Shown in pieces: positions 1 to 63,272 of a DNA stretch of 63,272 nucleotides. Location of the stretch: assembly GCA_016282705.1 (NCBI GenBank), contig JAEELO010000094.1:1-63272 (forward strand). The letters are read 5' to 3'. The stretch is from Candidatus Gastranaerophilales bacterium (GTDB lineage Bacteria; Cyanobacteriota; Vampirovibrionia; Gastranaerophilales; Gastranaerophilaceae). Position 1 is the stretch's first letter. Each line of letters begins with the position of its first letter. Both the position numbers and the translations under genes were made by a program. Below the pieces are notes generated by a model that searched no databases, was not told where the DNA came from, and saw nothing but the letters and a program-made list of their open reading frames with translations.

Positions 1-20
1 GAGCTTTAGCTCTCTTTAAA

Positions 21-96
21 TGGTGCGTCTGGCGCGATTCGAACGCGCGACCTATCCCTTAAAAGGGGAGTGCTCTACCTGCTGAGCTACAGACGC
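21..96 (-). tRNA. tRNA-Lys (anticodon UUU)
   Basis: Read on the minus strand, the sequence folds as a cloverleaf. The acceptor GCGTCTG pairs with CAGACGC, the D-arm is GCTCAGCAGGTAGAGC, and the 7-base anticodon loop CTTTTAA gives anticodon UUU. The T-arm has GTTCGAATC, and discriminator A plus an encoded CCA end at 21. All parts are intact, so it is presumably functional. A mangled copy of its 5' half lies immediately upstream. Confidence 0.96.
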
Positions 97-125
97 ATAT
101 TCAATTTTCAATTCCTGTTCTATCC

Positions 126-208
126 CTCAGCAGGTAGAGCTTAGTCTCTATATTTGTCTGAATTTTACTTCGTAAAATATCAGACTGGCTGCTGAGCCAC
201 AGACGCAT
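126..208 (-). pseudogene. Broken partial copies of tRNA-Lys in opposite orientations
   Basis: Positions about 191-208 repeat the 5' end of the adjacent tRNA-Lys (acceptor strand plus start of the D-arm) with a single visible mismatch. Positions 126-140 carry the D-arm segment CTCAGCAGGTAGAGC in the opposite orientation. Neither piece can fold as a tRNA, and a hairpin-forming 30-base segment lies between them. This looks like a duplicated tRNA end that was broken or inverted around a palindromic insert. Confidence 0.7.
156..185. repeat. 30-bp palindromic hairpin inside the tRNA-Lys remnant
   Basis: GTCTGAATTTTAC and its near-perfect reverse complement flank a TTC loop, with one bulged A, giving a 13-bp stem. 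It has no T-run on either side that would make it a terminator. It could be a small palindromic repeat (REP/MITE-like) or the scar of an inversion. Only one copy is visible in the window. Confidence 0.6.
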
Positions 209-291
209 TCCTCTATTTCTATCTAACAATATCAAGAACATTTTTTATAGTCAATAAGTTTTTTTATATTCTTAATTTTAGTAATAAAAAT

Positions 292-309
292 GGCGGTATT
301 TTTACCGCC
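292..309 (-). terminator. Intrinsic terminator, minus strand
   Basis: GGCGGTA and TACCGCC form a 7-bp GC-rich stem with a short A/T loop. On the minus strand it is followed by ATTTTTATT. It lies beyond the purA terminator and just after a 48-codon small ORF, so it may end a separate short transcript. Confidence 0.65.
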
Positions 310-316
310 TGTTCTG

Positions 317-463
317 TTATGAATTGATTAATGAGAGTGTGCATTTCTGCACTGTAGTATTGGGTTCCTCTTTCACCATAGATATTGTGTTAAATAGTGT
401 TTTCTGATTCCCTTCTCTCTTTAAAACGATATTCAATTTTTTTAGTTCATTTTTTATTTGCAT
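317..463 (-). CDS. Possible small protein of 48 aa, unknown
   Basis: An ATG-started reading frame of 48 codons lies between two minus-strand terminators. The predicted product is charged in its first half (KNELKKLNIVLKREG) and more neutral at the end, with one Cys and no membrane segment. Its stop is 8 bases before the hairpin at 292-309. Against it, no Shine-Dalgarno sequence is visible, and the ATG directly follows the T-run of the purA terminator, so it would need readthrough or its own start site. I recognise no family. It could be a chance frame or the body of a small RNA. Confidence 0.3.
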   Translation of the reverse strand: MQIKNELKKLNIVLKREGNQKTLFNTISMVKEEPNTTVQKCTLSLINS

Positions 464-467
464 TAAA

Positions 468-493
468 AAACAGCATGTATTTACATGCTGTTT
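468..493 (-). terminator. Terminator after purA
   Basis: AAACAGCATGTA and TACATGCTGTTT form a 12-bp palindromic stem. It sits 19 bases past the purA stop and is T-rich on both sides, so it could act on either strand. Confidence 0.75.
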
Positions 494-511
494 CTTTATA
501 TTAATAAAACT

Positions 512-1807
512 CTATTTAAACGGATTTTCTAATATTATTGTCTGTTCTCTATCCGGTCCCACACTTATTATTTTTATAGGAATTCCTACAAGTTCTTCCA
601 ATTTGTTTAAATATATTTTTGCGTTTTCAGGTAAATCATTCATGCTTTTTGCACCTGAAATATCAGACTTCCAGCCTTTAAATGTTTCATAAACAGGTTC
701 TAAATATTTATGCAGGTTAATATTTGTAGGATAGTCCTTATAAATTTTTCCGTTACGTTTATCTTTGTATGCATTACATATTTTTAATTCTTCAAAATCA
801 TCGAAAACATCCAGTTTCGTTATTGCCATTTCGGTTAAACCGCCTACAAGTACGCAATATCTTGATAATACCGCATCAAACCAGCCGCAGCGTCTTGGTC
901 TGCCTGTTGTAACTCCGAATTCGCCTCCTATGGTTCTTATTTTCTCACCTGTTTCATTATTAAGCTCCGTCATAAACGGACCTTCACCGACACGTGTTAC
1001 ATATGCTTTTGTTACACCTATTACATTCTTTATATGAGTCGGTCCTATTCCGCTTCCTGTTGCAGCACCTCCTCCAATAGGGTTTGAGCTTGTTACAAAA
1101 GGATATGTTCCGTAATCTATATCTAACATTATGCCTTGTGCGCCTTCAAATAAGATTTTCTTATCTTCTTTCAATGCGCCTGATAATTTGTCTACCCAAT
1201 CATCGCAGACATACGGTCTGAATATTTCCGCATATTTTTTACAATATTCAAGCATTTCTTCTTTTGAATACGTTTTTGTTCCGTATACTTTTTCAAGCAT
1301 TTTATTCTTTAACGGTAAAATGGCATCCAGTCTTGAGTTTAATAGTTCTTCATCATATAAATCTTGAATTTTTAAACCATATCTGCCAATTTTATCGGAA
1401 TAAGTAGGTCCTATGCCTTTTTTTGTTGTCCCTATTTTATTTTTTCCGGAATTATCTTCGCTTATTCCGTCTATATCTATATGATACGGAAGAGTAATTG
1501 TTGCTAAAGGACTAATTTTTAATGAGGATAAATCCACACCTCTTTCTTTTAATTCGGTTGTTTCTTTTAAAAATGTTTCGGGGTGTATTACTGTTCCTGC
1601 CGCAACAAAACAAAATTTATTTTTATAAAGTACACCAGAAGGAACAAGGTGAAATTTGTATGTTTCATTATTTGCAACTACCGTATGACCGGCATTACAT
1701 CCGCCTTGATATCTGATTATTACATCAGCATATTCTGCAAGCAAATCCGTAATTTTTGCTTTTCCTTCGTCTCCCCACTGTGCCCCAACTACAACCGTAT
1801 TATTCAT
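512..1807 (-). CDS. purA: Adenylosuccinate synthetase
   Basis: Joins IMP and aspartate using GTP to make adenylosuccinate, the first committed step to AMP, in the cytosol. At 431 aa it is full length. Visible family motifs are WGDEGKAK near residues 11-18, NAGHTVV near 38-44, GTTKKGIGP in the IMP-binding region, FEGAQG near 222, and TTGRPRRCGW with the catalytic arginines. One deviation is GDEGKAK where many homologues have GDEGKGK. The start is preceded by a good GAGAGG ribosome site. It stands alone, is divergent from typA and is followed by its own terminator. Other purine biosynthesis genes are not nearby. Confidence 0.97.
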   Translation of the reverse strand: MNNTVVVGAQWGDEGKAKITDLLAEYADVIIRYQGGCNAGHTVVANNETYKFHLVPSGVLYKNKFCFVAAGTVIHPETFLKETTELKERGVDLSSLKISPLATITLPYHIDIDGISEDNSGKNKIGTTKKGIGPTYSDKIGRYGLKIQDLYDEELLNSRLDAILPLKNKMLEKVYGTKTYSKEEMLEYCKKYAEIFRPYVCDDWVDKLSGALKEDKKILFEGAQGIMLDIDYGTYPFVTSSNPIGGGAATGSGIGPTHIKNVIGVTKAYVTRVGEGPFMTELNNETGEKIRTIGGEFGVTTGRPRRCGWFDAVLSRYCVLVGGLTEMAITKLDVFDDFEELKICNAYKDKRNGKIYKDYPTNINLHKYLEPVYETFKGWKSDISGAKSMNDLPENAKIYLNKLEELVGIPIKIISVGPDREQTIILENPFK

Positions 1808-1956
1808 AAAATTAACCTCTCTAAAATGGTTCTTACTAATTTATTATAGAACAAATAGAAGATATTTTTTGCAAAAAAAATTTTTATATGTTTTATTCAT
1901 AATGTTTATAATAAAATATCAATATACACTACACGAAATATTAGGAAACATTAATA

Positions 1957-3750
1957 ATGGATAACACGAAGATAAGAAACGTGGCAATTATTGCTCACGT
2001 TGACCACGGTAAAACAACGCTTGTGGATAGTATTTTGAAGCAAACGGGTGTTTTCAGAGAAAATCAACAGGTACAAGAAAGAGTTTTAGACTCCAATGAT
2101 TTGGAAAGAGAAAGAGGTATAACAATTCTTTCAAAGAATGTATCTGTTAAATATAAGGGTTATAAGATTAATATTGTTGATACTCCCGGACACGCAGACT
2201 TTGGAGGCGAAGTTGAACGTGTTTTAGGAATGGTTGATGGCGCTCTTCTTATCGTTGATGCGGCAGAAGGCCCGATGCCTCAAACAAGATTTGTACTTTC
2301 TAAGGCTCTTGAATTAGGTATTAAAATAATTGTTGTTATTAATAAAATAGATAAAACAGGCGCAGACCCCGATGGTGCAGTTGATAAGGTTTTCGACCTG
2401 TTTACGGAATTGACGGATAAAGAAGAATTAATTGATTTTCCTTATGTATATGCAAACGGTCTTGCGGGTTTTGCAAAAATAAATCTTGATGATGAATCTG
2501 ATAATTTAGAACCGTTATTGGATTGCATAATAAAAGAAATTAAATATCCGTCGGGTAATAAAAATAAACCGCTGCAATTTCAAGCTACAACATTAGACTA
2601 TAATGATTATGTCGGCAGAATTGCAATAGGCAGAGTCCAAAACGGTATTATAGAATCTCAGCAGCAAGTAAATTTAATAAAAACAGACGGCACTATCGAA
2701 AGAGGTAAAATAGCAAAACTATATGTATTTGAAGACCTCGGACGTGTTGAAACACAAGATGCCGTTGCAGGTGATATTGTTGCTGTAACAGGTTTTGAAG
2801 ATATAAAAATAGGAGAAACAATAACGGAATTGAATTGCACGGAAGCGCTTCCGTTAATTAAAATTGATGAACCTACCCTTCAAATGATATTTTCCGTAAA
2901 TGACAGTCCTTTTGCAGGTCAGGAAGGTAAATTTGTTACCTCAAGACAGGTTAGAAAAAGACTGTATGACGAATTGGAAAAAAATGTAAGTCTTAGAGTT
3001 GAAGATATGGATACAACGGAAAGTTTCAGAGTTTCAGGCAGAGGCGAGCTTCATTTAAGTATATTAATAGAAACAATGCGTCGTGAAGGTTATGAATTCC
3101 AAGTTTCAAAACCCGAAGTTATTACTAAAACCGTTAACGGTGTTTTAATGGAACCTTATGAAAATTTACTTGTAGATGTTCCTGAACAATATGCAGGTGC
3201 TTGTATAGAAAAACTTTCAAATCGTAAGGGTGAAATGCTTCATATGCAGAATACAAAAGGCAGAACAATGCTCACCTTCTCTATTCCGGCAAGAGGTTTA
3301 ATAGGATTTAGAGGTGATTTTATCAGAATGACACGCGGTGAAGGAATTATGAATCATACCTTTGATAAATATAAACCATATGCAGGTGATATTTCAAAAC
3401 AAAGAAACGGCTCGTTAGTATCTCATGAACAGGGTGAAGCTATTCCTTATGCGCTTGCTCAATTTGAAGACAGAGGAGTTTTCTTCTTAACACCTAAAAC
3501 AAAAGTATATAGAGGCATGGTCGTAGGCGAACATAACAGACCTCAAGATATTGAAATTAATGTATGTAAAACAAAAAAATTAACAAATATGAGAAGTTCA
3601 ACAGCAGATGTAATGGTTACATTGCAAGCACACAGAAAGATGTCGCTTGAAGATTGTATGGAATACATTGGTGATGATGAACTTCTTGAAATTACTCCTC
3701 AAAATATCAGAATAAGAAAAGCTGACTTAACAAGAGTAAGATTTAACTAA
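1957..3750 (+). CDS. typA: Ribosome-associated GTPase TypA/BipA
   Basis: A translational GTPase of the EF-G/LepA superfamily that acts on the ribosome, with a role in 50S assembly and stress or cold adaptation. At 597 aa it is the usual length. The G domain shows AHVDHGKTT (residues 13-21), RERGITI (51-57), [15 protein letters not shown] (75-89) and NKID (129-132). The C-terminal half contains the BipA-type [18 protein letters not shown] and the segment [18 protein letters not shown] that separates TypA from LepA. An AGGAAA ribosome site precedes the ATG. It is a single gene followed by a terminator. Confidence 0.97.
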
Positions 3751-3756
3751 ATTATT

Positions 3757-3784
3757 AAAACCGATTTATTTTCAAATCGGTTTT
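3757..3784 (+). terminator. Terminator after typA
   Basis: AAAACCGATTT and AAATCGGTTTT form an 11-bp stem around a 6-base loop, starting 7 bases after the typA stop. The U-tract is built into the 3' arm. Confidence 0.85.
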
Positions 3785-3845
3785 AAATTTAAATGTTTTT
3801 TTGATAGAGTAATTATATATTTATCTAAAAGTCATTGGAGGCATT

Positions 3846-5345
3846 ATGCAGGAAACAACAAATACAAAAGAAATAAATTCTTCCATAGATACAATCAGAC
3901 AAGGAAGAATACAAAAAGCTAACGATTTAAGAGAAAAAGGGGTTAATCCTTATCCTTATAAATTTGATAAAACAGCTTCTGCGAAAGAACTTCAAGATAA
4001 ATATAAAGACCTTAAAGAAGGTGAAGAAACAACGGACAGATATAGTGTTGCAGGTCGTGTAATGGCTATAAGAAATTCCGGAATGTTTATAGATTTAATG
4101 GATGATACAGGAAAAATTCAAATTTTTTCACATAAACAAAATATAGATGAAACTAAATTAAAATTATTAAAACTTGTTGATATCGGTGATATAGTAGGTT
4201 TTACAGGAGATATAAGAAGAACTCCGCGCGGTGAATTAAGCATAAAAGCAGTTGATTTAGAAATATTAACAAAATCACTTAAACCGCTTCCCGAAAAATT
4301 TCACGGTCTGACAGACGTTGAAACAAGATATCGTCAAAGATATGTTGATATGATTATGAATCCTGAAGTAAAAGAAACCTTCAGAAAAAGAGGATTAATA
4401 ATTCAAAAAATAAGAGAATTCCTTACTTCACAAGGCTTTTTGGAAGTTGAAACACCAATGCTTCATTCTCAAGCAGGCGGTGCTAATGCAAGACCTTTTG
4501 AAACTCACCATAATGCATTGGATATTCCAATGTATATGAGAATAGCACCGGAATTGCACTTAAAAAGACTTATGGTTGGCGGTTTGTCTGAAAAAATATT
4601 TGAAATAAACCGCTGCTTCCGTAATGAAGGAATTGACTCTCTTCATAATCCTGAATTTACTACAATAGAGCTTTATCAGGCTTATGTTGATTATAATGAC
4701 ATGATGACGTTAACGGAAAATATGGTTGCCTTTGTTGCAAAAGAAGTATTGGGTACAACAAAGATTAAATACGGCGAAAATGAAATTGATTTAACTCCGC
4801 CATGGGACAGAAAAACCATGATAGGTTCTATAAAAGAAGCAACAGGTGTTGATTTTGCCGATTATGCAACAGCGCAAGAAGCAGAAGAAGCAGCTAAAAA
4901 ACTTGGTGTTGAACTTGAAGAAAATATGAACTGGGGTAAAATTGTTGAAGCTGTATTTGAAGATAAAGTTGAACCTTATATAATTCAACCGGTTCATATA
5001 ATGGATTACCCGAGAGAAATTTCGCCCTTAGCAAAAGTTCATAGAAATAATCCGAGATTAACAGAAAGATTTGAATCTAAAGTTAACGGTTGGGAACTTG
5101 CAAATGCTTTTTCTGAGCTGACAGACCCAATTGATCAAAGAGAAAGATTTGAAGCACAAGCCTTAGCAAAAGCCCAAGGTGATGAAGAAGCTTGTGACAT
5201 CGATGAAGATTTTATAAATGCTCTTGAATATGGAATGCCTCCGACTGGTGGCATGGGCATGGGAATAGACAGGCTTGTTATGTTACTTACAAATTCATCT
5301 ACGATTCGTGATGTAATTGCCTTTCCAACTATGAAAAATAAATAG
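3846..5345 (+). CDS. lysS: Lysyl-tRNA synthetase, class II
   Basis: Charges tRNA-Lys with lysine in the cytosol. The length of 499 aa is typical. An N-terminal OB-fold anticodon-binding domain (about residues 60-160, with SVAGRVMAIRNSGMFIDL) precedes the class II catalytic core. Visible class II motifs are motif 1 (KRGLIIQKIREFLTSQGFLEVETPML), motif 2 (FEINRCFRNEGID) and motif 3 (GMPPTGGMGMGIDRLVMLL). GGAGG lies 5 bases before the ATG. The tRNA-Lys gene is also in this window but is not linked to it. Confidence 0.97.
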   Translation: MQETTNTKEINSSIDTIRQGRIQKANDLREKGVNPYPYKFDKTASAKELQDKYKDLKEGEETTDRYSVAGRVMAIRNSGMFIDLMDDTGKIQIFSHKQNIDETKLKLLKLVDIGDIVGFTGDIRRTPRGELSIKAVDLEILTKSLKPLPEKFHGLTDVETRYRQRYVDMIMNPEVKETFRKRGLIIQKIREFLTSQGFLEVETPMLHSQAGGANARPFETHHNALDIPMYMRIAPELHLKRLMVGGLSEKIFEINRCFRNEGIDSLHNPEFTTIELYQAYVDYNDMMTLTENMVAFVAKEVLGTTKIKYGENEIDLTPPWDRKTMIGSIKEATGVDFADYATAQEAEEAAKKLGVELEENMNWGKIVEAVFEDKVEPYIIQPVHIMDYPREISPLAKVHRNNPRLTERFESKVNGWELANAFSELTDPIDQRERFEAQALAKAQGDEEACDIDEDFINALEYGMPPTGGMGMGIDRLVMLLTNSSTIRDVIAFPTMKNK

Positions 5346-5383
5346 TTTGAGCCAGAAATAAATACTGTATTGAAAATTAGCTA

Positions 5384-5411
5384 TTGACATAAATAAAAAA
5401 ACAGCTATAAT
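5384..5411 (+). promoter_or_regulatory. Near-consensus sigma-70 promoter of the HU gene
   Basis: Perfect TTGACA at 5384-5389 and perfect TATAAT at 5406-5411 are separated by 16 bases. They lie 35 bases upstream of the HU start codon. This fits the high expression expected of a nucleoid protein. Confidence 0.85.
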
Positions 5412-5445
5412 CATAGTGTGGTATTTAATGAAAGGGGTTTAAACC

Positions 5446-5739
5446 ATGAATAAAGAAGAATTAGTACAAGAAATTTCAAAAAAAGCAAAAGTTACTCAAA
5501 AAGATGCAGCTGAAGTTTTAAATGCACTTATGTATACTATTGAAAAGACAGTTGCTAAAGGTAAAAAAGTTACTTTAGTTGGTTTTGGTACATTCGAAGC
5601 TAGAAAAAGAGCTGCTAGAACAGGTCGTAACCCACAAACAGGCGCTAAAATTAAAATCGCTGCTAAAACAGCTCCTGTATTCTCTGCAGGTAAAAAATTC
5701 AAAGAAATTGTTGATGGCAAAGTAGCTGCTAGAAAATAA
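5446..5739 (+). CDS. hup: DNA-binding protein HU
   Basis: A small basic nucleoid protein that bends and compacts DNA as a dimer. The 97 aa are one HU/IHF fold. The N-terminal helices (NKEELVQEISKKAKVTQKDA) are followed by the hallmark GFGTFEARKRAARTGRNPQTG, whose arm carries the conserved Asn-Pro that intercalates into DNA. HU is favoured over IHF because the gene is single, has no recognisable IHF features and is very strongly promoted. AAAGGGG precedes the ATG, and a terminator follows directly, so it is a one-gene unit. Confidence 0.95.
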   Translation: MNKEELVQEISKKAKVTQKDAAEVLNALMYTIEKTVAKGKKVTLVGFGTFEARKRAARTGRNPQTGAKIKIAAKTAPVFSAGKKFKEIVDGKVAARK

Positions 5740-5767
5740 TTTTTTAATTTTAAAGATATGTAAAGGG

Positions 5768-5804
5768 GAAGTTAAGTTATCTTAACTTCTTCTTTTTTTG
5801 TTTC
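5768..5804 (+). terminator. Terminator after the HU gene
   Basis: GAAGTTAAG and CTTAACTTC form a 9-bp stem with a TTAT loop, followed by a long T-run (5790-5804). The T-run contains the TTG codon at 5798 that would otherwise extend mutS2, which argues against that upstream start. Confidence 0.9.
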
Positions 5805-5815
5805 ATAATAAGTAT

Positions 5816-8185
5816 ATGACCAAGCAAATAACCGAAATACTTGAATTTGATAAAGTTCTTTCTTTTCTCAGTGAGCATGCAATAAGCTCTTTGGGTAAAG
5901 AAAGATGTCTGAATGCTGAAATATATAACAATGTTAATCAAATAAAATATGAACTTTTGATAACTACACAGGCAAGGTTAATTATAAATAATGCTATAAA
6001 TGTTCCTTTAGAAAATATTTTTGAAGTTGAAAAAATTTTAAATGATGCAAAAAAACAGTTAAGACTTGCAGAACAGGAAATTGTTGATATCGCAAAAACA
6101 CTCAGAACTTCAAGATTAATGAAAAATTTTCTTGGTGAAATTTCTAGAGATTATTTTGAATTATCGGAATTTAAAAATTCTTTATATTCTGATAAAGAGC
6201 TGGAAGATAGAATATTTAATACATTTACTCCGTCATATACCGTGAAAGAAGATGCAACAGCCGAATTAAAACGCCTTTATCAAATGTACAGAGATACTAA
6301 TGCAAATGTAAAAACTTGTATTTCTTCACTATTACAAAATTCGGATTTTACATCAAATCTTCAAGATACTGTTTATACGCAGCGTGACGGAAGAACAGTT
6401 TTTCAGGTTAAAGCGGAATGTAAAAATAAGGTTTCGGGTATTGTTCATGATATATCTCAAAGCAATCAAACATTTTTTATTGAACCTGAAATACTTGTAG
6501 GTCTTAATAATAAGATAAGAGAAATTGAAGTTCAAATAAATATAGAAACTGAAAAAATATTAAAAACTCTTTCTTTGGAAATAGGAAAATATGCGCAAGA
6601 AATAAGTATTTCTAATAAACAACTTATAGAATTAGATTTTATTTTTGCTAAAGCAAAATATTCGGCTTCTTTCGACGGAATTGCTGCAAATGTTTCATCA
6701 GAGAAAGTTATTAATCTTAAAATGATGAGAAATCCTGTGTTAATAAAGTCTAAAAAAGTAATTGTAGAAAATGATTTTCATATTGATATAAATAAAAATT
6801 GTATGATAATTACAGGCTCAAACACCGGCGGTAAGACAGTTGTATTAAAAACGGTAGGATTATGTACTCTAATGACAAAAGCAGGCCTTCATATTCCTTG
6901 TTATGAGGCTGAAATATATCCTTTTAAAAAAGTTTATGCTGATATCGGAGATGAACAAAGTATAGTTCAAAATCTTTCAACTTTTTCTTCTCATATGACG
7001 AATATTGTTAACATTGTTAATCATGCAGATTATGAAACATTAATATTACTGGATGAAATTTCTGCAGGAACCGATCCAAAAGAAGGTGCATCAATAGCGC
7101 AATCAATTCTTGAATATTTGCAAAAAAGAGGTGCTTTTGTAATTACAACTACTCACTACGGAGAATTAAAATCACTGGCTTATTTAAAAGAAGGATTTAT
7201 AAATGCTTCTGTCGAGTTTAATATTAATACTCTTAAGCCGACATATAAACTTTTAATAGGTATTCCGGGGGCAAGTAATGCTATTTCCATCAGTAAAAAT
7301 CTCGGTTTAAAAGATGAAATTATTGAAAATGCCAAAGATACTTATTTTAATCAAAAAGATAATACTGCTAAAGTCTTGGAAGAGCTGCAAAAAACACAGC
7401 AAGAACTTACTGATTCAAAGAAGATTATTGAAGAAAAAGAAGAAAACGTAAAACGATTAGAACAAAGCTTAAATGATAAATTAAATGAAGTTAAAAAAGA
7501 AAAAAAGAAAAATATCGGAATTTATAAAAAGAAATATGAAACTTCTCTGGATGAAGCAAGAGAAGAAATTAAAGATATTTTAAAAGAAATGCGTGAAGAA
7601 AAATCAGAAAAAATTGCAAGACGAAGTTTTCACAGGCTTGCAGGTATAGAAACAGCTATGCGTTCAGACTTTAGAAAAGATGAAGATGAAATTGCAGAAA
7701 AGTATACTCCAATTGATTGGGAAAATATAAAAATTGGCGATAAAGTAATGATTATGGATTTAAATCAAGAAGTAACGATTCTTAAGATGCCTGATAAAAA
7801 CAAAAATGTATATATTCAGCTTGGTTTAATGAAAATGAAAATAAAGCAAAATAAACTTGCAGTATTGAATAAGTCTTTGATAAAACGTGAACAAAAAGCA
7901 AAAGTAACATATAAACAGAATTTTGCAATTGAACGTCGTTCGTTATCTCAAACCTTGGATTTAAGAGGCTATAGATGTGAAGAAGCACTTGATGAAATAG
8001 AAGCTTATCTTGATAAAGCAAGTCTTGTTAATTTATCTCCTGTATATATAATTCACGGACATGGTACAGGTGCTTTAAAACAAGTTATTAGAGATTATCT
8101 TGCAAGTTCGCCTTATGTCGCTAAATTTCGCCCCGGGGAAAATGCAGAAGGCGGAGACGGTGTAAGTGTGGTAGATATAAATTAA
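5816..8185 (+). CDS. mutS2: Endonuclease MutS2
   Basis: A MutS-family ATPase with a C-terminal Smr nuclease domain, known for suppressing recombination and, in Bacillus, for rescuing collided ribosomes. From the ATG at 5816 it is 789 aa, as expected. The N-terminal core/clamp region leads to a Walker A motif GSNTGGKTVV (about residue 333) and Walker B LILLDEISAGTDP (about 410). A charged coiled-coil lies near 515-610. The Smr domain (about 715-789) carries LDLRGYR and the HGHGTGALK motif. The TTG at 5798 sits inside the HU terminator and is rejected as start. No strong ribosome site is visible. Confidence 0.94.
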   Translation: MTKQITEILEFDKVLSFLSEHAISSLGKERCLNAEIYNNVNQIKYELLITTQARLIINNAINVPLENIFEVEKILNDAKKQLRLAEQEIVDIAKTLRTSRLMKNFLGEISRDYFELSEFKNSLYSDKELEDRIFNTFTPSYTVKEDATAELKRLYQMYRDTNANVKTCISSLLQNSDFTSNLQDTVYTQRDGRTVFQVKAECKNKVSGIVHDISQSNQTFFIEPEILVGLNNKIREIEVQINIETEKILKTLSLEIGKYAQEISISNKQLIELDFIFAKAKYSASFDGIAANVSSEKVINLKMMRNPVLIKSKKVIVENDFHIDINKNCMIITGSNTGGKTVVLKTVGLCTLMTKAGLHIPCYEAEIYPFKKVYADIGDEQSIVQNLSTFSSHMTNIVNIVNHADYETLILLDEISAGTDPKEGASIAQSILEYLQKRGAFVITTTHYGELKSLAYLKEGFINASVEFNINTLKPTYKLLIGIPGASNAISISKNLGLKDEIIENAKDTYFNQKDNTAKVLEELQKTQQELTDSKKIIEEKEENVKRLEQSLNDKLNEVKKEKKKNIGIYKKKYETSLDEAREEIKDILKEMREEKSEKIARRSFHRLAGIETAMRSDFRKDEDEIAEKYTPIDWENIKIGDKVMIMDLNQEVTILKMPDKNKNVYIQLGLMKMKIKQNKLAVLNKSLIKREQKAKVTYKQNFAIERRSLSQTLDLRGYRCEEALDEIEAYLDKASLVNLSPVYIIHGHGTGALKQVIRDYLASSPYVAKFRPGENAEGGDGVSVVDIN

Positions 8186-8212
8186 AAAACGGAGATGTTT
8201 TCTCCGTTTTTT
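8184..8212. terminator. Bidirectional terminator between mutS2 and the gene at 8233
   Basis: AAAAAACGGAGA and TCTCCGTTTTTT form a 12-bp stem with a 5-base loop, overlapping the mutS2 stop codon. A/T runs on both sides let it end the convergent transcripts from either direction. Confidence 0.85.
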
Positions 8213-8232
8213 AAGAATTATAATATATTTTT

Positions 8233-8934
8233 CTATTTTTTATCCGTTAATAAGAATAAGCTTACTAAATCATTAATTTGAGTTACATTTTTTTGATATT
8301 CTTGAACAGATTGTTCTAATTGAAGAATATGAGTTTTGTGCTCTTGAATTTTTACCATACATTCTCTTGTAGAACTGTTTAATTCTTCCTGAACTTCCTG
8401 TGCTTCTTTTAAAACATTATTCATAGGAAGACCCATTGCATCAAGAGTTTGTCTTATAATTTGAGCGCCAGTTTGTTTTGTAACACCAACAGGCAATGAA
8501 CCTATAAGATTTTTTAATATTTGAACATTTTGAGGAATATTTACTTTACCATTTGCAGCAATAACAGAACTTTGCTTATCTTCCTCTTGCTTTATCATTG
8601 GGGTATATTCTTGTGATGAAGTTTCTTCTGCTGCAGTAAATAAAGGACTATCCATTATATTAGAAGATATAACTTCTTCTTTTTTCTCTTCATAAATATT
8701 TTCGGAAGAATTTGTTAATGTATCTTCTTCTACAATAAAATTATCGTTATTTACAGTACTTTCCTGTACTTCTTCCGTTTCAAGTTCAGGAACATCTTGA
8801 ATATTCGTTAACGGAATATCGTTGCTTAAAGACGTTTCAGCAGCATCTACAGGTGTAATATCTGCTTCTGCTTGTCTTTTCAATGCTTCCACTATCTTTT
8901 TACCTACCCCTTCAGGGAGCTGATTTCTTGTCAT
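8233..8934 (-). CDS. Hypothetical protein with acidic middle and C-terminal coiled coil
   Basis: I do not recognise a family. The 233 aa fall into three parts. The basic N-terminus includes LPEGVGKKIVEALKRQAEA. An acidic, Ser/Thr/Glu-rich and probably disordered stretch covers about 30-130. The C-terminal region (about 135-233) includes NVQILKNLIGSLPVGVTKQ and then a heptad-like helix (KIQEHKTHILQLEQSVQEYQ). It has no signal peptide and no membrane segment. This domain order suggests a cytosolic scaffold or adaptor, but that is inference only. The 83-base gap downstream separates it from the parvulin gene, and it may share a transcript with the genes upstream of it. Confidence 0.75.
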   Translation of the reverse strand: MTRNQLPEGVGKKIVEALKRQAEADITPVDAAETSLSNDIPLTNIQDVPELETEEVQESTVNNDNFIVEEDTLTNSSENIYEEKKEEVISSNIMDSPLFTAAEETSSQEYTPMIKQEEDKQSSVIAANGKVNIPQNVQILKNLIGSLPVGVTKQTGAQIIRQTLDAMGLPMNNVLKEAQEVQEELNSSTRECMVKIQEHKTHILQLEQSVQEYQKNVTQINDLVSLFLLTDKK

Positions 8935-9017
8935 AACATACCTCTTTACTTAACAGTAGGATTATATATAAAACATAAAATTAATTCAATTGTGTTATAT
9001 ATCTAAATATTTAAATT

Positions 9018-9422
9018 TTATTTTTGAAAGTTTTCTCTAGCTGAATAATACTTAATATTATTCACTTTTACAATATGCCAACCTTCTTTTGTTTGTACAG
9101 GTTCCGATATTTTCCCTCTTTTTGCACTAAATGCAATTTTTTCTATTTCCGGAAAAAGTCTTCCTTTTTCATAGTATCCTAAATTTCCTTTTTCTTCCTT
9201 CGACGGACATTGTGAATATTCAGCAGCCATATCTTCAAATGACTTACCTTCTTCTTCTATCATTTTCTTAATATTAAGAGCTTCTTCTTCGGTATTTACG
9301 AGAATATGGCTTAGGTTTACTTCCATTTTATCTGAATTGCCGTGGAAATATGTTATTGGAAAATATATACAAAATGCAATTAAAAGCCAACAAATTATGT
9401 GTAAAAAAATTTTCATGCCCAA
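9018..9422 (-). CDS. Membrane-anchored parvulin-type peptidyl-prolyl isomerase
   Basis: Catalyses cis-trans isomerisation of prolyl bonds in exported proteins. The 134 aa start with a single hydrophobic segment (about residues 4-24), probably a signal anchor, followed by one rotamase domain. The domain has the family landmarks VNLSHILV, GNLGYYEKGRLFPEIEKIAF and GWHIVKV. It is much shorter than SurA or PrsA because it lacks the chaperone arms. Nothing in the sequence shows whether the protein is cleaved or stays anchored. A close neighbour of nanK-nanE on the same strand, it is separated from them by 47 bases. Confidence 0.88.
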   Translation of the reverse strand: MGMKIFLHIICWLLIAFCIYFPITYFHGNSDKMEVNLSHILVNTEEEALNIKKMIEEEGKSFEDMAAEYSQCPSKEEKGNLGYYEKGRLFPEIEKIAFSAKRGKISEPVQTKEGWHIVKVNNIKYYSARENFQK

Positions 9423-9469
9423 CCCTTATTTTACTTTTATTTAATTATACTGTAAATTTTATGGTGTGT

Positions 9470-10384
9470 CTAAAATTTATCACATGCAAGAATAGCTGCA
9501 CCAATCATACCCGAGTAATTACCGGCTTTAGCAAGCTTTATTTTTACCGGAGATACTACGATTTCGTTATTTATTGCTGTTTCAAGTTCTTTTGTATCAA
9601 TAAATTCTCCCATGCCTCCGGATATTACAATAGTTTCCGTATCAAAAATATTTGTAATATTTATTAATCCGATAATTAAATCTTGCTTCCAGATATTAAA
9701 TACTTTTTTTGAATACTCATCATTCTTTTTTAAACCGTCAATAATATCATATGTAGTTATTTCTTCAGGTTTTTTAGTTTTATATATACTGTTTTTAAAG
9801 ATGCTGTCATTTTCTGCAATTTCTTCGGCTGTTTTCTTTAAACCGGTTCCTGATGCGTAGCTTTCAAAACAATTTTTTCTATGGCATGTACAGATTCTGT
9901 CTCTGCCGTTAATTTTCATGCTTCCAACTTCACCTGCTTTTCCTGATTTTCCTCTTAAAAGTATTCCGTTAACAATAAACCCTCCGCCGACACCTGTTCC
10001 TAATGTTATTGTTATATTATTGGGTTCATTTACGGCAGCACCAACTTTATATTCTGCCCATGCTGCTGCATTTGCATCATTTTCAACAAAAACAGGTTTT
10101 TTACTTAATGTGGAAAAATCCAATTTATTATATCCATCAGGCATGTTAGGCGTGGAAGATTCCACTTTTGTATTATCAATATTAACTGCTCCTGCAGTTG
10201 CAAAAGCTACAATATCTGTTTTATTATCATATTCCGAGATTATTTGTTTAAATAAATTCTTTAATTCGTCAATATTTTTAGGTGTCGCAGTTTTTTTGAT
10301 TTCTGTTAAAAAATTACCTTTTTCATCTGTAACCGCATATGTTAATTTTGTACCGCCAACATCTATTGCTAATACTTTTTTCAT
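9470..10384 (-). CDS. nanK: ROK-family sugar kinase, probably N-acetylmannosamine kinase
   Basis: A cytosolic ATP-dependent sugar kinase. The 304 aa begin MKKVLAIDVGGTKLTYAV (phosphate-binding loop) and include ENDANAAAWAEY, TLGTGVGGGFIVNG and the ROK zinc cluster CTCHRKNCFE. The conserved catalytic Asp lies in ENDAN. The start at 10384 is preferred over an upstream TTG because AGAGGGA lies just before it. Because it follows nanE by only 2 bases, the likely substrate is ManNAc, giving ManNAc-6-phosphate for NanE. A glucokinase role is possible from sequence alone. Confidence 0.85.
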   Translation of the reverse strand: MKKVLAIDVGGTKLTYAVTDEKGNFLTEIKKTATPKNIDELKNLFKQIISEYDNKTDIVAFATAGAVNIDNTKVESSTPNMPDGYNKLDFSTLSKKPVFVENDANAAAWAEYKVGAAVNEPNNITITLGTGVGGGFIVNGILLRGKSGKAGEVGSMKINGRDRICTCHRKNCFESYASGTGLKKTAEEIAENDSIFKNSIYKTKKPEEITTYDIIDGLKKNDEYSKKVFNIWKQDLIIGLINITNIFDTETIVISGGMGEFIDTKELETAINNEIVVSPVKIKLAKAGNYSGMIGAAILACDKF

Positions 10385-10386
10385 TT

Positions 10387-11070
10387 TTATTCCCTCTCGC
10401 AAAATCTTTTTGTAATTAATTGCGGTCGTGTTACGGCAGAACCGATAACAACACTGTATGCTCCTAAGTTAAATGCTTTTGTTACTTCTTTCGGTTCCCA
10501 TATTCTGCCTTCCAATATTATCGGGCAATCTAATTCTTTTGTTAATTTTTCAAGAAGTTCAAAATCCGGACCTTTAATATCCTGTCTTGAATGAATAGTA
10601 TATCCTGATAAAGTTGTTGAAATTATATCAAAACCCATTTCACGGGCGGAAATACCTTCTTCAAATGTTGAAATATCAGCCATTGCAAGTTTATTATTTT
10701 CTTTAATGTATTGCAAAATCTCTTTTAATGTTTCCTTTGGACGCGGGCGTTTTGTTGCATCCGTTGCAATAATATCGGCATTTGCTTCTATCAACTCTTT
10801 AACTTCTTTTAATGAAGGAGTTATATACACTATTTCTTTCCAATTATCGGGAAGTTTATTCGGTTTAGTAAGTCCGATTATCGGAATATCAAAAAGCTTT
10901 TTAGCATTTTTAACATCTCTTGCACCTGCAAGTCTTAGTCCTGCTGCACCTCCGTTAACAACCGATTTCATCATTGCGGTTAATGCCGTTTCATCATATA
11001 ACGGTTCATTTGGCATTGCCTGAACCGAAATAATAACCTGATTTTTTAATTTTGATAATATTGTATCCAT
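10387..11070 (-). CDS. nanE: N-acetylmannosamine-6-phosphate 2-epimerase
   Basis: Converts ManNAc-6-P to GlcNAc-6-P, linking sialic acid or ManNAc use to amino-sugar metabolism. The 227 aa form a TIM barrel with the family strings NGGAAGLRLAG, PIIGLTKPN, DIIATDATKRPRP, ADISTFEEG and GAYSVVIGSAVTRP. It lies between mazG and nanK with tight spacing, so it is probably cotranscribed with both. No sialic acid lyase (nanA) or transporter is seen in the window, so ManNAc may come from elsewhere, for example envelope recycling. Confidence 0.93.
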   Translation of the reverse strand: MDTILSKLKNQVIISVQAMPNEPLYDETALTAMMKSVVNGGAAGLRLAGARDVKNAKKLFDIPIIGLTKPNKLPDNWKEIVYITPSLKEVKELIEANADIIATDATKRPRPKETLKEILQYIKENNKLAMADISTFEEGISAREMGFDIISTTLSGYTIHSRQDIKGPDFELLEKLTKELDCPIILEGRIWEPKEVTKAFNLGAYSVVIGSAVTRPQLITKRFCERE

Positions 11071-11072
11071 AA

Positions 11073-11834
11073 TTATTTCTTTGTGCTGACTTTTGCTTTC
11101 TTCCAGAGTTCATCCCATTCTTCAAGAGAAAGGTGTTCTAATTCCTTATGTGCGTTTGCTTCCATTTCTTTAAATCTTTTTATAAATTTTTTATTTGCTT
11201 TTAATAAAGCCTGTTCCGCATCTATTTTATTCCATCTGGCAAGATTTACAACGGCAAACAAAATATCTCCGAGTTCTTCTTCTTTTTCTTCTTGAGTTTT
11301 GGCCTCATTAAATTCTTTTATCTCGGATAAAACGCATTCATTCAAAGACTTTTCATTCGGCCATTCAAACCCGACTTTTACCGCTTTTTTACTTATTTTT
11401 TGTGCACTCATTAATGCTGATTGGGATTTTGAAATGCCGTCCATTACAGAGGTTCTGTGAGGTTTTTCTTCTTTTTTAAGTTTTTCCCAATTTTCAAGAA
11501 TTTCAGCTGTGGAATTGGTTTTGACATTTCCGAAAACATGAGGATGTCTGTGAACAAGTTTATCTGCAAGAGTTTTTGCTACATCTTCAATATCAAAAGC
11601 ATTTTCTTCTTTAGCTATTTGTGCGTGAAGTACAACTTGCAGTAAAACATCTCCGAGTTCTTCCTGCAAATGCTTCATATCGTTGTCATCAATTGCATCG
11701 ACTGCTTCGTATGCTTCTTCAAGCATATTTCTTCTTAATGTCTCATGAGTTTGTTCTCTGTCCCATTGACACCCGTTCTCACTTCTTAGAATCCTTATTA
11801 TTTCAATTAGCCTTTCCAGATTTGGATAATTCAT
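11073..11834 (-). CDS. mazG: Nucleoside triphosphate pyrophosphohydrolase MazG
   Basis: Hydrolyses NTPs or dNTPs to the monophosphate and pyrophosphate, a house-cleaning role. At 253 aa it has the duplicated MazG arrangement. The first half carries CQWDREQTHETLRRNMLEEAYE (residues about 21-42) and EELGDVLLQVVLHAQIA with the metal-binding EExxE..ExxD pattern. The second half repeats it with EEKEEELGDILFAVVNLARW. It lies 2 bases from nanE and 1 base from hisG on the same strand, so the run hisG-mazG-nanE-nanK looks like one operon of unrelated functions. Confidence 0.95.
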   Translation of the reverse strand: MNYPNLERLIEIIRILRSENGCQWDREQTHETLRRNMLEEAYEAVDAIDDNDMKHLQEELGDVLLQVVLHAQIAKEENAFDIEDVAKTLADKLVHRHPHVFGNVKTNSTAEILENWEKLKKEEKPHRTSVMDGISKSQSALMSAQKISKKAVKVGFEWPNEKSLNECVLSEIKEFNEAKTQEEKEEELGDILFAVVNLARWNKIDAEQALLKANKKFIKRFKEMEANAHKELEHLSLEEWDELWKKAKVSTKK

Positions 11835-11835
11835 T

Positions 11836-12702
11836 TTATTTCACCATCTGGTCAACAGTCATTATTAATATACCTTGACCGCCCAATTTTTTTAATCTGT
11901 CAATACTGTCAAAAACTTTATCGGCATCAACTACAACGTGCATAACAACATGTTCATCATCTCCTGCAAGTGACATTATAGTCGGAGAAGAAAGTCCCGG
12001 TAAAAAGCTTCTGATTTCTTCCAATGCCGTTTTCGGAACATGTGCCATTAAATATTTCTTCTCTCTTGCATCTATAACCGATTTCAATGCTCTTAAAATA
12101 ACTTGTGTTTTTTCTTTTTTTGTTTCGTTTAAAGATTTATTTGCTATGACAATTGCCGAAGATTTCAAAATTTTATCTATAATTCTGAGTTTATTTGATT
12201 TTAAAGTTGACCCTGAAGAAGTTATATCAACTACAACATCAGAAAGTCCTAATCTCGGCGTTATTTCTGTTGCTCCTGAAACTTCAATAATTTTAGGGTT
12301 TTTCCCAAGTTTTTCAAAATATTCTCTTGCTATATTCGGAAAAGATGTGGCTATCTTGAGATTTTGAGGCAAATCTGATGATGTTTTATATTCATCTTCT
12401 TCTTTTACTGCCACTACCATCTCACAATAACCAAAATCCAAATCCATTATTTTATCAACATCCGATTTTAGTTCGGTTAAAATATCAAATCCCGTAAAAC
12501 CGATATCTGCAATACCATTTTCGACAAACATCGGAATGTCTTGTGTTCTTACGAATATAATCGAATATTTCCCGTCTTTTGTTGTAACTTGTAGTGTTCT
12601 TTCATCTTTTGACGGAAATACCAATCCTGCACAATTAAGTAAATCATATATTTTTTCCGATAATCTTCCCTTATTCGGAATAGCTATTTTTAATATATCC
12701 AT
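11836..12702 (-). CDS. hisG: ATP phosphoribosyltransferase, long form
   Basis: First step of histidine biosynthesis: ATP plus PRPP to phosphoribosyl-ATP. At 288 aa this is the long form with a C-terminal regulatory domain. The N-terminal catalytic domains show IAIPNKGRL, ADIGFTGFDIL and the PRPP-binding VDITSSGSTLKSNKLRII. The C-terminal part (about 205-288) holds the ACT-like HisG_C fold with FLPGLSSPTIMSL and VVMHVVVDADKVFD. The long form does not need HisZ and is typically inhibited by histidine. No other his gene is in the window. Confidence 0.95.
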   Translation of the reverse strand: MDILKIAIPNKGRLSEKIYDLLNCAGLVFPSKDERTLQVTTKDGKYSIIFVRTQDIPMFVENGIADIGFTGFDILTELKSDVDKIMDLDFGYCEMVVAVKEEDEYKTSSDLPQNLKIATSFPNIAREYFEKLGKNPKIIEVSGATEITPRLGLSDVVVDITSSGSTLKSNKLRIIDKILKSSAIVIANKSLNETKKEKTQVILRALKSVIDAREKKYLMAHVPKTALEEIRSFLPGLSSPTIMSLAGDDEHVVMHVVVDADKVFDSIDRLKKLGGQGILIMTVDQMVK

Positions 12703-12720
12703 TATTCTTTTCCTTTAAAT

Positions 12721-14055
12721 TTATTCTTTTTCTTCATCATCTTTTATTGTAATAACAACATCACTTGTATCACAATGGACTCTTACAGGATTATGAGTAT
12801 AATGGAAACGGGATATTGCAGGGATTTTTTTCTGCATTGCTTTTATCATATCGTTTGTAACTGAGGTATTATAACCTATTATTTCGGAGTTTGTTACTTT
12901 TGTTGATCTTCCCATACAGTCAACATCATATCCTAAAGTTCTTAATTCTTCTCTTATTGCCATAGCTTCAAGCTCTTTAGCACGAGAATACATAATACCA
13001 ACACTAATATCGTTATATGCAAGATTAATTTTTTGTCTGTAAATTAATCTGTTTATAATTTGTTGAGTTTTTTCAGGGTCTAAAATCCAATAACTTACAA
13101 TGCCTTTTTTATTAGGAGCACCGGGAAGCATAACAAATTCAACTTTGTTTAAATCAATATCACGAGCAGCTGCAGCATATTGTGACATTTGATATAAATT
13201 TAAATCGGTTCTTGTATATAAACTTGCTATTTTTAATGCTTCAGGTATCTTTTTGAGTGCTTCAGGAGATTTTACCTGTTCAATTAATGCTTTAATAAAT
13301 TTTTGCTGACGATGAACTCTGCCTATATCTCCGAGATAATCTTTCCTGAATCTTAAATATTCTTCTGCCTGTGCGCCTGAAAGAACATAATCACCTTTTG
13401 TAAAATTGATATGTAATTTAGCGCTATAGTCATCATATTTCATATTTTGGTCTATATGAATAGGAACACCGCCAATAGCATCAATTAACTGTCTTACACC
13501 TTCGGCATTTACTATTATATAGTTATGTATTTTTATTCCGAGAGTTTCTTCTATAGTTTTTTTCGTTAATTCAATACCGCCTAAAGCATATGCAGCATTG
13601 ATTTTTTGAACACCATGACCGTCTGAGATATATACTTTACTGTCCCTTGGTATAGAAATAGCATTGACACTTTTTCCGTGCATATCTATATTTAAAATTA
13701 TCATTGTATCAGAACGTACACCTGAATATGGCATTGTATTTGGCCCGTTTGAATCTACACCTAATACAAGAACATTTTGATATTTACTCAGCATTTTAAA
13801 ATTAAATTTTGCCGGTGTTAAATCTGGCTTTGAACTTGTTTTTACACCTTTATTATTTTTAAAGTTATCTATTAATGCGGATATTTCATTATAATTGGTT
13901 ATTAAATACATAGAAAAAGCAGTTATTGCCACAGCAAAAAAGGTTATAAATATCACACGTAATGTAATTCTTACTTTTCCGTCGTTATCACCTGATTTTT
14001 CTTTATAATCAAGAATATTATTATATTGCTCTTCTTTATCTTTTAACTCTGCCAT
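12721..14055 (-). CDS. LCP (LytR-CpsA-Psr) envelope transferase with LytR_C domain
   Basis: Enzymes of this family attach polyprenyl-linked glycopolymers to the cell wall outside the membrane. The 444 aa start with a cytosolic tail and one membrane helix (about 31-53). The LCP domain (about 95-260) contains VLVLGVDSN, YSGVRSDTMIILNID, SIPRDSKVYI and YLRFRKDYLGDIGRVHRQQ with the conserved Arg/Asp residues. A C-terminal LytR_C domain occupies about 335-435. The gene is the first of the minus-strand run, divergent from the PLP lyase. The polymer it transfers cannot be read from the sequence. Confidence 0.92.
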   Translation of the reverse strand: MAELKDKEEQYNNILDYKEKSGDNDGKVRITLRVIFITFFAVAITAFSMYLITNYNEISALIDNFKNNKGVKTSSKPDLTPAKFNFKMLSKYQNVLVLGVDSNGPNTMPYSGVRSDTMIILNIDMHGKSVNAISIPRDSKVYISDGHGVQKINAAYALGGIELTKKTIEETLGIKIHNYIIVNAEGVRQLIDAIGGVPIHIDQNMKYDDYSAKLHINFTKGDYVLSGAQAEEYLRFRKDYLGDIGRVHRQQKFIKALIEQVKSPEALKKIPEALKIASLYTRTDLNLYQMSQYAAAARDIDLNKVEFVMLPGAPNKKGIVSYWILDPEKTQQIINRLIYRQKINLAYNDISVGIMYSRAKELEAMAIREELRTLGYDVDCMGRSTKVTNSEIIGYNTSVTNDMIKAMQKKIPAISRFHYTHNPVRVHCDTSDVVITIKDDEEKE

Positions 14056-14168
14056 CTTAATATCCTGTCAGTGCTTTTTTTATTTTAACCCAAATATTTT
14101 TAAATTAGTATATACAAATGGAGGATTCTGTTATTTAATATATAAATTTTTTGTGATTTAATTATGTT

Positions 14169-15395
14169 ATGGAAAAAGCATTAATAGTACAAAACGCAGA
14201 AAATAAAGTAAAAAAATATTTTGAGCTTGTTGATGATATAAAAGAATATAATCAGGAAAAAGTTTTAAAAGCTTTTTATAATCATAAAATAGGACTTGAA
14301 CATTTTGCTACCGTATCGGGTTATGGTCATGATGATATGGGGAGAGAAGCATTAGATAAGGTATTTGCAGATGTTTTTAAGGCGGAAAAAGCAGTAGTCA
14401 GAAACCATTTTGTATCAGGAACTCATACTCTTGCTTGCTGTTTGTTCGGTAATTTGCGTTATGGAGAAAGACTTGTTTCTGTTGCAGGTGCACCATATGA
14501 CACCATGGAAGAGGTTATAGGAAAACGCGGAGATAAAAGAGCTTCTTTAATCGGACACGGTGTTTTGTATGATGAAGTTCCTTTAATAAACGATATGGAT
14601 GTTGATTTAGAAGGAATAAAAAATAAAATTGATAAATCCGTAAATATGGTTTTAATACAGCGTTCAAGGGGATATTCTTTAAGAAAATCATTGAATATAG
14701 AGACCATAGGTAAAATAATTGAAATAGTAAAATCTAAAAATCCGAATTGTATATGTTTTGTTGATAATTGCTACGGAGAATTTGTAGAAAAACTTGAGCC
14801 GTTAGAAGTCGGTGCAGATTTAATAGCAGGTTCATTAATAAAAAATCCGGGCGGAGGTATAGTGGAAGCCGGCGGATATGTTGCAGGGAAAGAAGAATAT
14901 GTAGATCAGGCTGCATACAGGCTTACTGCTCCGGGTATAGGCAGTGAAGGCGGAGCTATGCTGAACCAATTAAGGCTTATATTTCAAGGTTTATTTATGG
15001 CTCCTTCAATAGTATCAGAAGCCGTAAAAGGTGCTATATTGGCTTCTCAGGTATTTGAAGATATGGGTTATATATCCACACCAAAGCCGAATGAAGTCAG
15101 AACAGATTTAATTCAAACAATTAAATTTGGTGCGGCTGAACCGTTATTAGAGTTTTGTAAAACTCTTCAATCATTCTCACCGATTGAATCTTATTTGACG
15201 CCTGTACCTGATGAAGTTCCGGGATATGATGATAAATTAATTATGGCAGGCGGTTCATTTATAGAAGGTTCTACAATTGAATTATCAGCAGACGGACCTG
15301 TTCGTCCTCCTTATGCCGTATATATGCAGGGCGGACTTAATTATGCTCACGTTAAAATTGCGCTAAAAGGTATTGTAAATAACCTTTTGCATTAA
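14169..15395 (+). CDS. PLP-dependent methionine gamma-lyase family (aluminium-resistance-like) protein
   Basis: A fold-type I PLP enzyme of the family often annotated as aluminium resistance protein or methionine gamma-lyase; the true substrate is not established. At 408 aa it is full length. Visible are GYGHDDMGREALDKVFADVF, the cofactor region HFVSGTHTLACCLFG, CFVDNCYGEF with the Asp that would contact the pyridine ring, and AGSLIKNPGGGI with the likely Schiff-base lysine. The C-terminus has GGSFIEGSTIELSADGPVRPP, typical of the family. No Shine-Dalgarno is evident before the ATG. The gene converges on the radical SAM gene and overlaps its end by 4 bases. Confidence 0.9.
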   Translation: MEKALIVQNAENKVKKYFELVDDIKEYNQEKVLKAFYNHKIGLEHFATVSGYGHDDMGREALDKVFADVFKAEKAVVRNHFVSGTHTLACCLFGNLRYGERLVSVAGAPYDTMEEVIGKRGDKRASLIGHGVLYDEVPLINDMDVDLEGIKNKIDKSVNMVLIQRSRGYSLRKSLNIETIGKIIEIVKSKNPNCICFVDNCYGEFVEKLEPLEVGADLIAGSLIKNPGGGIVEAGGYVAGKEEYVDQAAYRLTAPGIGSEGGAMLNQLRLIFQGLFMAPSIVSEAVKGAILASQVFEDMGYISTPKPNEVRTDLIQTIKFGAAEPLLEFCKTLQSFSPIESYLTPVPDEVPGYDDKLIMAGGSFIEGSTIELSADGPVRPPYAVYMQGGLNYAHVKIALKGIVNNLLH

Positions 15396-16387
15396 TGTCC
15401 GACTTTATAGGAACGATTTTTAACGAATTCATCTACAAATGAATATGTAGAAACACTAAAGTTCGGGTTAACTTCTTTAATTTTTGTTTTTGTATATTCA
15501 TATAATTGACATATTTCCTCGGGAATATTCTCTTTTTTCGGATCATTTGCGGATTTACAAAATTCTAAAGTAATGAAAAAATTAGTAATGCCTATTGAAG
15601 TACATAGGTCTATCCATTTATTTATTTCTTCTTGATTATCATTTACTCCGGGAAGTATTATATATTTGCAGATTACGTTTCTTGATTTTTCTTTTGTTTC
15701 TTTTACATATTTTTTTAAATTTTTTATAACATCATCATATTTATCAATACCTTTAATGCGTTTAAACATTTCTTTTGTTCCGCAGTCAAGGGAAACAATT
15801 AATGTGGTATTTTGAGTTTCATTAATTGCTTTTGAAATATATTTTTCATATAAAATGCCGTTTGATAAAATGTTTACTGAAAATTTGTTTTTTATTGCAA
15901 ATTTTAGAATTTCGGGAAATTCTTTAAGAATAGTAGGTTCACCGCCAACCATAGAAATCTCTGTATGTTCATCAAGTAAATTTAATTTTTTGAGTTTTTT
16001 TAGCATTGGCATTACATCTATAGCGCCTTTTTGATTTCTTTTTTCTGTTATTTTTAAATTGGTTTCTTCTCGGTTAGAGCAATAAAAACAAGCACAATTG
16101 CATTGGTTCCAATGATATATTTCTATAAATTTAATTTTTTCAACACAGCTTTCATCAATATTGTCATGCGTGTGCATTTTGCTGTTACATTTATTACAAT
16201 AATCGGGGAAAATTCCTTTTTGGGCATTTTCAATTGTTTTATGTCTTCTTTCCAAAAAATTTTCAATGTAATGTTTATCATATGGAGTATAAGCGGAAGC
16301 AACATTAGACCATAGACTTGAACAAAAAGTTATCCCCTTAAAGTTAAAGTTTATACCGTTAGATAAACGCTTACAATAGTTTTCCAT
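15392..16387 (-). CDS. Radical SAM protein of unknown substrate
   Basis: The 331 aa contain a radical SAM cluster motif CNCACFYC (C-x3-C-x2-C, near residue 100), followed by SMVGGEPTILKEF, the SAM-binding glycine-rich segment, and SVNILSNGI and TTLIVSLDCG strands of the barrel. Before the barrel is an unusual N-terminal region of about 90 aa rich in Cys (a YC near 5, a C near 22, CNKC near 65 and a C near 80) that may bind an extra metal. It lacks the short QueE layout, so despite the nearby queD it is probably not QueE. It is last in the malQ-queD-uppP-punA run, 10 bases after punA, and has an AAGGAT ribosome site. Confidence 0.85.
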   Translation of the reverse strand: MENYCKRLSNGINFNFKGITFCSSLWSNVASAYTPYDKHYIENFLERRHKTIENAQKGIFPDYCNKCNSKMHTHDNIDESCVEKIKFIEIYHWNQCNCACFYCSNREETNLKITEKRNQKGAIDVMPMLKKLKKLNLLDEHTEISMVGGEPTILKEFPEILKFAIKNKFSVNILSNGILYEKYISKAINETQNTTLIVSLDCGTKEMFKRIKGIDKYDDVIKNLKKYVKETKEKSRNVICKYIILPGVNDNQEEINKWIDLCTSIGITNFFITLEFCKSANDPKKENIPEEICQLYEYTKTKIKEVNPNFSVSTYSFVDEFVKNRSYKVGH

Positions 16388-16397
16388 AAAAATCCTT

Positions 16398-17198
16398 TTA
16401 TATACTCTTTAGAACAGCCAAAAGCAAATTCTTAAAATTATCTTTTACTCTGTTTGCCGTATCTATTACTTCCTGATGATTTAACGGATTATCTGTTACA
16501 CCTGCTGCATAATTAGTCAAACAACTTATACCAAGAACTTTTATTCCGCAATAATTTGCTACTATAGCTTCAGGTACAGTTGACATTCCTACTGCATCAC
16601 CGCCAAGTGTTCTGTACATATTTATTTCAGCAGGAGTTTCATAGCTTGGTCCTGTTGTTGCAACATATACTCCTTTTTGATACGGGATATTTAATTCTTT
16701 GGCAGCAGTTTCCGCTTTTGATATTAGCAGTTTGGAATATACTTCACTCATATCCGGAAATCTTGTTCCGAGTGTATCATCATTTTGCCCTATTAAAGGA
16801 TTAGTTCCCATAAAATTGATATGGTCTGTTATAAACATCAAATTACCGGGGGTAAAGCTCTTATTTACCGCACCTGCTGCATTTGTTATTATAAGGGTTT
16901 TTATCCCCAATCTTTTCATTATTTTTACGGGATATGTAACTGTTTGCATTGTATATCCTTCGTAAAAATGATATCGTCCCTGCATCATAATAACTTTTTT
17001 GCCGTTAATTTCAGCAAAAACAAGTTTACCTTTATGCCCTTGCACTTGTGATTTTTCAAATCCGGGAATTTCAGAATACGAAATAGATATTTGATTGTAT
17101 TCATCAGCAAAATCACCAAGACCTGAACCTAATATAATACCTGTATCAGGCTGAAAATTTCCGATTCTTTCCTTTATATAATTTACGGTTAAATTCAT
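16398..17198 (-). CDS. punA: Purine nucleoside phosphorylase
   Basis: Phosphorolysis of (deoxy)guanosine and inosine to base and (deoxy)ribose-1-phosphate, a salvage step. With the ATG at 17198 it is 266 aa, the size of trimeric, mammalian-type PNP. Motifs include GIILGSGLGDFAD, QGRYHFYEGY, LIITNAAGAVNKSF, GPSYETPAEI and GMSTVPEAIVA, with the base-binding region SCLTNYAAG. An upstream in-frame start at 17261 would overlap uppP by 49 bases and adds residues with no family match, so the shorter start with AGAGG is preferred. Confidence 0.95.
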   Translation of the reverse strand: MNLTVNYIKERIGNFQPDTGIILGSGLGDFADEYNQISISYSEIPGFEKSQVQGHKGKLVFAEINGKKVIMMQGRYHFYEGYTMQTVTYPVKIMKRLGIKTLIITNAAGAVNKSFTPGNLMFITDHINFMGTNPLIGQNDDTLGTRFPDMSEVYSKLLISKAETAAKELNIPYQKGVYVATTGPSYETPAEINMYRTLGGDAVGMSTVPEAIVANYCGIKVLGISCLTNYAAGVTDNPLNHQEVIDTANRVKDNFKNLLLAVLKSI

Positions 17199-17212
17199 AT
17201 CACATACCTCTT

Positions 17213-18052
17213 TTAATGCAGAACAAAAAATACTGCGGTGAATACCCCTACTATTATACAATAGTATCCGAAAAAGGAAAGGGAATATTTCCCGACGAAT
17301 TTTATAAAATATTTAATACATAAATAACCGACAAAACCGGAAACAATAGTTCCTGTTATAATTGCTGTCCAATTAAAAGATGCAAATTCTTTAAAATCAA
17401 TGCTGATTAACGGATACACCATAGATGCACCAAGAATAATCGGAATACTTAATAAAAATGAATATCTTGCTGCGGACACTCTGTCTTTTTTATTAAATAA
17501 AGCGGCAGCTATTGTTAATCCTGAGCGAGAAAACCCCGGTAACGAAGCAAGACCTTGAGAAATGGCAACTATTACTGAGGTCTTAAAATCAATTTTATCA
17601 GACTTATTTTGTACTTTTTTAGAATAGAATTCACTAATGCAAAGCAGTAAACCTGTTAATATCAGTAATAAACCAACAATATGAGGGGATTTTACAAGTA
17701 TTTCCGCAGTATGTTGAAGCGGCAGTGCCACAAGTACGGTTATTATTGTACCTATCAGAATATATAATCCCAGTTGAGCATTTTTATCAGAGAAATTTTT
17801 TTCTTTGCAGCCGTTCAAGAAAGAACTGATAATTGCAGCAATGTCTTTCCTGAAATATATTAAAACAGCAATAAGTGTACCCAAATGAAGCATGATATCA
17901 AGAAAAATTTCCTGAGAAAGTTGATTATGTTCAATATTAGTAAAATATTTATATAAATTAGAACTTATAACAAGATGTGCGGAACTTGAAATGGGCAGAA
18001 ATTCGCTTAAACCTTGTATAATTCCCATAATTATTGCTTGAAAAATGTGCAT
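17213..18052 (-). CDS. uppP: Undecaprenyl-diphosphatase UppP (BacA)
   Basis: An integral membrane enzyme that dephosphorylates undecaprenyl diphosphate to recycle the lipid carrier for peptidoglycan and other glycopolymers. The 279 aa are mostly hydrophobic with about eight helices. The two family signatures are present: GIIQGLSEFLPISSSAHL near residues 10-27 with the catalytic Glu and Ser, and SQGLASLPGFSRSG near 174-187 with the active-site Arg. GGAG precedes the ATG, 3 bases after queD. The position fits envelope functions such as LCP and the exporter elsewhere in the window. Confidence 0.97.
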   Translation of the reverse strand: MHIFQAIIMGIIQGLSEFLPISSSAHLVISSNLYKYFTNIEHNQLSQEIFLDIMLHLGTLIAVLIYFRKDIAAIISSFLNGCKEKNFSDKNAQLGLYILIGTIITVLVALPLQHTAEILVKSPHIVGLLLILTGLLLCISEFYSKKVQNKSDKIDFKTSVIVAISQGLASLPGFSRSGLTIAAALFNKKDRVSAARYSFLLSIPIILGASMVYPLISIDFKEFASFNWTAIITGTIVSGFVGYLCIKYFIKFVGKYSLSFFGYYCIIVGVFTAVFFVLH

Positions 18053-18055
18053 ATG

Positions 18056-18415
18056 TTACTCCTCAAAATAACTTGCACAAGCATGTTCTGTTTCCCATAC
18101 CGATACTTTGTATATAAAGGGTATTTTCTCTTTCATTTTAATATATATGAACTTTGAAAGAATTTCACTGCTTGGACTTATACCTTTAAATTCTTCAAGA
18201 GTATTGATATCTTTATGGTCAAGTATATCAAGAACATTATTAAGTTCTTTTTTTAGGATTTTAAAATCAATAAGAAGATTAGATTTATCTAATTGAGTGC
18301 CTCTTACATATACTTCTACTTTCCAATTATGTCCGTGCTGATTTTCGCACTCTCCATTGTAATTCAGCAAATGATGAGCTGCCGAAAAGGAGCTTTCTAC
18401 TTTTAATTCGTGCAT
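18056..18415 (-). CDS. queD: 6-carboxy-5,6,7,8-tetrahydropterin synthase
   Basis: Second step of the 7-deazaguanine (queuosine) pathway, converting dihydroneopterin triphosphate to 6-carboxytetrahydropterin. The 119 aa match the family length. Zinc ligands are the His of SAAHHLLN and the HGH of ENQHGHNW. The preceding Cys of NGECENQHGH is the catalytic thiol, and the C-terminal WETEHACASY carries the conserved Glu and substrate-side residues. It is cotranscribed with malQ upstream (6-base gap) and uppP downstream. No queC, queE or folE is in this window. Confidence 0.94.
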   Translation of the reverse strand: MHELKVESSFSAAHHLLNYNGECENQHGHNWKVEVYVRGTQLDKSNLLIDFKILKKELNNVLDILDHKDINTLEEFKGISPSSEILSKFIYIKMKEKIPFIYKVSVWETEHACASYFEE

Positions 18416-18421
18416 ATTAAC

Positions 18422-20338
18422 CTACATTATACTTTCAAGTTTTTGAATTATTTCCTGATTCTTAGAAGTAAATTCATGTCCTCTTGCTTCTATTGCCAGT
18501 TTTAATATTAAAGGAAGATTTAATGCAGTACCTTCTTTTAAGTTGTTACAATAAACTTCTTCATAATTATCAGGTATTCTTAAAGACCAGTTTTGATCAC
18601 CTGATGTCCCCGGTCTGTTATATACATCATATAATCCCAAGAAATCAGTAAAGAAAATCTGGATATTTTCTGATTTGCAAGCAAATAATTCAACCAATTT
18701 CGTCTGAGTTAAGAACGGAGCATCCTTTGAAATTTTTATTGCTATTTCTTCTCTTTGTTCCGGTGTTGCATCCGGCCATAAATCTTCTGCAAGGTTTTTA
18801 CCGTTTAAGTATCCTGCTTCTGTATTTACTGTAGCATCTGCCCACATTCTGATTGGTTCGTTATCATGTGTTCCGACCATTGCCCAGCTTCTTGGTGTAA
18901 TATTTTTACATCTGTACGGATGTTCCGGTTTTTCCGGTACTACAAATTGTATTAATTTCATACCTTGTAAGTCATATTCTTTCATTACGCTTACTACAGG
19001 ATATGTCAATGTTCCTAAGTCTTCACAAACGATAGAATCTTTATCTAATCCTACTTCTTTAGCTGCACCGATTACAATCTTTTCTACTAAAGCACCGTAG
19101 CGTTTAATTTGTTCTTCCGTAAGTTTTAAAATTCTTTCTTCTTTATCTGCTTCAACTTCATCGTTTAAATCATCTACAGTTGCAATTGCATATCTTGAAA
19201 GAATAGGATGTTCCGGTGAAGAATATAGTCTTCCCGCACCTTCTTCTATTTTCGGTTTTCTGCCCTGAACATATACCCAAGGATCGATTAATCCTACCAT
19301 GTGGTCAATACGAACACCACCAGGGTTTTCACGGAACATTTTCTTATAAAGTTCCTTCATTAAAAGACCGCCTTCACCTAAAGAACCATCTTTGTTATAC
19401 ATTTTTTCAGGATCCATAACAGGAAAACCCCACATTTGACCGTCTTCTGAAAAATAATCAGGAGGACAGCCAAGACACCATCCTTTTAGGAAGTATGATT
19501 GATATGCCCAATTATCTCTGTCTGAAAATGCAACTTGTCTGTCTGCAATCATTTTCATTCCTCTTGATTGCGCATATTCTCTTGATTTATCATTTTGAAC
19601 AGATATTACAAATTGGCAGAAAGAATAATATTCAATAATATCTGAATATTTTGATTTCAGTTCATTTATTCTTGCTGTATATTGTGCTTTTTGTTCATCA
19701 TTTTGCGGATTGAATAATGATTTATCTGTTTCTGATGACCACATCGGCCAGTAATCATTACCGTGTTCAACAGATAATGCTTCGTATAAAGAATCTTTTT
19801 CAAGCCAGAATTTATTTGCTTCTTTGTATTTTTCAAAATTAGCTTTTAACTCTTGATTATCAAGTTTTTTGAAATTCTCAAAAGCTTCTTTTAATGCATT
19901 TTCCTGTTCATTAAAAATATATGAATAAGCCGTTCTGTTTGTGTTTTTATTCGGATTGTTTTCAGTAATTCTGTTATATGTTTCTTTAGAAAGTATATTA
20001 AACCATTCATCTGTAGTTAACTGTTCTAAATCAATGAACAAAGGGTTGTTTGAAAAAATTGTACCTGTATATGGGGAAGCATCAATAGATTTTGTTTTAC
20101 CTGCAGGTCCTAATTGAATATCGGTAAATATTCCAGATAAAAAGTCCATTAACTTTTTGGCTGCTGTTGAATTTACCGTACCAAATCCGGTATTTTTACC
20201 GGCTTCAGCAGGAAAACTATTAGCATGTGCAATAAATGCAAGGTGTTTTTTTCCGAGAGCTTTTAGTGCATCTCTTATTATGCTTTTTGATTCTTCACAT
20301 GAAAACGGTGATTTTCTTTGTTCATCGCAATATGTCAT
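18422..20338 (-). CDS. malQ: 4-alpha-glucanotransferase (GH77)
   Basis: Transfers alpha-1,4-glucan chains between maltodextrins or glycogen, in the cytosol. At 638 aa it is longer than the shortest bacterial enzymes. Recognisable GH77 features are PGGVRIDHMVGL (the catalytic Asp nucleophile), VCEDLGTL with the acid/base Glu, and VGTHDNEPIRMW with the transition-state Asp. The order of the three carboxylates is that of the family. It is the first gene of the minus-strand run and is preceded by a gap of about 130 bases shared with the divergent small gene at 20469. Confidence 0.93.
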   Translation of the reverse strand: MTYCDEQRKSPFSCEESKSIIRDALKALGKKHLAFIAHANSFPAEAGKNTGFGTVNSTAAKKLMDFLSGIFTDIQLGPAGKTKSIDASPYTGTIFSNNPLFIDLEQLTTDEWFNILSKETYNRITENNPNKNTNRTAYSYIFNEQENALKEAFENFKKLDNQELKANFEKYKEANKFWLEKDSLYEALSVEHGNDYWPMWSSETDKSLFNPQNDEQKAQYTARINELKSKYSDIIEYYSFCQFVISVQNDKSREYAQSRGMKMIADRQVAFSDRDNWAYQSYFLKGWCLGCPPDYFSEDGQMWGFPVMDPEKMYNKDGSLGEGGLLMKELYKKMFRENPGGVRIDHMVGLIDPWVYVQGRKPKIEEGAGRLYSSPEHPILSRYAIATVDDLNDEVEADKEERILKLTEEQIKRYGALVEKIVIGAAKEVGLDKDSIVCEDLGTLTYPVVSVMKEYDLQGMKLIQFVVPEKPEHPYRCKNITPRSWAMVGTHDNEPIRMWADATVNTEAGYLNGKNLAEDLWPDATPEQREEIAIKISKDAPFLTQTKLVELFACKSENIQIFFTDFLGLYDVYNRPGTSGDQNWSLRIPDNYEEVYCNNLKEGTALNLPLILKLAIEARGHEFTSKNQEIIQKLESIM

Positions 20339-20468
20339 AATTTCATATCCTTAACTACTATCTACCATTCTATTGTATATGGTTTAATAATATTTTACAA
20401 GAGAAAGATAAAATATTTATCAGCAAAAAAATTTTATTTTATGTTTTTTGGCGAAAGAAGGAGCAAAT

Positions 20469-20855
20469 ATGAAAATATCAGCATTAAATAATTGTAATTT
20501 ATATAGTAATAACTATAAGTCTAATGTGCGTTTTAGCGGTGATAATAATGCCGTATTATCTGCTCCTATAAAGATTTCAAAGATACCACCTATAGTTATA
20601 TTGGGTGTTGCCGCAACTATGGCTGTAATTAAAGGCGGCAGTAAATTAAAAAATACTGTAGAGCAAATAGTTAAAAAACACAAAAACAAAGGTTATATTA
20701 CAATTCCTATATCTCCAAAGAGTTTTGAATTGGATACAACAAAATTAAGAAGATTGCCGGCGGAAATAAAAACTCAGGCTATAGAAGCATTAAATAAAGC
20801 CAGAACTATGGAAGAAAAAACAGAGATAATCAAAAAATTTGCTATTGCAAGATAG
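20469..20855 (+). CDS. Small hypothetical protein with Asn-rich start and NVRFSG tag
   Basis: I know no family for this 128-aa protein. The start at 20469 is supported by AAGGAG at the right distance; an upstream codon at 20448 would overlap that site. The N-terminus is polar and Asn/Tyr-rich, followed by NVRFSGDNN (residues 19-27), then a hydrophobic, probably membrane-spanning helix (about 39-55) and a basic C-terminal helical region. The short xVxFxG element resembles VSFKG at the same depth in the 665-aa protein at 52877. It converges on tolC with a 3-base gap. Confidence 0.75.
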   Translation: MKISALNNCNLYSNNYKSNVRFSGDNNAVLSAPIKISKIPPIVILGVAATMAVIKGGSKLKNTVEQIVKKHKNKGYITIPISPKSFELDTTKLRRLPAEIKTQAIEALNKARTMEEKTEIIKKFAIAR

Positions 20856-20858
20856 ATA

Positions 20859-22208
20859 TTAATTTAATCCGCCTGCTGTTGCTTTGTATAACCCGATTTG
20901 ATTAATAAAATAGTCAACTTTATCAGCTACTACAAGCTTTTCTGTTGATAACAATGCTTCTTTTTTCTGTAATAAATCAAGATTTGAAATAATTCCTTCT
21001 TTATATTTCAAATTAGTATAATAAAATTCTTTTTTCTCCGAATTAAAAATTTCAAGTGATTTTTCGTATTTTTCATTATCTAATTTTAAACCGCATAATG
21101 CATCATTGACTTCTTGAATAGCTTTCAAGTTAGTATTTTGATAGTCTTCCAAAGCCTGTTTATATTTATTTTTGTTTAGTTTAAAATTTGCCGTTTTAGC
21201 TCCGCCTGTAAATAACGGTAGCATTGCATTTCCACCCAACAGTGCAAATGAATTTGTCCAATTCATTGTTTTTAATAATTTTGTGGAATTAAATGCAATA
21301 AGTCCTAAGATATTGAAAGTCGGTAAAAATTCTTTTTTTGCGGCTCTTACATCTAAACCGGTTTTTTCAATCATTTTTTCTGCCGATACATAATCGGGAC
21401 GTGATGTGATTATTTCTGTCGCAATACTGTCGGGAATTCCTTTATTAATAGTAAGTTCATCATAAGAAATTCTTTCATAATTTTTTGAATTTTCAGGACT
21501 GTCACCTGTTAATACGGCAAGCATATTGAGCATTCGTTCTCTCAATTTTCTCAGTTCTATTAAATCCGAGTTAGATTTAATATATGCTTTCTGCGCAGTA
21601 ACTGTATCGGCGGTTGAAATTAAGCCTTCTTTATTACTCAATTGCATTAAATCATATATTTGTTTTCTTTCTTCAATAATTTGTTCCTGAACTTCTATAA
21701 GTTTATCCAGCTTGACTATATTGTAATAGGTTGTACCGACAGCTCCCGCCACTGATATATAAGCAGCTTTTTCCTTTTGCCTTGAAATTTCAATTAATTT
21801 GTCCATTGCTTTTGTTTTATCTCTGTTTTTTCCGAATAAATCCAATTCGTAATTGGCATATAACGGTACGGATATAAGTCCTTCCGATTTCGTTACGGCA
21901 GGCATCTTATATAATGCAGGTACAGCTCCGACTCCAAGCATGGGCATTTCATTTGCTCTTGTTATATTTTTTGCTTCGGTAGTTTCTTCTACTTTTAATG
22001 TTGCTATCTTTAAATCTTTATTATATTGAACAGCTTTAATTAAATATTCTGTAAGAATAGGGTCATTTAAATCTTTCCACCATTCAATATTTATATATGA
22101 ATACATCGTATTTTCATCTGTTATAGGTTTTTTTGCCGCAAAGGCACTGATAGGTGTAAAACCGATAATAAGTATAAAAATTAAGATTATTGAAATAAAT
22201 TTTTTCAT
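20859..22208 (-). CDS. Outer-membrane efflux factor (TolC/NodT family)
   Basis: Forms the outer-membrane channel of a multicomponent export pump. The 449 aa start with a signal peptide (lysines, long hydrophobic run, cut after AFA near residue 24). Two TolC-type repeats follow. The first begins WWKDLNDPILTEYLIKAVQYN, and coiled-coil hairpins rich in K/E/L run across each half. There is no lipobox Cys, unlike many NodT proteins. It is divergent from marR-hlyD with a palindrome in between, so the three probably form one efflux system. Its presence shows the organism has an outer membrane. Confidence 0.9.
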   Translation of the reverse strand: MKKFISIILIFILIIGFTPISAFAAKKPITDENTMYSYINIEWWKDLNDPILTEYLIKAVQYNKDLKIATLKVEETTEAKNITRANEMPMLGVGAVPALYKMPAVTKSEGLISVPLYANYELDLFGKNRDKTKAMDKLIEISRQKEKAAYISVAGAVGTTYYNIVKLDKLIEVQEQIIEERKQIYDLMQLSNKEGLISTADTVTAQKAYIKSNSDLIELRKLRERMLNMLAVLTGDSPENSKNYERISYDELTINKGIPDSIATEIITSRPDYVSAEKMIEKTGLDVRAAKKEFLPTFNILGLIAFNSTKLLKTMNWTNSFALLGGNAMLPLFTGGAKTANFKLNKNKYKQALEDYQNTNLKAIQEVNDALCGLKLDNEKYEKSLEIFNSEKKEFYYTNLKYKEGIISNLDLLQKKEALLSTEKLVVADKVDYFINQIGLYKATAGGLN

Positions 22209-22222
22209 TGTTGTTTTTTCTC

Positions 22223-22253
22223 TTGAAAATATTATACCAATATATTAATATAT
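22223..22253 (+). promoter_or_regulatory. marR promoter with overlapping palindromic operator candidate
   Basis: TTGAAA (22223-22228), a 17-base spacer and TAATAT (22246-22251) fit a promoter for marR. The 14-bp perfect palindrome ATATATTAATATAT (22240-22253) covers its -10. On the other strand a TATAAT at 22231-22236 could serve tolC, with the palindrome just upstream of it. A MarR dimer here could control both directions. The palindrome is low-complexity AT, so chance cannot be excluded. Confidence 0.5.
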
Positions 22254-22290
22254 ATATGTGGCAAATGCAACAAATAGAAAAAGCAACATA

Positions 22291-22764
22291 ATGACGGAAT
22301 TAATCCAAAAAAAATCTCAATATACGGAAGGAATGTTTTTTCAAATACGAATAACATCAAGATATTTAACCTTGATGGGAAATCAAGCATTTGAAAAACT
22401 CAATTTCCCTATTTCTTTTGAAGAGTACATAATTCTTGATATCATTGCTTATAATGAAAATATTTGTCATAGAGATATAGCTAAAATGTTATTACGAGAC
22501 CGCTCCAATATCGGTAAAATTGTTACTAATTTGGAGAATAAAAATCTGATAAAAATAATACCGGATATAAGAAATAACCGAAGCATAAAAAAATTAAAAA
22601 TTACGGAAGCCGGTAAAAAGCTGTGTAATAAAATGTATACAAAACTTGAACCGTATATAGAAACACTAAATAAAGCAATAAACACCGAAGAACAAACAGC
22701 AATATGTAATTGTTTGAAAAAGTGCAGAGATATAATGGATGAAATAGTTGAAACTCAAATATAG
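22291..22764 (+). CDS. MarR-family transcriptional regulator
   Basis: A winged-helix repressor, normally a dimer that releases DNA on ligand binding. From the ATG at 22291 it is 157 aa. The HTH/wing region contains FEEYIILDIIAYNENICHR, DIAKMLLRDRSNIGKIVTNL and LIKIIPDIRNNRSIKKLKIT, followed by a dimerisation helix. A GTG at 22258 lies at the predicted transcription start and is rejected. It overlaps nothing and is 8 bases from hlyD, so it probably autoregulates and controls the pump genes. Confidence 0.92.
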   Translation: MTELIQKKSQYTEGMFFQIRITSRYLTLMGNQAFEKLNFPISFEEYIILDIIAYNENICHRDIAKMLLRDRSNIGKIVTNLENKNLIKIIPDIRNNRSIKKLKITEAGKKLCNKMYTKLEPYIETLNKAINTEEQTAICNCLKKCRDIMDEIVETQI

Positions 22765-22772
22765 AGGTGAAA

Positions 22773-23753
22773 ATGTCAGCGGAAGAAAATATTGAAAAAC
22801 CTAATAAAAAAAAGAAAATAATAATAATACTTTCAATAGCAGCCATAATAATCGCATCAATATTGTATTATTTAAATGCGATAAAATATCAAAATACCGA
22901 TGATGCTTATATAGAAACAGATTTGGTTCAAATTTCTCCGAGAGTATCAGGTCAGATTGAGGAAATATATATATCTGATAACCAAAGAGTAAAAGCAGGC
23001 GATGTCGTTGCAAAAATTGATGAAACGGATTATAAAGTAAAACTGGAACAGGCACAGGCTATGTATGAAAAAGCCTTATACTCACAAAAGGTTGCCAAAG
23101 CTAACTTAGAAGCAATTAATACCGAAATTTCAGCTGCCGAAAAAGATTTAAAAAGATATAAAAATTTGTATCAGGCAGGTGCTGTTTCTCAGCAGGTTTT
23201 AGATAGTGCACAGACCAGATATGACGGAACAAAAGCAAAACTGCTTGCAGCACAAGAGGATATTTTATCATCTTCTAATGATAAAGTTGCAGATGCTAAT
23301 TTAAGAGTATTAAAAGCACAAAGAGATCAAGCAAAGTTATATTTAGACTATACAACCATTACTGCACCTTTTGACGGTACTGTTACGAATAAAAATGTAG
23401 ATAAAGGGAAATTTGTTCAGGCAGGACAGCCTTTATTTGCTTTGGTTAGTGATGATATTTGGATTGTGGCAAATTATAAAGAAAATCAAGTCGGGAAAAT
23501 GAAGGTCGGTCAGGATGTCGAAATAAGAATAGATGCCTATCCGAATAAAAAATTCAAAGGAAAAATAGATAGTATACAAAAAGCATCAGGTGCAAAATCA
23601 AGTTTATTTCCGCCTGAAAATGCTGTTGGTTCATTTGTAAAAATAGTACAAAGAATTCCCGTAAAAATTGTATTTACAGAAGAAATTGACCGTAATGAAT
23701 ATAATATAGTGGCGGGAATGAGTGTTGAGCCGAAAGTTAGAGTTAAACAATAA
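22773..23753 (+). CDS. HlyD/EmrA-family membrane fusion protein
   Basis: The periplasmic adaptor that joins an inner-membrane exporter to the TolC channel. The 326 aa have one membrane anchor near the N-terminus (about 15-38), then a split barrel-sandwich/biotinyl-lipoyl domain (VSGQIEEIYISDNQRVKAGDVV and TITAPFDGTVTNKNVDKGKFV) around a coiled-coil hairpin. The C-terminal beta-barrel has VEIRIDAYPNKKFKGKI. GAGGTG precedes the ATG. The gene ends at a terminator, and no EmrB/MFS or ABC pump follows, so the inner-membrane partner must be encoded elsewhere. Confidence 0.94.
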   Translation: MSAEENIEKPNKKKKIIIILSIAAIIIASILYYLNAIKYQNTDDAYIETDLVQISPRVSGQIEEIYISDNQRVKAGDVVAKIDETDYKVKLEQAQAMYEKALYSQKVAKANLEAINTEISAAEKDLKRYKNLYQAGAVSQQVLDSAQTRYDGTKAKLLAAQEDILSSSNDKVADANLRVLKAQRDQAKLYLDYTTITAPFDGTVTNKNVDKGKFVQAGQPLFALVSDDIWIVANYKENQVGKMKVGQDVEIRIDAYPNKKFKGKIDSIQKASGAKSSLFPPENAVGSFVKIVQRIPVKIVFTEEIDRNEYNIVAGMSVEPKVRVKQ

Positions 23754-23786
23754 AAAAAGAGGAAGTTTTAAACTTCCTCTTTTTTT
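23752..23786. terminator. Bidirectional terminator after hlyD
   Basis: A 17-bp inverted repeat (A-run, GAGGAAGTTT, then its complement and T-run) centred at 23769. It ends hlyD on the plus strand and the convergent gene at 23799 on the minus strand. Confidence 0.9.
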
Positions 23787-23798
23787 ATTAAATTATTT

Positions 23799-24197
23799 TT
23801 AGTCCTTATTTTGTTTGTGAGAAAGAATTAAATTTGATATTAAAGAACCTATTAATACACCGGCTGTAATACCTGCAAAAGTTTTACCTATTTCTTTAAC
23901 AACGGCTTTTGCTGTTGAAGCCATCTGCGGATACATTGCAGATGCTCTTTTTACTGTTTCTTCAACATTTATATTTGAGGCTGTTTTTTCTAAACCTGCT
24001 TTATTCAGATTTTTAATTGTTTTATTTGCTGAATGAGCTACTCTTTTAAGAAATACATCTTTGCCTAATGCTGTATTTTTAATTGATGCTTTAATTTCAT
24101 CAGGAAGCATTACTGTATGAATTCCTGCCGTTAATGCACCTGCTGCTACTGCTGTTTTGATATCACTTCTAATTTCTGATGTATGATTTATTGTCAT
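23799..24197 (-). CDS. Hypothetical small alanine-rich protein with C-terminal membrane helix
   Basis: No family recognised. The 132 aa are rich in Ala, Lys and Thr. An N-terminal segment with a weakly hydrophobic stretch (IKTAVAAGALTAGIHTVML) precedes amphipathic helices (about 40-95). A glycine-spaced hydrophobic helix near the end (GKTFAGITAGVLIGSLISNL) probably spans the membrane, with a short basic tail HKQNKD. There is no signal peptide. It has good ribosome-site sequence (TGGAGAT) and stands alone between a terminator and the glmU promoter region. Confidence 0.75.
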   Translation of the reverse strand: MTINHTSEIRSDIKTAVAAGALTAGIHTVMLPDEIKASIKNTALGKDVFLKRVAHSANKTIKNLNKAGLEKTASNINVEETVKRASAMYPQMASTAKAVVKEIGKTFAGITAGVLIGSLISNLILSHKQNKD

Positions 24198-24281
24198 TTT
24201 AATCTCCAGAATCTATTCTTTCCCTTATTATAAACCCAATACTTTTTCTTTTTGCTAATTTTAAAAAAAATATTACTACTT

Positions 24282-24300
24282 ATTTACAAAAAGTGTAAAT
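24282..24300. promoter_or_regulatory. Perfect 7-bp inverted repeat upstream of glmU
   Basis: ATTTACA and TGTAAAT, separated by AAAAG, make a 19-bp operator-like dyad about 62 bases before the glmU start codon. It has no T-tail and is too AT-rich to be a terminator. A dimeric regulator site is the most natural reading. The gap 24198-24361 otherwise shows only an AATATAAAT -10-like element near 24331. Confidence 0.45.
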
Positions 24301-24361
24301 TTTCTAAACATATTTCATTTTTCATGGCACAATATAAATATACATTTGAGGGATGGAACCA

Positions 24362-25671
24362 ATGTTAAACAAAAAAGTTAAGTCAATAATTCTTGCAGCA
24401 GGAAAAGGCACAAGGATGAAGTCTAACATGCCAAAGGTTCTCCATACAATTTTTAATAAACCTCTTTTGGGATATGTGATTGATGCAGTTAATAATGTAG
24501 GATATGTTGATTGCAATTTCGTTATTGTCGGGCATGAAGCAGAATTAGTTGAAAATTATGTTAAAGCTAATTATGATAATTCAAAATGTATTCTTCAGTC
24601 CCCGCAATTAGGAACAGGAGATGCGGTTAATAAAGCAGCACCGTTTTTAGCCGATTTTGACGGATATGTAATTGTTGTATGCGGTGATACTCCGTTGATT
24701 GAAGCTGATACTCTTCGTAATTTTATTGAATTTCATGACAATAACAGTGCTGATTTAACGGTTATGTCCGCAATTTTTGAAAATCCTAAAAATTATGGAA
24801 GAATAATCAGAGATAAAAATAAAAAATTCATTGCAATAATTGAAGAAAAGGATGCAACACCGGAGCAAAAAGCTGTAAAAGAAATTAATGCCGGAATTTA
24901 TTGTTTAACTTGGAACAAAATATCTGAAGCGTTTAAAAATCTTAAAAATAATAATGCACAAGGAGAATATTATCTTACAGATATTGTAAAATGGGCAGTT
25001 GAGCAAAATTTAAATGTTCAATCATATATATTGGATAATAACGAAGAAATTTTTGGGATAAATTCCAAACTGCATTTAGCGGAAGCTACAAAAATATTAA
25101 ATAAAAAATCATTAATAAGATTGATGGAAAACGGAGTTCAAATTACAGATCCTGATTCTACATTTATATCACCTGAAACAACAATTGAAGCAGATACTTT
25201 AATTCTCCCTAATGTATATATAACAGGGAAAAATTCAATTGGTTCATATTGTAAAATAGGTCCTTTCGCACATATAAGAGACGGTGCGGTTATCGGAAAT
25301 CATGTAAGAATAGGTAATTTTGTAGAAATAAAAAAATCCGTAATAAAAGATAATACAAATGTTTCACATTTGAGTTATGTTGGCGACAGCGAACTCGGTT
25401 CGCATGTAAATATCGGTGCAGGTACAATTACCGCAAACTATAATCCGATATCAAAAGTAAAAAGCAAAACAATAATAAAAGACGGAGCAAATACAGGTTC
25501 AAATTCGGTGCTGGTTGCTCCGGTTACAATAAACGAAATGGCATCAGTAGGAGCAGGAAGTGTAATTACAAAGGATGTAGATGCATATTCTTTGGCAGTA
25601 ACGCGTGCCCCTTATAAACAAATTACAGATTGGGTAAAAAGAAAAATACAACAGCTTTCAGGAGGTAATAA

Positions 25672-25675
<4 letters not shown>
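24362..25675 (+). CDS. glmU: Bifunctional GlmU (N-acetylglucosamine-1-phosphate uridyltransferase / acetyltransferase)
   Basis: Makes UDP-GlcNAc, the precursor for peptidoglycan and lipopolysaccharide, by acetylating GlcN-1-P and then transferring UMP. From ATG 24362 it is 437 aa, within the usual range. The N-terminal uridyltransferase has ILAAGKGTRMKS, MPKVLHTI and VCGDTPLIEADTL. The C-terminal left-handed beta-helix acetyltransferase (about 230-437) has hexapeptide repeats and VSHLSYVGDSELG plus NIGAGTITANYN. The ATG 9 bases upstream overlaps the GAGGG ribosome site and is rejected. The stop overlaps the prs start (ATGA). Confidence 0.96.
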
Positions 25676-26714
<1,039 letters not shown>

Positions 26715-26716
26715 TA

Positions 26717-26755
26717 AAAAATATCACTTTCTTATATTTAGAAAGTGATATTTTT
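26717..26755. terminator. Bidirectional terminator between prs and rseP
   Basis: AAAAATATCACTTTC and GAAAGTGATATTTTT form a 15-bp stem. It lies between convergent genes in a long AT-rich tract made of repeated AATAA-like units. Confidence 0.85.
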
Positions 26756-26769
26756 ATATTTTATATTAT

Positions 26770-28185
26770 TTAAAATTTACCTGTAATTAACCCGAATATA
26801 TCGTTGTATGAAACATATAAAATAAGCGCGATTAACAGGTAGAAAAATATATTGTTAATCTTATTGAGTACTTCTTTATCTATTTCTTTTCCTGTTATTT
26901 TTTCAATAATAAGGAACATTACGTGACCTCCATCCAGTGCAGGAATAGGCAATATATTCATTATTGCTAAGTTTAAAGAAATAATTGCCGCAAACAATAA
27001 ACCTTTAAATAGTCCCTGATAGTTTATTACATCCGAACCTATTTTAACAACAGCAATAATTCCGTTTAAATTATTAAAAGAAATTTGACCTGTAAATAAT
27101 TTACCTAAAACATAAAACATTAATTTAGTATTGTAATTTACATAACTGCAAGTACCTGTTATTAACTGTTTAAATGTTTTTGTCGGTGTATATTTTTCAA
27201 TAAATTCCTGTTGAATACCAAGTTTGCCGTCTTTACCCGAATATAAAGTATTTAATGCAACTTGCTGACCATCTCTTAATACTATAACGGATATAGGTTT
27301 TTTTGTATCTGAAATTGCAGCTGCGATATCTATTAGATAGGTATCATTTTTTAAAGTGTATTCATTGCTGTAGTTTATATCATCACGTAAATTTTTCTGA
27401 TTATCCGATAGGGGTGTTTCGTGCAGTTTTTCTTTACCGATACCGAGCATATTATCTTGTGATAATTCAATAGCCGGTTCATCCGTATATTCCGGAATTT
27501 TAATTGTTGTTCCCGCAGGGATTATTTCTTCAAAATCTATATTCGGATTTATAGCTATTAAATCATCATATTTTTTATCTATTATATTTTGCGATGCTTG
27601 TCCGTCAAATTCTTTAGACATTGTGAAGAATTTATTGGAGGAAGCAGGATATATTATCTTTTGACCGTTTATTGAATATATAATATCTCCTTTCTCAAAA
27701 CCTGAATTTAGTGTTGTTTCAAGTGCTGAAGGAGCATATTTATCAAATTTTATTTGGTATTCGTTAGAAGGAAGTTGTTTCCATAATCCGCCTGCAAGCA
27801 AAACAAGAATATATACTAAAAGTATATTACCTGCTACACCGGCAACAAGTACAAATAATTTCTGCCAAATATTTTTATTTGCATATCTTTTAGGCGAATC
27901 TTTAGGCAAATCGCAATCTTCTTCATCATCCGGAAAAGATACATAACCGCCAAACAAAAAAGCATGGATTAATACTTCCGTTTCACCGATTTTCTTAGAA
28001 AACAGTGTCGGTCCAATAGGAAATCCAAAACCGAATTTATCAACTCTTATTCCTACTGCTTTTGCAGCAAGCATGTGACCAAGTTCATGAATCAATATCA
28101 TTATCGTGAACAAAATCATCATTATTATAAAGCTTTTAATAAATCCCCAGTTTATAAAATGTAAAATGTTATGAATAAATTCCAT
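26770..28185 (-). CDS. rseP: RseP-type site-2 zinc metalloprotease with a LysM-like insert
   Basis: An intramembrane protease of family M50. The HELGH zinc motif is at residues 33-37, and LDGGH with the third ligand is at 417-421. Four or so membrane helices and a central periplasmic region are visible, giving 471 aa versus about 420-450 typical. The PDZ core shows GFEKGDIIYSINGQKI (163-177). An extra stretch, about 190-235, reads like a LysM (DDLIAINPNIDFEEIIPAGT) and interrupts the PDZ region. It is divergent from comF. The family cleaves anti-sigma factors and signal-peptide remnants; the target here is unknown. Confidence 0.93.
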   Translation of the reverse strand: MEFIHNILHFINWGFIKSFIIMMILFTIMILIHELGHMLAAKAVGIRVDKFGFGFPIGPTLFSKKIGETEVLIHAFLFGGYVSFPDDEEDCDLPKDSPKRYANKNIWQKLFVLVAGVAGNILLVYILVLLAGGLWKQLPSNEYQIKFDKYAPSALETTLNSGFEKGDIIYSINGQKIIYPASSNKFFTMSKEFDGQASQNIIDKKYDDLIAINPNIDFEEIIPAGTTIKIPEYTDEPAIELSQDNMLGIGKEKLHETPLSDNQKNLRDDINYSNEYTLKNDTYLIDIAAAISDTKKPISVIVLRDGQQVALNTLYSGKDGKLGIQQEFIEKYTPTKTFKQLITGTCSYVNYNTKLMFYVLGKLFTGQISFNNLNGIIAVVKIGSDVINYQGLFKGLLFAAIISLNLAIMNILPIPALDGGHVMFLIIEKITGKEIDKEVLNKINNIFFYLLIALILYVSYNDIFGLITGKF

Positions 28186-28249
28186 TTATTATCTCTTTTC
28201 TTACTTAACCTAATGTTTAATTTTTCTAAACGTAATATAATTTGATTAT

Positions 28250-28906
28250 ATGATAAAGATTTTAGAAAAACTACTAAGCATTATATATATCCAACCTTGC
28301 TACTTTTGTAAATCAATAAAAGACGATAATATAATATGCAAAAAATGTTACAATAAAATTCATTTTATGCCTCCTGCTGTTTTCAGGGAGTTTTCCGGAG
28401 TTAAAGTATATGCTTGCTGCTTATATGACGACATAATAAAACAATTAATAAAAGATTTAAAATATAACGGCAAGAAAAAATTAGCAGCTTTACATGCAAA
28501 ATTAATGTTTGATTATATTCAAGAATTACATTTTAAAGAAAAATATGTAATAGTACCCGTTCCGATAAGTAATCAACGCAGAAAAGAAAGAAAATATAAT
28601 CATATGGAGTTGGTTGCTTATGAACTCAAAAAATTAACGGATTATACTGTCAATAAAGACATTCTTATAAGAATAAAAGATACGCAAAAACAATACAATC
28701 TTCATAAGCAGGAACGTATTAAAAATATAAAAAACGCTTTTTCTTTAAGTGAAAATGCAGGTATGCCTATAGATACACCATTACTGATTATAGATGATAT
28801 AACATCTACCGGAATAACTTTTGAAGAGATTATAAAAACATTTCATAAAAACGGATATAAGAATATTACAGCTATTTCCTTAGCTACTCCGGATATTTGG
28901 AATTAA
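28250..28906 (+). CDS. ComF-family phosphoribosyltransferase-like protein
   Basis: Members contain a type I PRTase domain and are linked to natural competence (ComFC) in Gram-positives, but many are unassigned in other phyla. The 218 aa have an N-terminal zinc finger (CYFCKSIKDDNIICKKC, four Cys) followed by the core with VPVPISNQRRKERKYNHME and the PRPP loop LLIIDDITSTGITFEE. The start region has only a weak ribosome site. It is monocistronic and followed by the repeat-like patch at 28920-29125. No other competence gene lies nearby. Confidence 0.9.
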   Translation: MIKILEKLLSIIYIQPCYFCKSIKDDNIICKKCYNKIHFMPPAVFREFSGVKVYACCLYDDIIKQLIKDLKYNGKKKLAALHAKLMFDYIQELHFKEKYVIVPVPISNQRRKERKYNHMELVAYELKKLTDYTVNKDILIRIKDTQKQYNLHKQERIKNIKNAFSLSENAGMPIDTPLLIIDDITSTGITFEEIIKTFHKNGYKNITAISLATPDIWN

Positions 28907-28919
28907 ACATAAATAATAT

Positions 28920-29125
28920 TATACATATATTAGCTGTCAGAAAGAAACCCGCGCCCGAACTGCGTTCGTTAATCATCTGTAATGCTCAACCCGAGCAAAA
29001 TAACTCGCTTCGCTCAGACAGATTTTGCTTTGATGTTGTTTCGCATACAATGATTACTCACTACGCTATGGGCGATTTATATTGTCATTGCAAGCGATAG
29101 CGCGGCAATCCAGCTGATGATTACT
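28920..29125. repeat. Eroded palindromic repeat patch
   Basis: This stretch is richer in GC than its surroundings and full of short palindromes. Examples are CGAAC-TGC-GTTCG, GCTC-AACCC-GAGC, CTCGCTTCGCTC, and a terminal unit (29082-29113) that starts GTCATTGC, has an inner GCG-ATA-GCGC, and ends GCAATCCAG. The last unit has the form of a widespread family of bacterial intergenic repeats (GTCATTGCGAG...GCAATC). The 67-codon frame across it has protein-unlike composition and is not called as a gene. Confidence 0.6.
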
Positions 29126-29161
29126 TATAATGTTTACATCTTATTTATGTATTAAAAAAAT

Positions 29162-29698
29162 TTATTTAACAGCATTGTAACCTTGTTCAAGTGCTTGAAT
29201 ATTACCTTCAAGCATTTGTGCTTTTTTACCTGTTAACTTTGATTTCATTGTTTCTACAATTCCCTCTTTTGTTACAACAGGAAAAGCTTTTATAAATGCA
29301 CCTAATGAAACAATATTAGCCATTTTTTCATGACCGGAATTATGTGCAATCTCTGTCATCGGAACAAATTTATATGTAATATCGGTTCTTGATGGCTTAG
29401 ATTTTACCAGCGATGAATTTACAACCATAATACCGCCGGGTTTAATTCTGCTTTCAAATCTTTCAAAAGAAGGCCCGTTTAGTGCAATTACATTTTCAGG
29501 TTTGTCTACAAATGCGCAAGCAACTTCATCATCAGACATACAAACAGTACAATTAACTGTTCCGCCTCTCATTTCAGCACCGTATGCCGGTGACCAAGTA
29601 ACATTTAATCCTTCATTCATACAAGCATTAGCCAGTAATTGACCTGTAAATAATACACCTTGTCCGCCAAAACCTGCTATTAATACATTAGAATCCAT
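29162..29698 (-). CDS. 2-oxoacid:ferredoxin oxidoreductase, gamma subunit
   Basis: One of the four subunits that oxidise a 2-oxoacid with CoA and reduce ferredoxin, in anaerobic metabolism. The 178 aa start with the gamma-subunit hallmark LIAGFGGQGVLFTGQLLA and include SPAYGAEMRGGTVNCTV, typical of this subunit. The order on the minus strand is ferredoxin-like, alpha, beta, gamma, with overlaps between all neighbours. The name KorC/VorC depends on the unknown substrate. Confidence 0.93.
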   Translation of the reverse strand: MDSNVLIAGFGGQGVLFTGQLLANACMNEGLNVTWSPAYGAEMRGGTVNCTVCMSDDEVACAFVDKPENVIALNGPSFERFESRIKPGGIMVVNSSLVKSKPSRTDITYKFVPMTEIAHNSGHEKMANIVSLGAFIKAFPVVTKEGIVETMKSKLTGKKAQMLEGNIQALEQGYNAVK

Positions 29699-30453
29699 TA
29701 TTTTGCCTCACTGACTTTATCTTTGTATATACCCGGTTTAAATACTTCCGACATTTCACCTCTTACACGTTCATGTGCTTGCTGTGGTGTCATTTTCCAG
29801 TTTGTAGGACAAGTTGATAATATTTCAACAAATCCTGAGCCTAAACCTTTTATTTGTGCTTCAAAAGCTTTCTTTAAACATTTTTTTGCATTCATAATAG
29901 CTTGCGGACTATCAAGAGTTACTCTTGCAACAAATGCAGTTCCGTCAACTTCTTTAAGTATTTCGGATACTTTTAAAGGATAGCCTGTTAATTCTGCTTT
30001 TCTGCCCATTGTGGTAGTTGTTGTTACTTGTCCGAGCAATGTAGTAGGGCCTGCTTGACCGCCTGTCATGCCGTATGTAGTATTATTGATACATATAGCT
30101 GTAACCTTCTCTCCTCTTGTCATTGCGTGGATAGTTTCAGCTAAACCAATAGAGGCTAAATCTCCATCGCCCTGATATGTAAATACAACTTTGTCCGGTT
30201 TGGAGCGTTTAACACCTGTGGCTACGGCCATCGAGCGTCCGTGAGGTGATTCAACTATATCTACATTAAAAAAGTCATAAGAAAAAACACTGCAGCCTAC
30301 GGATGCTATACCTATTGTCTTTTCTCTTACACCAAGTTCATCCAATACTTCTGCAACTAATCTTACTGCAACACCGTGATCACATCCGGGGCAAAAGCTT
30401 ATTTTGAAATCATCTTTTATTGCATCGGGTTTTTTAAATACAAGCTGTTCCAT
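29698..30453 (-). CDS. 2-oxoacid:ferredoxin oxidoreductase, beta subunit (thiamine-binding)
   Basis: Carries the thiamine diphosphate site. The 251 aa show CPGCDHGVAVRLV near residues 21-33, HGRSMAVATG, and the ThDP motif QGDGDLASIGLAETIHAMTR. NNTTYGMTGGQAGPTT completes the cofactor pocket. It is shorter than fused pyruvate:ferredoxin oxidoreductases, consistent with a multi-subunit enzyme. The start lies 20 bases inside the alpha gene and the end overlaps gamma by 1 base, so the subunits are made in coupled fashion. Confidence 0.94.
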   Translation of the reverse strand: MEQLVFKKPDAIKDDFKISFCPGCDHGVAVRLVAEVLDELGVREKTIGIASVGCSVFSYDFFNVDIVESPHGRSMAVATGVKRSKPDKVVFTYQGDGDLASIGLAETIHAMTRGEKVTAICINNTTYGMTGGQAGPTTLLGQVTTTTTMGRKAELTGYPLKVSEILKEVDGTAFVARVTLDSPQAIMNAKKCLKKAFEAQIKGLGSGFVEILSTCPTNWKMTPQQAHERVRGEMSEVFKPGIYKDKVSEAK

Positions 30454-31531
30454 ATTTATTCTCTACTATTTCTTTAGATGTGCTTTCAATTTGTTTATAT
30501 ATTTCTTCAACTGTCATCATTACACCGGCAGGTCTTCCGTAAAATTTAACGGGAATATTAACAACACCTGCAATACTTGCTTTGATATCCTGAAGCATCT
30601 GACCGCAATTAAGTTCTATATCAAGTATTCCGTCAACTTTCTCGGAAATTTCGGCAACGATTTTTTCGGGGAACGGGTTAACTAAAATAGGTCTGAATAA
30701 ACCAACTTTCATTCCGTTTTTTCTTGCCATTTTAACAGCTGCTTTTGCAATTCTTGCAATACTTCCAAAGGCCGTTATTACAAGTTTTGCACCTTCTGTT
30801 TCATATTTTTCAAATAAATTTTCATTTTCCAAAATTTTATTATATTTCTTGAAAAGTTTTTCAACACGTCTTTGTAACGGTTCTTGTTCACGTTCAATGG
30901 AAGCAATAAATCTTGGTTTTCTGTTGTTTGCTCCATCTAAGGCCCAATCTGATTGATCAATTTCCGGATATGGATATTCTCCGACAATAGCGGGTTCCAT
31001 CATTTGTCCAAGTTGTCCGTCTGCAAGCAGACAAACAGGTGTTCTGTATTTTTGTGATACATAGAAACATTTATAGGTTAAATCAATACATTCTTGTACA
31101 CTTGAAGGTGCATAAGTAACAATTTTATAATCCCCGTTACCACCGCCTTTTGTTGCTTGAAAATAATCACCTTGCGAAGGGAAAATATAGCCTAAACCAG
31201 GACCGCCTCTCATAACGCTTACCAGAACACAAGGTATTTCGTCACCTGCAATATAAGATAAGCCTTCCTGCATTAATGCTATAGCACATGATGAAGATGA
31301 GGTCATTGCCTTTACTCCTGTTGAACCTGCACCAAGCACCATGTTAATAGCTGCAACTTCACTTTCTGCAGGAACAAATGCTCTTCCGAGTTCAGGCATT
31401 TTTGCACTTAAATATTCTCCTATCTCACTCTGCGGAGTAATAGGATATCCAAAATAGCTTTGACAACCGGCTTCAACAGCTGCTTGTGCTATTGCATAAT
31501 TTCCCTTTAACAGTTCTTTTTCTCTTTTCAT
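30434..31531 (-). CDS. 2-oxoacid:ferredoxin oxidoreductase, alpha subunit
   Basis: The 365-aa large subunit with the pyrimidine-binding domain. It starts MKREKELLKGNYAIAQAAVE, then has YFGYPITPQSEI, AESEVAAINMVLGAGSTG, MTSSSSCAIALMQEGLSY and PCVLVSVMRGGPG. The PITPQSEI form resembles subunits annotated KorA or VorB, so 2-oxoglutarate or a branched 2-oxoacid is likely rather than pyruvate. This cannot be settled from sequence by eye. It begins within the delta gene end (ATGA overlap). Confidence 0.92.
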   Translation of the reverse strand: MKREKELLKGNYAIAQAAVEAGCQSYFGYPITPQSEIGEYLSAKMPELGRAFVPAESEVAAINMVLGAGSTGVKAMTSSSSCAIALMQEGLSYIAGDEIPCVLVSVMRGGPGLGYIFPSQGDYFQATKGGGNGDYKIVTYAPSSVQECIDLTYKCFYVSQKYRTPVCLLADGQLGQMMEPAIVGEYPYPEIDQSDWALDGANNRKPRFIASIEREQEPLQRRVEKLFKKYNKILENENLFEKYETEGAKLVITAFGSIARIAKAAVKMARKNGMKVGLFRPILVNPFPEKIVAEISEKVDGILDIELNCGQMLQDIKASIAGVVNIPVKFYGRPAGVMMTVEEIYKQIESTSKEIVENKYGTACI

Positions 31532-31734
31532 CTGTATACCTTTTCAATTGCCATATCAGGACAAACCCTTGCGCAAATAGCACATCCAACACATGTTTTT
31601 TCTTGATTTACTTTCATTGGGTAATATCCTAGTACATTTACTTCCGTATCTTTTTCTAAAACTTTATTAGGACAGGCATCTATACATAAATAACAAGCTT
31701 TGCATCTGTCTCTGTTTAATTCAATTCTTCCCAT
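31528..31734 (-). CDS. 2-oxoacid:ferredoxin oxidoreductase, delta subunit (2x[4Fe-4S] ferredoxin)
   Basis: The 68 aa hold two [4Fe-4S] motifs, CKACYLCIDACP and CVGCAICARVCP, each of the C-x2-C-x2-C-x3-C-P type. It receives electrons from the catalytic subunits and passes them to soluble ferredoxin. It is the first gene of the four-gene set. The intergenic region toward the divergent exonuclease gene (31735-31942) contains two copies of a TTTTTGCAATTTT string. Confidence 0.93.
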   Translation of the reverse strand: MGRIELNRDRCKACYLCIDACPNKVLEKDTEVNVLGYYPMKVNQEKTCVGCAICARVCPDMAIEKVYR

Positions 31735-31888
31735 TTGAACAAATCCATTTTGTCTTTCTTTTTATATGTTACTACCGACAAATTATTTTTACCACTTTTT
31801 AACAGTTTGTTATTAAAAATTCTATAAAAATTGTTAAATTTGATATTTTTTTGCAATTTTTCCGTTTTTTAATTTAATTTTTGCAATT

Positions 31889-31917
31889 TTGCCCATAAAA
31901 ATACTTTATGATATTAT
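31889..31917 (+). promoter_or_regulatory. Promoter of the DnaQ-like gene
   Basis: TTGCCC (31889-31894), a 17-base spacer and TATTAT (31912-31917) are followed by AGAGGGA and a GTG start at 31943. The arrangement shows that an in-frame TTG at 31889 is part of the -35 and not the start of the protein. Confidence 0.55.
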
Positions 31918-31942
31918 TTCTATAAGAGGGAGATATTTAGCC

Positions 31943-32875
31943 GTGCCGAGAAAAAAGTGTATAGAAATCGTTTTAGATGTTGAAACAACAGGCTTAGATT
32001 ATACAAAAGAAAAAATGGTTGAATTTGCTGCAATTCGTCTTGAAAACGGTAAAATGAAAGACAGATATGAAACGTTAATTAACCCTCAGCAGCATATAAG
32101 AAAATCAAGTATAGCTGTTCACGGAATAACTGAAGATGATGTAAAAAATGCTCCGACAGAAGAAGAAGTAATGCCTAAAATTCTTGAATTTATAGGCGAT
32201 TATCCTATAGTTGCTCATAATGCAATTTTTGATTATTCATTTATTAATGAGGCAAGTATAAGAACTACAGGAAAACCTATAACAAATACAAGAATAGATT
32301 CTCAAATGATGTTTAAAGAAGTATATCCGGATTTGGAATCTTGCGGTTTAGAAAGTTTAATGAATAAATTTAATGTTGAATTTTCCACAAGACACAGAGC
32401 AATGGCTGATACGGAAGGTCTTGCAATGGCATATCCGGAGCTTAAAAAATTGTATGAGAAAAAATATGCTTGGCAAATTCAGCAATTAGATAATGTAGAT
32501 TATCTGTTTGAAAGATATTTAAGAATTCAACAGGCTGTACAAATAATGCAATCAGAAATGCAAGACTTAAAATCAATTTTTAGATTATATTTTGAAAAAG
32601 GCGGAGAAGAAATACATTCGCCAAACGGAGAAACGCTTATTTATCAATCAAAACAGTCATATGCATATGATTTTGTAGAAATAAAAGATGTTCTTGAAGA
32701 AATAGGCGCACTCCATAAAGCTGTTAAATTAAATAATAATTTTGTAGACAGACTTATTTCCTCCGGCAGTATAAGCAAAGAAAATAAAGAAAAACTTGCG
32801 GCTGCAAGGCAAATGCTTTCTGAAACCAGAAATATTCATGTAATTAAAAGTGATAAAAAATTCGAACACATATAA
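31943..32875 (+). CDS. DnaQ-like 3'-5' exonuclease
   Basis: An RNase T/DnaQ-superfamily DEDDh exonuclease of 310 aa with the GTG start at 31943. Catalytic signatures are DVETTGLDY (first acidic pair), VHGITEDDV, VAHNAIFDYSF (second) and HRAMADTEG (DEDDh His and Asp). Beyond about residue 180 comes a helical extension of about 130 aa with no recognised domain. It could be a polymerase proofreading epsilon subunit or a stand-alone repair enzyme. The sugar permease gene starts 1 base after its stop. Confidence 0.9.
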   Translation: MPRKKCIEIVLDVETTGLDYTKEKMVEFAAIRLENGKMKDRYETLINPQQHIRKSSIAVHGITEDDVKNAPTEEEVMPKILEFIGDYPIVAHNAIFDYSFINEASIRTTGKPITNTRIDSQMMFKEVYPDLESCGLESLMNKFNVEFSTRHRAMADTEGLAMAYPELKKLYEKKYAWQIQQLDNVDYLFERYLRIQQAVQIMQSEMQDLKSIFRLYFEKGGEEIHSPNGETLIYQSKQSYAYDFVEIKDVLEEIGALHKAVKLNNNFVDRLISSGSISKENKEKLAAARQMLSETRNIHVIKSDKKFEHI

Positions 32876-32876
32876 T

Positions 32877-33701
32877 ATGCAAAAAATACTGAGGTATATT
32901 GGTTTTGTAATATTAATTTTAGGAGCTGTTTCTATGCTCTTGCCTTTTATTTATATGTTGTCACTTTCTTTTATGACAGATACTCAAATATTTTCAGGAA
33001 CAGTAAGTTTCTTACCGTCTCCATATACCGGAGAAAATTATAAATATGTTGTAAATAACGCAGATATTTTCAGATATTTTTTCAATAGTATGTTTGTTGC
33101 AATTGCAACGACAATTGGACAGGTAATTATTTCCGCAATGGCAGGTTATGCATTTGCCAGATATAACTTTAAATATAAAGAAATTTTATTCTTTTTAGTT
33201 ATTGTTTCAATGATGATACCTCCGCAAGTGAATATAATTCCTTTATTCTTTTTAATGAAGCAGTTTCATTGGATAGATACATATTGGGCATTAATAATTC
33301 CCGGATTATTTGGCGGATTTGGTGTATTTATGATGAGGCAATGGTTTAAATCTATGCCGGATGACATGGAAGCTTCGGCAAAAATAGACGGATGCAGCAG
33401 TTTTGAGGTGTTTTATAAAATAGCACTTCCTCTGGCGCTTCCTGCACTTGCTACTCTTGCTATTTTTACTTTTATAACGACATGGAACAGTTTTATGTGG
33501 CCGTTAATTGTTACAAATTCGGATGCAATGAGAACATTGCCGTTAGGATTAGCTAATTTTAAAGGAAGTTTTAGAGAAATCACAGATTGGGGTGCTTTAA
33601 CAGCATATTCCGTAATTTGTTCTATTCCGGTTATTGCTGTATTTTTACTGGGACGTAAATATTTTATAAATGATATTCTTGGCGGAGGAATTAAAGAGTA
33701 A
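32877..33701 (+). CDS. Carbohydrate ABC transporter permease (MalG/UgpE type)
   Basis: An inner-membrane subunit of a sugar importer. The 274 aa have six helices and the EAA loop SAKIDGCSSFEVFYKIALPL, which docks the ATPase. The C-terminus DWGALTAYSVICSIPVIAVF is typical of the MalG branch. Its usual partners, a MalF-type permease and a solute-binding protein, are missing beside it. A MalK/UgpC-type ATPase is found 23 kb away at 56071. It sits between an exonuclease and a glycosyltransferase, so the set seems dispersed. Confidence 0.93.
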   Translation: MQKILRYIGFVILILGAVSMLLPFIYMLSLSFMTDTQIFSGTVSFLPSPYTGENYKYVVNNADIFRYFFNSMFVAIATTIGQVIISAMAGYAFARYNFKYKEILFFLVIVSMMIPPQVNIIPLFFLMKQFHWIDTYWALIIPGLFGGFGVFMMRQWFKSMPDDMEASAKIDGCSSFEVFYKIALPLALPALATLAIFTFITTWNSFMWPLIVTNSDAMRTLPLGLANFKGSFREITDWGALTAYSVICSIPVIAVFLLGRKYFINDILGGGIKE

Positions 33702-33708
33702 TTATTTT

Positions 33709-35103
33709 ATGGAAAAGACTATAGAATATTTAAAAAACAATAAATTTAACATAATTTTGGCTGTTTGTTATTTATTAGTAACAAGCATTTTAATGCTTCA
33801 TCATGAAATATGGAGAGATGAAGCTCAAGTGTGGTGTCTTGTGAGGGATTTACCATTTGAAGAAATAATAAAAACAGCCAAATTAGAAGGACATCCGATA
33901 TTATGGTATTTATTAATAATGCCTTTTGCAAAGATAGGTCTGCCTGTTATTTCAATGCAAATAATAAGTCTGTTATTTGTTTTTGCAGGTGTTCTTTTTC
34001 TGATATTTAAATCTCCGCTGACCAATTTACAAAAAATCCTTGTTGTATTCAGCTCCGGACTTATATATCACTTCCCTATTATTGCCAGAAACTATGCATT
34101 AATACCTTTATTCTTATTTATACTTGCATATTTGTATCCTTTAAGAAAAGAAAGTCCTTATAAATATGTATTATGTTTAATTTTGCTGTCAAATACTCAT
34201 TTGTTAATGCTGGGATTTTGCGGAATTTTAACTTTATTATTCACTGTAGAAAAGTTTCAGGAAATAATAAAATCAAAGAACATCAAGCAGTTTTTACCGG
34301 TTGTTTTTATTGTTATTAATTTCTTGTTAATAATTTTGACATTTTTGCATATTCCCCAGCAAAATCAATCAATATATGAATATTCACAAGAAAAAATTCC
34401 GTTTATATATTCTTTTATAAAATTTATATGGGCATTTTCTCCTTATCTAAAAGGGATATATACAATAGCGGATATGATAATTTTCCTTGTAATATTGTGT
34501 TTAACGGCAATTTCTTTATTTAAAAATGATAAAAAATTGTTTTTGGTGTTTATCGGTTCTTTTCTATTTTTGTTTTTAATCTTTTTAAAGGTTTGGTTTG
34601 GCGGTATTGTATATCAAAAAGCGTTTATTCTTTATCTTATAATTCTTTTTTGTTATTGGGCTTGTGATACAAAAGTCAGGTCAAAGTTATTTAATATTGT
34701 TATTATGATAATTTTTATAATAAATTTTGTGTATGGAGTTTTTGATATTTATAAAGAAATAAATTACCCGTTTTCTTCAGCTAAAGAAACGGCTGAATAT
34801 ATAAAAAATAATATTGAAAAAAATAATATAATTTGTGCTGTCGGTAAAACATATTTATATACGGGAATAAATGCATATCTTCCCGAAAGAAGTTATTATT
34901 CACTCTCGCAGGATAAGTTTTTCACCTTTCATGATTTTAATAATTTATATTTTATGAAAAAAGAAAAACCTGTTTGCAGGTATTATATAATGCCGTATAA
35001 ATATAATGCCGGAAAAGAGTTTAAGTTATTATATTCTAGCAATAAGTATAATATAATCAATAAATATGCAGAAGAGGAAATATTTAAAATATATGAAAAA
35101 TAA
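33709..35103 (+). CDS. GT-C type glycosyltransferase, copy 1
   Basis: The 464-aa polytopic membrane protein resembles polyprenyl-phosphate-sugar-dependent glycosyltransferases. Right after the first helix it carries HHEIWRDEAQVWCLVRD with the acidic motif of the first extracytoplasmic loop, then EGHPILWYLLI, both hallmarks of this fold. About ten more helices and a short periplasmic C-terminus follow. An in-frame upstream ATG lies inside the permease gene, so the ATG at 33709 is chosen. It is a close paralogue of the next gene. Confidence 0.85.
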   Translation: MEKTIEYLKNNKFNIILAVCYLLVTSILMLHHEIWRDEAQVWCLVRDLPFEEIIKTAKLEGHPILWYLLIMPFAKIGLPVISMQIISLLFVFAGVLFLIFKSPLTNLQKILVVFSSGLIYHFPIIARNYALIPLFLFILAYLYPLRKESPYKYVLCLILLSNTHLLMLGFCGILTLLFTVEKFQEIIKSKNIKQFLPVVFIVINFLLIILTFLHIPQQNQSIYEYSQEKIPFIYSFIKFIWAFSPYLKGIYTIADMIIFLVILCLTAISLFKNDKKLFLVFIGSFLFLFLIFLKVWFGGIVYQKAFILYLIILFCYWACDTKVRSKLFNIVIMIIFIINFVYGVFDIYKEINYPFSSAKETAEYIKNNIEKNNIICAVGKTYLYTGINAYLPERSYYSLSQDKFFTFHDFNNLYFMKKEKPVCRYYIMPYKYNAGKEFKLLYSSNKYNIINKYAEEEIFKIYEK

Positions 35104-36514
35104 TAAATCCAATATATTCCTTATTTTTATTTATATTTTAATAACAATTATATTATTATTTCATCATGAAATATGGCGTGATGAAGCACAAGCTTGGTGC
35201 ATAGTAAGAGATTTGGGATTAATTGATATATTTAAAATGTCAAGAATTGAAGGACATCCTATTCTTTGGTATTTGTTATTATATCCTTTTGCGAAATTAG
35301 GATTTTCAGTTATTTCAATGCAGATAATAAGTTTATTATTTGTTTTAGCTGCAGTAATAGTTTTTGTTTTTAAATCTCCTTTTAATTATTTTCAAAAATG
35401 CATATTTTGTTTTAGTGCGGGCATGTTGTATTACTTACCTGTCATAGCAAGAAACTATGCACTTATACCTATATGTTTATTTATTATTGCCGTTTTATGG
35501 AAAGACAGACATAAACATATATGGTTATATTCTTTGGCTATTATTATGCTTTCACAAACACACTTATATATGCTGGGATTTTCATTTATATTGTTTTGTT
35601 TATTAATATATGAACTATGTAAAAAATACAATGAAGAAAAACAAATAAAAGTTTTATATCCTTTAATAATGCTTGCAATAAACTTTTTGTCAGTATTTTT
35701 TATATTTAATCATACTCAGGAAGGGAACTATGCTCTTAAAACCGAACTTCAGATTTTACCTTCGTTTTGGGATACAATAAAGCTTGTAAGTCTGGTATTT
35801 ATACATTCAATAGTTAAATATATAACACCGTTAATTAAATACAGCACATTGATAAGTCTTATTTGTTTTATTTTTCCGGTCGGCATTATTTTTTACAGAT
35901 TTTTCAAATTAAGTAAAAAAATATTTATTATATCAGTATTTTCAATAGGATATTTATTATGTATATTCTATTTCGTGTATTTTAACGGGATTTTATATCA
36001 AAAAGCATTCTTGTTGCTGTTAATAATAGCGGTATGCTGCTGGATAGTTATTGAAGAAACTAATATAAAAGATAAGATTTTATTATGGAGTTTAAATATC
36101 CTCTTTATAATAAGTTTAATGGTTTCTCCCTTTGTTATTTATGAAGAATTAAAATATAATTTTTCAGGCAGTAAAGAAATAGCGGAATATATAAAGCAAA
36201 ATTTGGATGATGAAAATACCTTTATAGCCTTCGGAAATCCGTTTATATATTCATCCGTCAGCGCGTATTTACCGAATAAAAAACTTTATAACGTAATAAG
36301 TAATTCTTATATTTCATATTATTCGTTTAAGTCGGATTTAAATAATAAAAAAGATAATATGCCTGAAAATAAAAAATATTACATAATACATAATAATGTA
36401 TCCCAAATAGAAGAAATGGGGTTTCATATTTTATATGAATTGAAGAAAAAGAATATAAATATAGATATAAAGGAATGCGAAGAAATTTTTAAAGTATGTA
36501 TAAAAGAAGACTAA
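35093..36514 (+). CDS. GT-C type glycosyltransferase, copy 2
   Basis: A 473-aa paralogue of the gene before it, sharing HHEIWRDEAQAWCIVRDL, EGHPILWYLLLYPFAKLG, FSVISMQIISLLFV and IARNYALIP in the same order. Ten or so membrane helices follow. Copies align throughout, with divergence increasing toward the C-terminus, so this is an old tandem duplication. The start overlaps copy 1 by 11 bases. Acceptor and sugar are unknown. Confidence 0.85.
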   Translation: MKNNKSNIFLIFIYILITIILLFHHEIWRDEAQAWCIVRDLGLIDIFKMSRIEGHPILWYLLLYPFAKLGFSVISMQIISLLFVLAAVIVFVFKSPFNYFQKCIFCFSAGMLYYLPVIARNYALIPICLFIIAVLWKDRHKHIWLYSLAIIMLSQTHLYMLGFSFILFCLLIYELCKKYNEEKQIKVLYPLIMLAINFLSVFFIFNHTQEGNYALKTELQILPSFWDTIKLVSLVFIHSIVKYITPLIKYSTLISLICFIFPVGIIFYRFFKLSKKIFIISVFSIGYLLCIFYFVYFNGILYQKAFLLLLIIAVCCWIVIEETNIKDKILLWSLNILFIISLMVSPFVIYEELKYNFSGSKEIAEYIKQNLDDENTFIAFGNPFIYSSVSAYLPNKKLYNVISNSYISYYSFKSDLNNKKDNMPENKKYYIIHNNVSQIEEMGFHILYELKKKNINIDIKECEEIFKVCIKED

Positions 36515-36523
36515 AAAGAAAAA

Positions 36524-36544
36524 AGCTATGATTTAATCATAGCT
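36524..36544 (+). terminator. Terminator-like hairpin after the GT-C pair
   Basis: AGCTATGAT and ATCATAGCT form a 9-bp stem with a TTA loop, 9 bases past the stop. It lacks a clean T-run, so termination would be weak. The remainder of the gap (36545-36723) holds no convincing gene. Confidence 0.5.
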
Positions 36545-36723
36545 GTAGATTAGGGATATGTGTATCATCGTTTTTTCCAAGGAATATAGGTAAATATTAA
36601 CAGTACAAATGATTTTTTAAATCATACATAATGTTGAATAAATTAATGCAGGATTTAAATTTTTCGTATAAAAGTAGTATGTACGAGATGAAAGTGAGCG
36701 CAAAAAGGCGATTTCAGAAATAT

Positions 36724-38538
36724 TTAAACTTCGTCTATTTTTATTTTGGATAATTTAATTATTTCATTAAAATCTTCATATTTTACTGCTAAATCGTGGA
36801 AAGTGCCGATATCGACCACTTCACCGTTTTTAACATAAACAATTCTGTCGCAATTTAATAAAGTACTTAGTCTGTGAGCAATTGCAATTATAGTTTTTTC
36901 ACCTTTTAGGTTGTATAAAATATCTGTTAATTTACTTTCAATTTTTACATCTAAATTAGCTGTGGCTTCATCAAGAATAATAATTTCAGGATCTCTGTAT
37001 AAGGCTCTTGCAATGCCTATTCTTTGCATTTGTCCTCCGGATAAACCTGTTCCGTCCTGTTTTAATTCTATTTCAAGACCATTTTCAGTTTGTTTTAATT
37101 GGTCGTATAGTTGAGCTGTTTTCAGAACATTATCGACTTTTTCTTTATCAATATCTTTTCTTTCTATACCCCAAGCAACGTTGGTGTATATATCCCCTTC
37201 TACAGTTACCGTTTTTTGAGGAACATAACCGATAATATTTCTGAATTTATCCGCATTATCAGAATTTATAAGTTGTCCGTCTACAGAAATTTCTCCTTTA
37301 TATTCTAAAAGTCCGAGTATACAATCGACGAGAGTACTTTTACCTGCACCGGATAGTCCAACAATGCCAATAAATTCACCTTTATTTATTTCCAAATTAA
37401 TATTTTTCAGTACATATTCTTTTTTATCGTATGAATAAAACATTTCTTTTATGGTTAAATTCTTTTCAAATTTAATTTTATCTTTAGTATTATCTGTTTT
37501 CGGATAGTTATAAACCTTATAGGAATCATATATTTTAAATAAATCATCAACTTTTGGTGAAGTCATATTTATATAATTCATATAAACTTGATTCTTATAT
37601 ATCTGGGGAACTACACGATATATAGCAATTGCTATAATACCGAAAGAGATGATAATATTATCCGGACTTTCACCGTATTTTACAAGAATTCCCAAACATA
37701 ATATAGTCATAGTAAAAATAAAGATAATTTCTATTATATGCTGAGGAATGCTTGGAATAAGGTCGATTTTTTCATCAAAAGGAATAACTTGTTCCGAAAT
37801 ATTATCAAATTTATTATAAAAATATTTTTGGCATCCGTTTATTTTAATATCTTTAACCTGTGTAAGGTTATTCATTACAGTATTATACGGACCTTCTGTT
37901 AAAATTTTTTTCTTTATGGCAAGTTTTTCAGACCATTTTCTAAAGAATCCTGCTTGAATTGTACCTGTAACTGCAAAAAAGATAATTGCAAGAAGCGTAA
38001 AGCTTGGCAGCATAAACATTAATATTGCAAATATAATAATGATTACAAAAGTGTTAGAAATAAATGAAATAACTTTAGAAACAAAATATTTCATTACTTC
38101 ATCTATATTTGCAATTATTTTTTTCATTAAATTATTATCACCACGCTGTAAATCAACTTCATATGGTGCATACAAGAAATATTCAAGTATTTTTTCTTTA
38201 ATTTCAAGTCCCCATTGGCTTATCATTTTACTTTGCCAGTATTGGATTAAAATACAATATAAATTCTTTATTATAATGGCACTTGCTATTAATCCGCCTA
38301 TAATAAGAATCATATTTTTCATTCCGTAGATGTGGAAGTTATCCTGAATAAACATAGCAATCGGGTTATGAACAACTCTTGAGGGATTTACCATTATCAT
38401 TAAGAAAGGGAAAACAAGAATAATACTTAAAAATTCAAGTAAACTGGTCATAAATGCCATAAAAAACATATAATACAATTTTGCTTGATATCCCTGACCA
38501 AAATATTTTAAGAATTTAGCAAATTTGGCTAAAAACAT
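36724..38538 (-). CDS. ABC exporter, MsbA/PglK-like half-transporter
   Basis: A fused membrane and ATPase protein of 604 aa, working as a homodimer. Six helices occupy about residues 15-340. The nucleotide-binding domain has Walker A GIVGLSGAGKSTLVD, signature LSGGQMQRIGIARAL, Walker B EIIILDEATANLD and the H-loop AHRLST. The family includes lipid-linked oligosaccharide flippases and lipid A exporters. Its place beside the GT-C pair suggests a glycolipid substrate, which is inference. It converges on the GT-C genes. Confidence 0.9.
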   Translation of the reverse strand: MFLAKFAKFLKYFGQGYQAKLYYMFFMAFMTSLLEFLSIILVFPFLMIMVNPSRVVHNPIAMFIQDNFHIYGMKNMILIIGGLIASAIIIKNLYCILIQYWQSKMISQWGLEIKEKILEYFLYAPYEVDLQRGDNNLMKKIIANIDEVMKYFVSKVISFISNTFVIIIIFAILMFMLPSFTLLAIIFFAVTGTIQAGFFRKWSEKLAIKKKILTEGPYNTVMNNLTQVKDIKINGCQKYFYNKFDNISEQVIPFDEKIDLIPSIPQHIIEIIFIFTMTILCLGILVKYGESPDNIIISFGIIAIAIYRVVPQIYKNQVYMNYINMTSPKVDDLFKIYDSYKVYNYPKTDNTKDKIKFEKNLTIKEMFYSYDKKEYVLKNINLEINKGEFIGIVGLSGAGKSTLVDCILGLLEYKGEISVDGQLINSDNADKFRNIIGYVPQKTVTVEGDIYTNVAWGIERKDIDKEKVDNVLKTAQLYDQLKQTENGLEIELKQDGTGLSGGQMQRIGIARALYRDPEIIILDEATANLDVKIESKLTDILYNLKGEKTIIAIAHRLSTLLNCDRIVYVKNGEVVDIGTFHDLAVKYEDFNEIIKLSKIKIDEV

Positions 38539-38580
38539 AAAAAATCCCTTTTTTCTCTCTACAGAAAAATTATAGCATGA

Positions 38581-39309
38581 TTATAAATTTGTAATATATT
38601 TTCTTACATAAACATTTTCATCATCTTTTAATGTATCAATTACATAGTTAAAGACGGAATTGCCTTTTGAAAATTCAAATGCTGCTTTAGCTGTCTTTTC
38701 TCTGATTGTATAATCATTTGAAAGAGCTGTTTGATTTAATATTTTAAGAAGTTCATCTCCTGCTTGAATTTTATTTGAGAGACTTATCAATGCTTCTATA
38801 TTCCAATATAAATTAAAGTTTTTTTTGTTTGCAATATAAGAGCGATTTTGTTTTATATCTTTTATATCTCCCAGAGTTTTATTTATTTCATCAATAATTT
38901 TCTTATATACATATTCATAATCATCAATATATTTTATTATTTCTACGGCATTTCTGGATACGGAAGGATTAATATCAACTACAGCTTTAACAAACGAATT
39001 CATAATTTCTTGTGATTGAAAAAATTTCCTGAATTGTTCTTTTTGTATTAATTCCAGTATTTTATAAGATGCGGTTTCTCTTACCGGTCCGGAATGACCG
39101 GTTAAATTAAAAACGATTATATCTGCTTCTTTTTGAGAATTAACTTCATTCAGTTCAATAAGACAAAGTTGCTTTTTTAAATCATTATCAGTATATAAAG
39201 TATTAATAATATCTTCATGACGTAAATTTTCTTCGCAGTATTGAACCGCTTCCGATAGCATTTGCATATTTTTCTCAAAATTTATTTCTGAATAATTTTC
39301 CATAGACAA
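38581..39309 (-). CDS. Hypothetical helical-repeat (HEAT-like) protein
   Basis: The 242 aa have no signal peptide or membrane helix. Short helices repeat in the HEAT/armadillo style: SGPVRETASYKILELIQ, NPSVSRNAVEIIKYID, SNDYTIREKTAKAAFEF and DENVYVRKYITNL. I recognise no specific family. Such repeats usually hold protein partners. A divergent pair of micro-ORFs starts 27 bases away on the other strand. Confidence 0.72.
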   Translation of the reverse strand: MSMENYSEINFEKNMQMLSEAVQYCEENLRHEDIINTLYTDNDLKKQLCLIELNEVNSQKEADIIVFNLTGHSGPVRETASYKILELIQKEQFRKFFQSQEIMNSFVKAVVDINPSVSRNAVEIIKYIDDYEYVYKKIIDEINKTLGDIKDIKQNRSYIANKKNFNLYWNIEALISLSNKIQAGDELLKILNQTALSNDYTIREKTAKAAFEFSKGNSVFNYVIDTLKDDENVYVRKYITNL

Positions 39310-39335
39310 AAATATAGCATAATTGGAGAATAAAA

Positions 39336-39410
39336 ATGAACTTATTTGAATATAAAATAGTTATACAAAATATAACGGTAAAATTAATGAGAGGTAATGG
39401 AATAAAATGA
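39336..39410 (+). CDS. Micro-ORF of 24 aa, coupled to the next one
   Basis: The ATG follows TTGGAG with a good gap. The product begins MNLFEYKIVIQNITVKLMRG and is basic with a hydrophobic middle. Its stop codon overlaps the start codon of the next frame (ATGA at 39407-39410), the usual sign of coupled translation. It is too short to judge by composition alone. It could be a leader peptide or a real small protein. Confidence 0.4.
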   Translation: MNLFEYKIVIQNITVKLMRGNGIK

Positions 39411-39574
39411 GTGAAATCGTAAGCTTCTTAAAAGGAATATTAATGATGGATTCAACAGAAAATAGCCCTGTCGGATTATGCAGTTTTGAACATGGTGAAA
39501 AAGCCAAAAAGAAAAAAGCAGTAAAAAAAGTTCAACGTAAAAGAGAATTACGTCTTTCCGAATTAATGGAATAA
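39407..39574 (+). CDS. Small basic protein of 55 aa
   Basis: Begins MSEIVSFLKGILMMDSTE, then a short PVGLCSFEHGEKA, and ends in a lysine-rich helix (KKKKAVKKVQRKRELRLSEL). It has 55 codons with no membrane segment. The frame starts within the stop of the 24-codon ORF, with AGAGG 9-12 bases upstream. The composition (balanced helix breakers, coherent charge pattern) is protein-like. No family is recognised. The stop lies 3 bases from the end of the convergent membrane-protein gene. Confidence 0.55.
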   Translation: MSEIVSFLKGILMMDSTENSPVGLCSFEHGEKAKKKKAVKKVQRKRELRLSELME

Positions 39575-39577
39575 CTT

Positions 39578-40246
39578 TTATTCGCTTTTATCTTGGTATT
39601 TAAACGCATAAATATAAACTATGCTTAAAATAGCAAGATATGATAATAATTCTGCCATTTCTTCAAGAACAAAACATTGTGTGTATTTCTCAGAGATAAG
39701 TCCTGTTGTAAGATCTTGAATCATAACAAGATTATGTCCGTACTTTTCTGCACAATAAGCTGTTATAATCCCTATAAAAAGTAATAAAAAGTTTATAATC
39801 GGCAGTTTTAGCTTTGTCATAACATGCCAAAATTCTCTATGCAGCTTATTTACTATAAAATACACGGCAGAACCTATAATATAAACCGCAATTATCGGAT
39901 GAACAAGATAGCCGTATTTAATATCTTTCCAACTGTAAAACATATTTTCTTTATTCGGAATGGGGAAAAATATTCTTCCGTAGTTAATTTCTCTTAGAGT
40001 CATTAATAATATTATTAATGCAATAAAAATTAATAATTTTTTGTTACTCTTTGCTTTTATTGAGAATATAAATGCTGTTAATAAAATAATTAATTGAATA
40101 TTTTCAATAATTCCGTTTTCAAAACCCCAGCTTTCCGGTAAATATAAAGCACAAGGTGTAATTGCTAACAGACAAATAATTGCCGGTATTGTAATTGTAT
40201 ATAAATTACAATCAAAATGATTTTTAATAAATTCTTTAATGTTCAT
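39578..40246 (-). CDS. Hypothetical multispanning membrane protein
   Basis: The 222 aa have about six predicted helices, the first after FDCNLYTITIPAIICLLAI. Loop motifs include LPESWGFENGIIENIQL, RILPIPNKENMFYSWKD-like residues near 95-110 and HREFWHVMTKLKLP. The last part contains FVLEEMAELLSYLAILS. I recognise no family. It is preceded by a good terminator that separates it from the rhodanese gene, so it probably has its own promoter in the short gap 40247-40302. Confidence 0.72.
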   Translation of the reverse strand: MNIKEFIKNHFDCNLYTITIPAIICLLAITPCALYLPESWGFENGIIENIQLIILLTAFIFSIKAKSNKKLLIFIALIILLMTLREINYGRIFFPIPNKENMFYSWKDIKYGYLVHPIIAVYIIGSAVYFIVNKLHREFWHVMTKLKLPIINFLLLFIGIITAYCAEKYGHNLVMIQDLTTGLISEKYTQCFVLEEMAELLSYLAILSIVYIYAFKYQDKSE

Positions 40247-40302
40247 ATATTCTTAAGTCCGCGACTAAAAAAATTAAACATTAAAATAAAAAATTTTTCA
40301 AT

Positions 40303-40330
40303 AAAAAAGAAGCTTTATAGCTTCTTTTTT
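40303..40330 (-). terminator. Terminator after the rhodanese gene
   Basis: AAAAAAGAAGCT and AGCTTCTTTTTT form a 12-bp stem with a 4-base loop, overlapping the rhodanese stop codon. Confidence 0.82.
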
Positions 40331-40757
40331 AGTCTTCGGATTTATCATCAGAAATATTATAATCATCCGAACTGCTTTTTATAATATTCAAATTTGATTT
40401 TTTCCACATTTTAAATCCGCCCCTTAAAACAACTACAGGATAATGTTTTTCTATCAGTTTTAATGATGTATTATATGCTCTCGGGCAAGTATCATTATAA
40501 GTATATATAATCGTAACTTTGTTTTTATCCAATATTTCAATATTTTTATCAATATCTTTATACTGAAGATGTACTGCATATGGAATATGACCGTTTAAAT
40601 AGTCATTATATTCTCTTACATCAGCAATATTAATACAATTGCTTTTCTCTTCAATAATATCACTAAGAGTATAAGGACCTATTGTATAAGAAACAATATT
40701 TTCAAAAAATTTTTTTGCTCTTGAAAAATCATTTGTAATTTTTTCGTGTGTAAACAT
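40329..40757 (-). CDS. Rhodanese-like domain protein
   Basis: A single rhodanese domain of about 110 aa within 142 aa. Markers are NIADVREYNDYLNGHIPYAVHL near residues 44-65 and GGFKMWKKSNLNI near 112-125. The active loop shows TCPRAYNTS with Cys at the position expected for sulfur transfer. The short acidic, Ser/Asp-rich tail is probably flexible. Sulfur transfer or signalling is possible; the exact partner cannot be read. AAAGGA precedes the ATG. Confidence 0.82.
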   Translation of the reverse strand: MFTHEKITNDFSRAKKFFENIVSYTIGPYTLSDIIEEKSNCINIADVREYNDYLNGHIPYAVHLQYKDIDKNIEILDKNKVTIIYTYNDTCPRAYNTSLKLIEKHYPVVVLRGGFKMWKKSNLNIIKSSSDDYNISDDKSED

Positions 40758-40869
40758 AAAATTTCCTTTCTTTTTTCTTTAGTTTTGAATAAAAAAATAA
40801 GCAGGAAATCGTTATATTGATTAATAAACAGGAATATTATTTTCGATTGTAAAAAAGTATGTTTTTTCG

Positions 40870-40898
40870 TTGACATTATTTTTCGTTAAAGAGATAAT
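40870..40898 (+). promoter_or_regulatory. Consensus promoter of the pyrimidine operon
   Basis: Perfect TTGACA (40870-40875), a 17-base spacer and GATAAT (40893-40898) predict transcription from about 40905. That gives a leader of about 115 bases before pyrK. The leader contains an 11-codon ORF and a hairpin, described separately. Confidence 0.8.
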
Positions 40899-40920
40899 GA
40901 AATGAAATAAGGAAAAGGAT

Positions 40921-40956
40921 ATGAATTGTCATTCAATTAAAATTGAATATATATAA
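40921..40956 (+). CDS. Putative pyr operon leader peptide (11 aa)
   Basis: AAGGAAAAGGAT immediately precedes an ATG opening a frame of 11 sense codons (MNCHSIKIEYI) that stops at 40954-40956. The stop codon abuts the 5' arm of the hairpin at 40956-40992, so a ribosome reaching the stop would mask that arm. This is the geometry of translation-coupled attenuation as in pyrBI. No known peptide family; function inferred from layout. Confidence 0.5.
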   Translation: MNCHSIKIEYI

Positions 40957-40992
40957 AAGAAAAGGAAAAACTGTTTGTTTTTCCTTTTCTTT
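40956..40992 (+). terminator. Terminator-like hairpin in the pyr leader (attenuator candidate)
   Basis: AAAGAAAAGGAAAAAC pairs perfectly with GTTTTTCCTTTTCTTT around a 5-base loop: a 16-bp stem whose 3' arm is almost all pyrimidine. It sits between the predicted promoter and pyrK, where an ordinary end-of-gene terminator would make no sense. A smaller competing hairpin (TTCAATT/AATTGAA, 40932-40947) lies inside the leader ORF. The tail after the stem is TATAAAG, so the U-run is short. Confidence 0.65.
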
Positions 40993-41020
40993 ATAAAGAC
41001 ATAATTATCTAAAAAGGGAT

Positions 41021-41785
41021 ATGATGATAACCGACGAACATAAAAAAATATATAAATCAAAAGTTGAAGCAATAAAAAAGGTTTCGGCATCTTCTTATTT
41101 TATCGAAATTGATTGCGGTTTCCCTGTTGAAGTTAAAGCCGGACAATTTATATCAATATATTGTGACGGTCTGACATTAAGACGACCATTTAGTGTTTAT
41201 TCAAACAATAACGGCAAAATAGGTGTTTTATTTAAAGAAAGAGGACAGGGAACAAAATATATTAAATCGTTAAAAGAAAATGATTTTATAGATATTATGG
41301 GACCTGTCGGCAACGGATTTAATATTAAAAATAAAAAAGCATTATTAATAGGAGCAGGTATTGGTGTTGCTCCTATTTCTTTCTTAAAAACAAAACTGGA
41401 TGAACAAAAAATTGAAAATACTTTTATAGCAGGGTTTTTAAATAAACAGGAAATACCGAACGGAATAAATGCAGACATATTTTGTACCGATGACGGTTCA
41501 TACGGTAAAGAAGGCAATGTATTAACAGGGACAGAGAAAATTATAGAACAATATAAGCCGGATATAATCTATGCATGCGGGCCGTTGATTGTATTAAAAC
41601 AAGTTGCGCAAATTGGTGAAAAATATAATATTGAAACTCAAATTGCTATGGAAAAAGTTATGGCATGCGGTATAGGTGTATGCAGAGGCTGTGTTATAGA
41701 TATTAAAAAAGACGGAAAGATTGTAAATGCAACTGTATGTAAAGATGGGCCTGTTTTTTTAGGAAGTGAGGTTGTATGGCAGTAA
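41021..41785 (+). CDS. pyrK: Dihydroorotate dehydrogenase B, electron transfer subunit
   Basis: Passes electrons from the PyrD active site to NAD+. The 254 aa have an FAD domain with LRRPFSVYSN, an NAD-binding half with LIGAGIGVAPISFL, and a C-terminal [2Fe-2S] site with CGIGVCRGC and a fourth Cys in NATVCKDGPVF. AAGGGAT lies just before tandem ATGs. It overlaps pyrD by 10 bases. It is first in the operon and follows the attenuator-like leader. Confidence 0.95.
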   Translation: MMITDEHKKIYKSKVEAIKKVSASSYFIEIDCGFPVEVKAGQFISIYCDGLTLRRPFSVYSNNNGKIGVLFKERGQGTKYIKSLKENDFIDIMGPVGNGFNIKNKKALLIGAGIGVAPISFLKTKLDEQKIENTFIAGFLNKQEIPNGINADIFCTDDGSYGKEGNVLTGTEKIIEQYKPDIIYACGPLIVLKQVAQIGEKYNIETQIAMEKVMACGIGVCRGCVIDIKKDGKIVNATVCKDGPVFLGSEVVWQ

Positions 41786-42702
41786 TCGCTGAGAACCTTA
41801 AAGTTAATTTAAACGGTTTTGTTATGCAAAATCCTATTATGACAGCATCAGGAACATACGGATATGCGGATGAATACAATGCATTTATTGATGTTTCAAA
41901 ACTCGGTGCTATTGTTACGAAAGCAATTTCAATGAGTCCAAGAGAAGGAAATAAACATATACGCATAACTGAAACAAAAGCAGGCATGATTAACTCCATC
42001 GGGTTGGAAAATGTCGGTATAGATGTATTTTTACGGGATAAACTTCCGATTTTGAAAAAAAATAACATTAATTTTGTTATGAATATAGCGGGAACAACCG
42101 TTGATGAATATGTCAGCCTTGCAAAAATTTGTGATGACAACAAAATTAAGGCTATAGAATTAAATGTATCTTGTCCTAACGTAAAAGCAGGTTGCTTGGA
42201 ATTCGGAACGGATGAAAATTCGCTTTTTGAACTTGTTAATGCGGTAAGGAAAGTATATACGGGATGTCTAATAGTAAAGCTTACTCCGAATGTAACATCA
42301 ATTGAAAAGCTCGGTATTGCTGCGGAAAAAGCAGGTGCAAATGCGGTTAGTGCAATAAATACGTTAAAAGGAACTTCTATAAAACTAAATTTAATAAACG
42401 GTAAATTTAAAAAAGAAATAGTATCGGGCGGATATTCGGGAACAGGTATAAAACCTGTTGCAATAAGTGCTGTTTACAGACTTTCTAAAGTCATAAATAT
42501 ACCGATTATCGGAATTGGCGGTATAGAAACACTTGAAGATGTATTGGAATTTTTTGCTGCAGGAGCAGATGCCGTTCAAATAGGAACAGCAAATTTTACT
42601 CATCCTGAAATATCGGAAAAACTTGTTGTTGAGCTTAATGAATATATTAAAAATAACAACTTTAAAGACTTAGAAGAATTAAAAAGAGAGTTGAGGGCAT
42701 AA
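41776..42702 (+). CDS. pyrD: Dihydroorotate dehydrogenase B, catalytic subunit (class 1B)
   Basis: Oxidises dihydroorotate to orotate in the fourth step of UMP synthesis. The 308 aa are a TIM barrel with bound FMN. Landmarks are PIMTASGTYGYADEY, LGAIVTKAI, ELNVSCPNVKAG with the catalytic Cys of class 1B, VKLTPNVT and IGIGGIETLEDVLEF. Adjacent PyrK confirms the NAD-linked heterotetramer. It ends 2 bases before pyrE. Confidence 0.96.
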   Translation: MAVIAENLKVNLNGFVMQNPIMTASGTYGYADEYNAFIDVSKLGAIVTKAISMSPREGNKHIRITETKAGMINSIGLENVGIDVFLRDKLPILKKNNINFVMNIAGTTVDEYVSLAKICDDNKIKAIELNVSCPNVKAGCLEFGTDENSLFELVNAVRKVYTGCLIVKLTPNVTSIEKLGIAAEKAGANAVSAINTLKGTSIKLNLINGKFKKEIVSGGYSGTGIKPVAISAVYRLSKVINIPIIGIGGIETLEDVLEFFAAGADAVQIGTANFTHPEISEKLVVELNEYIKNNNFKDLEELKRELRA

Positions 42703-42704
42703 AA

Positions 42705-43280
42705 ATGGCAAATGAAGTGTTAAATTTATTAGAACAAGCAGAGGGAGTGTTACATGGGCATTTCTGTCTGACATCAGGTCTTCATTCTGATATATATTTT
42801 CAATGCGCTAAGTTATATCAATATCCTGATATTACCGAAAAACTCGGTAAAAAATTAGCTGAAGCATTATCGAATATTGAGTTTGATACAATAGTAGCAC
42901 CCGCAATAGGGGCTGTGATAATCGGATATGAAACTGCAAAACAGGCAAAAAAACGCAATTTGTTTGTTGAAAGAAAAGACGGTGTAATGCAGTTAAGACG
43001 AGGTTACAGTCTTAAAAAAGGAGAAAAAGTTGTAATTATAGAAGATGTAATAACAACTGCAAGAACAATAAAAGAAACAATGGAAGCCATAAAAGAGTTT
43101 GAACCCGAAGTGGTTGCTGTGGGATGTATTGTGGATAGAACAAAAGGTAAGACAGAATATAATATAAAATCATTAATGCAGATTGATCCTGTCGTATATG
43201 AACCAAATGATTGTCCTTTATGTAGAGAGGGAATACCGCTTGTAAAACCCGGCAGCAGAGAAGAAAAGGCAAAAGTATAA
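42705..43280 (+). CDS. pyrE: Orotate phosphoribosyltransferase
   Basis: Couples orotate with PRPP to give OMP. The 191 aa have LTSGLHSDIYFQCAKLYQYP, the PRPP loop VVIIEDVITTARTI, and the nucleotide-binding start of GYSLKKGEKV. A C-terminal extension NDCPLCREGIPLVKPGSR follows, of the form seen in the longer PyrE variants. The stop overlaps the pyrB start codon by 1 base (TAATG). Confidence 0.95.
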   Translation: MANEVLNLLEQAEGVLHGHFCLTSGLHSDIYFQCAKLYQYPDITEKLGKKLAEALSNIEFDTIVAPAIGAVIIGYETAKQAKKRNLFVERKDGVMQLRRGYSLKKGEKVVIIEDVITTARTIKETMEAIKEFEPEVVAVGCIVDRTKGKTEYNIKSLMQIDPVVYEPNDCPLCREGIPLVKPGSREEKAKV

Positions 43281-44194
43281 TGGAACATTTAATTGATATA
43301 GCAAGCATATCAAAAGAAGATATTGTAAATATCATAAATCTGGCAAAACAGTTCAAAACAGGCAAAAAAAATTCCGATGTTGAAACAAAAACACTTGCTT
43401 TGATGTTTTATGAAAATTCAACAAGAACCAGATGCAGTTTTGAAATTGCAGGTCAAAAACTCGGGATGAATATTATTAATTTTGATGCTAATCATTCTTC
43501 TCTTTTAAAGGGAGAAAGCCTTAAAGATACAATAGAAAATTTATATTTTTTAGGTGTAAATGCAGTAGTTATAAGACATTCATACTCAGGAATAATCAAT
43601 AATGTAATGAGATTGGTTAAATACCCGATAAAGTTTATAAATGGAGGAGACGGTACACACGCACATCCTTCACAGGCACTTTTGGATTATTACACAATGC
43701 TTGAAAAAATAGGTACAATTGATAATAAGAAGGTTGTAATAGTAGGTGATGTTGCGCATAGCAGAGTTGCAAAGTCAAATATAAGTCTTTTATCTAAATT
43801 TGGAGCGGATATTCATGTATGTGCACCTACTTATCTGCAATTTACTCATTACAATGACCAAATAAGCTATCATAATGATGTTAAAGAAGCAATAGATGGT
43901 GCAAATGTCGTTATGGTCTTGAGAGTTCAAAATGAAAGACATGAAAAAGAAGGTTATCCTGATTCTTCGGAATATAAACGATTATACGAAATAGATACCG
44001 ATTTATTGAAAAAATATGCGGCAAATGATGTTATACTTATGCATCCCGGACCTGCAAACAGAAATATTGAAGTATCTTCAGAGCTTCTTGATAATACCGT
44101 CGGAAAAACAATACTGGAACAAGCACAAAACGGAGTATTTGTCAGAATGGCAATTCTTAATACATTGCTGAAAGGAGTTAATAATGCTTCTTAA
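43280..44194 (+). CDS. pyrB: Aspartate carbamoyltransferase, catalytic subunit
   Basis: Condenses carbamoyl phosphate with aspartate, the committed step of pyrimidine synthesis. At 304 aa it is a catalytic chain. Visible are FYENSTRTRCSFEIA (carbamoyl phosphate site), the lysine loop SSLLKGESLKDTIENL, VIRHSYSG, NGGDGTHAHPSQALLDYYT and HPGPANRNIEVSSEL. No regulatory chain (pyrI) is present, so the Bacillus-type trimer is likely. It overlaps pyrC by 11 bases. Confidence 0.97.
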   Translation: MEHLIDIASISKEDIVNIINLAKQFKTGKKNSDVETKTLALMFYENSTRTRCSFEIAGQKLGMNIINFDANHSSLLKGESLKDTIENLYFLGVNAVVIRHSYSGIINNVMRLVKYPIKFINGGDGTHAHPSQALLDYYTMLEKIGTIDNKKVVIVGDVAHSRVAKSNISLLSKFGADIHVCAPTYLQFTHYNDQISYHNDVKEAIDGANVVMVLRVQNERHEKEGYPDSSEYKRLYEIDTDLLKKYAANDVILMHPGPANRNIEVSSELLDNTVGKTILEQAQNGVFVRMAILNTLLKGVNNAS

Positions 44195-45458
44195 AAACGG
44201 AATAATAGTTAATCCTGCAAATAATTTTGAAGGAAATTCTGATATAAGAATTGAAAACGGCATAATAACCGAAATAGGAAAAAATCTTTCAGCTGTTAAT
44301 AATGAAGAAATAATTGACTTAACGGGAAAAACAGTTACTCCCGGATTGGTTGATATTCATTGCCATTTAAGAGAACCGGGATTTAATGCAAAAGAAACAA
44401 TTAAAACCGGTATTGCTGCTGCTATAAACGGTGGTTATACTGCAATATGCCCGATGGCAAATACAAATCCACAGGTGGATAATGCTGCAACACTTATGTA
44501 TACGATAAGTAAAGCAAAAGAAACAGGTGATATCGGCTTTTATCCTATTTGTGCCGTTACAAAAGGGTTAAAAAGCGAAAAGATAGTTAATGTATCAGAA
44601 TTGCTTGATAATGGTGCAATCGCATTTTCAGATGACGGAAAACCCGTTGAGAATATGCATTTACTTAGAGAAGCACTTCAATATATAAATTCTCACAATT
44701 CAATAATTATATCGCATTCCGAAGATTCTTCTCTTGCTTCAGGCGGTGTAATAAATGAGGGTAAAGTCAGCACAAGAACGGGATTAAAAGGAATTCCGGA
44801 TATAACTGAGGCTTTAGCAATAGCAAGAGAATTGGAAATAGTAAGAAGCGTAAACGGAAGATATCATTTTGCACATGTTTCAACAAAACGTTCGGTTGAG
44901 CTTATAAGACAAGCAAAAAAAGAAGGATTAAAAGTTACGGCTGAAACAGCGCCTCATTATTTTAGTCTTACCGAAGATGATATGATTGATTATGATGCAA
45001 AATATAAAGTAAATCCTCCGTTAAGAACAAAAGAAGATTTGGATGCTGTTGTACAAGGACTACAAGACGGAACAATAGATGTAATTGCAACCGACCATGC
45101 TCCCCATACGGTTCATGAAAAGCAGCTGCCGATACAGGATGCGCCGATGGGAATTTCAGGATTTGAAACTGCTCTGGGGTTAACTCTTACAAATCTTGTT
45201 CATAACGGAAAACTTTCTTTAACGGAAGCAATAAGAAAATTAACAATTGCTCCTGCAACTGTGCTAAATATACCAAATCAAGGTACAATAGAAGCAGGGA
45301 AAGAAGCTAATTTAACAGTTATGGACATAAATGAAGAGTGGACTGTAGATGCTTCAAAATTCAAATCAAAATGCAGAATATCTCCTTTTGACGGATTTAA
45401 GTTAAAGGGAAAAGCTAAAATGACAATAATAAAAGGTAAAATAATAAATATAGGATAA
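44184..45458 (+). CDS. pyrC: Dihydroorotase, class I
   Basis: Cyclises carbamoyl aspartate to dihydroorotate. The 424 aa show the zinc site DIHCHLREPGFNAKETI near residues 58-74, further metal and catalytic regions IISHSEDSSLASGG and HFAHVSTKRSVELI, and the C-terminal Asp in VIATDHAPHTVHEKQ. Length and motifs are those of the long class I enzymes that associate with PyrB. It starts within the pyrB tail. Confidence 0.97.
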   Translation: MLLKNGIIVNPANNFEGNSDIRIENGIITEIGKNLSAVNNEEIIDLTGKTVTPGLVDIHCHLREPGFNAKETIKTGIAAAINGGYTAICPMANTNPQVDNAATLMYTISKAKETGDIGFYPICAVTKGLKSEKIVNVSELLDNGAIAFSDDGKPVENMHLLREALQYINSHNSIIISHSEDSSLASGGVINEGKVSTRTGLKGIPDITEALAIARELEIVRSVNGRYHFAHVSTKRSVELIRQAKKEGLKVTAETAPHYFSLTEDDMIDYDAKYKVNPPLRTKEDLDAVVQGLQDGTIDVIATDHAPHTVHEKQLPIQDAPMGISGFETALGLTLTNLVHNGKLSLTEAIRKLTIAPATVLNIPNQGTIEAGKEANLTVMDINEEWTVDASKFKSKCRISPFDGFKLKGKAKMTIIKGKIINIG

Positions 45459-45462
45459 AAAT

Positions 45463-47301
45463 ATGTTGATAAGACCTGAGATAAAAGAAAAAATAGTACT
45501 TGCACTTGATGTTGATACACCTGAGCAAGCAAAAGCATTAATAACGGAATTAAAAGACTATGTCGGTGTATTTAAAGTGGGACTGCAATTATACACAGGC
45601 AACGGTTATGAAATATTTGATTTTATGAAAGAGCAGAATATAAAATTCTTCTTTGACATAAAACTGCATGATATACCGAATACTGTTGCAAAAGCTGCAG
45701 AAAATGTTGTAAGACATGGTGCTTCGTTTTTTAATATGCATACTACAGGCGGTGAAACAATGATGAGAACCGCACAAGAAGCAGCAAGAAAAGCTGCAGC
45801 CGAATTGGGAAAAGAAAATCCTACAATTCTCGGTGTAACGGTACTTACAAGTATCGGAGAAGAAAGTCTGCAAAAAGAATTAAAAGTACCTTATAAGCCG
45901 AATGATTATGCCCTTCATCTGGCACTAATGGCAAAAAATGCAGGACTGGATGGTGTAGTTGCAAGTGTATGGGAAGCAAAAAAAATAAAACAGGTTTGCG
46001 GAAAAGATTTTAAAGTATTATGTCCGGGTATAAGACCTGATTGGGCAGCTAAAAATGATCAAAAACGACTTGCAACACCAAGCGTTGCAATAAAAGAAGG
46101 TGCTGATTATTTAGTAATCGGAAGAGCGGTAACAAGTGCTGAAGACCGATTAAAAGCAATCAAAATGATATATGAAGAAATAGAAAATGCACTTTTAACT
46201 CAAAATAAATCGTATGCCTTATCAAAAGGAAAATTGATTTTAGAAAACGGTATGATATTTGAAGGAGAATCAGTTGGTGCTGACGGAACTTCTTATGGAG
46301 AGATTGTATTTAATACTTCAATGGAGGGTTATCAGGAAATATTAACGGATCCTTCGTATGCAGGTCAGACAATTGTTATGACATATCCTGAAATCGGTAA
46401 TTACGGAATTAACAGGGAAGATTTTGAAAGCGGAAAAATTCATGCAAAAGGTTTAATTGTAAAGAATATGTGTGAAAATGAATCGCATTATAAAAGTTAT
46501 ATAAGCTTAAGTGATTACCTTAAACAGAATAATATTGTGGCACTTAAAGGTATTGATACAAGATATTTAACCCAAATTATAAGAAACCATGGTGCTATGA
46601 ATTGTGCAGTTACAACAGGTGAAATAACTCATGAAATAAAAGAAAAAATGAAAGAATATCGAATAAGCAAAGATATAACAATGGATGTAACGACCTATAA
46701 GATTGACAGATTTACGGGAAGCGGAGTTAAACTTGCTATTATTGATTTGGGACTTAAAAAGAGTATTTTTGAGAATTTTAAATCTATGAATTGTGATATA
46801 ACTATATTCCCTGCAGATACAAAACCGGAAGAAATACTTTCCGGCAATTTTGAGGCGGTACTTCTTTCCAATGGCCCCGGAAATCCTGAAGATGCAGAGC
46901 AGGCTATTGAAACAGCAAAAGCACTGTTGGGCAAACTTCCGTTATACGGAATATGTTTAGGGCATCAAATACTATCAATAGCACTAGGTGCAAAAACATA
47001 TAAGTTAAAATACGGTCATAGAGGCGGTAATCATCCTGTTATGAATATGCAAACAGGTGAAATTTTTATAACCTCTCAAAATCACAGTTATGCGGTTGAT
47101 GCAGAATCTCTTCCGTCTGATGTTGAAATAACATTTAAAAATCTCAATGATGATACGGTTGAAGGTATTAATTGTGATAAATACAGAATAAAGACCGTAC
47201 AATTCCATCCGGAATTGACGGCAGGACCTTATGATGCAAATAAGATAATAAGAAGCTGGGTTGCAGAATTGGAAAAGACAGCGCAAACAATTAATGTATA
47301 A
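45463..47301 (+). CDS. pyrF-carA: Fused OMP decarboxylase - carbamoyl phosphate synthase small subunit (PyrF::CarA)
   Basis: One continuous frame of 612 aa joins two enzymes normally made separately. Residues about 1-240 are OMP decarboxylase: VLALDVDTPEQAKALI, then FFDIKLHDIPNT with the D-x-K-x2-D catalytic tetrad members (D65, K67, D70), and YLVIGRAVTSAEDR. A linker of about 15 aa follows. From about 253 CarA begins: GKLILENGMIFEGESVGAD, VVFNTSMEGYQEILTDPSY-like residues, LSNGPGNPEDAEQAI, and class I amidotransferase motifs YGICLGHQIL (nucleophile Cys498), QNHSYAV and FHPE (His582, Glu584). The join has no stop or ribosome-site-plus-start of its own. It is followed by carB after 17 bases. 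Confidence 0.93.
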   Translation: MLIRPEIKEKIVLALDVDTPEQAKALITELKDYVGVFKVGLQLYTGNGYEIFDFMKEQNIKFFFDIKLHDIPNTVAKAAENVVRHGASFFNMHTTGGETMMRTAQEAARKAAAELGKENPTILGVTVLTSIGEESLQKELKVPYKPNDYALHLALMAKNAGLDGVVASVWEAKKIKQVCGKDFKVLCPGIRPDWAAKNDQKRLATPSVAIKEGADYLVIGRAVTSAEDRLKAIKMIYEEIENALLTQNKSYALSKGKLILENGMIFEGESVGADGTSYGEIVFNTSMEGYQEILTDPSYAGQTIVMTYPEIGNYGINREDFESGKIHAKGLIVKNMCENESHYKSYISLSDYLKQNNIVALKGIDTRYLTQIIRNHGAMNCAVTTGEITHEIKEKMKEYRISKDITMDVTTYKIDRFTGSGVKLAIIDLGLKKSIFENFKSMNCDITIFPADTKPEEILSGNFEAVLLSNGPGNPEDAEQAIETAKALLGKLPLYGICLGHQILSIALGAKTYKLKYGHRGGNHPVMNMQTGEIFITSQNHSYAVDAESLPSDVEITFKNLNDDTVEGINCDKYRIKTVQFHPELTAGPYDANKIIRSWVAELEKTAQTINV

Positions 47302-47318
47302 AAAAGAAAGAGTTAATT

Positions 47319-50300
47319 ATGCCGATAAATGAAAATATTAAAAAAGTTCTTGTAATAGGTTCAGGACCGATTGTAATAGGGCAGGCAGCGGAATTTGATT
47401 ATGCGGGTGTTCAGGCATGCAGAGCACTAAAGGAAGAAAATATAGAAGTTGTCCTTGTAAATTCAAATCCTGCAACGATAATGACGGATGAAAATATTGC
47501 TGATAAAGTTTATATTGAACCTTTAACACTCGAAGCACTTACATATATAATTGAAAAGGAACGACCTAACGGTATTATAGCAACATTGGGAGGTCAAACA
47601 GGATTAAACCTTGCCGTAAGTCTTTTTGAACACGGAGTATTAGAAAAATATAATGTTGAACTTCTGGGTACAAAAATAGACTCCATAAAAAAAGCAGAAG
47701 ACAGAGAAATGTTTAAAAATCTTATGCTTGAAATAGGCGAACCTATTCCCGAAAGCGATATTGTTTCAAGTTATGAAGATGCTAAAAAATTCGCTCAGAA
47801 AATAGGTTTTCCTATAATTATAAGACCTGCATATACTCTTGGCGGTACAGGCGGTGGTATTGCAAATAATTATTCCGAATTTGAAGATATTGTATATACA
47901 GGATTATCACTAAGTCCGATTTCGCAGGTTCTTGTTGAAAAAAGTATTGCAGGTTATAAAGAAATTGAATATGAAGTAATTCGTGATGCAAATAATACAA
48001 GTATTGCGATATGTAATATGGAAAATATTGACCCGATTGGTATTCATACAGGCGACAGCTTCGTTGTTGCACCTACACAAACACTTACAAATAAAGAATG
48101 TCAGATGCTCAGAAGTGCAGCTTTAAAGATAATAAGAGCATTAAAAATAGAAGGCGGATGTAATGTTCAATTTGCTTTGGATACAGTAAGCAATCAATAT
48201 TATGTAATCGAGGTAAACCCTCGTGTAAGCCGTTCTTCGGCACTTGCTTCAAAAGCAACAGGGTATCCGATTGCAAAAATAACAACAAAAATAGCAATAG
48301 GATATAATTTGCACGAAATACCGAATTCAATAACAAAGAAAACAGTAGCTGCTTTTGAGCCGACAATAGATTATGTCGTTACCAAAATACCTAAATGGCC
48401 GTTTGATAAATTTAAACACGGTGACAGAATATTAGGCACTAAGATGAAGGCAACCGGTGAAGTAATGGCAATCGGCAGAACATTTGAAAGCTCATTTAAA
48501 AAAGCCGTAACATCTATTGAATCGAAATACACAGGCTTGCTGCGCGGCAGACATATGGAATGCAGTGAAGAAGAATTAAAAGCATTATTGCATGTTCAGG
48601 ACGACAGAAGAATTTTTAGGGTAGCTGAAGCTATTAATCGCGGTATTAGTGTAAGCGAAATAAATAAGATAACAAAGATAGATAAATGGTTTATATATAA
48701 AATCAAAGATTTGGTTGATTTTGAAAATAAATTAAAAAGTGAAACCTTAACGGCGGATTTGTATCTTGAGGCAAAAGAAAAAGGTTTTTTGGATATTGAA
48801 ATTTCTAAATTATCCCAAGTTCCTTTAGCTGACGTTGAAAGAATAAAAAAAGAAAATTCAATCAGTGCTTCATTTAAAATAGTCGATACATGTGCTGCTG
48901 AGTTTAAAGCATATACACCTTATTATTATTCAACTTATAATGAAGCGGACGAAATAAATGCTACTGATGATAAAAAGATATTAATTTTAGGTTCGGGTCC
49001 AATAAGAATAGGTCAGGGAATAGAATTTGACTATTGCTCCGTACATGCTGCTTGGGAAGTAAGAAATAACAATTATAAATCATTAATTGTAAATTCAAAT
49101 CCCGAAACACTTTCAACGGATTTTGATGTTGCGGATAAACTTTTCTTTGAACCGATGAATATTGAAAATATAATGAATATTATAGAAAAAGAAAACCCTG
49201 AAGGTGTAATGGTTCAATTTGGCGGACAAACAGCAATTAATTTAGCACCAAAATTATATGAACGCGGAGTAAAAATTCTCGGAACATCATTGGAATCAAT
49301 AAATATAGCAGAAGACAGAAAATTATTTGAGCAATTATTGAGAGATTTAAAAATACCTCAGCCTAAAGGCGGAGCGATAAGACGACCTGATGAAGCTTTA
49401 GAAGTTGCAAAAACTCTCGGTTATCCTTTGTTGGTAAGACCTTCATATGTTATAGGCGGACGTGGTATGCAGGTTGTTTATAATAAAGATGAACTTCTTT
49501 CATATATAGAAGGTGCATTAAAGTTCTCAGATGAACATCCGATACTTATTGACCAGTATATAGAAGGAACAGAACTTGAATTGGATGCTATTTCGGATGG
49601 CGAAAATGTTTTAATTCCTGCGATAACAGAACATATTGAAAGAGCAGGTATACATTCAGGTGATTCTATTGCATTGTATCCGACCCGTACAATACCGCAA
49701 AATATAATAGATAACCTGGTTGATTATACTCAAAAGATAGCGAAAGCATTAAAAGTTAAGGGTTTAATGAATATTCAATTTGTATTAAAAGATAATATTG
49801 CGTACATAATTGAAGTTAATCCGCGTGCATCAAGAACAGTACCGATTTTAAGTAAAGTAACAGGCACTCCTATGGTAAAAATCGCAATAGATGCCATTCT
49901 CGGCAAGTCTATACCCGAACAAGGCTACCAAACAGGATTGCTGCCGACAGGGAAGTTAGTTTGCGCCAAAGTTCCTATTTTCTCATTCCAGAAGTTAAAC
50001 AGAATTGACCCTGCTTTAGCACCTGAAATGAAGTCAACTGGTGAAGTTCTTGGTATTGATACTTCCTATGAAAGAGCATTAACGAAAGGATTCTTGGCGG
50101 CAGGTTATAAGCTTTCAACAGAAAGAGGCAATGTATTAATATCTATAAATGACCATTATAAGAAGGATTCTGTAGGTATTGCTCAAACACTTGTCGATTT
50201 GGGTTATAAACTTGTGGCAACAACCGGAACACATAAATTCTTGAAGCTGCACAATATAGAATCTAAAGAAATTGAAAAATTTGATATCCAAAAAATGCAA

Positions 50301-50558
50301 AGAAATATGAAAAATAAAGAACTTTGCTTTATAATTAATACTCCTACAACAAATAATAATTCCGTAAGATACGGTTCTGAAGACAGAGGCTTTTTGATAA
50401 GAACAATTGCGGAAATGTATTCTACACCTTGCTTTACATCGTTAGATACTGCAAGGGCATATTTGGAAGCACTTCAATATTATATGAAGGATAAAAATCT
50501 TACATATGACAGTATTGATAAGTATAGAGATGTGGAATTAGCTGTAAACAGGGCATAA
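47319..50558 (+). CDS. carB: Carbamoyl phosphate synthase, large subunit
   Basis: Makes carbamoyl phosphate from bicarbonate, ATP and the ammonia supplied by CarA. The 1079 aa contain the duplicated ATP-grasp halves: VLVIGSGPIVIGQAAEFDYAG and later ILILGSGPIRIGQGIEFDYC; IRPAYTLGGTGGGIA and LVRPSYVIGGRGMQVV; and VIEVNPRVSRSSALASKATG and IIEVNPRASRTVPILSKVTG. A C-terminal methylglyoxal-synthase-like allosteric domain (about 940-1079) has VDLGYKLVATTGTHKFL. UMP inhibition is expected of the family. This single CPS probably also serves arginine, if made. Confidence 0.97.
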   Translation: MPINENIKKVLVIGSGPIVIGQAAEFDYAGVQACRALKEENIEVVLVNSNPATIMTDENIADKVYIEPLTLEALTYIIEKERPNGIIATLGGQTGLNLAVSLFEHGVLEKYNVELLGTKIDSIKKAEDREMFKNLMLEIGEPIPESDIVSSYEDAKKFAQKIGFPIIIRPAYTLGGTGGGIANNYSEFEDIVYTGLSLSPISQVLVEKSIAGYKEIEYEVIRDANNTSIAICNMENIDPIGIHTGDSFVVAPTQTLTNKECQMLRSAALKIIRALKIEGGCNVQFALDTVSNQYYVIEVNPRVSRSSALASKATGYPIAKITTKIAIGYNLHEIPNSITKKTVAAFEPTIDYVVTKIPKWPFDKFKHGDRILGTKMKATGEVMAIGRTFESSFKKAVTSIESKYTGLLRGRHMECSEEELKALLHVQDDRRIFRVAEAINRGISVSEINKITKIDKWFIYKIKDLVDFENKLKSETLTADLYLEAKEKGFLDIEISKLSQVPLADVERIKKENSISASFKIVDTCAAEFKAYTPYYYSTYNEADEINATDDKKILILGSGPIRIGQGIEFDYCSVHAAWEVRNNNYKSLIVNSNPETLSTDFDVADKLFFEPMNIENIMNIIEKENPEGVMVQFGGQTAINLAPKLYERGVKILGTSLESINIAEDRKLFEQLLRDLKIPQPKGGAIRRPDEALEVAKTLGYPLLVRPSYVIGGRGMQVVYNKDELLSYIEGALKFSDEHPILIDQYIEGTELELDAISDGENVLIPAITEHIERAGIHSGDSIALYPTRTIPQNIIDNLVDYTQKIAKALKVKGLMNIQFVLKDNIAYIIEVNPRASRTVPILSKVTGTPMVKIAIDAILGKSIPEQGYQTGLLPTGKLVCAKVPIFSFQKLNRIDPALAPEMKSTGEVLGIDTSYERALTKGFLAAGYKLSTERGNVLISINDHYKKDSVGIAQTLVDLGYKLVATTGTHKFLKLHNIESKEIEKFDIQKMQRNMKNKELCFIINTPTTNNNSVRYGSEDRGFLIRTIAEMYSTPCFTSLDTARAYLEALQYYMKDKNLTYDSIDKYRDVELAVNRA

Positions 50559-50560
50559 AA

Positions 50561-50704
50561 TTGGAAGAAAAGAAAAAGAAAAAATCCAAAAAGAAGAAAT
50601 TCTCAATAGATATCAAAAATATGGGTGTAGATATTGATAAAAATGAATATCGGGAGATTGTGCTGTCTAATTCCAATCATCCCGAAATATTCAAAAATAT
50701 GTAA
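50561..50704 (+). CDS. Possible small lysine-rich protein (47 aa) after carB
   Basis: A frame opening with TTG 2 bases after the carB stop runs 47 codons. The N-terminus is a Lys/Glu block (EEKKKKKSKKKK), and the rest (FSIDIKNMGVDIDKNEYREI) looks like an ordinary folded or helical segment. The weak CAGGG-type site lies inside carB, so translation would rest on coupling. No family recognised. If real it is the eighth gene of the pyr operon. Confidence 0.45.
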   Translation: MEEKKKKKSKKKKFSIDIKNMGVDIDKNEYREIVLSNSNHPEIFKNM

Positions 50705-50712
50705 TTCGTAAA

Positions 50713-52479
50713 TTAGCAGTTACAGAATAAACATAATTTATTTATATCTTCAACTATATGTTCTTTAGTAAGATGATAGCGGTTATAGAGTTCATCTAAA
50801 GGGGTTCTGTCCGTGAATTCTTTTTCTGCACCATAGACCAGAACTTTCATATCAGAATTGCCGTAAAATCTTGAAATTTTTTCTCCAAAACCGCCTGCAA
50901 TAACTCCGTCTTCCAGTGTTATTACAAGTTTATGGTTTTCTTTTAGACTGTTTAAAAGCTCATAATCAATGCCTGTTATATATCTCGGATTTATTATAGT
51001 TGCATTGATATTCATTTTGTTTTTTATTTCTTCTTTTACTTCTTTTGCAAGTTCAAAGAAGCTTCCAAGTCCTAATATTGCTATATCACTGCCTTGTTCT
51101 TCAACTTTATATTTATTCAGTACCGAATAATCAGTGTTATCTTTAACTCCCGTTGAAACAAAATTATTTGGAAGTCTTATTGCTACGGGATATTTTGTTT
51201 GATTTACAGACCAATTAAGCATTGCAAGATATTCTTCTTTGTTCGTTGGTGCCAAATATATCATATTGGGAATATTACTTATTAAAGGAATATCAAAAGT
51301 ACATAAATGAGTTGCATCTGCACTTGAAATTCCTCCCCAATACACAAGCATTGTTAAAGGAGAATTATTTAAACATAAATCTTGTGACATTTGGTCGTAT
51401 GTGCGTTGTATAAATGAACTCATTACGCAAAATATCGGTTTTGCTCCTGATTTTGCAAGTGCAGACGAATATGCAACAGCATGTTCTTCTGCAATACCAA
51501 CATCTGTGTATTGTTTTCCCAACTTTTCACGAAACTCTTTGTTAAATCCAAAAACACCCGGAGTTGCAGCATTTATGGTTATTATATTTTTGTCTTGTTT
51601 TGTTTTTTCTAAAATATAATCTTTTGTTATTGTAGAATAATCTTCATAATCTGTATTTATTTGATAGTTTGGTTTTTCGTCAAGCTCGCCGGGCAGAATC
51701 CAGTGAAAAGCTTCTTTGTTCATTTCAGCAACTGGCAAACCTTTACCTTTTAAAGTTTTTATATGAACAATAATCGGATGATTTATGTTTTTTACTTTTT
51801 CAAAGGCAGATATCATATCCTGAATATTGTTGCCGTTTGGAACGTAGATGTAGTCAAATCCTAATGATTTGAAGAAATTGCATTCAGATTTTCCTTCAGT
51901 TTCTCTTAATTCTTTTAGATTTTTATATAATCCACCGTGATTTTCCGCTATAGACATATCGTTGTCGTTAACGACTATAATAATATTTGAGTTTAAACAG
52001 GCAGCATTATCAAGACCTTCAAGAGCTTCACCCCCGCTTAATGAACCGTCTCCGATAACCGCAATTACATTTTCATTTCCGCCCCTTAAATCACGTGCTT
52101 TAGCTGCACCTGTAGCCAAACTTACGGAGGTTGATGTGTGACCTACTTTAAATAAGTCGTATTCACTTTCTTCCGGTGCTGTATAACCTGTGTATTCCAA
52201 ATATTTATCCGGATTTAAAAATCCTTCTTTACGTCCCGTAAGTATTTTATGCGGGTAACATTGATGTGAAACATCAAAAATCACTTTATCTAAAGGGGTA
52301 TTAAATACATAATGCAATGCAATAGTTGCTTCTACTATACCCAAATTCGGCGCCATGTGTCCGCCGGTTGTATTCACTTTCTTTATTATCAGGTTGCGTA
52401 TTTCTTCAGCTAATATATTTAATTCTTCTATTGATAGAGTTTTTAAATCCATAGGATAATTAATTTTGTCCAATATCAT
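50713..52479 (-). CDS. dxs: 1-deoxy-D-xylulose-5-phosphate synthase (divergent, short)
   Basis: Makes DXP from pyruvate and glyceraldehyde 3-phosphate at the start of the MEP isoprenoid pathway, with ThDP. The 588 aa are shorter than the usual 620-640. Landmarks are VSHQCYPHKILTGR, KVGHTSTSVSLATGAAKA, the ThDP motif IGDGSLSGGEALEGLDNAA...NDNDMS and GIAEEHAVAYSSALA. Deviations are VSHQC for the common VGHQA and LPVAEMNKEAFHW where most have YPAExDPxxYHG. It may be a paralogous Dxs type found in some anaerobes. It converges on the pyr operon tail. Confidence 0.88.
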   Translation of the reverse strand: MILDKINYPMDLKTLSIEELNILAEEIRNLIIKKVNTTGGHMAPNLGIVEATIALHYVFNTPLDKVIFDVSHQCYPHKILTGRKEGFLNPDKYLEYTGYTAPEESEYDLFKVGHTSTSVSLATGAAKARDLRGGNENVIAVIGDGSLSGGEALEGLDNAACLNSNIIIVVNDNDMSIAENHGGLYKNLKELRETEGKSECNFFKSLGFDYIYVPNGNNIQDMISAFEKVKNINHPIIVHIKTLKGKGLPVAEMNKEAFHWILPGELDEKPNYQINTDYEDYSTITKDYILEKTKQDKNIITINAATPGVFGFNKEFREKLGKQYTDVGIAEEHAVAYSSALAKSGAKPIFCVMSSFIQRTYDQMSQDLCLNNSPLTMLVYWGGISSADATHLCTFDIPLISNIPNMIYLAPTNKEEYLAMLNWSVNQTKYPVAIRLPNNFVSTGVKDNTDYSVLNKYKVEEQGSDIAILGLGSFFELAKEVKEEIKNKMNINATIINPRYITGIDYELLNSLKENHKLVITLEDGVIAGGFGEKISRFYGNSDMKVLVYGAEKEFTDRTPLDELYNRYHLTKEHIVEDINKLCLFCNC

Positions 52480-52876
52480 GAAAAAACCTTTCTTAATTAT
52501 GTGAGATTATTATTCTAGCATATATATCTTCACAAAAAAACTTCCTCCGGCTGTTTATGTCTATGTACCCGAGGAAGAAGAATTAGTAAAAGAGACATCA
52601 ATAACATTATTACCTTGATTTATTTTCGTTTCCAATAAGAAAGATTAAATGTAAACCAATCTTAATATTATGCATGTTCATACTTGAATGATTTATTAAT
52701 ATTAAGTATACTAAGTACACTTATTATTTTTTTTATTTGTACGAAACAGAACTAATTAAAAATAATGTAAAAAAAGTTAACAAAAGGGGTAAAAATAGGC
52801 AAAAATATAAATTTTGTCCCGTTAAAAGAAAAGTGAATAAAAATAGTCATGGCATGTAAGTAAAACTAGGAATAAT
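52480..52876. other. 397-base intergenic region, dxs to 665-aa protein
   Basis: No gene is supported. Near 52541-52578 an imperfect inverted repeat (CTTCCTCCGG with CCGAGGAAG) lies upstream of dxs, and a short minus-strand frame of 22 codons crosses it without a good ribosome site. Further on are AT-rich palindromes around AAGTATACTAAGTACACTT (52704-52722) that could be operators for either divergent gene. The gene at 52877 is preceded by AGGA. Confidence 0.5.
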
Positions 52877-54874
52877 ATGCAGGTAAACAAAGTAAATACA
52901 ACAATTCCTAAAAATATAAATAAGACAAATAATACGAACATTAATAATAATAATAAGGGTGTATCATTTAAAGGTTTAGGGCCGATAGATTCCATATCTT
53001 TAGGTGTAGCAAATTTAATTGAAAACGGCGGTCTTGCTGTATCATTTACCCTTCAAGATATGCTCGGTACGAATTTGCCTCGTCCTATTATGGGTTTACG
53101 TCGTAATGCAAGAGAAAATCACGGAGAAAAGAATTTTAATTTTGCATTGAAAGAAATGGTAAGAGAATTCTTAACCGGCCCCAGCATGTTTATTATTCCG
53201 GGACTGTCTTTATTCGCAAGTAAAAAAGTATTTGGTCAAACAATGGGTATTCCTGCTAAGTTTACAAAAGCTTTTGGTGATATTCATGCTGCAAAACCAT
53301 TAAACGGTGCAGGAAGAGCATTAAGCAAAGAAGAATTTTATAAAAATACATTTGCAGAAATGATTAGAAATGCAAAATCGGAAGCAAAACCTTCTGAAGA
53401 AACAATGCAGCAGGCAAAAACATTTGCACATAAATTAATCTCAGGATTTAGTAAAACAGCCGGTACAACAAGACGTGAGCAGAAAAGAATAGGAAAAGAA
53501 GTACTAGATAAATTAAATGAGGAATTTGTTCATATTACAAAAAGCCATGCAAAAGATGTTGTTCATACAGACCTTACTTTAGCTTCTGTATCTCCTACAA
53601 CGGCTGCTCCGTTTAAGAAGACTGTTACGCATATGATGGCATATGCTAATGATATTGTTACAGGTGCAAGCAAAAATGGTGTTGCCAATATTAAGGAATA
53701 TATTAAAAAATCCGTAAACAACAAAGTAATTGGCAGAACAGCATTAAATGTTGCTATGTATTCAGCTGTTTTAACATTCTTGCATATAATACCTAAACTT
53801 TATAATAAAGCAGAAGGTAAAGATAATTCCGGATTAAAAGGTTTAATGACGGAAGAAACATTGCATGATGAGACATTAAATAAGCCGCAGACCGATAATA
53901 AACAGGAAAAATCCAAAGTTTCATTCGGTTCTGCCGAAAAAATAGTTAATGCAATTACACACAGTAAGCTTGCTCAAACATTTGAATATGACGGCCCGAA
54001 TGTATCATTCCCATTGTTAGTTGGTATAATGGCAGGCGGTATTCTTTTACCTCGTACATTACAGGCAAAAGATAAATATGACAGAGAAGAAATCTTAAGA
54101 CGTGATTTGGTTACATGCGCAGTTATGTGTTATGGTGAAAAAGCTTTAAGAAAAGGATTTTCAAAGTATAGTGAAAATAAATCCGGTTTTGTTGTTGCTA
54201 CAAAACCTCAAGGTTTCAAAGACAAAAGTACATTGGCCAAATTATATAATTATGTAAGACCTATAAAAGGTGTTCAAATACTGCCTACAGACAGGGTAAG
54301 ATCCGTTTATACGGATATTGGTTCTTATAAAAACGGAATTGGCGGTTTTTGCGAATTTATATCTGGACAAGGCGGAAATTTAGCAAAAGTATTTGGATTC
54401 CAAGAAAGATCTGCACAAATTGTTGACGGTTTGTTAAAAGAAAATGGTCACACATTGGCAACTGCAGATAACAAAACAATTACATCCGTTTTGACAAAAG
54501 CAAAAGATTCTGATGCTGTAAGAGAACTTGTCGGTTTATTCCATAAACAAAAAACCGAAACTATAAAAAATCCGAACTTATTGCAAAAGCTTTTCAATAT
54601 TACTACGAAAAAAATAGATAATCCGTGGGTTAAAAATACAAGAACAATGAATGCAAGATTTACCGCATTCTCGGTATTACTTCTTGTACCGTTATTCTTA
54701 GGCTTCGGACTTCCTTTTATCAACGAACGTTTAACTAAAAAACGTATAAATGAAGAAAATTTATCTAAAGCAATAAACGGCTCGAATAATATTTCAGGTT
54801 CAGACAATAATATATTTAAGAAAAACTATAAAGAAAATGCAGTTTTTGCTGATATGAATAAATTCTTAAAATAA
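52877..54874 (+). CDS. Large hypothetical protein with Asn-rich start, VSFKG tag and internal membrane segments
   Basis: No family recognised. In the 665 aa, residues 1-27 are Asn/Thr/Lys-rich and probably disordered, then GVSFKGLG (28-35). Hydrophobic stretches near 100-115, 290-305, 378-392 and 625-645 could span the membrane. A second short VSFGS (348-352) and a NVSFP (375-379) recur mid-protein. Between lie helical basic regions such as TTRREQKRIGKEVLDKLNEE. There is no signal peptide. The codon usage and AT content are like the neighbours. The 128-aa gene at 20469 has a related tag. It is upstream of efp by 120 bases. Confidence 0.78.
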   Translation: MQVNKVNTTIPKNINKTNNTNINNNNKGVSFKGLGPIDSISLGVANLIENGGLAVSFTLQDMLGTNLPRPIMGLRRNARENHGEKNFNFALKEMVREFLTGPSMFIIPGLSLFASKKVFGQTMGIPAKFTKAFGDIHAAKPLNGAGRALSKEEFYKNTFAEMIRNAKSEAKPSEETMQQAKTFAHKLISGFSKTAGTTRREQKRIGKEVLDKLNEEFVHITKSHAKDVVHTDLTLASVSPTTAAPFKKTVTHMMAYANDIVTGASKNGVANIKEYIKKSVNNKVIGRTALNVAMYSAVLTFLHIIPKLYNKAEGKDNSGLKGLMTEETLHDETLNKPQTDNKQEKSKVSFGSAEKIVNAITHSKLAQTFEYDGPNVSFPLLVGIMAGGILLPRTLQAKDKYDREEILRRDLVTCAVMCYGEKALRKGFSKYSENKSGFVVATKPQGFKDKSTLAKLYNYVRPIKGVQILPTDRVRSVYTDIGSYKNGIGGFCEFISGQGGNLAKVFGFQERSAQIVDGLLKENGHTLATADNKTITSVLTKAKDSDAVRELVGLFHKQKTETIKNPNLLQKLFNITTKKIDNPWVKNTRTMNARFTAFSVLLLVPLFLGFGLPFINERLTKKRINEENLSKAINGSNNISGSDNNIFKKNYKENAVFADMNKFLK

Positions 54875-54994
54875 CAGATGTTTGATTGTAAAGTTTTTTT
54901 CTTAACGAAATGTAATTAATATTTTAGGAAAATTAAGACTTTTATGTTATATTTGAAATACAAAACTTTATGCATCAAAGAAAAGGAAGAATGA

Positions 54995-55552
54995 ATGATA
55001 TCAGTAAATGATTTAAAAACAGGCTTAACTCTTGATATAGATGGCGGTCTTTGGAATGTAGTAGAATTCATGCATGTAAAACCCGGTAAAGGTGCTGCAT
55101 TTGTAAGAACAAAATTAAAAAATGCAGAAACAGGCAATGTAATTGAAAAAACATTCAGAGCAGGTGAAAAAGTTGCTAAAGCTACTTTGGATAAAAGAGA
55201 TATGCAATACCTGTATAAAGAAGGCAATGATTTTGTTATGATGGACTTGGAAACATATGAACAATTAAGCGTATCATCAGATAAAATCGGCGACGGGATT
55301 AAATATTTAAAAGAAAATATGAATGTAGCAATATTATTCCATGGTTCAAATATTATCGGTATTGATATACCTAATTTTGTTGAACTTGAAGTAATTGATA
55401 CTCCGCCGGCAGAAAAGGGTAATACAGCTCAAGGCGGTACTAAACCTGCAACACTTGAAACGGGTGCTATTGTTAACGTACCGTTCTTTGTAACAGTTGG
55501 TACTGTTATAAGAGTTGATACCAGAACAAATGAATATTTAGACAGAGTTTAA
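54995..55552 (+). CDS. efp: Elongation factor P
   Basis: Relieves ribosome stalling at consecutive prolines. The 185 aa have the three beta-barrel domains. The KOW-like first domain contains VEFMHVKPGKGAAFVRTKLKN with the tip lysine of the PGKG loop that is modified in many species. The C-terminus FVTVGTVIRVDTRTNEYLDR is characteristic. AAAGGAAG precedes the ATG. It lies 12 bases from accB, the efp-accB pair typical of cyanobacteria. No modification enzyme (epmA, epmB or ymfI) is visible. Confidence 0.96.
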   Translation: MISVNDLKTGLTLDIDGGLWNVVEFMHVKPGKGAAFVRTKLKNAETGNVIEKTFRAGEKVAKATLDKRDMQYLYKEGNDFVMMDLETYEQLSVSSDKIGDGIKYLKENMNVAILFHGSNIIGIDIPNFVELEVIDTPPAEKGNTAQGGTKPATLETGAIVNVPFFVTVGTVIRVDTRTNEYLDRV

Positions 55553-55564
55553 GGACAATTTATA

Positions 55565-56026
55565 ATGAAATTTGATCTGGAGTATTTAGAAAAACTTGCA
55601 AATATAGTATATGAAAATGACCTTTCTGAAATAACTTTAGAAGACGAAGAAAAAGCAGTTTGTTTTAAACGAGAAAAACCGCAGCAGGTGGTTCAGACTG
55701 TTCCTGCGGTTATGCCTGCTACTATTACATCTCAGATTGTATCTTCATCCGGCGCAAAAACAGATGAAAATGCATCAGAACCTGTTCATAAAGGTAAACC
55801 GATTACAGCACCTATGGTAGGTACATATTATGAAGCACCATCACCTGATGATGCTCCGTTTGTAAAAGTCGGTGATAATATTTCAATAGGTCAGGTAGTA
55901 TGTATTATTGAAGCTATGAAGCTTATGAACGAAATAGAAGCTGATGTATCGGGCAGGGTTACCGAAATATGTATAAAAAACGGTGACTATGTTGAATTCG
56001 GTCAGCCTCTTATGTACGTTGAATAA
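55565..56026 (+). CDS. accB: Biotin carboxyl carrier protein of acetyl-CoA carboxylase
   Basis: Carries the biotin used to carboxylate acetyl-CoA for fatty acid synthesis. The 153 aa have a short N-terminal helix, a Ser/Ala/Thr/Glu-rich linker (about 40-80) and the biotinyl domain ITAPMVGTYYEAPSPDDAPFV followed by the EAMKLMNEIEAD loop with the biotinylated lysine. It has no accC partner next to it. It shares a transcript with efp and ends at a strong terminator. Confidence 0.96.
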   Translation: MKFDLEYLEKLANIVYENDLSEITLEDEEKAVCFKREKPQQVVQTVPAVMPATITSQIVSSSGAKTDENASEPVHKGKPITAPMVGTYYEAPSPDDAPFVKVGDNISIGQVVCIIEAMKLMNEIEADVSGRVTEICIKNGDYVEFGQPLMYVE

Positions 56027-56038
56027 TTATAATTTATT

Positions 56039-56071
56039 AAAAAAAGGAACCTTTTAAAGGTTCCTTTTTTT
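56039..56071. terminator. Bidirectional terminator between accB and ugpC
   Basis: AAAAAAAGGAACCTT and AAGGTTCCTTTTTTT form a 15-bp stem. It ends accB on the plus strand, overlaps the ugpC stop, and ends that gene on the minus strand. Confidence 0.9.
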
Positions 56072-57126
56072 TATATCCTTTTTTCTGTTGCACAGTCAAA
56101 AAACAGTATATTATCGGTATTTAATTTAAATACATAATCTTTATCTATATTAATATCTGCAGGTACGGAGGCACTGCAAGAACTTCCGTTTGCATTAAAA
56201 TATACAATTTGTTCACTGCCAAGCATTTCTTTTATTTCTATATCCGCTTTAAATTCAAAATTAGGATTTATACCGTTAAACTGTTCGGGTCTTATTCCTG
56301 CAATAACTTCGGTTTTCCCTGCAAGTTTATTTTTCTGTTCGTCATTTAATATAAATTGTGAGTTATTGATTGTTAAAGTATTGTCTTTTATTTCCGAACG
56401 AATAAAGTTCATGGAAGGTGAGCCTAAAAATCCTCCCACATACTTATTAACAGGGTTGTTATAAACTTCAGAAGGTGTTCCTATTTGTTGAATTACGCCT
56501 TTATCAATAACGGCAATTCTGTCTCCCATTGTTAATGCTTCTGTTTGGTCATGGGTTACATATATAAATGTTGTTTGGAGTTTTTGGTGCAGTTTTTTAA
56601 TTTCTGCTCTCATTTGTACTCTTAATTTGGCATCAAGATTGGATAAAGGTTCATCCATAAGAAATACTTTAGGATTTCTTACAATAGCTCTGCCTAATGC
56701 AACTCTTTGTCTTTGACCTCCGGATAATTGCTTTGGTTTTCTTTGAAGTAAATCCGAAAGATTAAGTATTTCAGCTGCTTCTTTTACTTTTGCATCAATT
56801 TCCTTTTTTGAAAATTTACGCATTTTTAAAGGGAATGCCATGTTATCATAAACGCTCATATGCGGATACAGTGCATAATTTTGGAAAACGAATGCTATAT
56901 CTCTGTCTTTTGGGTGAACATTATTAACTGTTTTGTTATCTATGGATATTTCGCCCGAAGTAATATCTTCTAATCCTGCAATCATTCTTAAAAGGGTTGA
57001 TTTACCGCAACCTGAAGCTCCTACAAGTACAAGAAATTCTTTATCTTCAACTTTTAGGCTGACATTATCTATTATTTTTTTTGTGTCGTATATTTTTGTA
57101 ATATTTTTTAGTTCAACCTGTGCCAT
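56071..57126 (-). CDS. ugpC: Sugar ABC transporter ATPase (MsmK/UgpC/MalK type)
   Basis: Energises uptake of oligosaccharides or sugar phosphates. The 351 aa have an ABC domain with Walker [18 protein letters not shown], signature [18 protein letters not shown], Walker [18 protein letters not shown], and the H-loop [17 protein letters not shown]-terminal TOBE/MalK-like regulatory domain follows (about 240-351). Such ATPases can serve several transporters. The only permease in the window is 23 kb away at 32877. It sits 1 base after the kinase-like gene, so they are cotranscribed. Confidence 0.95.
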
Positions 57127-57127
57127 A

Positions 57128-58282
57128 TTATTTAGCCTGAGCTTCTTCTACCAATGATTTTTCTATTGGAATAATAAATACAAATGAAACTTGATTTGCA
57201 TATTGATTGTTAATCCAAATTTCACCTTTTAATTTATTAATATATTTTTTGGTGCTGCCTAAAAGCAAGCTTTGAAGTAAATATTTTTTGGAATTTTTAT
57301 CTGCCTGTATGTACGGGTCAAAAATATCGGAATCATTGTATATGGTTGTATCTAATCCTTTGCAAGCGACTTCCATCATTAAATATGATTTTTCATTTGT
57401 ACCTTCTTTAATTTCAAATCCTTTTGCTAACAAAAATTCAGGTATAGGATTAGAAATATTGACGTTAACCGTACCTGTTTCAATTAATTCAAAGGCATTT
57501 TCAAGTAAATTAGACATTATCATTTTTAGGACATTTTTATCCGAATAACAGCTTTGTTTTATTAATTCTTCATTGTTTATGGCAAATTTTATGTCTTTAT
57601 TTTTTATTCTTACGGTTAATTCATTTGCTACAACCGAAAGCAATGAATTAACATCAAAGTTCTGATATTCAAATTTATAAATATCTGCTTCTACTTGAGA
57701 TAATTCTATCAATTTTTCAATAAATAATAATAATTCGGAAGAGTTATCATTCATTATTTGAAGATACTTTGTTTGTTTTTCATTTATTTCGCCACTTAAA
57801 CCTTCAAGCATGGCTTGAGAGAAACCAACAACGGAATGCAGCGGAGAACATAAATAATTAGACATTTTAGTTAATAAAACATTCTTTGTATGGTTTAGAA
57901 TTTTTTGTTCTTGTCTTTCCGTAATTAATTGGTCTAATAATGAGTGATCTTGAGTATTATCAATAATTGTCAGAATATATCTTTTCTTCTTACCTGAAGA
58001 AACATCCGTAACTTTTACGTCTGTGATTTTTGTATTTTGTTCTTCCGAAACTATTTTTAAAATTTGCTTAATTTCTTCATCTTTATTACTGATGATATTA
58101 TCGGAATTTATAATAAAATACTCGTTAATGTTTTTTCCTCTAAGTTTTTGGGTTTCAAACAGTTTGAAAGCTTTTTTATTTGCGTATAGAATTTTTCCTG
58201 TTTCATCAATTACCAGTACGGCTTCAGGCAGAAAAGTCAGTACATTATACTGTTTGCCCAATAATAAACTAAAAAAATTCAT
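57128..58282 (-). CDS. Histidine-kinase-like PAS protein with degenerate catalytic sites
   Basis: The 384 aa carry a PAS domain (about 11-110, with [21 protein letters not shown]) and then a region matching the HisKA and ATPase domains. Canonical phosphoacceptor context is MSHELRTPL; here it reads MSNYLCSPL, so His is replaced by Asn142. The N-box NLLEN (258-262) and F-box IFDPYIQ (320-326) persist, but the G1 (DxGxG) position reads ACKGLDTT and G2 (GLGL) reads QSLLLGST. It is therefore probably a pseudokinase. No response regulator is next to it. It is operonic with the ABC ATPase ugpC. Confidence 0.85.
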
Positions 58283-58366
58283 GAAAAAATCCCTTATAAT
58301 ATAAATTCCAATACAAAATTATTCTATCATATTGTGATAATTTTGCATAATCTTCACAAATCAATG

Positions 58367-59866
58367 TTAAATAACATTATCGGAAATAGTTTGAGGAACT
58401 TGTCTGTCAAGGGCATCAGGAAGAATATAATTAGTTGACAGTTCCGTATCTTTAATCAGGGAAGCCAAAGCAAAAGCACAATTAAGTTTAATTTCATTTG
58501 TAATTTTCTTAATACCGTGTTTCAATACACCGTTAAATAATCCGGGAAAAACAAGAGAATTATTTATTTGATTTGGGAAATCACTTCTTCCCGAGGCACT
58601 TATAAATGCACCGTATTCAATTGCTTTATCGGGCATGATTTCAGGTGTGGGATTTGCAAGTGCAAAAACAATCGGTTTATTATTCATAGATTTAATCATT
58701 TCTTTATCAACAAGGTTTGGAGCGGATAAACCTATAAAAACATCAGCGCCTTTAATACCTTCTTTTAAAGAACCTTTAAAATTATTTAAATTAGTATATT
58801 TGGAAATTTCTTCATGTGCGAAATTATTTTGTTCTCTGCCTTTATAGATAGCACCATCTATATCAAACATTGTTATGTTTGTTGCACCTACGGCAAGAAT
58901 CAGTTTGCAAACGGCAATTGCAGCTGCACCTGCACCGGAAAATACTATTTTTACCTCATTAACCTTTTTATTTGCAAGATGCAGTGCATTTAATAGAGCA
59001 GCCAGTACAACTACGGCAGTTCCGTGCTGGTCATCATGGAATATTGGTATATCAGCTTTTTCAATTAATTTATTTTCTACTTCAAAACATCTCGGAGCTT
59101 TTATGTCTTCAAGATTAATTCCCGAAAAAGAATTTTGAAGAAGAAGAATTATTTCAATAATTTCATCGGCATTTTGTGTTTTTAAACATAATGGCAATGC
59201 GCTGACATCACCAAGTTCTTGGAAAAGAACTGCTTTACCTTCCATTACGGGTAATCCTGCAAGTCCGCCTATATCACCGAGTCCTAAAACGGCACTTCCG
59301 TCCGATACTATACCAACAGGCTTTTCTTGCGGTTTTTCGGTTAATTCCGTTTCTATAACACCGCCTGCCATTTGTCTTAATTGCAGAGATTTTTCATTTG
59401 TTGTTCCTGTTAATTTATCATAGCTGAACATAAAAAGATTTTTGGATATGCATAAGAAAAACTCTTTTAAATCGGCAGCAGCACCTTTTAATACAGGAAT
59501 ATTAACATTAAAATCAATATTTTTAACTTCCGGTTCAATTAAACTCAAGTCAACGGCACCAAAAGACGGTTCAATATTGTTTACTACCAGTTTTATTTTT
59601 TCAGGTTCTTTTGAAGAAATTTCAAAAGGATATGCATCAATTCCTAAAGTACTTTTTAGAAATATTGCACGGTTCAAAGATGTTTGGTAATCAAAAGAAA
59701 TAACCGCAACGGAATTTTCTCTGTTTGTATATTCAAAAGACATTTCCGGATTTTCTTTTATTTTCAGACATGATGCTGCAACTCCGGGGGTATATACAAT
59801 AGCTAAAGCATCTTTATCTTTAACTTCGACTTTTGATATTATTTTTATTCCTTGATATTTCGCCAT
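58367..59866 (-). CDS. Malic enzyme with duplicated N-terminal module
   Basis: Decarboxylates malate to pyruvate, probably with NAD. The 499 aa have the tyrosine motif ALAIVYTPGVAASC (20-33), the metal/substrate core VSDGSAVLGLGDIGGLAGLPVMEGKAV (188-213), IPIFHDDQHGTAVVVLAALL and the dinucleotide fold FSGAGAAAIAVCK. Between the Tyr motif and core lie about 130 extra residues. Within these, 51-128 align with 182-278, for example NRAIFLKSTLGIDAYPFEISSK against GKAVLFQELGDVSALPLCLKT. This looks like a partial tandem duplication. It overlaps plsY by 1 base. Confidence 0.88.
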   Translation of the reverse strand: MAKYQGIKIISKVEVKDKDALAIVYTPGVAASCLKIKENPEMSFEYTNRENSVAVISFDYQTSLNRAIFLKSTLGIDAYPFEISSKEPEKIKLVVNNIEPSFGAVDLSLIEPEVKNIDFNVNIPVLKGAAADLKEFFLCISKNLFMFSYDKLTGTTNEKSLQLRQMAGGVIETELTEKPQEKPVGIVSDGSAVLGLGDIGGLAGLPVMEGKAVLFQELGDVSALPLCLKTQNADEIIEIILLLQNSFSGINLEDIKAPRCFEVENKLIEKADIPIFHDDQHGTAVVVLAALLNALHLANKKVNEVKIVFSGAGAAAIAVCKLILAVGATNITMFDIDGAIYKGREQNNFAHEEISKYTNLNNFKGSLKEGIKGADVFIGLSAPNLVDKEMIKSMNNKPIVFALANPTPEIMPDKAIEYGAFISASGRSDFPNQINNSLVFPGLFNGVLKHGIKKITNEIKLNCAFALASLIKDTELSTNYILPDALDRQVPQTISDNVI

Positions 59867-60522
59867 TATTTTCTTACTTTATTTTCTGTACCTTTAAGGA
59901 GTCGTTTAATATTTTCCTTGTGCCTTATTATTACATATATTGCACATATTGCAGCAAAGCAAATATAGTAAATATTTGGATATATTGCTGTCATAATAAT
60001 CGGAGCTAAAGAAACAGCAATAATTGAACCTAAAGAAACATATTTTGTAAAGAAAGTTATTAATCCCCATATAGCAGCAACAGCCAACCCTACCGGCCAA
60101 GATAAAGCAACGAGTGCTCCAATGCCTGTTGCAACTGATTTTCCTCCTGAAAAACCTAAAAATATTGATTTACTGTGACCTATAATAGCGCCAAGAGCTG
60201 CTAATACCGGTCCGATACCGAATACTAAAAATATGTCACCTTGTTCATTTGCAAAATCTTCATAATTACCGTATTTGTATGCAAGTAAAACAGGTATTAT
60301 ACCTTTAAGTGCATCCAAAAGAAGTACCGCAAAGAACCACTTTGTTCCCATTATTCTTTTTACGTTTGTTGCTCCTGTGGAACCCGAACCCGTTTCACGA
60401 ATATCGATATTTTTAAATTTTTTTACTATTAAATAACCTGTAGGTATTGAACCGATTAAATATGACAAAATAAAAACAGTTATAAATTTACCAATCATTA
60501 CTAATATAAGAGTTGTCGTCAT
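59866..60522 (-). CDS. plsY: Glycerol-3-phosphate acyltransferase PlsY
   Basis: Acylates glycerol-3-phosphate from acyl-phosphate, the first step of phospholipid synthesis with PlsX. The 218-aa membrane protein has five or so helices and motifs SIPTGYLIVKK, GSGSTGATNVKRIMG with the substrate-binding Gly/Ser/Asn, KGIIPVLLAY, and the cytosolic loop GHSKSIFLGFSGGKSVATG. It starts within the der stop (ATGA) and ends into the malic enzyme start, so the three are translationally linked. Confidence 0.95.
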   Translation of the reverse strand: MTTTLILVMIGKFITVFILSYLIGSIPTGYLIVKKFKNIDIRETGSGSTGATNVKRIMGTKWFFAVLLLDALKGIIPVLLAYKYGNYEDFANEQGDIFLVFGIGPVLAALGAIIGHSKSIFLGFSGGKSVATGIGALVALSWPVGLAVAAIWGLITFFTKYVSLGSIIAVSLAPIIMTAIYPNIYYICFAAICAIYVIIRHKENIKRLLKGTENKVRK

Positions 60523-61847
60523 TTTTTCTCTTCCTTTTCTTTAGCTTGAATTTTAATAGGAGTTCCTTTGAAACCAAAAGCTTCTCTTAATTTATTTTCT
60601 AAATATTTTACGTAATTATCTTTTAAAAAGTCTTCATTATTGATAAATAAAACAAAAGTTGGCGGTTGAGTTTTAACCTGAGTTGTATAGAATAGTTTTA
60701 AACGTTTTCCTCTTATACTTGCAGGCGGAGTCATGGAAACAGCATCCATAACTACTTTGTTTAAAAGGCTGGTCGAAATTCTTTTAGTTGCCTGTTCATA
60801 TACTTCTTTTGAAAGTTTATATAAATTTACCAATCTTTGTTTGGTTTTTGCACTTATGAAAACTTTAGGAACATAATTAAGGAAAGGCATTTCCAAATCT
60901 ATTTCTTTTTCAAATTTATTAATTGTTGTAGATTCTTTATTTTCAATCAAATCCCATTTATTAACGGCTAAGATAATTGCTTTACCGGAATCAATAATAG
61001 TGCCAGCGATTTTTTTATCTTGGTCTGATATACCTTCTGTTGCATCAATAACTAATATTGCGACATCGCAATTTCTTATTGCGCGAATAGAACGGTCAAC
61101 CGCAAATTTTTCAATACCCCAATCTACTTTTGATTTTTTTCTTATTCCTGCCGTATCAACAAGGATAAATTCTTCACCCTCATATTTAACTTTAGAATCT
61201 ATTGCATCACGTGTGGTACCTGAAACATCCGATACAATAACTCTTTCTTTGTTTAAAAGAGCATTTACAATGGATGATTTACCTACATTAGGTTTTCCGA
61301 CAATAGCAATTCTAATATTTTCAGATTTTTCTTCTTTTTCTAAATATTCAAAATCTTTTGTAACTGCATCTAACAGGTCGCCTACACCACCTGAACCATG
61401 CAGAGCAGAAATAGCAATGGGTTCTCCCATAGAAAGAGCATAAAATTCATTTGCATTTATGAATTGAACGGGGTCATCAAGTTTATTGACCGCAAGGAAA
61501 ATTTCTTTTCCGCTTTTTCTGAGGACATTAGCTATATCATAATCAATAGGGTTTAATCCTTCTTTTCCGTCAACAATAAAGATAATCTTGTCTGCTTCTT
61601 CACATGCAACTTTTGCTTGAGTGAAGATGTTAAGCATAATTTCATCTTCGTCCCCAGGAATTATACCGCCTGTATCAATTATTGTGAATTCTTTTTCCAT
61701 CCATTCAACGTCGAAGTATATTCTGTCACGTGTGACACCTGCCTGATCATCGACAATAGAGTGTCTTGAACCCAATATACGATTTACTAATGTGGATTTA
61801 CCCACATTAGGACGTCCAACTATTGCTACTATCGGTTTATTTGCCAT
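60519..61847 (-). CDS. der: Ribosome biogenesis GTPase Der (EngA)
   Basis: A tandem-GTPase protein needed for 50S ribosomal subunit maturation. The 442 aa contain two G domains: VGRPNVGKSTLVNRILG, VTRDRIYFD, DTGGIIPGD and NKLDD in the first; VGKPNVGKSSIVNALL, GTTRDAIDSK, DTAGIRKK and NKWDLIE in the second. A KH-like domain ends the protein from about 355. GTPases with this duplicated layout are unique to Der. A ribosome site lies upstream in the AAAAATAAATGG context. Confidence 0.97.
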   Translation of the reverse strand: MANKPIVAIVGRPNVGKSTLVNRILGSRHSIVDDQAGVTRDRIYFDVEWMEKEFTIIDTGGIIPGDEDEIMLNIFTQAKVACEEADKIIFIVDGKEGLNPIDYDIANVLRKSGKEIFLAVNKLDDPVQFINANEFYALSMGEPIAISALHGSGGVGDLLDAVTKDFEYLEKEEKSENIRIAIVGKPNVGKSSIVNALLNKERVIVSDVSGTTRDAIDSKVKYEGEEFILVDTAGIRKKSKVDWGIEKFAVDRSIRAIRNCDVAILVIDATEGISDQDKKIAGTIIDSGKAIILAVNKWDLIENKESTTINKFEKEIDLEMPFLNYVPKVFISAKTKQRLVNLYKLSKEVYEQATKRISTSLLNKVVMDAVSMTPPASIRGKRLKLFYTTQVKTQPPTFVLFINNEDFLKDNYVKYLENKLREAFGFKGTPIKIQAKEKEEKK

Positions 61848-62049
61848 TTATTTTTCCAATTATCTGATAATTGCTATTGTAATACAAATAAACAATACTA
61901 ACCAGTTATTAAGATTAATCCTATAATTTTGTTCACAAAACAGAAAAAATTATATAGCACAATCTAAACATGACAAAAAATTATCACATAATAAAAAATT
62001 CGATGAAAATTTATTGCAGATAAAATATTCAACCGATACTTGTTTGGCA

Positions 62050-62271
62050 TTATTTATAAATAAAAAGTTGACTTGGTTTAATTTCAAGCGCATCACATAA
62101 TTCAAACAAAAGATGAATACTAATTCCGCGTTTCGCAGTTTCAATTTTGGCAAGATGCTCTCTGGAAATATCAAGAATATCAGCAAGAGCATCTTGAGAT
62201 AATTTCTTTTCTTTCCTATATTTTGCAATATTTTTGCCTAATTGTTTTAATCTTTTATCGTCGTAATTCAT
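62050..62271 (-). CDS. Small XRE-type HTH regulator
   Basis: The 73 aa (start at 62271) are essentially one helix-turn-helix, LGKNIAKYRKEKKLSQDALADILDISREHLAKIETAKRGISIHLLFELCDALEIKPSQLF. Conservation of LSQ..LA......S...L..IE is classical for Cro/C1 types. It resembles solitary restriction-modification controllers and toxin-antitoxin antitoxins, but no partner gene is visible. A TTG at 62289 would add 6 residues without support. A region of about 200 bases downstream (61848-62049) holds no real gene. Confidence 0.85.
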   Translation of the reverse strand: MNYDDKRLKQLGKNIAKYRKEKKLSQDALADILDISREHLAKIETAKRGISIHLLFELCDALEIKPSQLFIYK

Positions 62272-62369
62272 ATCCACATTGTGATACAACCCATGTTAAA
62301 TGTATATAGTCCTATAGTTTACAATTATGAAAAGTCATATGTTATAAATATTTTGATATAATAAAAAAT

Positions 62370-63038
62370 ATGAAAATAATAATTTTTGACTTAGACGGTA
62401 CATTATTAAATACACTCAATGATTTATATATCTGTTTCAATTATGCAATTGAAAAATTCGGTTATCCCAAAAGGACGATGGAAGAAATAAAATCGTTTGT
62501 AGGTAACGGTATAAAAAAGGCAATAGAAAGAGCATTGCCTCATAAAGTAAATGAGGATGAGCTAAACAAAATAGTAAATGAGTTTAAAAATTATTACATT
62601 GAGCATATGAATGAACATACTCAGCCTTATGACGGTGTAGTTGATATGTTGAAAGAGTTAAAAGATAAGGGATACATAATAGCTGTTGTTTCAAACAAGT
62701 ATGATAATGCTGTAAAGGGACTTTGTAAAAGATATTTTGGTGATTTAGTAAATATAGCAGTGGGTGAAACTGAAAAAATAAGGAAAAAACCTGAAAAAGA
62801 CGGTATTTTAAAAGTTTTAAATGAACTTAATGCAGGAACTATACAAGAAAATGATATTATATATATAGGAGATTCCGAGGTGGATGTGGAAACTGCAAGA
62901 AATGTAAAAGTTCCTTGTATAAGTGTTTTATGGGGTTTTAAGGATAAAGATTTTTTGAAAAAGAACGGGGCAAGTATTTTTGCAGAAGTTCCGAATGATA
63001 TAATAAAAATAATTGAAAAAAAATTATATTTAGAATAG
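62370..63038 (+). CDS. HAD-family phosphatase (phosphoglycolate-phosphatase-like)
   Basis: The 222 aa show HAD motif I IIFDLDGTLLNTLND (3-17) with the nucleophile Asp, motif II AVVSNKYD, motif III with RKKPEKDGIL and the acidic motif IV IIYIGDSEVDVETA. The cap helix is of the C1 (beta-phosphoglucomutase/Gph) type, with FVGNGIKKAIERAL. Gph or a related phosphatase is likely, but the substrate is not determined. No good ribosome site precedes the ATG. Confidence 0.9.
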   Translation: MKIIIFDLDGTLLNTLNDLYICFNYAIEKFGYPKRTMEEIKSFVGNGIKKAIERALPHKVNEDELNKIVNEFKNYYIEHMNEHTQPYDGVVDMLKELKDKGYIIAVVSNKYDNAVKGLCKRYFGDLVNIAVGETEKIRKKPEKDGILKVLNELNAGTIQENDIIYIGDSEVDVETARNVKVPCISVLWGFKDKDFLKKNGASIFAEVPNDIIKIIEKKLYLE

Positions 63039-63061
63039 AATAAACGAGAGTGATGCAATAA

Positions 63062-63147
63062 GCCGGAGTGGCGAAATTGGTAGACGCATCAGACTCAAAA
63101 TCTGACGCAGCTCACCCTGCGTGCCGGTTCGAGTCCGGCCTTCGGCA
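63062..63147 (+). tRNA. tRNA-Leu (anticodon CAA)
   Basis: An 86-base tRNA with a variable arm. The acceptor GCCGGAG pairs with CTTCGGC, the D-arm is TGGCGAAATTGGTAGACGCA, and the anticodon stem TCAGA/TCTGA encloses loop CTCAAAA with anticodon CAA (UUG codons). The long variable arm CGCAGC...GCGT is the type II leucine form, and the T-arm has GGTTCGAGTCC. CCA is not encoded. Confidence 0.95.
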
Positions 63148-63161
63148 AATTAAACAAAAAG

Positions 63162-63186
63162 AAGAACCCATTTGGGTTCTTTTTTT
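63162..63186. terminator. Terminator after tRNA-Leu
   Basis: AAGAACCCA and TGGGTTCTT form a 9-bp stem with a 1-2 base turn, followed by eight T residues. It probably also ends the convergent gene at the right edge. Confidence 0.85.
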
Positions 63187-63204
63187 TATTTATATAGTTT
63201 TAAA

Positions 63205-63272
63205 TTAAAATCTTCCGTTCCATCTGGAATAATCATCATCAAGAAGTCTTGATAATTGTTTTTTTGTTATTA
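63205..63272 (-). CDS. C-terminal end of an unidentified protein, cut by the window
   Basis: On the minus strand a frame open to the edge ends KKQLSRLLDDDYSRWNGRF then TAA at 63205-63207, just beyond the terminator. The last 20 or so codons read like real coding sequence. Only 22 codons are visible, so the product cannot be named. Confidence 0.5.
   Translation of the reverse strand, partial: ITKKQLSRLLDDDYSRWNGRF

Follow-up and report, generated by a model that had tools for sequence, protein, structure and literature searches.

Passages of the literature on pyrimidine biosynthesis describe PyrE-PyrF and PyrF-PyrE fusions, CAD, ATCase-DHOase fusions, and single-chain carbamoyl phosphate synthases (CPSases) (PMC2705460, PMC7052976, PMC13232951, PMC6022934). 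Two of these sources attribute the PyrE-PyrF and PyrF-PyrE proteins to several independent fusion events (PMC2705460, PMC7052976). The pyrimidine fusions named in these passages join consecutive steps of the pathway (PMC2705460, PMC7052976, PMC13232951, PMC6022934), and substrate channelling suggests itself as their reason. An NCBIfam model for PyrF/PyrE exists (PRK05500). A different combination was identified in a 63,272-nt stretch of contig JAEELO010000094.1 (Candidatus Gastranaerophilales bacterium, GenBank assembly GCA_016282705.1), referred to here as the window, where one gene (45463..47301, + strand, 612 codons plus stop) joins OMP decarboxylase (PyrF) to the small subunit of CPSase (CarA). 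Like UMP synthase, the protein has OMP decarboxylase fused to an enzyme of the same pathway; unlike UMP synthase, where the partner is OPRT from the adjacent step, it pairs the decarboxylase with a first-step subunit, and PyrE is encoded by a separate gene. The arrangement also resembles CAD and the fungal CPSII-ATCase, as these are described in part of one source, in that a polypeptide carrying several pyrimidine enzymes includes the glutaminase domain of a CPSase (PMC6022934). CAD covers steps 1 to 3 including the synthase, whereas here only CarA is fused, at its N-terminus, to the last step. Each half scores above the cut-off of its own family, and the difference from ordinary PyrF and CarA is that they form one chain.

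The original prediction held that this frame contains a complete PyrF followed by a complete CarA with both active sites intact, and domain searches agree on each count. Translation of 45463-47301 gives 612 residues and a terminal stop, with zero internal stops. Pfam places OMPdecase (PF00215) at residues 10-236 (45490..46170, profile positions 2-221 of 221), CPSase_sm_chain (PF00988) at 258-382 (46234..46608, 1-125 of 126), and the glutamine amidotransferase domain, GATase (PF00117), at 426-595 (46738..47247, 2-183 of 190). The NCBIfam PyrF equivalogs PRK00230 (258 bits, cut-off 193) and TIGR01740 (178 bits, cut-off 92) both match above cut-off, as does the CPSaseIIsmall model TIGR01368 (438 bits, cut-off 307, profile positions 2-360 of 361). 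No NCBIfam family spans both halves among the best 25 of 30 matching families. In Pfam and in the same best 25 of 30 NCBIfam families, the chain has no match to OPRT and none to a CPSase synthase, ATCase, or DHOase; pyrE, carB, pyrB, and pyrC are separate genes. The PyrF motif D65-x-K67-x-x-D70 (45655..45672) is identical in 39 of 39 aligned fused rows, one of which (L078) is a cut copy of another (L060). By conservation and alignment with E. coli CarA, the glutaminase nucleophile position is C498 (46954..46956) and the remainder of the triad is H582 and E584 (47206..47214); these residues fall within stretches aligned to GICLGHQ and HPE of the E. coli protein. D65, K67, D70, C498, H582, and E584 are assigned the catalytic roles typical of the two families. 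The fusion gene is the sole CPSase_sm_chain match in the window's genome.

A model of the fusion was predicted with AlphaFold2 (monomer) from a 65-row alignment comprising the window protein and 64 of 67 fused and unfused rows, with L056 and both L084 rows excluded. The mean pLDDT is 89.5 and the pTM is 0.69. The junction (46147..46224), defined from the model and from the selection analysis of the linker, consists of a terminal PyrF helix (residues 229-245) and a short hinge (246-254). In the model the last PyrF helix reaches residue 245, the first strand of CarA starts at 255, and the only run of at least three residues with pLDDT under 50 is 249-253. Foldseek matched the CarA part to E. coli CarA (TMt 0.88-0.89) and the PyrF part to bacterial PyrF (about 0.9), and none of the best 50 alignments covered both halves.

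The fusion gene is the sixth of seven closely spaced genes on one strand between 41021 and 50558, in the order pyrK-pyrD-pyrE-pyrB-pyrC-(pyrF·carA)-carB. These are pyrK, the dihydroorotate dehydrogenase electron-transfer subunit (41021..41785, +, Pfam DHODB_Fe-S_bind); pyrD (41776..42702, +, Pfam DHO_dh); pyrE (42705..43280, +, TIGR01367 above cut-off); pyrB (43280..44194, +, PRK00856 above cut-off); pyrC (44184..45458, +, TIGR00857 above cut-off); and, starting 17 nt downstream of the fusion gene, carB, the CPSase large subunit with an MGS-like C-terminal domain (47319..50558, +, TIGR01369 above cut-off, MGS PF02142). Judged by gene order and spacing, the seven genes for the whole UMP pathway apparently form one operon and transcript. 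Elsewhere in the window (33670-36514), two adjacent membrane-protein-like open reading frames of 477 and 482 aa are similar by eye and are perhaps a tandem duplication. A second, stand-alone PyrF is encoded on another contig of the window's genome (G000:C39; L076:7081-7842). It carries the motif DGKFQD, scores above the PRK00230 cut-off, and is 47% identical to the fused PyrF. Of 23 genomes searched in the window's genus, 21 have a full-length stand-alone copy. Because a stand-alone PyrF is present, the fused PyrF need not be the sole OMP decarboxylase and may have a specialised or redundant role.

The single polypeptide is conserved across the genus and beyond it. Among 32 loci from close relatives (L002-L033, 78%-89% identity, 29 of them labelled Candidatus Gastranaerophilales), 31 have a single frame, including L005, which reaches a contig end, and L032 is broken within CarA. 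Translation gave the fusion as an unbroken frame in 36 of the 39 genomes examined from the window's genus. Loci L037-L056 covered 20 of these (the window's own genome included), and 16 were fetched in addition; the locus sets overlap, with 13 of the 16 additionally fetched proteins identical to one among L002-L033. The three exceptions are G010, which is split inside CarA, away from the junction, and G004 and G022 (90% and 84% complete), in which no CarA match was found. The same fusion occurs in three other genera, in G049 (genus g26), G069 (g46), and G057 (g34), with a longer form in G093 (also g34). Selection on the junction was estimated from 34 distinct proteins of the window's genus, a set that leaves out three later distinct proteins (L104, L107, and L116). 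We used pN/pS, which is safer than dN/dS here because pS is 0.55-0.64. The linker (residues 238-256) has a pN/pS of 0.115, compared to 0.145 for PyrF, 0.111 for the CPSase domain, and 0.207 for the GATase domain. Purifying selection on the joining peptide is similar in strength to that on the folded domains, and the low value indicates translation of the junction and selection on it at the protein level. The prediction of a single PyrF-CarA polypeptide is thus borne out by the shared frame and by selection on the linker.

Unfused relatives for which the whole stretch was available have the same operon order, with pyrF and carA as separate neighbours. At 11 of 13 unfused junctions, no more than 36 nt separates the aligned ends; the other two are L064 (323 nt) and L069 (417 nt). 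A linker (EIEN...LTQN) is common to the window's genus, g26, and g46; the g34 linker differs. A phylogeny was constructed by a quick LG+G4 search from 36 rows of concatenated carB, pyrE, pyrD, pyrB, and pyrC, with PyrF and CarA excluded; L063, L070, and L089 were omitted, and L087 and L088 carry none of these genes in the fetched stretch. The two fused sets are placed apart, so that two changes of state are needed, and FastTree on the same alignment also separates them. An approximately unbiased (AU) test rejects a single fused clade (p = 0.0024), and a single origin of the fusion is rejected on this LG+G4 tree, with the caveat that an odd composition was flagged for L060, which is one of two rows from g34. 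An unfused f7 genome (L061) is sister to the larger fused clade with support of 87, and because of this placement the operon does not strictly follow the family codes. The tree supports two in-frame joinings of the neighbouring cistrons pyrF and carA within Gastranaerophilales as the probable and simplest history.

The longer form in G093 (L060:5768-10213, - strand) is one frame of 1,481 aa with OMPdecase, then CPSase_sm_chain (profile positions 1-118 of 126), then the CarB domains. Pfam detects no GATase domain in this protein, and the window's GATase used as a query gave no match in the G093 genome (92% complete) at E 0.001. If the frame is correct, the absence of GATase means that its CPSase must use free ammonia. 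This form is known from one genome; in the congener G057 the fusion has two parts and includes GATase, and no CarA match was found in the congener G120 (57% complete). The single-chain CPSases, which combine glutaminase and synthase and include the ammonia-dependent human CPS1, are the closest described systems, since in G093 the N-terminal domain of CarA is joined to CarB. CPS1 keeps a glutaminase-like part, with which residues 255-606 of the window protein, in CarA, align, whereas G093 lacks the entire GATase domain and has PyrF in front. Point losses in the glutaminase occur within the window's genus, in two of 37 distinct proteins: C498 is G in G002 (L056/L083), and H582 is Y in L026, from goat colon, with the same protein in G356 (L112). 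With the Cys lost in one protein and the His in another, the CarA glutaminase is not always kept, and glutamine use has possibly been lost in G002 and L026 while the fusion was retained. The GATase domain also evolves faster than the CPSase domain (pN/pS of 0.207 and 0.111).

The two halves catalyze the last step (PyrF) and part of the first step (CarA) of the pathway and have no common intermediate. Channelling between them is therefore excluded, leaving stoichiometry, scaffolding, or feedback, and because the halves cannot channel an intermediate between them, a first-last fusion isolates these three as testable explanations. PyrF enzymes are homodimers with shared active sites. In the mechanism that we favor, the protein is a bifunctional enzyme in which a helix and a hinge of about nine residues connect OMP decarboxylase with the CPSase glutaminase subunit, the CarA half would still bind CarB and feed ammonia to it, and the PyrF half would dimerise and so tie together two CarA-CarB units. 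The fusion would also hold the first-step and last-step subunits at 1:1, and the coordinated abundance or positioning suggested in the original prediction is a reasonable expectation. We put the probability of the whole reading at about 0.8, namely a bifunctional PyrF-CarA that arose by two in-frame joinings, with CarA binding CarB and a PyrF dimer bridging CPSases. Relatives without the fusion, its two separate origins, and the end-point in G093 together provide a natural comparative series.

The supply of carbamoyl phosphate bears on whether such a link is tolerable. The window's genome (91% complete) has exactly one OTCace_N match, pyrB, and no ornithine carbamoyltransferase gene was detected there by the same search. 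The count is likewise exactly one in G049, G057, G069, and G093 and in 20 congeners, counting G010. Since no ornithine carbamoyltransferase gene was detected, carbamoyl phosphate is probably used for pyrimidines only, in which case a first-last link would be harmless or useful. Among unfused CarA-bearing relatives, seven of 10 also have one OTCace_N gene, with more in G033, G045, and G074 (the extra gene of G074 is in two pieces). Loss of the arginine branch was rejected as a specific cause because most unfused relatives also have no second OTCace_N gene, and for the fusion this loss is permissive at best.

It is possible that the fusion is neutral, a stop having been lost between nearly overlapping genes, with the tails tolerated and the joined gene persisting without benefit, since re-splitting would take a new stop, start, and ribosome site. 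The neighbouring cistrons of the unfused relatives, the spare PyrF in the genome, and the confinement of the fusion to one family among the matches listed speak for it. Two origins on the tree and retention across three genera in one lineage count against it, as does a linker constrained about like the folded domains, though folding alone may explain that constraint. None of these three observations proves a benefit, and we continue to prefer the bifunctional, CPSase-bridging protein while regarding neutrality as the less probable account. More doubtful is an extension of the preferred reading, in which these proteins would be a bacterial counterpart of CAD built stepwise, twice, with the ends of the pathway joined in place of its first three steps, a scaffold made by the PyrF dimer, UMP released at a regulated CPSase, and, as the end-point, the G093 protein, in which PyrF, the CarA docking domain, and CarB make up a single chain that has shed its glutaminase and uses free ammonia.

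UMP is described, in part of one source, as a known inhibitor of E. coli CPSase (PMC6245113). Local feedback, in which fused PyrF would release UMP beside the UMP-binding allosteric domain of CarB so that the exit of the pathway damps its entry, nevertheless appears unlikely to be what the fusion is for. CarB keeps its MGS-like domain, and 14 of 14 rows examined from the window's genus retain residues equivalent to Thr977 and Lys993, which would permit such feedback, but the Lys993 equivalent is N in the fused G057, G069, and G093, several unfused relatives have K, and UMP diffuses fast. Feedback at the UMP site was rejected as a general reason because this CarB lysine does not track the fusion.

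The fused frame might instead yield two proteins, CarA being freed by an internal start (TTG 258 or ATG 264) or by proteolysis at the hinge, which has low model confidence at 249-253. The claim that no stop or usable internal start lies between the halves holds for the stop and was too strong for the start, since the window's fusion has TTG at codon 258, with an SD-like AAAAGGA upstream of it (-5.8 kcal/mol). TTG at 258 is present in just 8 of 38 fused proteins. An in-frame ATG at 264 is kept in 36 of 38, but its upstream pairing is weak (-2.6 kcal/mol), though that of the carB start is equally so (-2.4 kcal/mol). In the AlphaFold2 model, a start at 258 would remove about half of the first CarA strand (255-260) and a start at 264 would remove all of it, so both candidates would damage or delete the strand, and separate products seem quite improbable. 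An assembly or binning artefact, in which a base error removed a stop between pyrF and carA, is almost certainly wrong and is for practical purposes refuted, because 36 of 39 congeneric genomes and members of three further genera share the frame and purifying selection acts across the junction, even though the related records are mostly labelled metagenome assemblies.

We searched for the fusion more widely in public genomes. In a sample of the order, 131 of 383 genomes have a CarA match. Of these, 33 from the window's genus have long CarA frames, as do G049, G057, G069, and G093; G010 is split, and in the remaining 93 no frame exceeds 418 aa. The converse, no CarA match, applies to 252 of 383 Gastranaerophilales genomes and to 202 of 305 with completeness of at least 90% and contamination of no more than 5%. 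Three phylum samples were also searched, comprising 398 genomes from the phylum of L034 (Clostridiales; presumably Bacillota), 275 from that of L036 (Omnitrophota), and 292 Cyanobacteriota. Among the matches listed from these samples there is no PyrF-CarA fusion outside the window's family. Among the matches listed for Omnitrophota and Bacillota, no alignment starts before query residue 174, and each of the six starting before 236 is interrupted by stop codons. Among frames that were long or odd, seven were read (six from these Omnitrophota and Bacillota searches and one from another Bacillota search), and none gave a PyrF match at E 1e-4. Listed open-frame lengths are loose (CarA of L094 is given as 815 aa despite a TAA between pyrC and carA), so fusions were counted by translation only.

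A PyrF-CarA fusion goes unmentioned in the titles, abstract openings, and some passages of the PMC open-licence papers searched, and the phrase 'pyrF-carA' returned no paper in the PMC open-licence literature. The suggestion that this architecture is undescribed holds within that literature and the genomes searched; both enzymes are ordinary, and what appears to be undescribed there is their combination, together with its origin in two events and the form found in G093. A separate elaboration of CarA was seen in genome G577 (L100:2266-3873), where a CarA frame of 536 aa has a long low-complexity insertion within the GATase domain, and the CarB of the same locus has a G/P/D-rich stretch.
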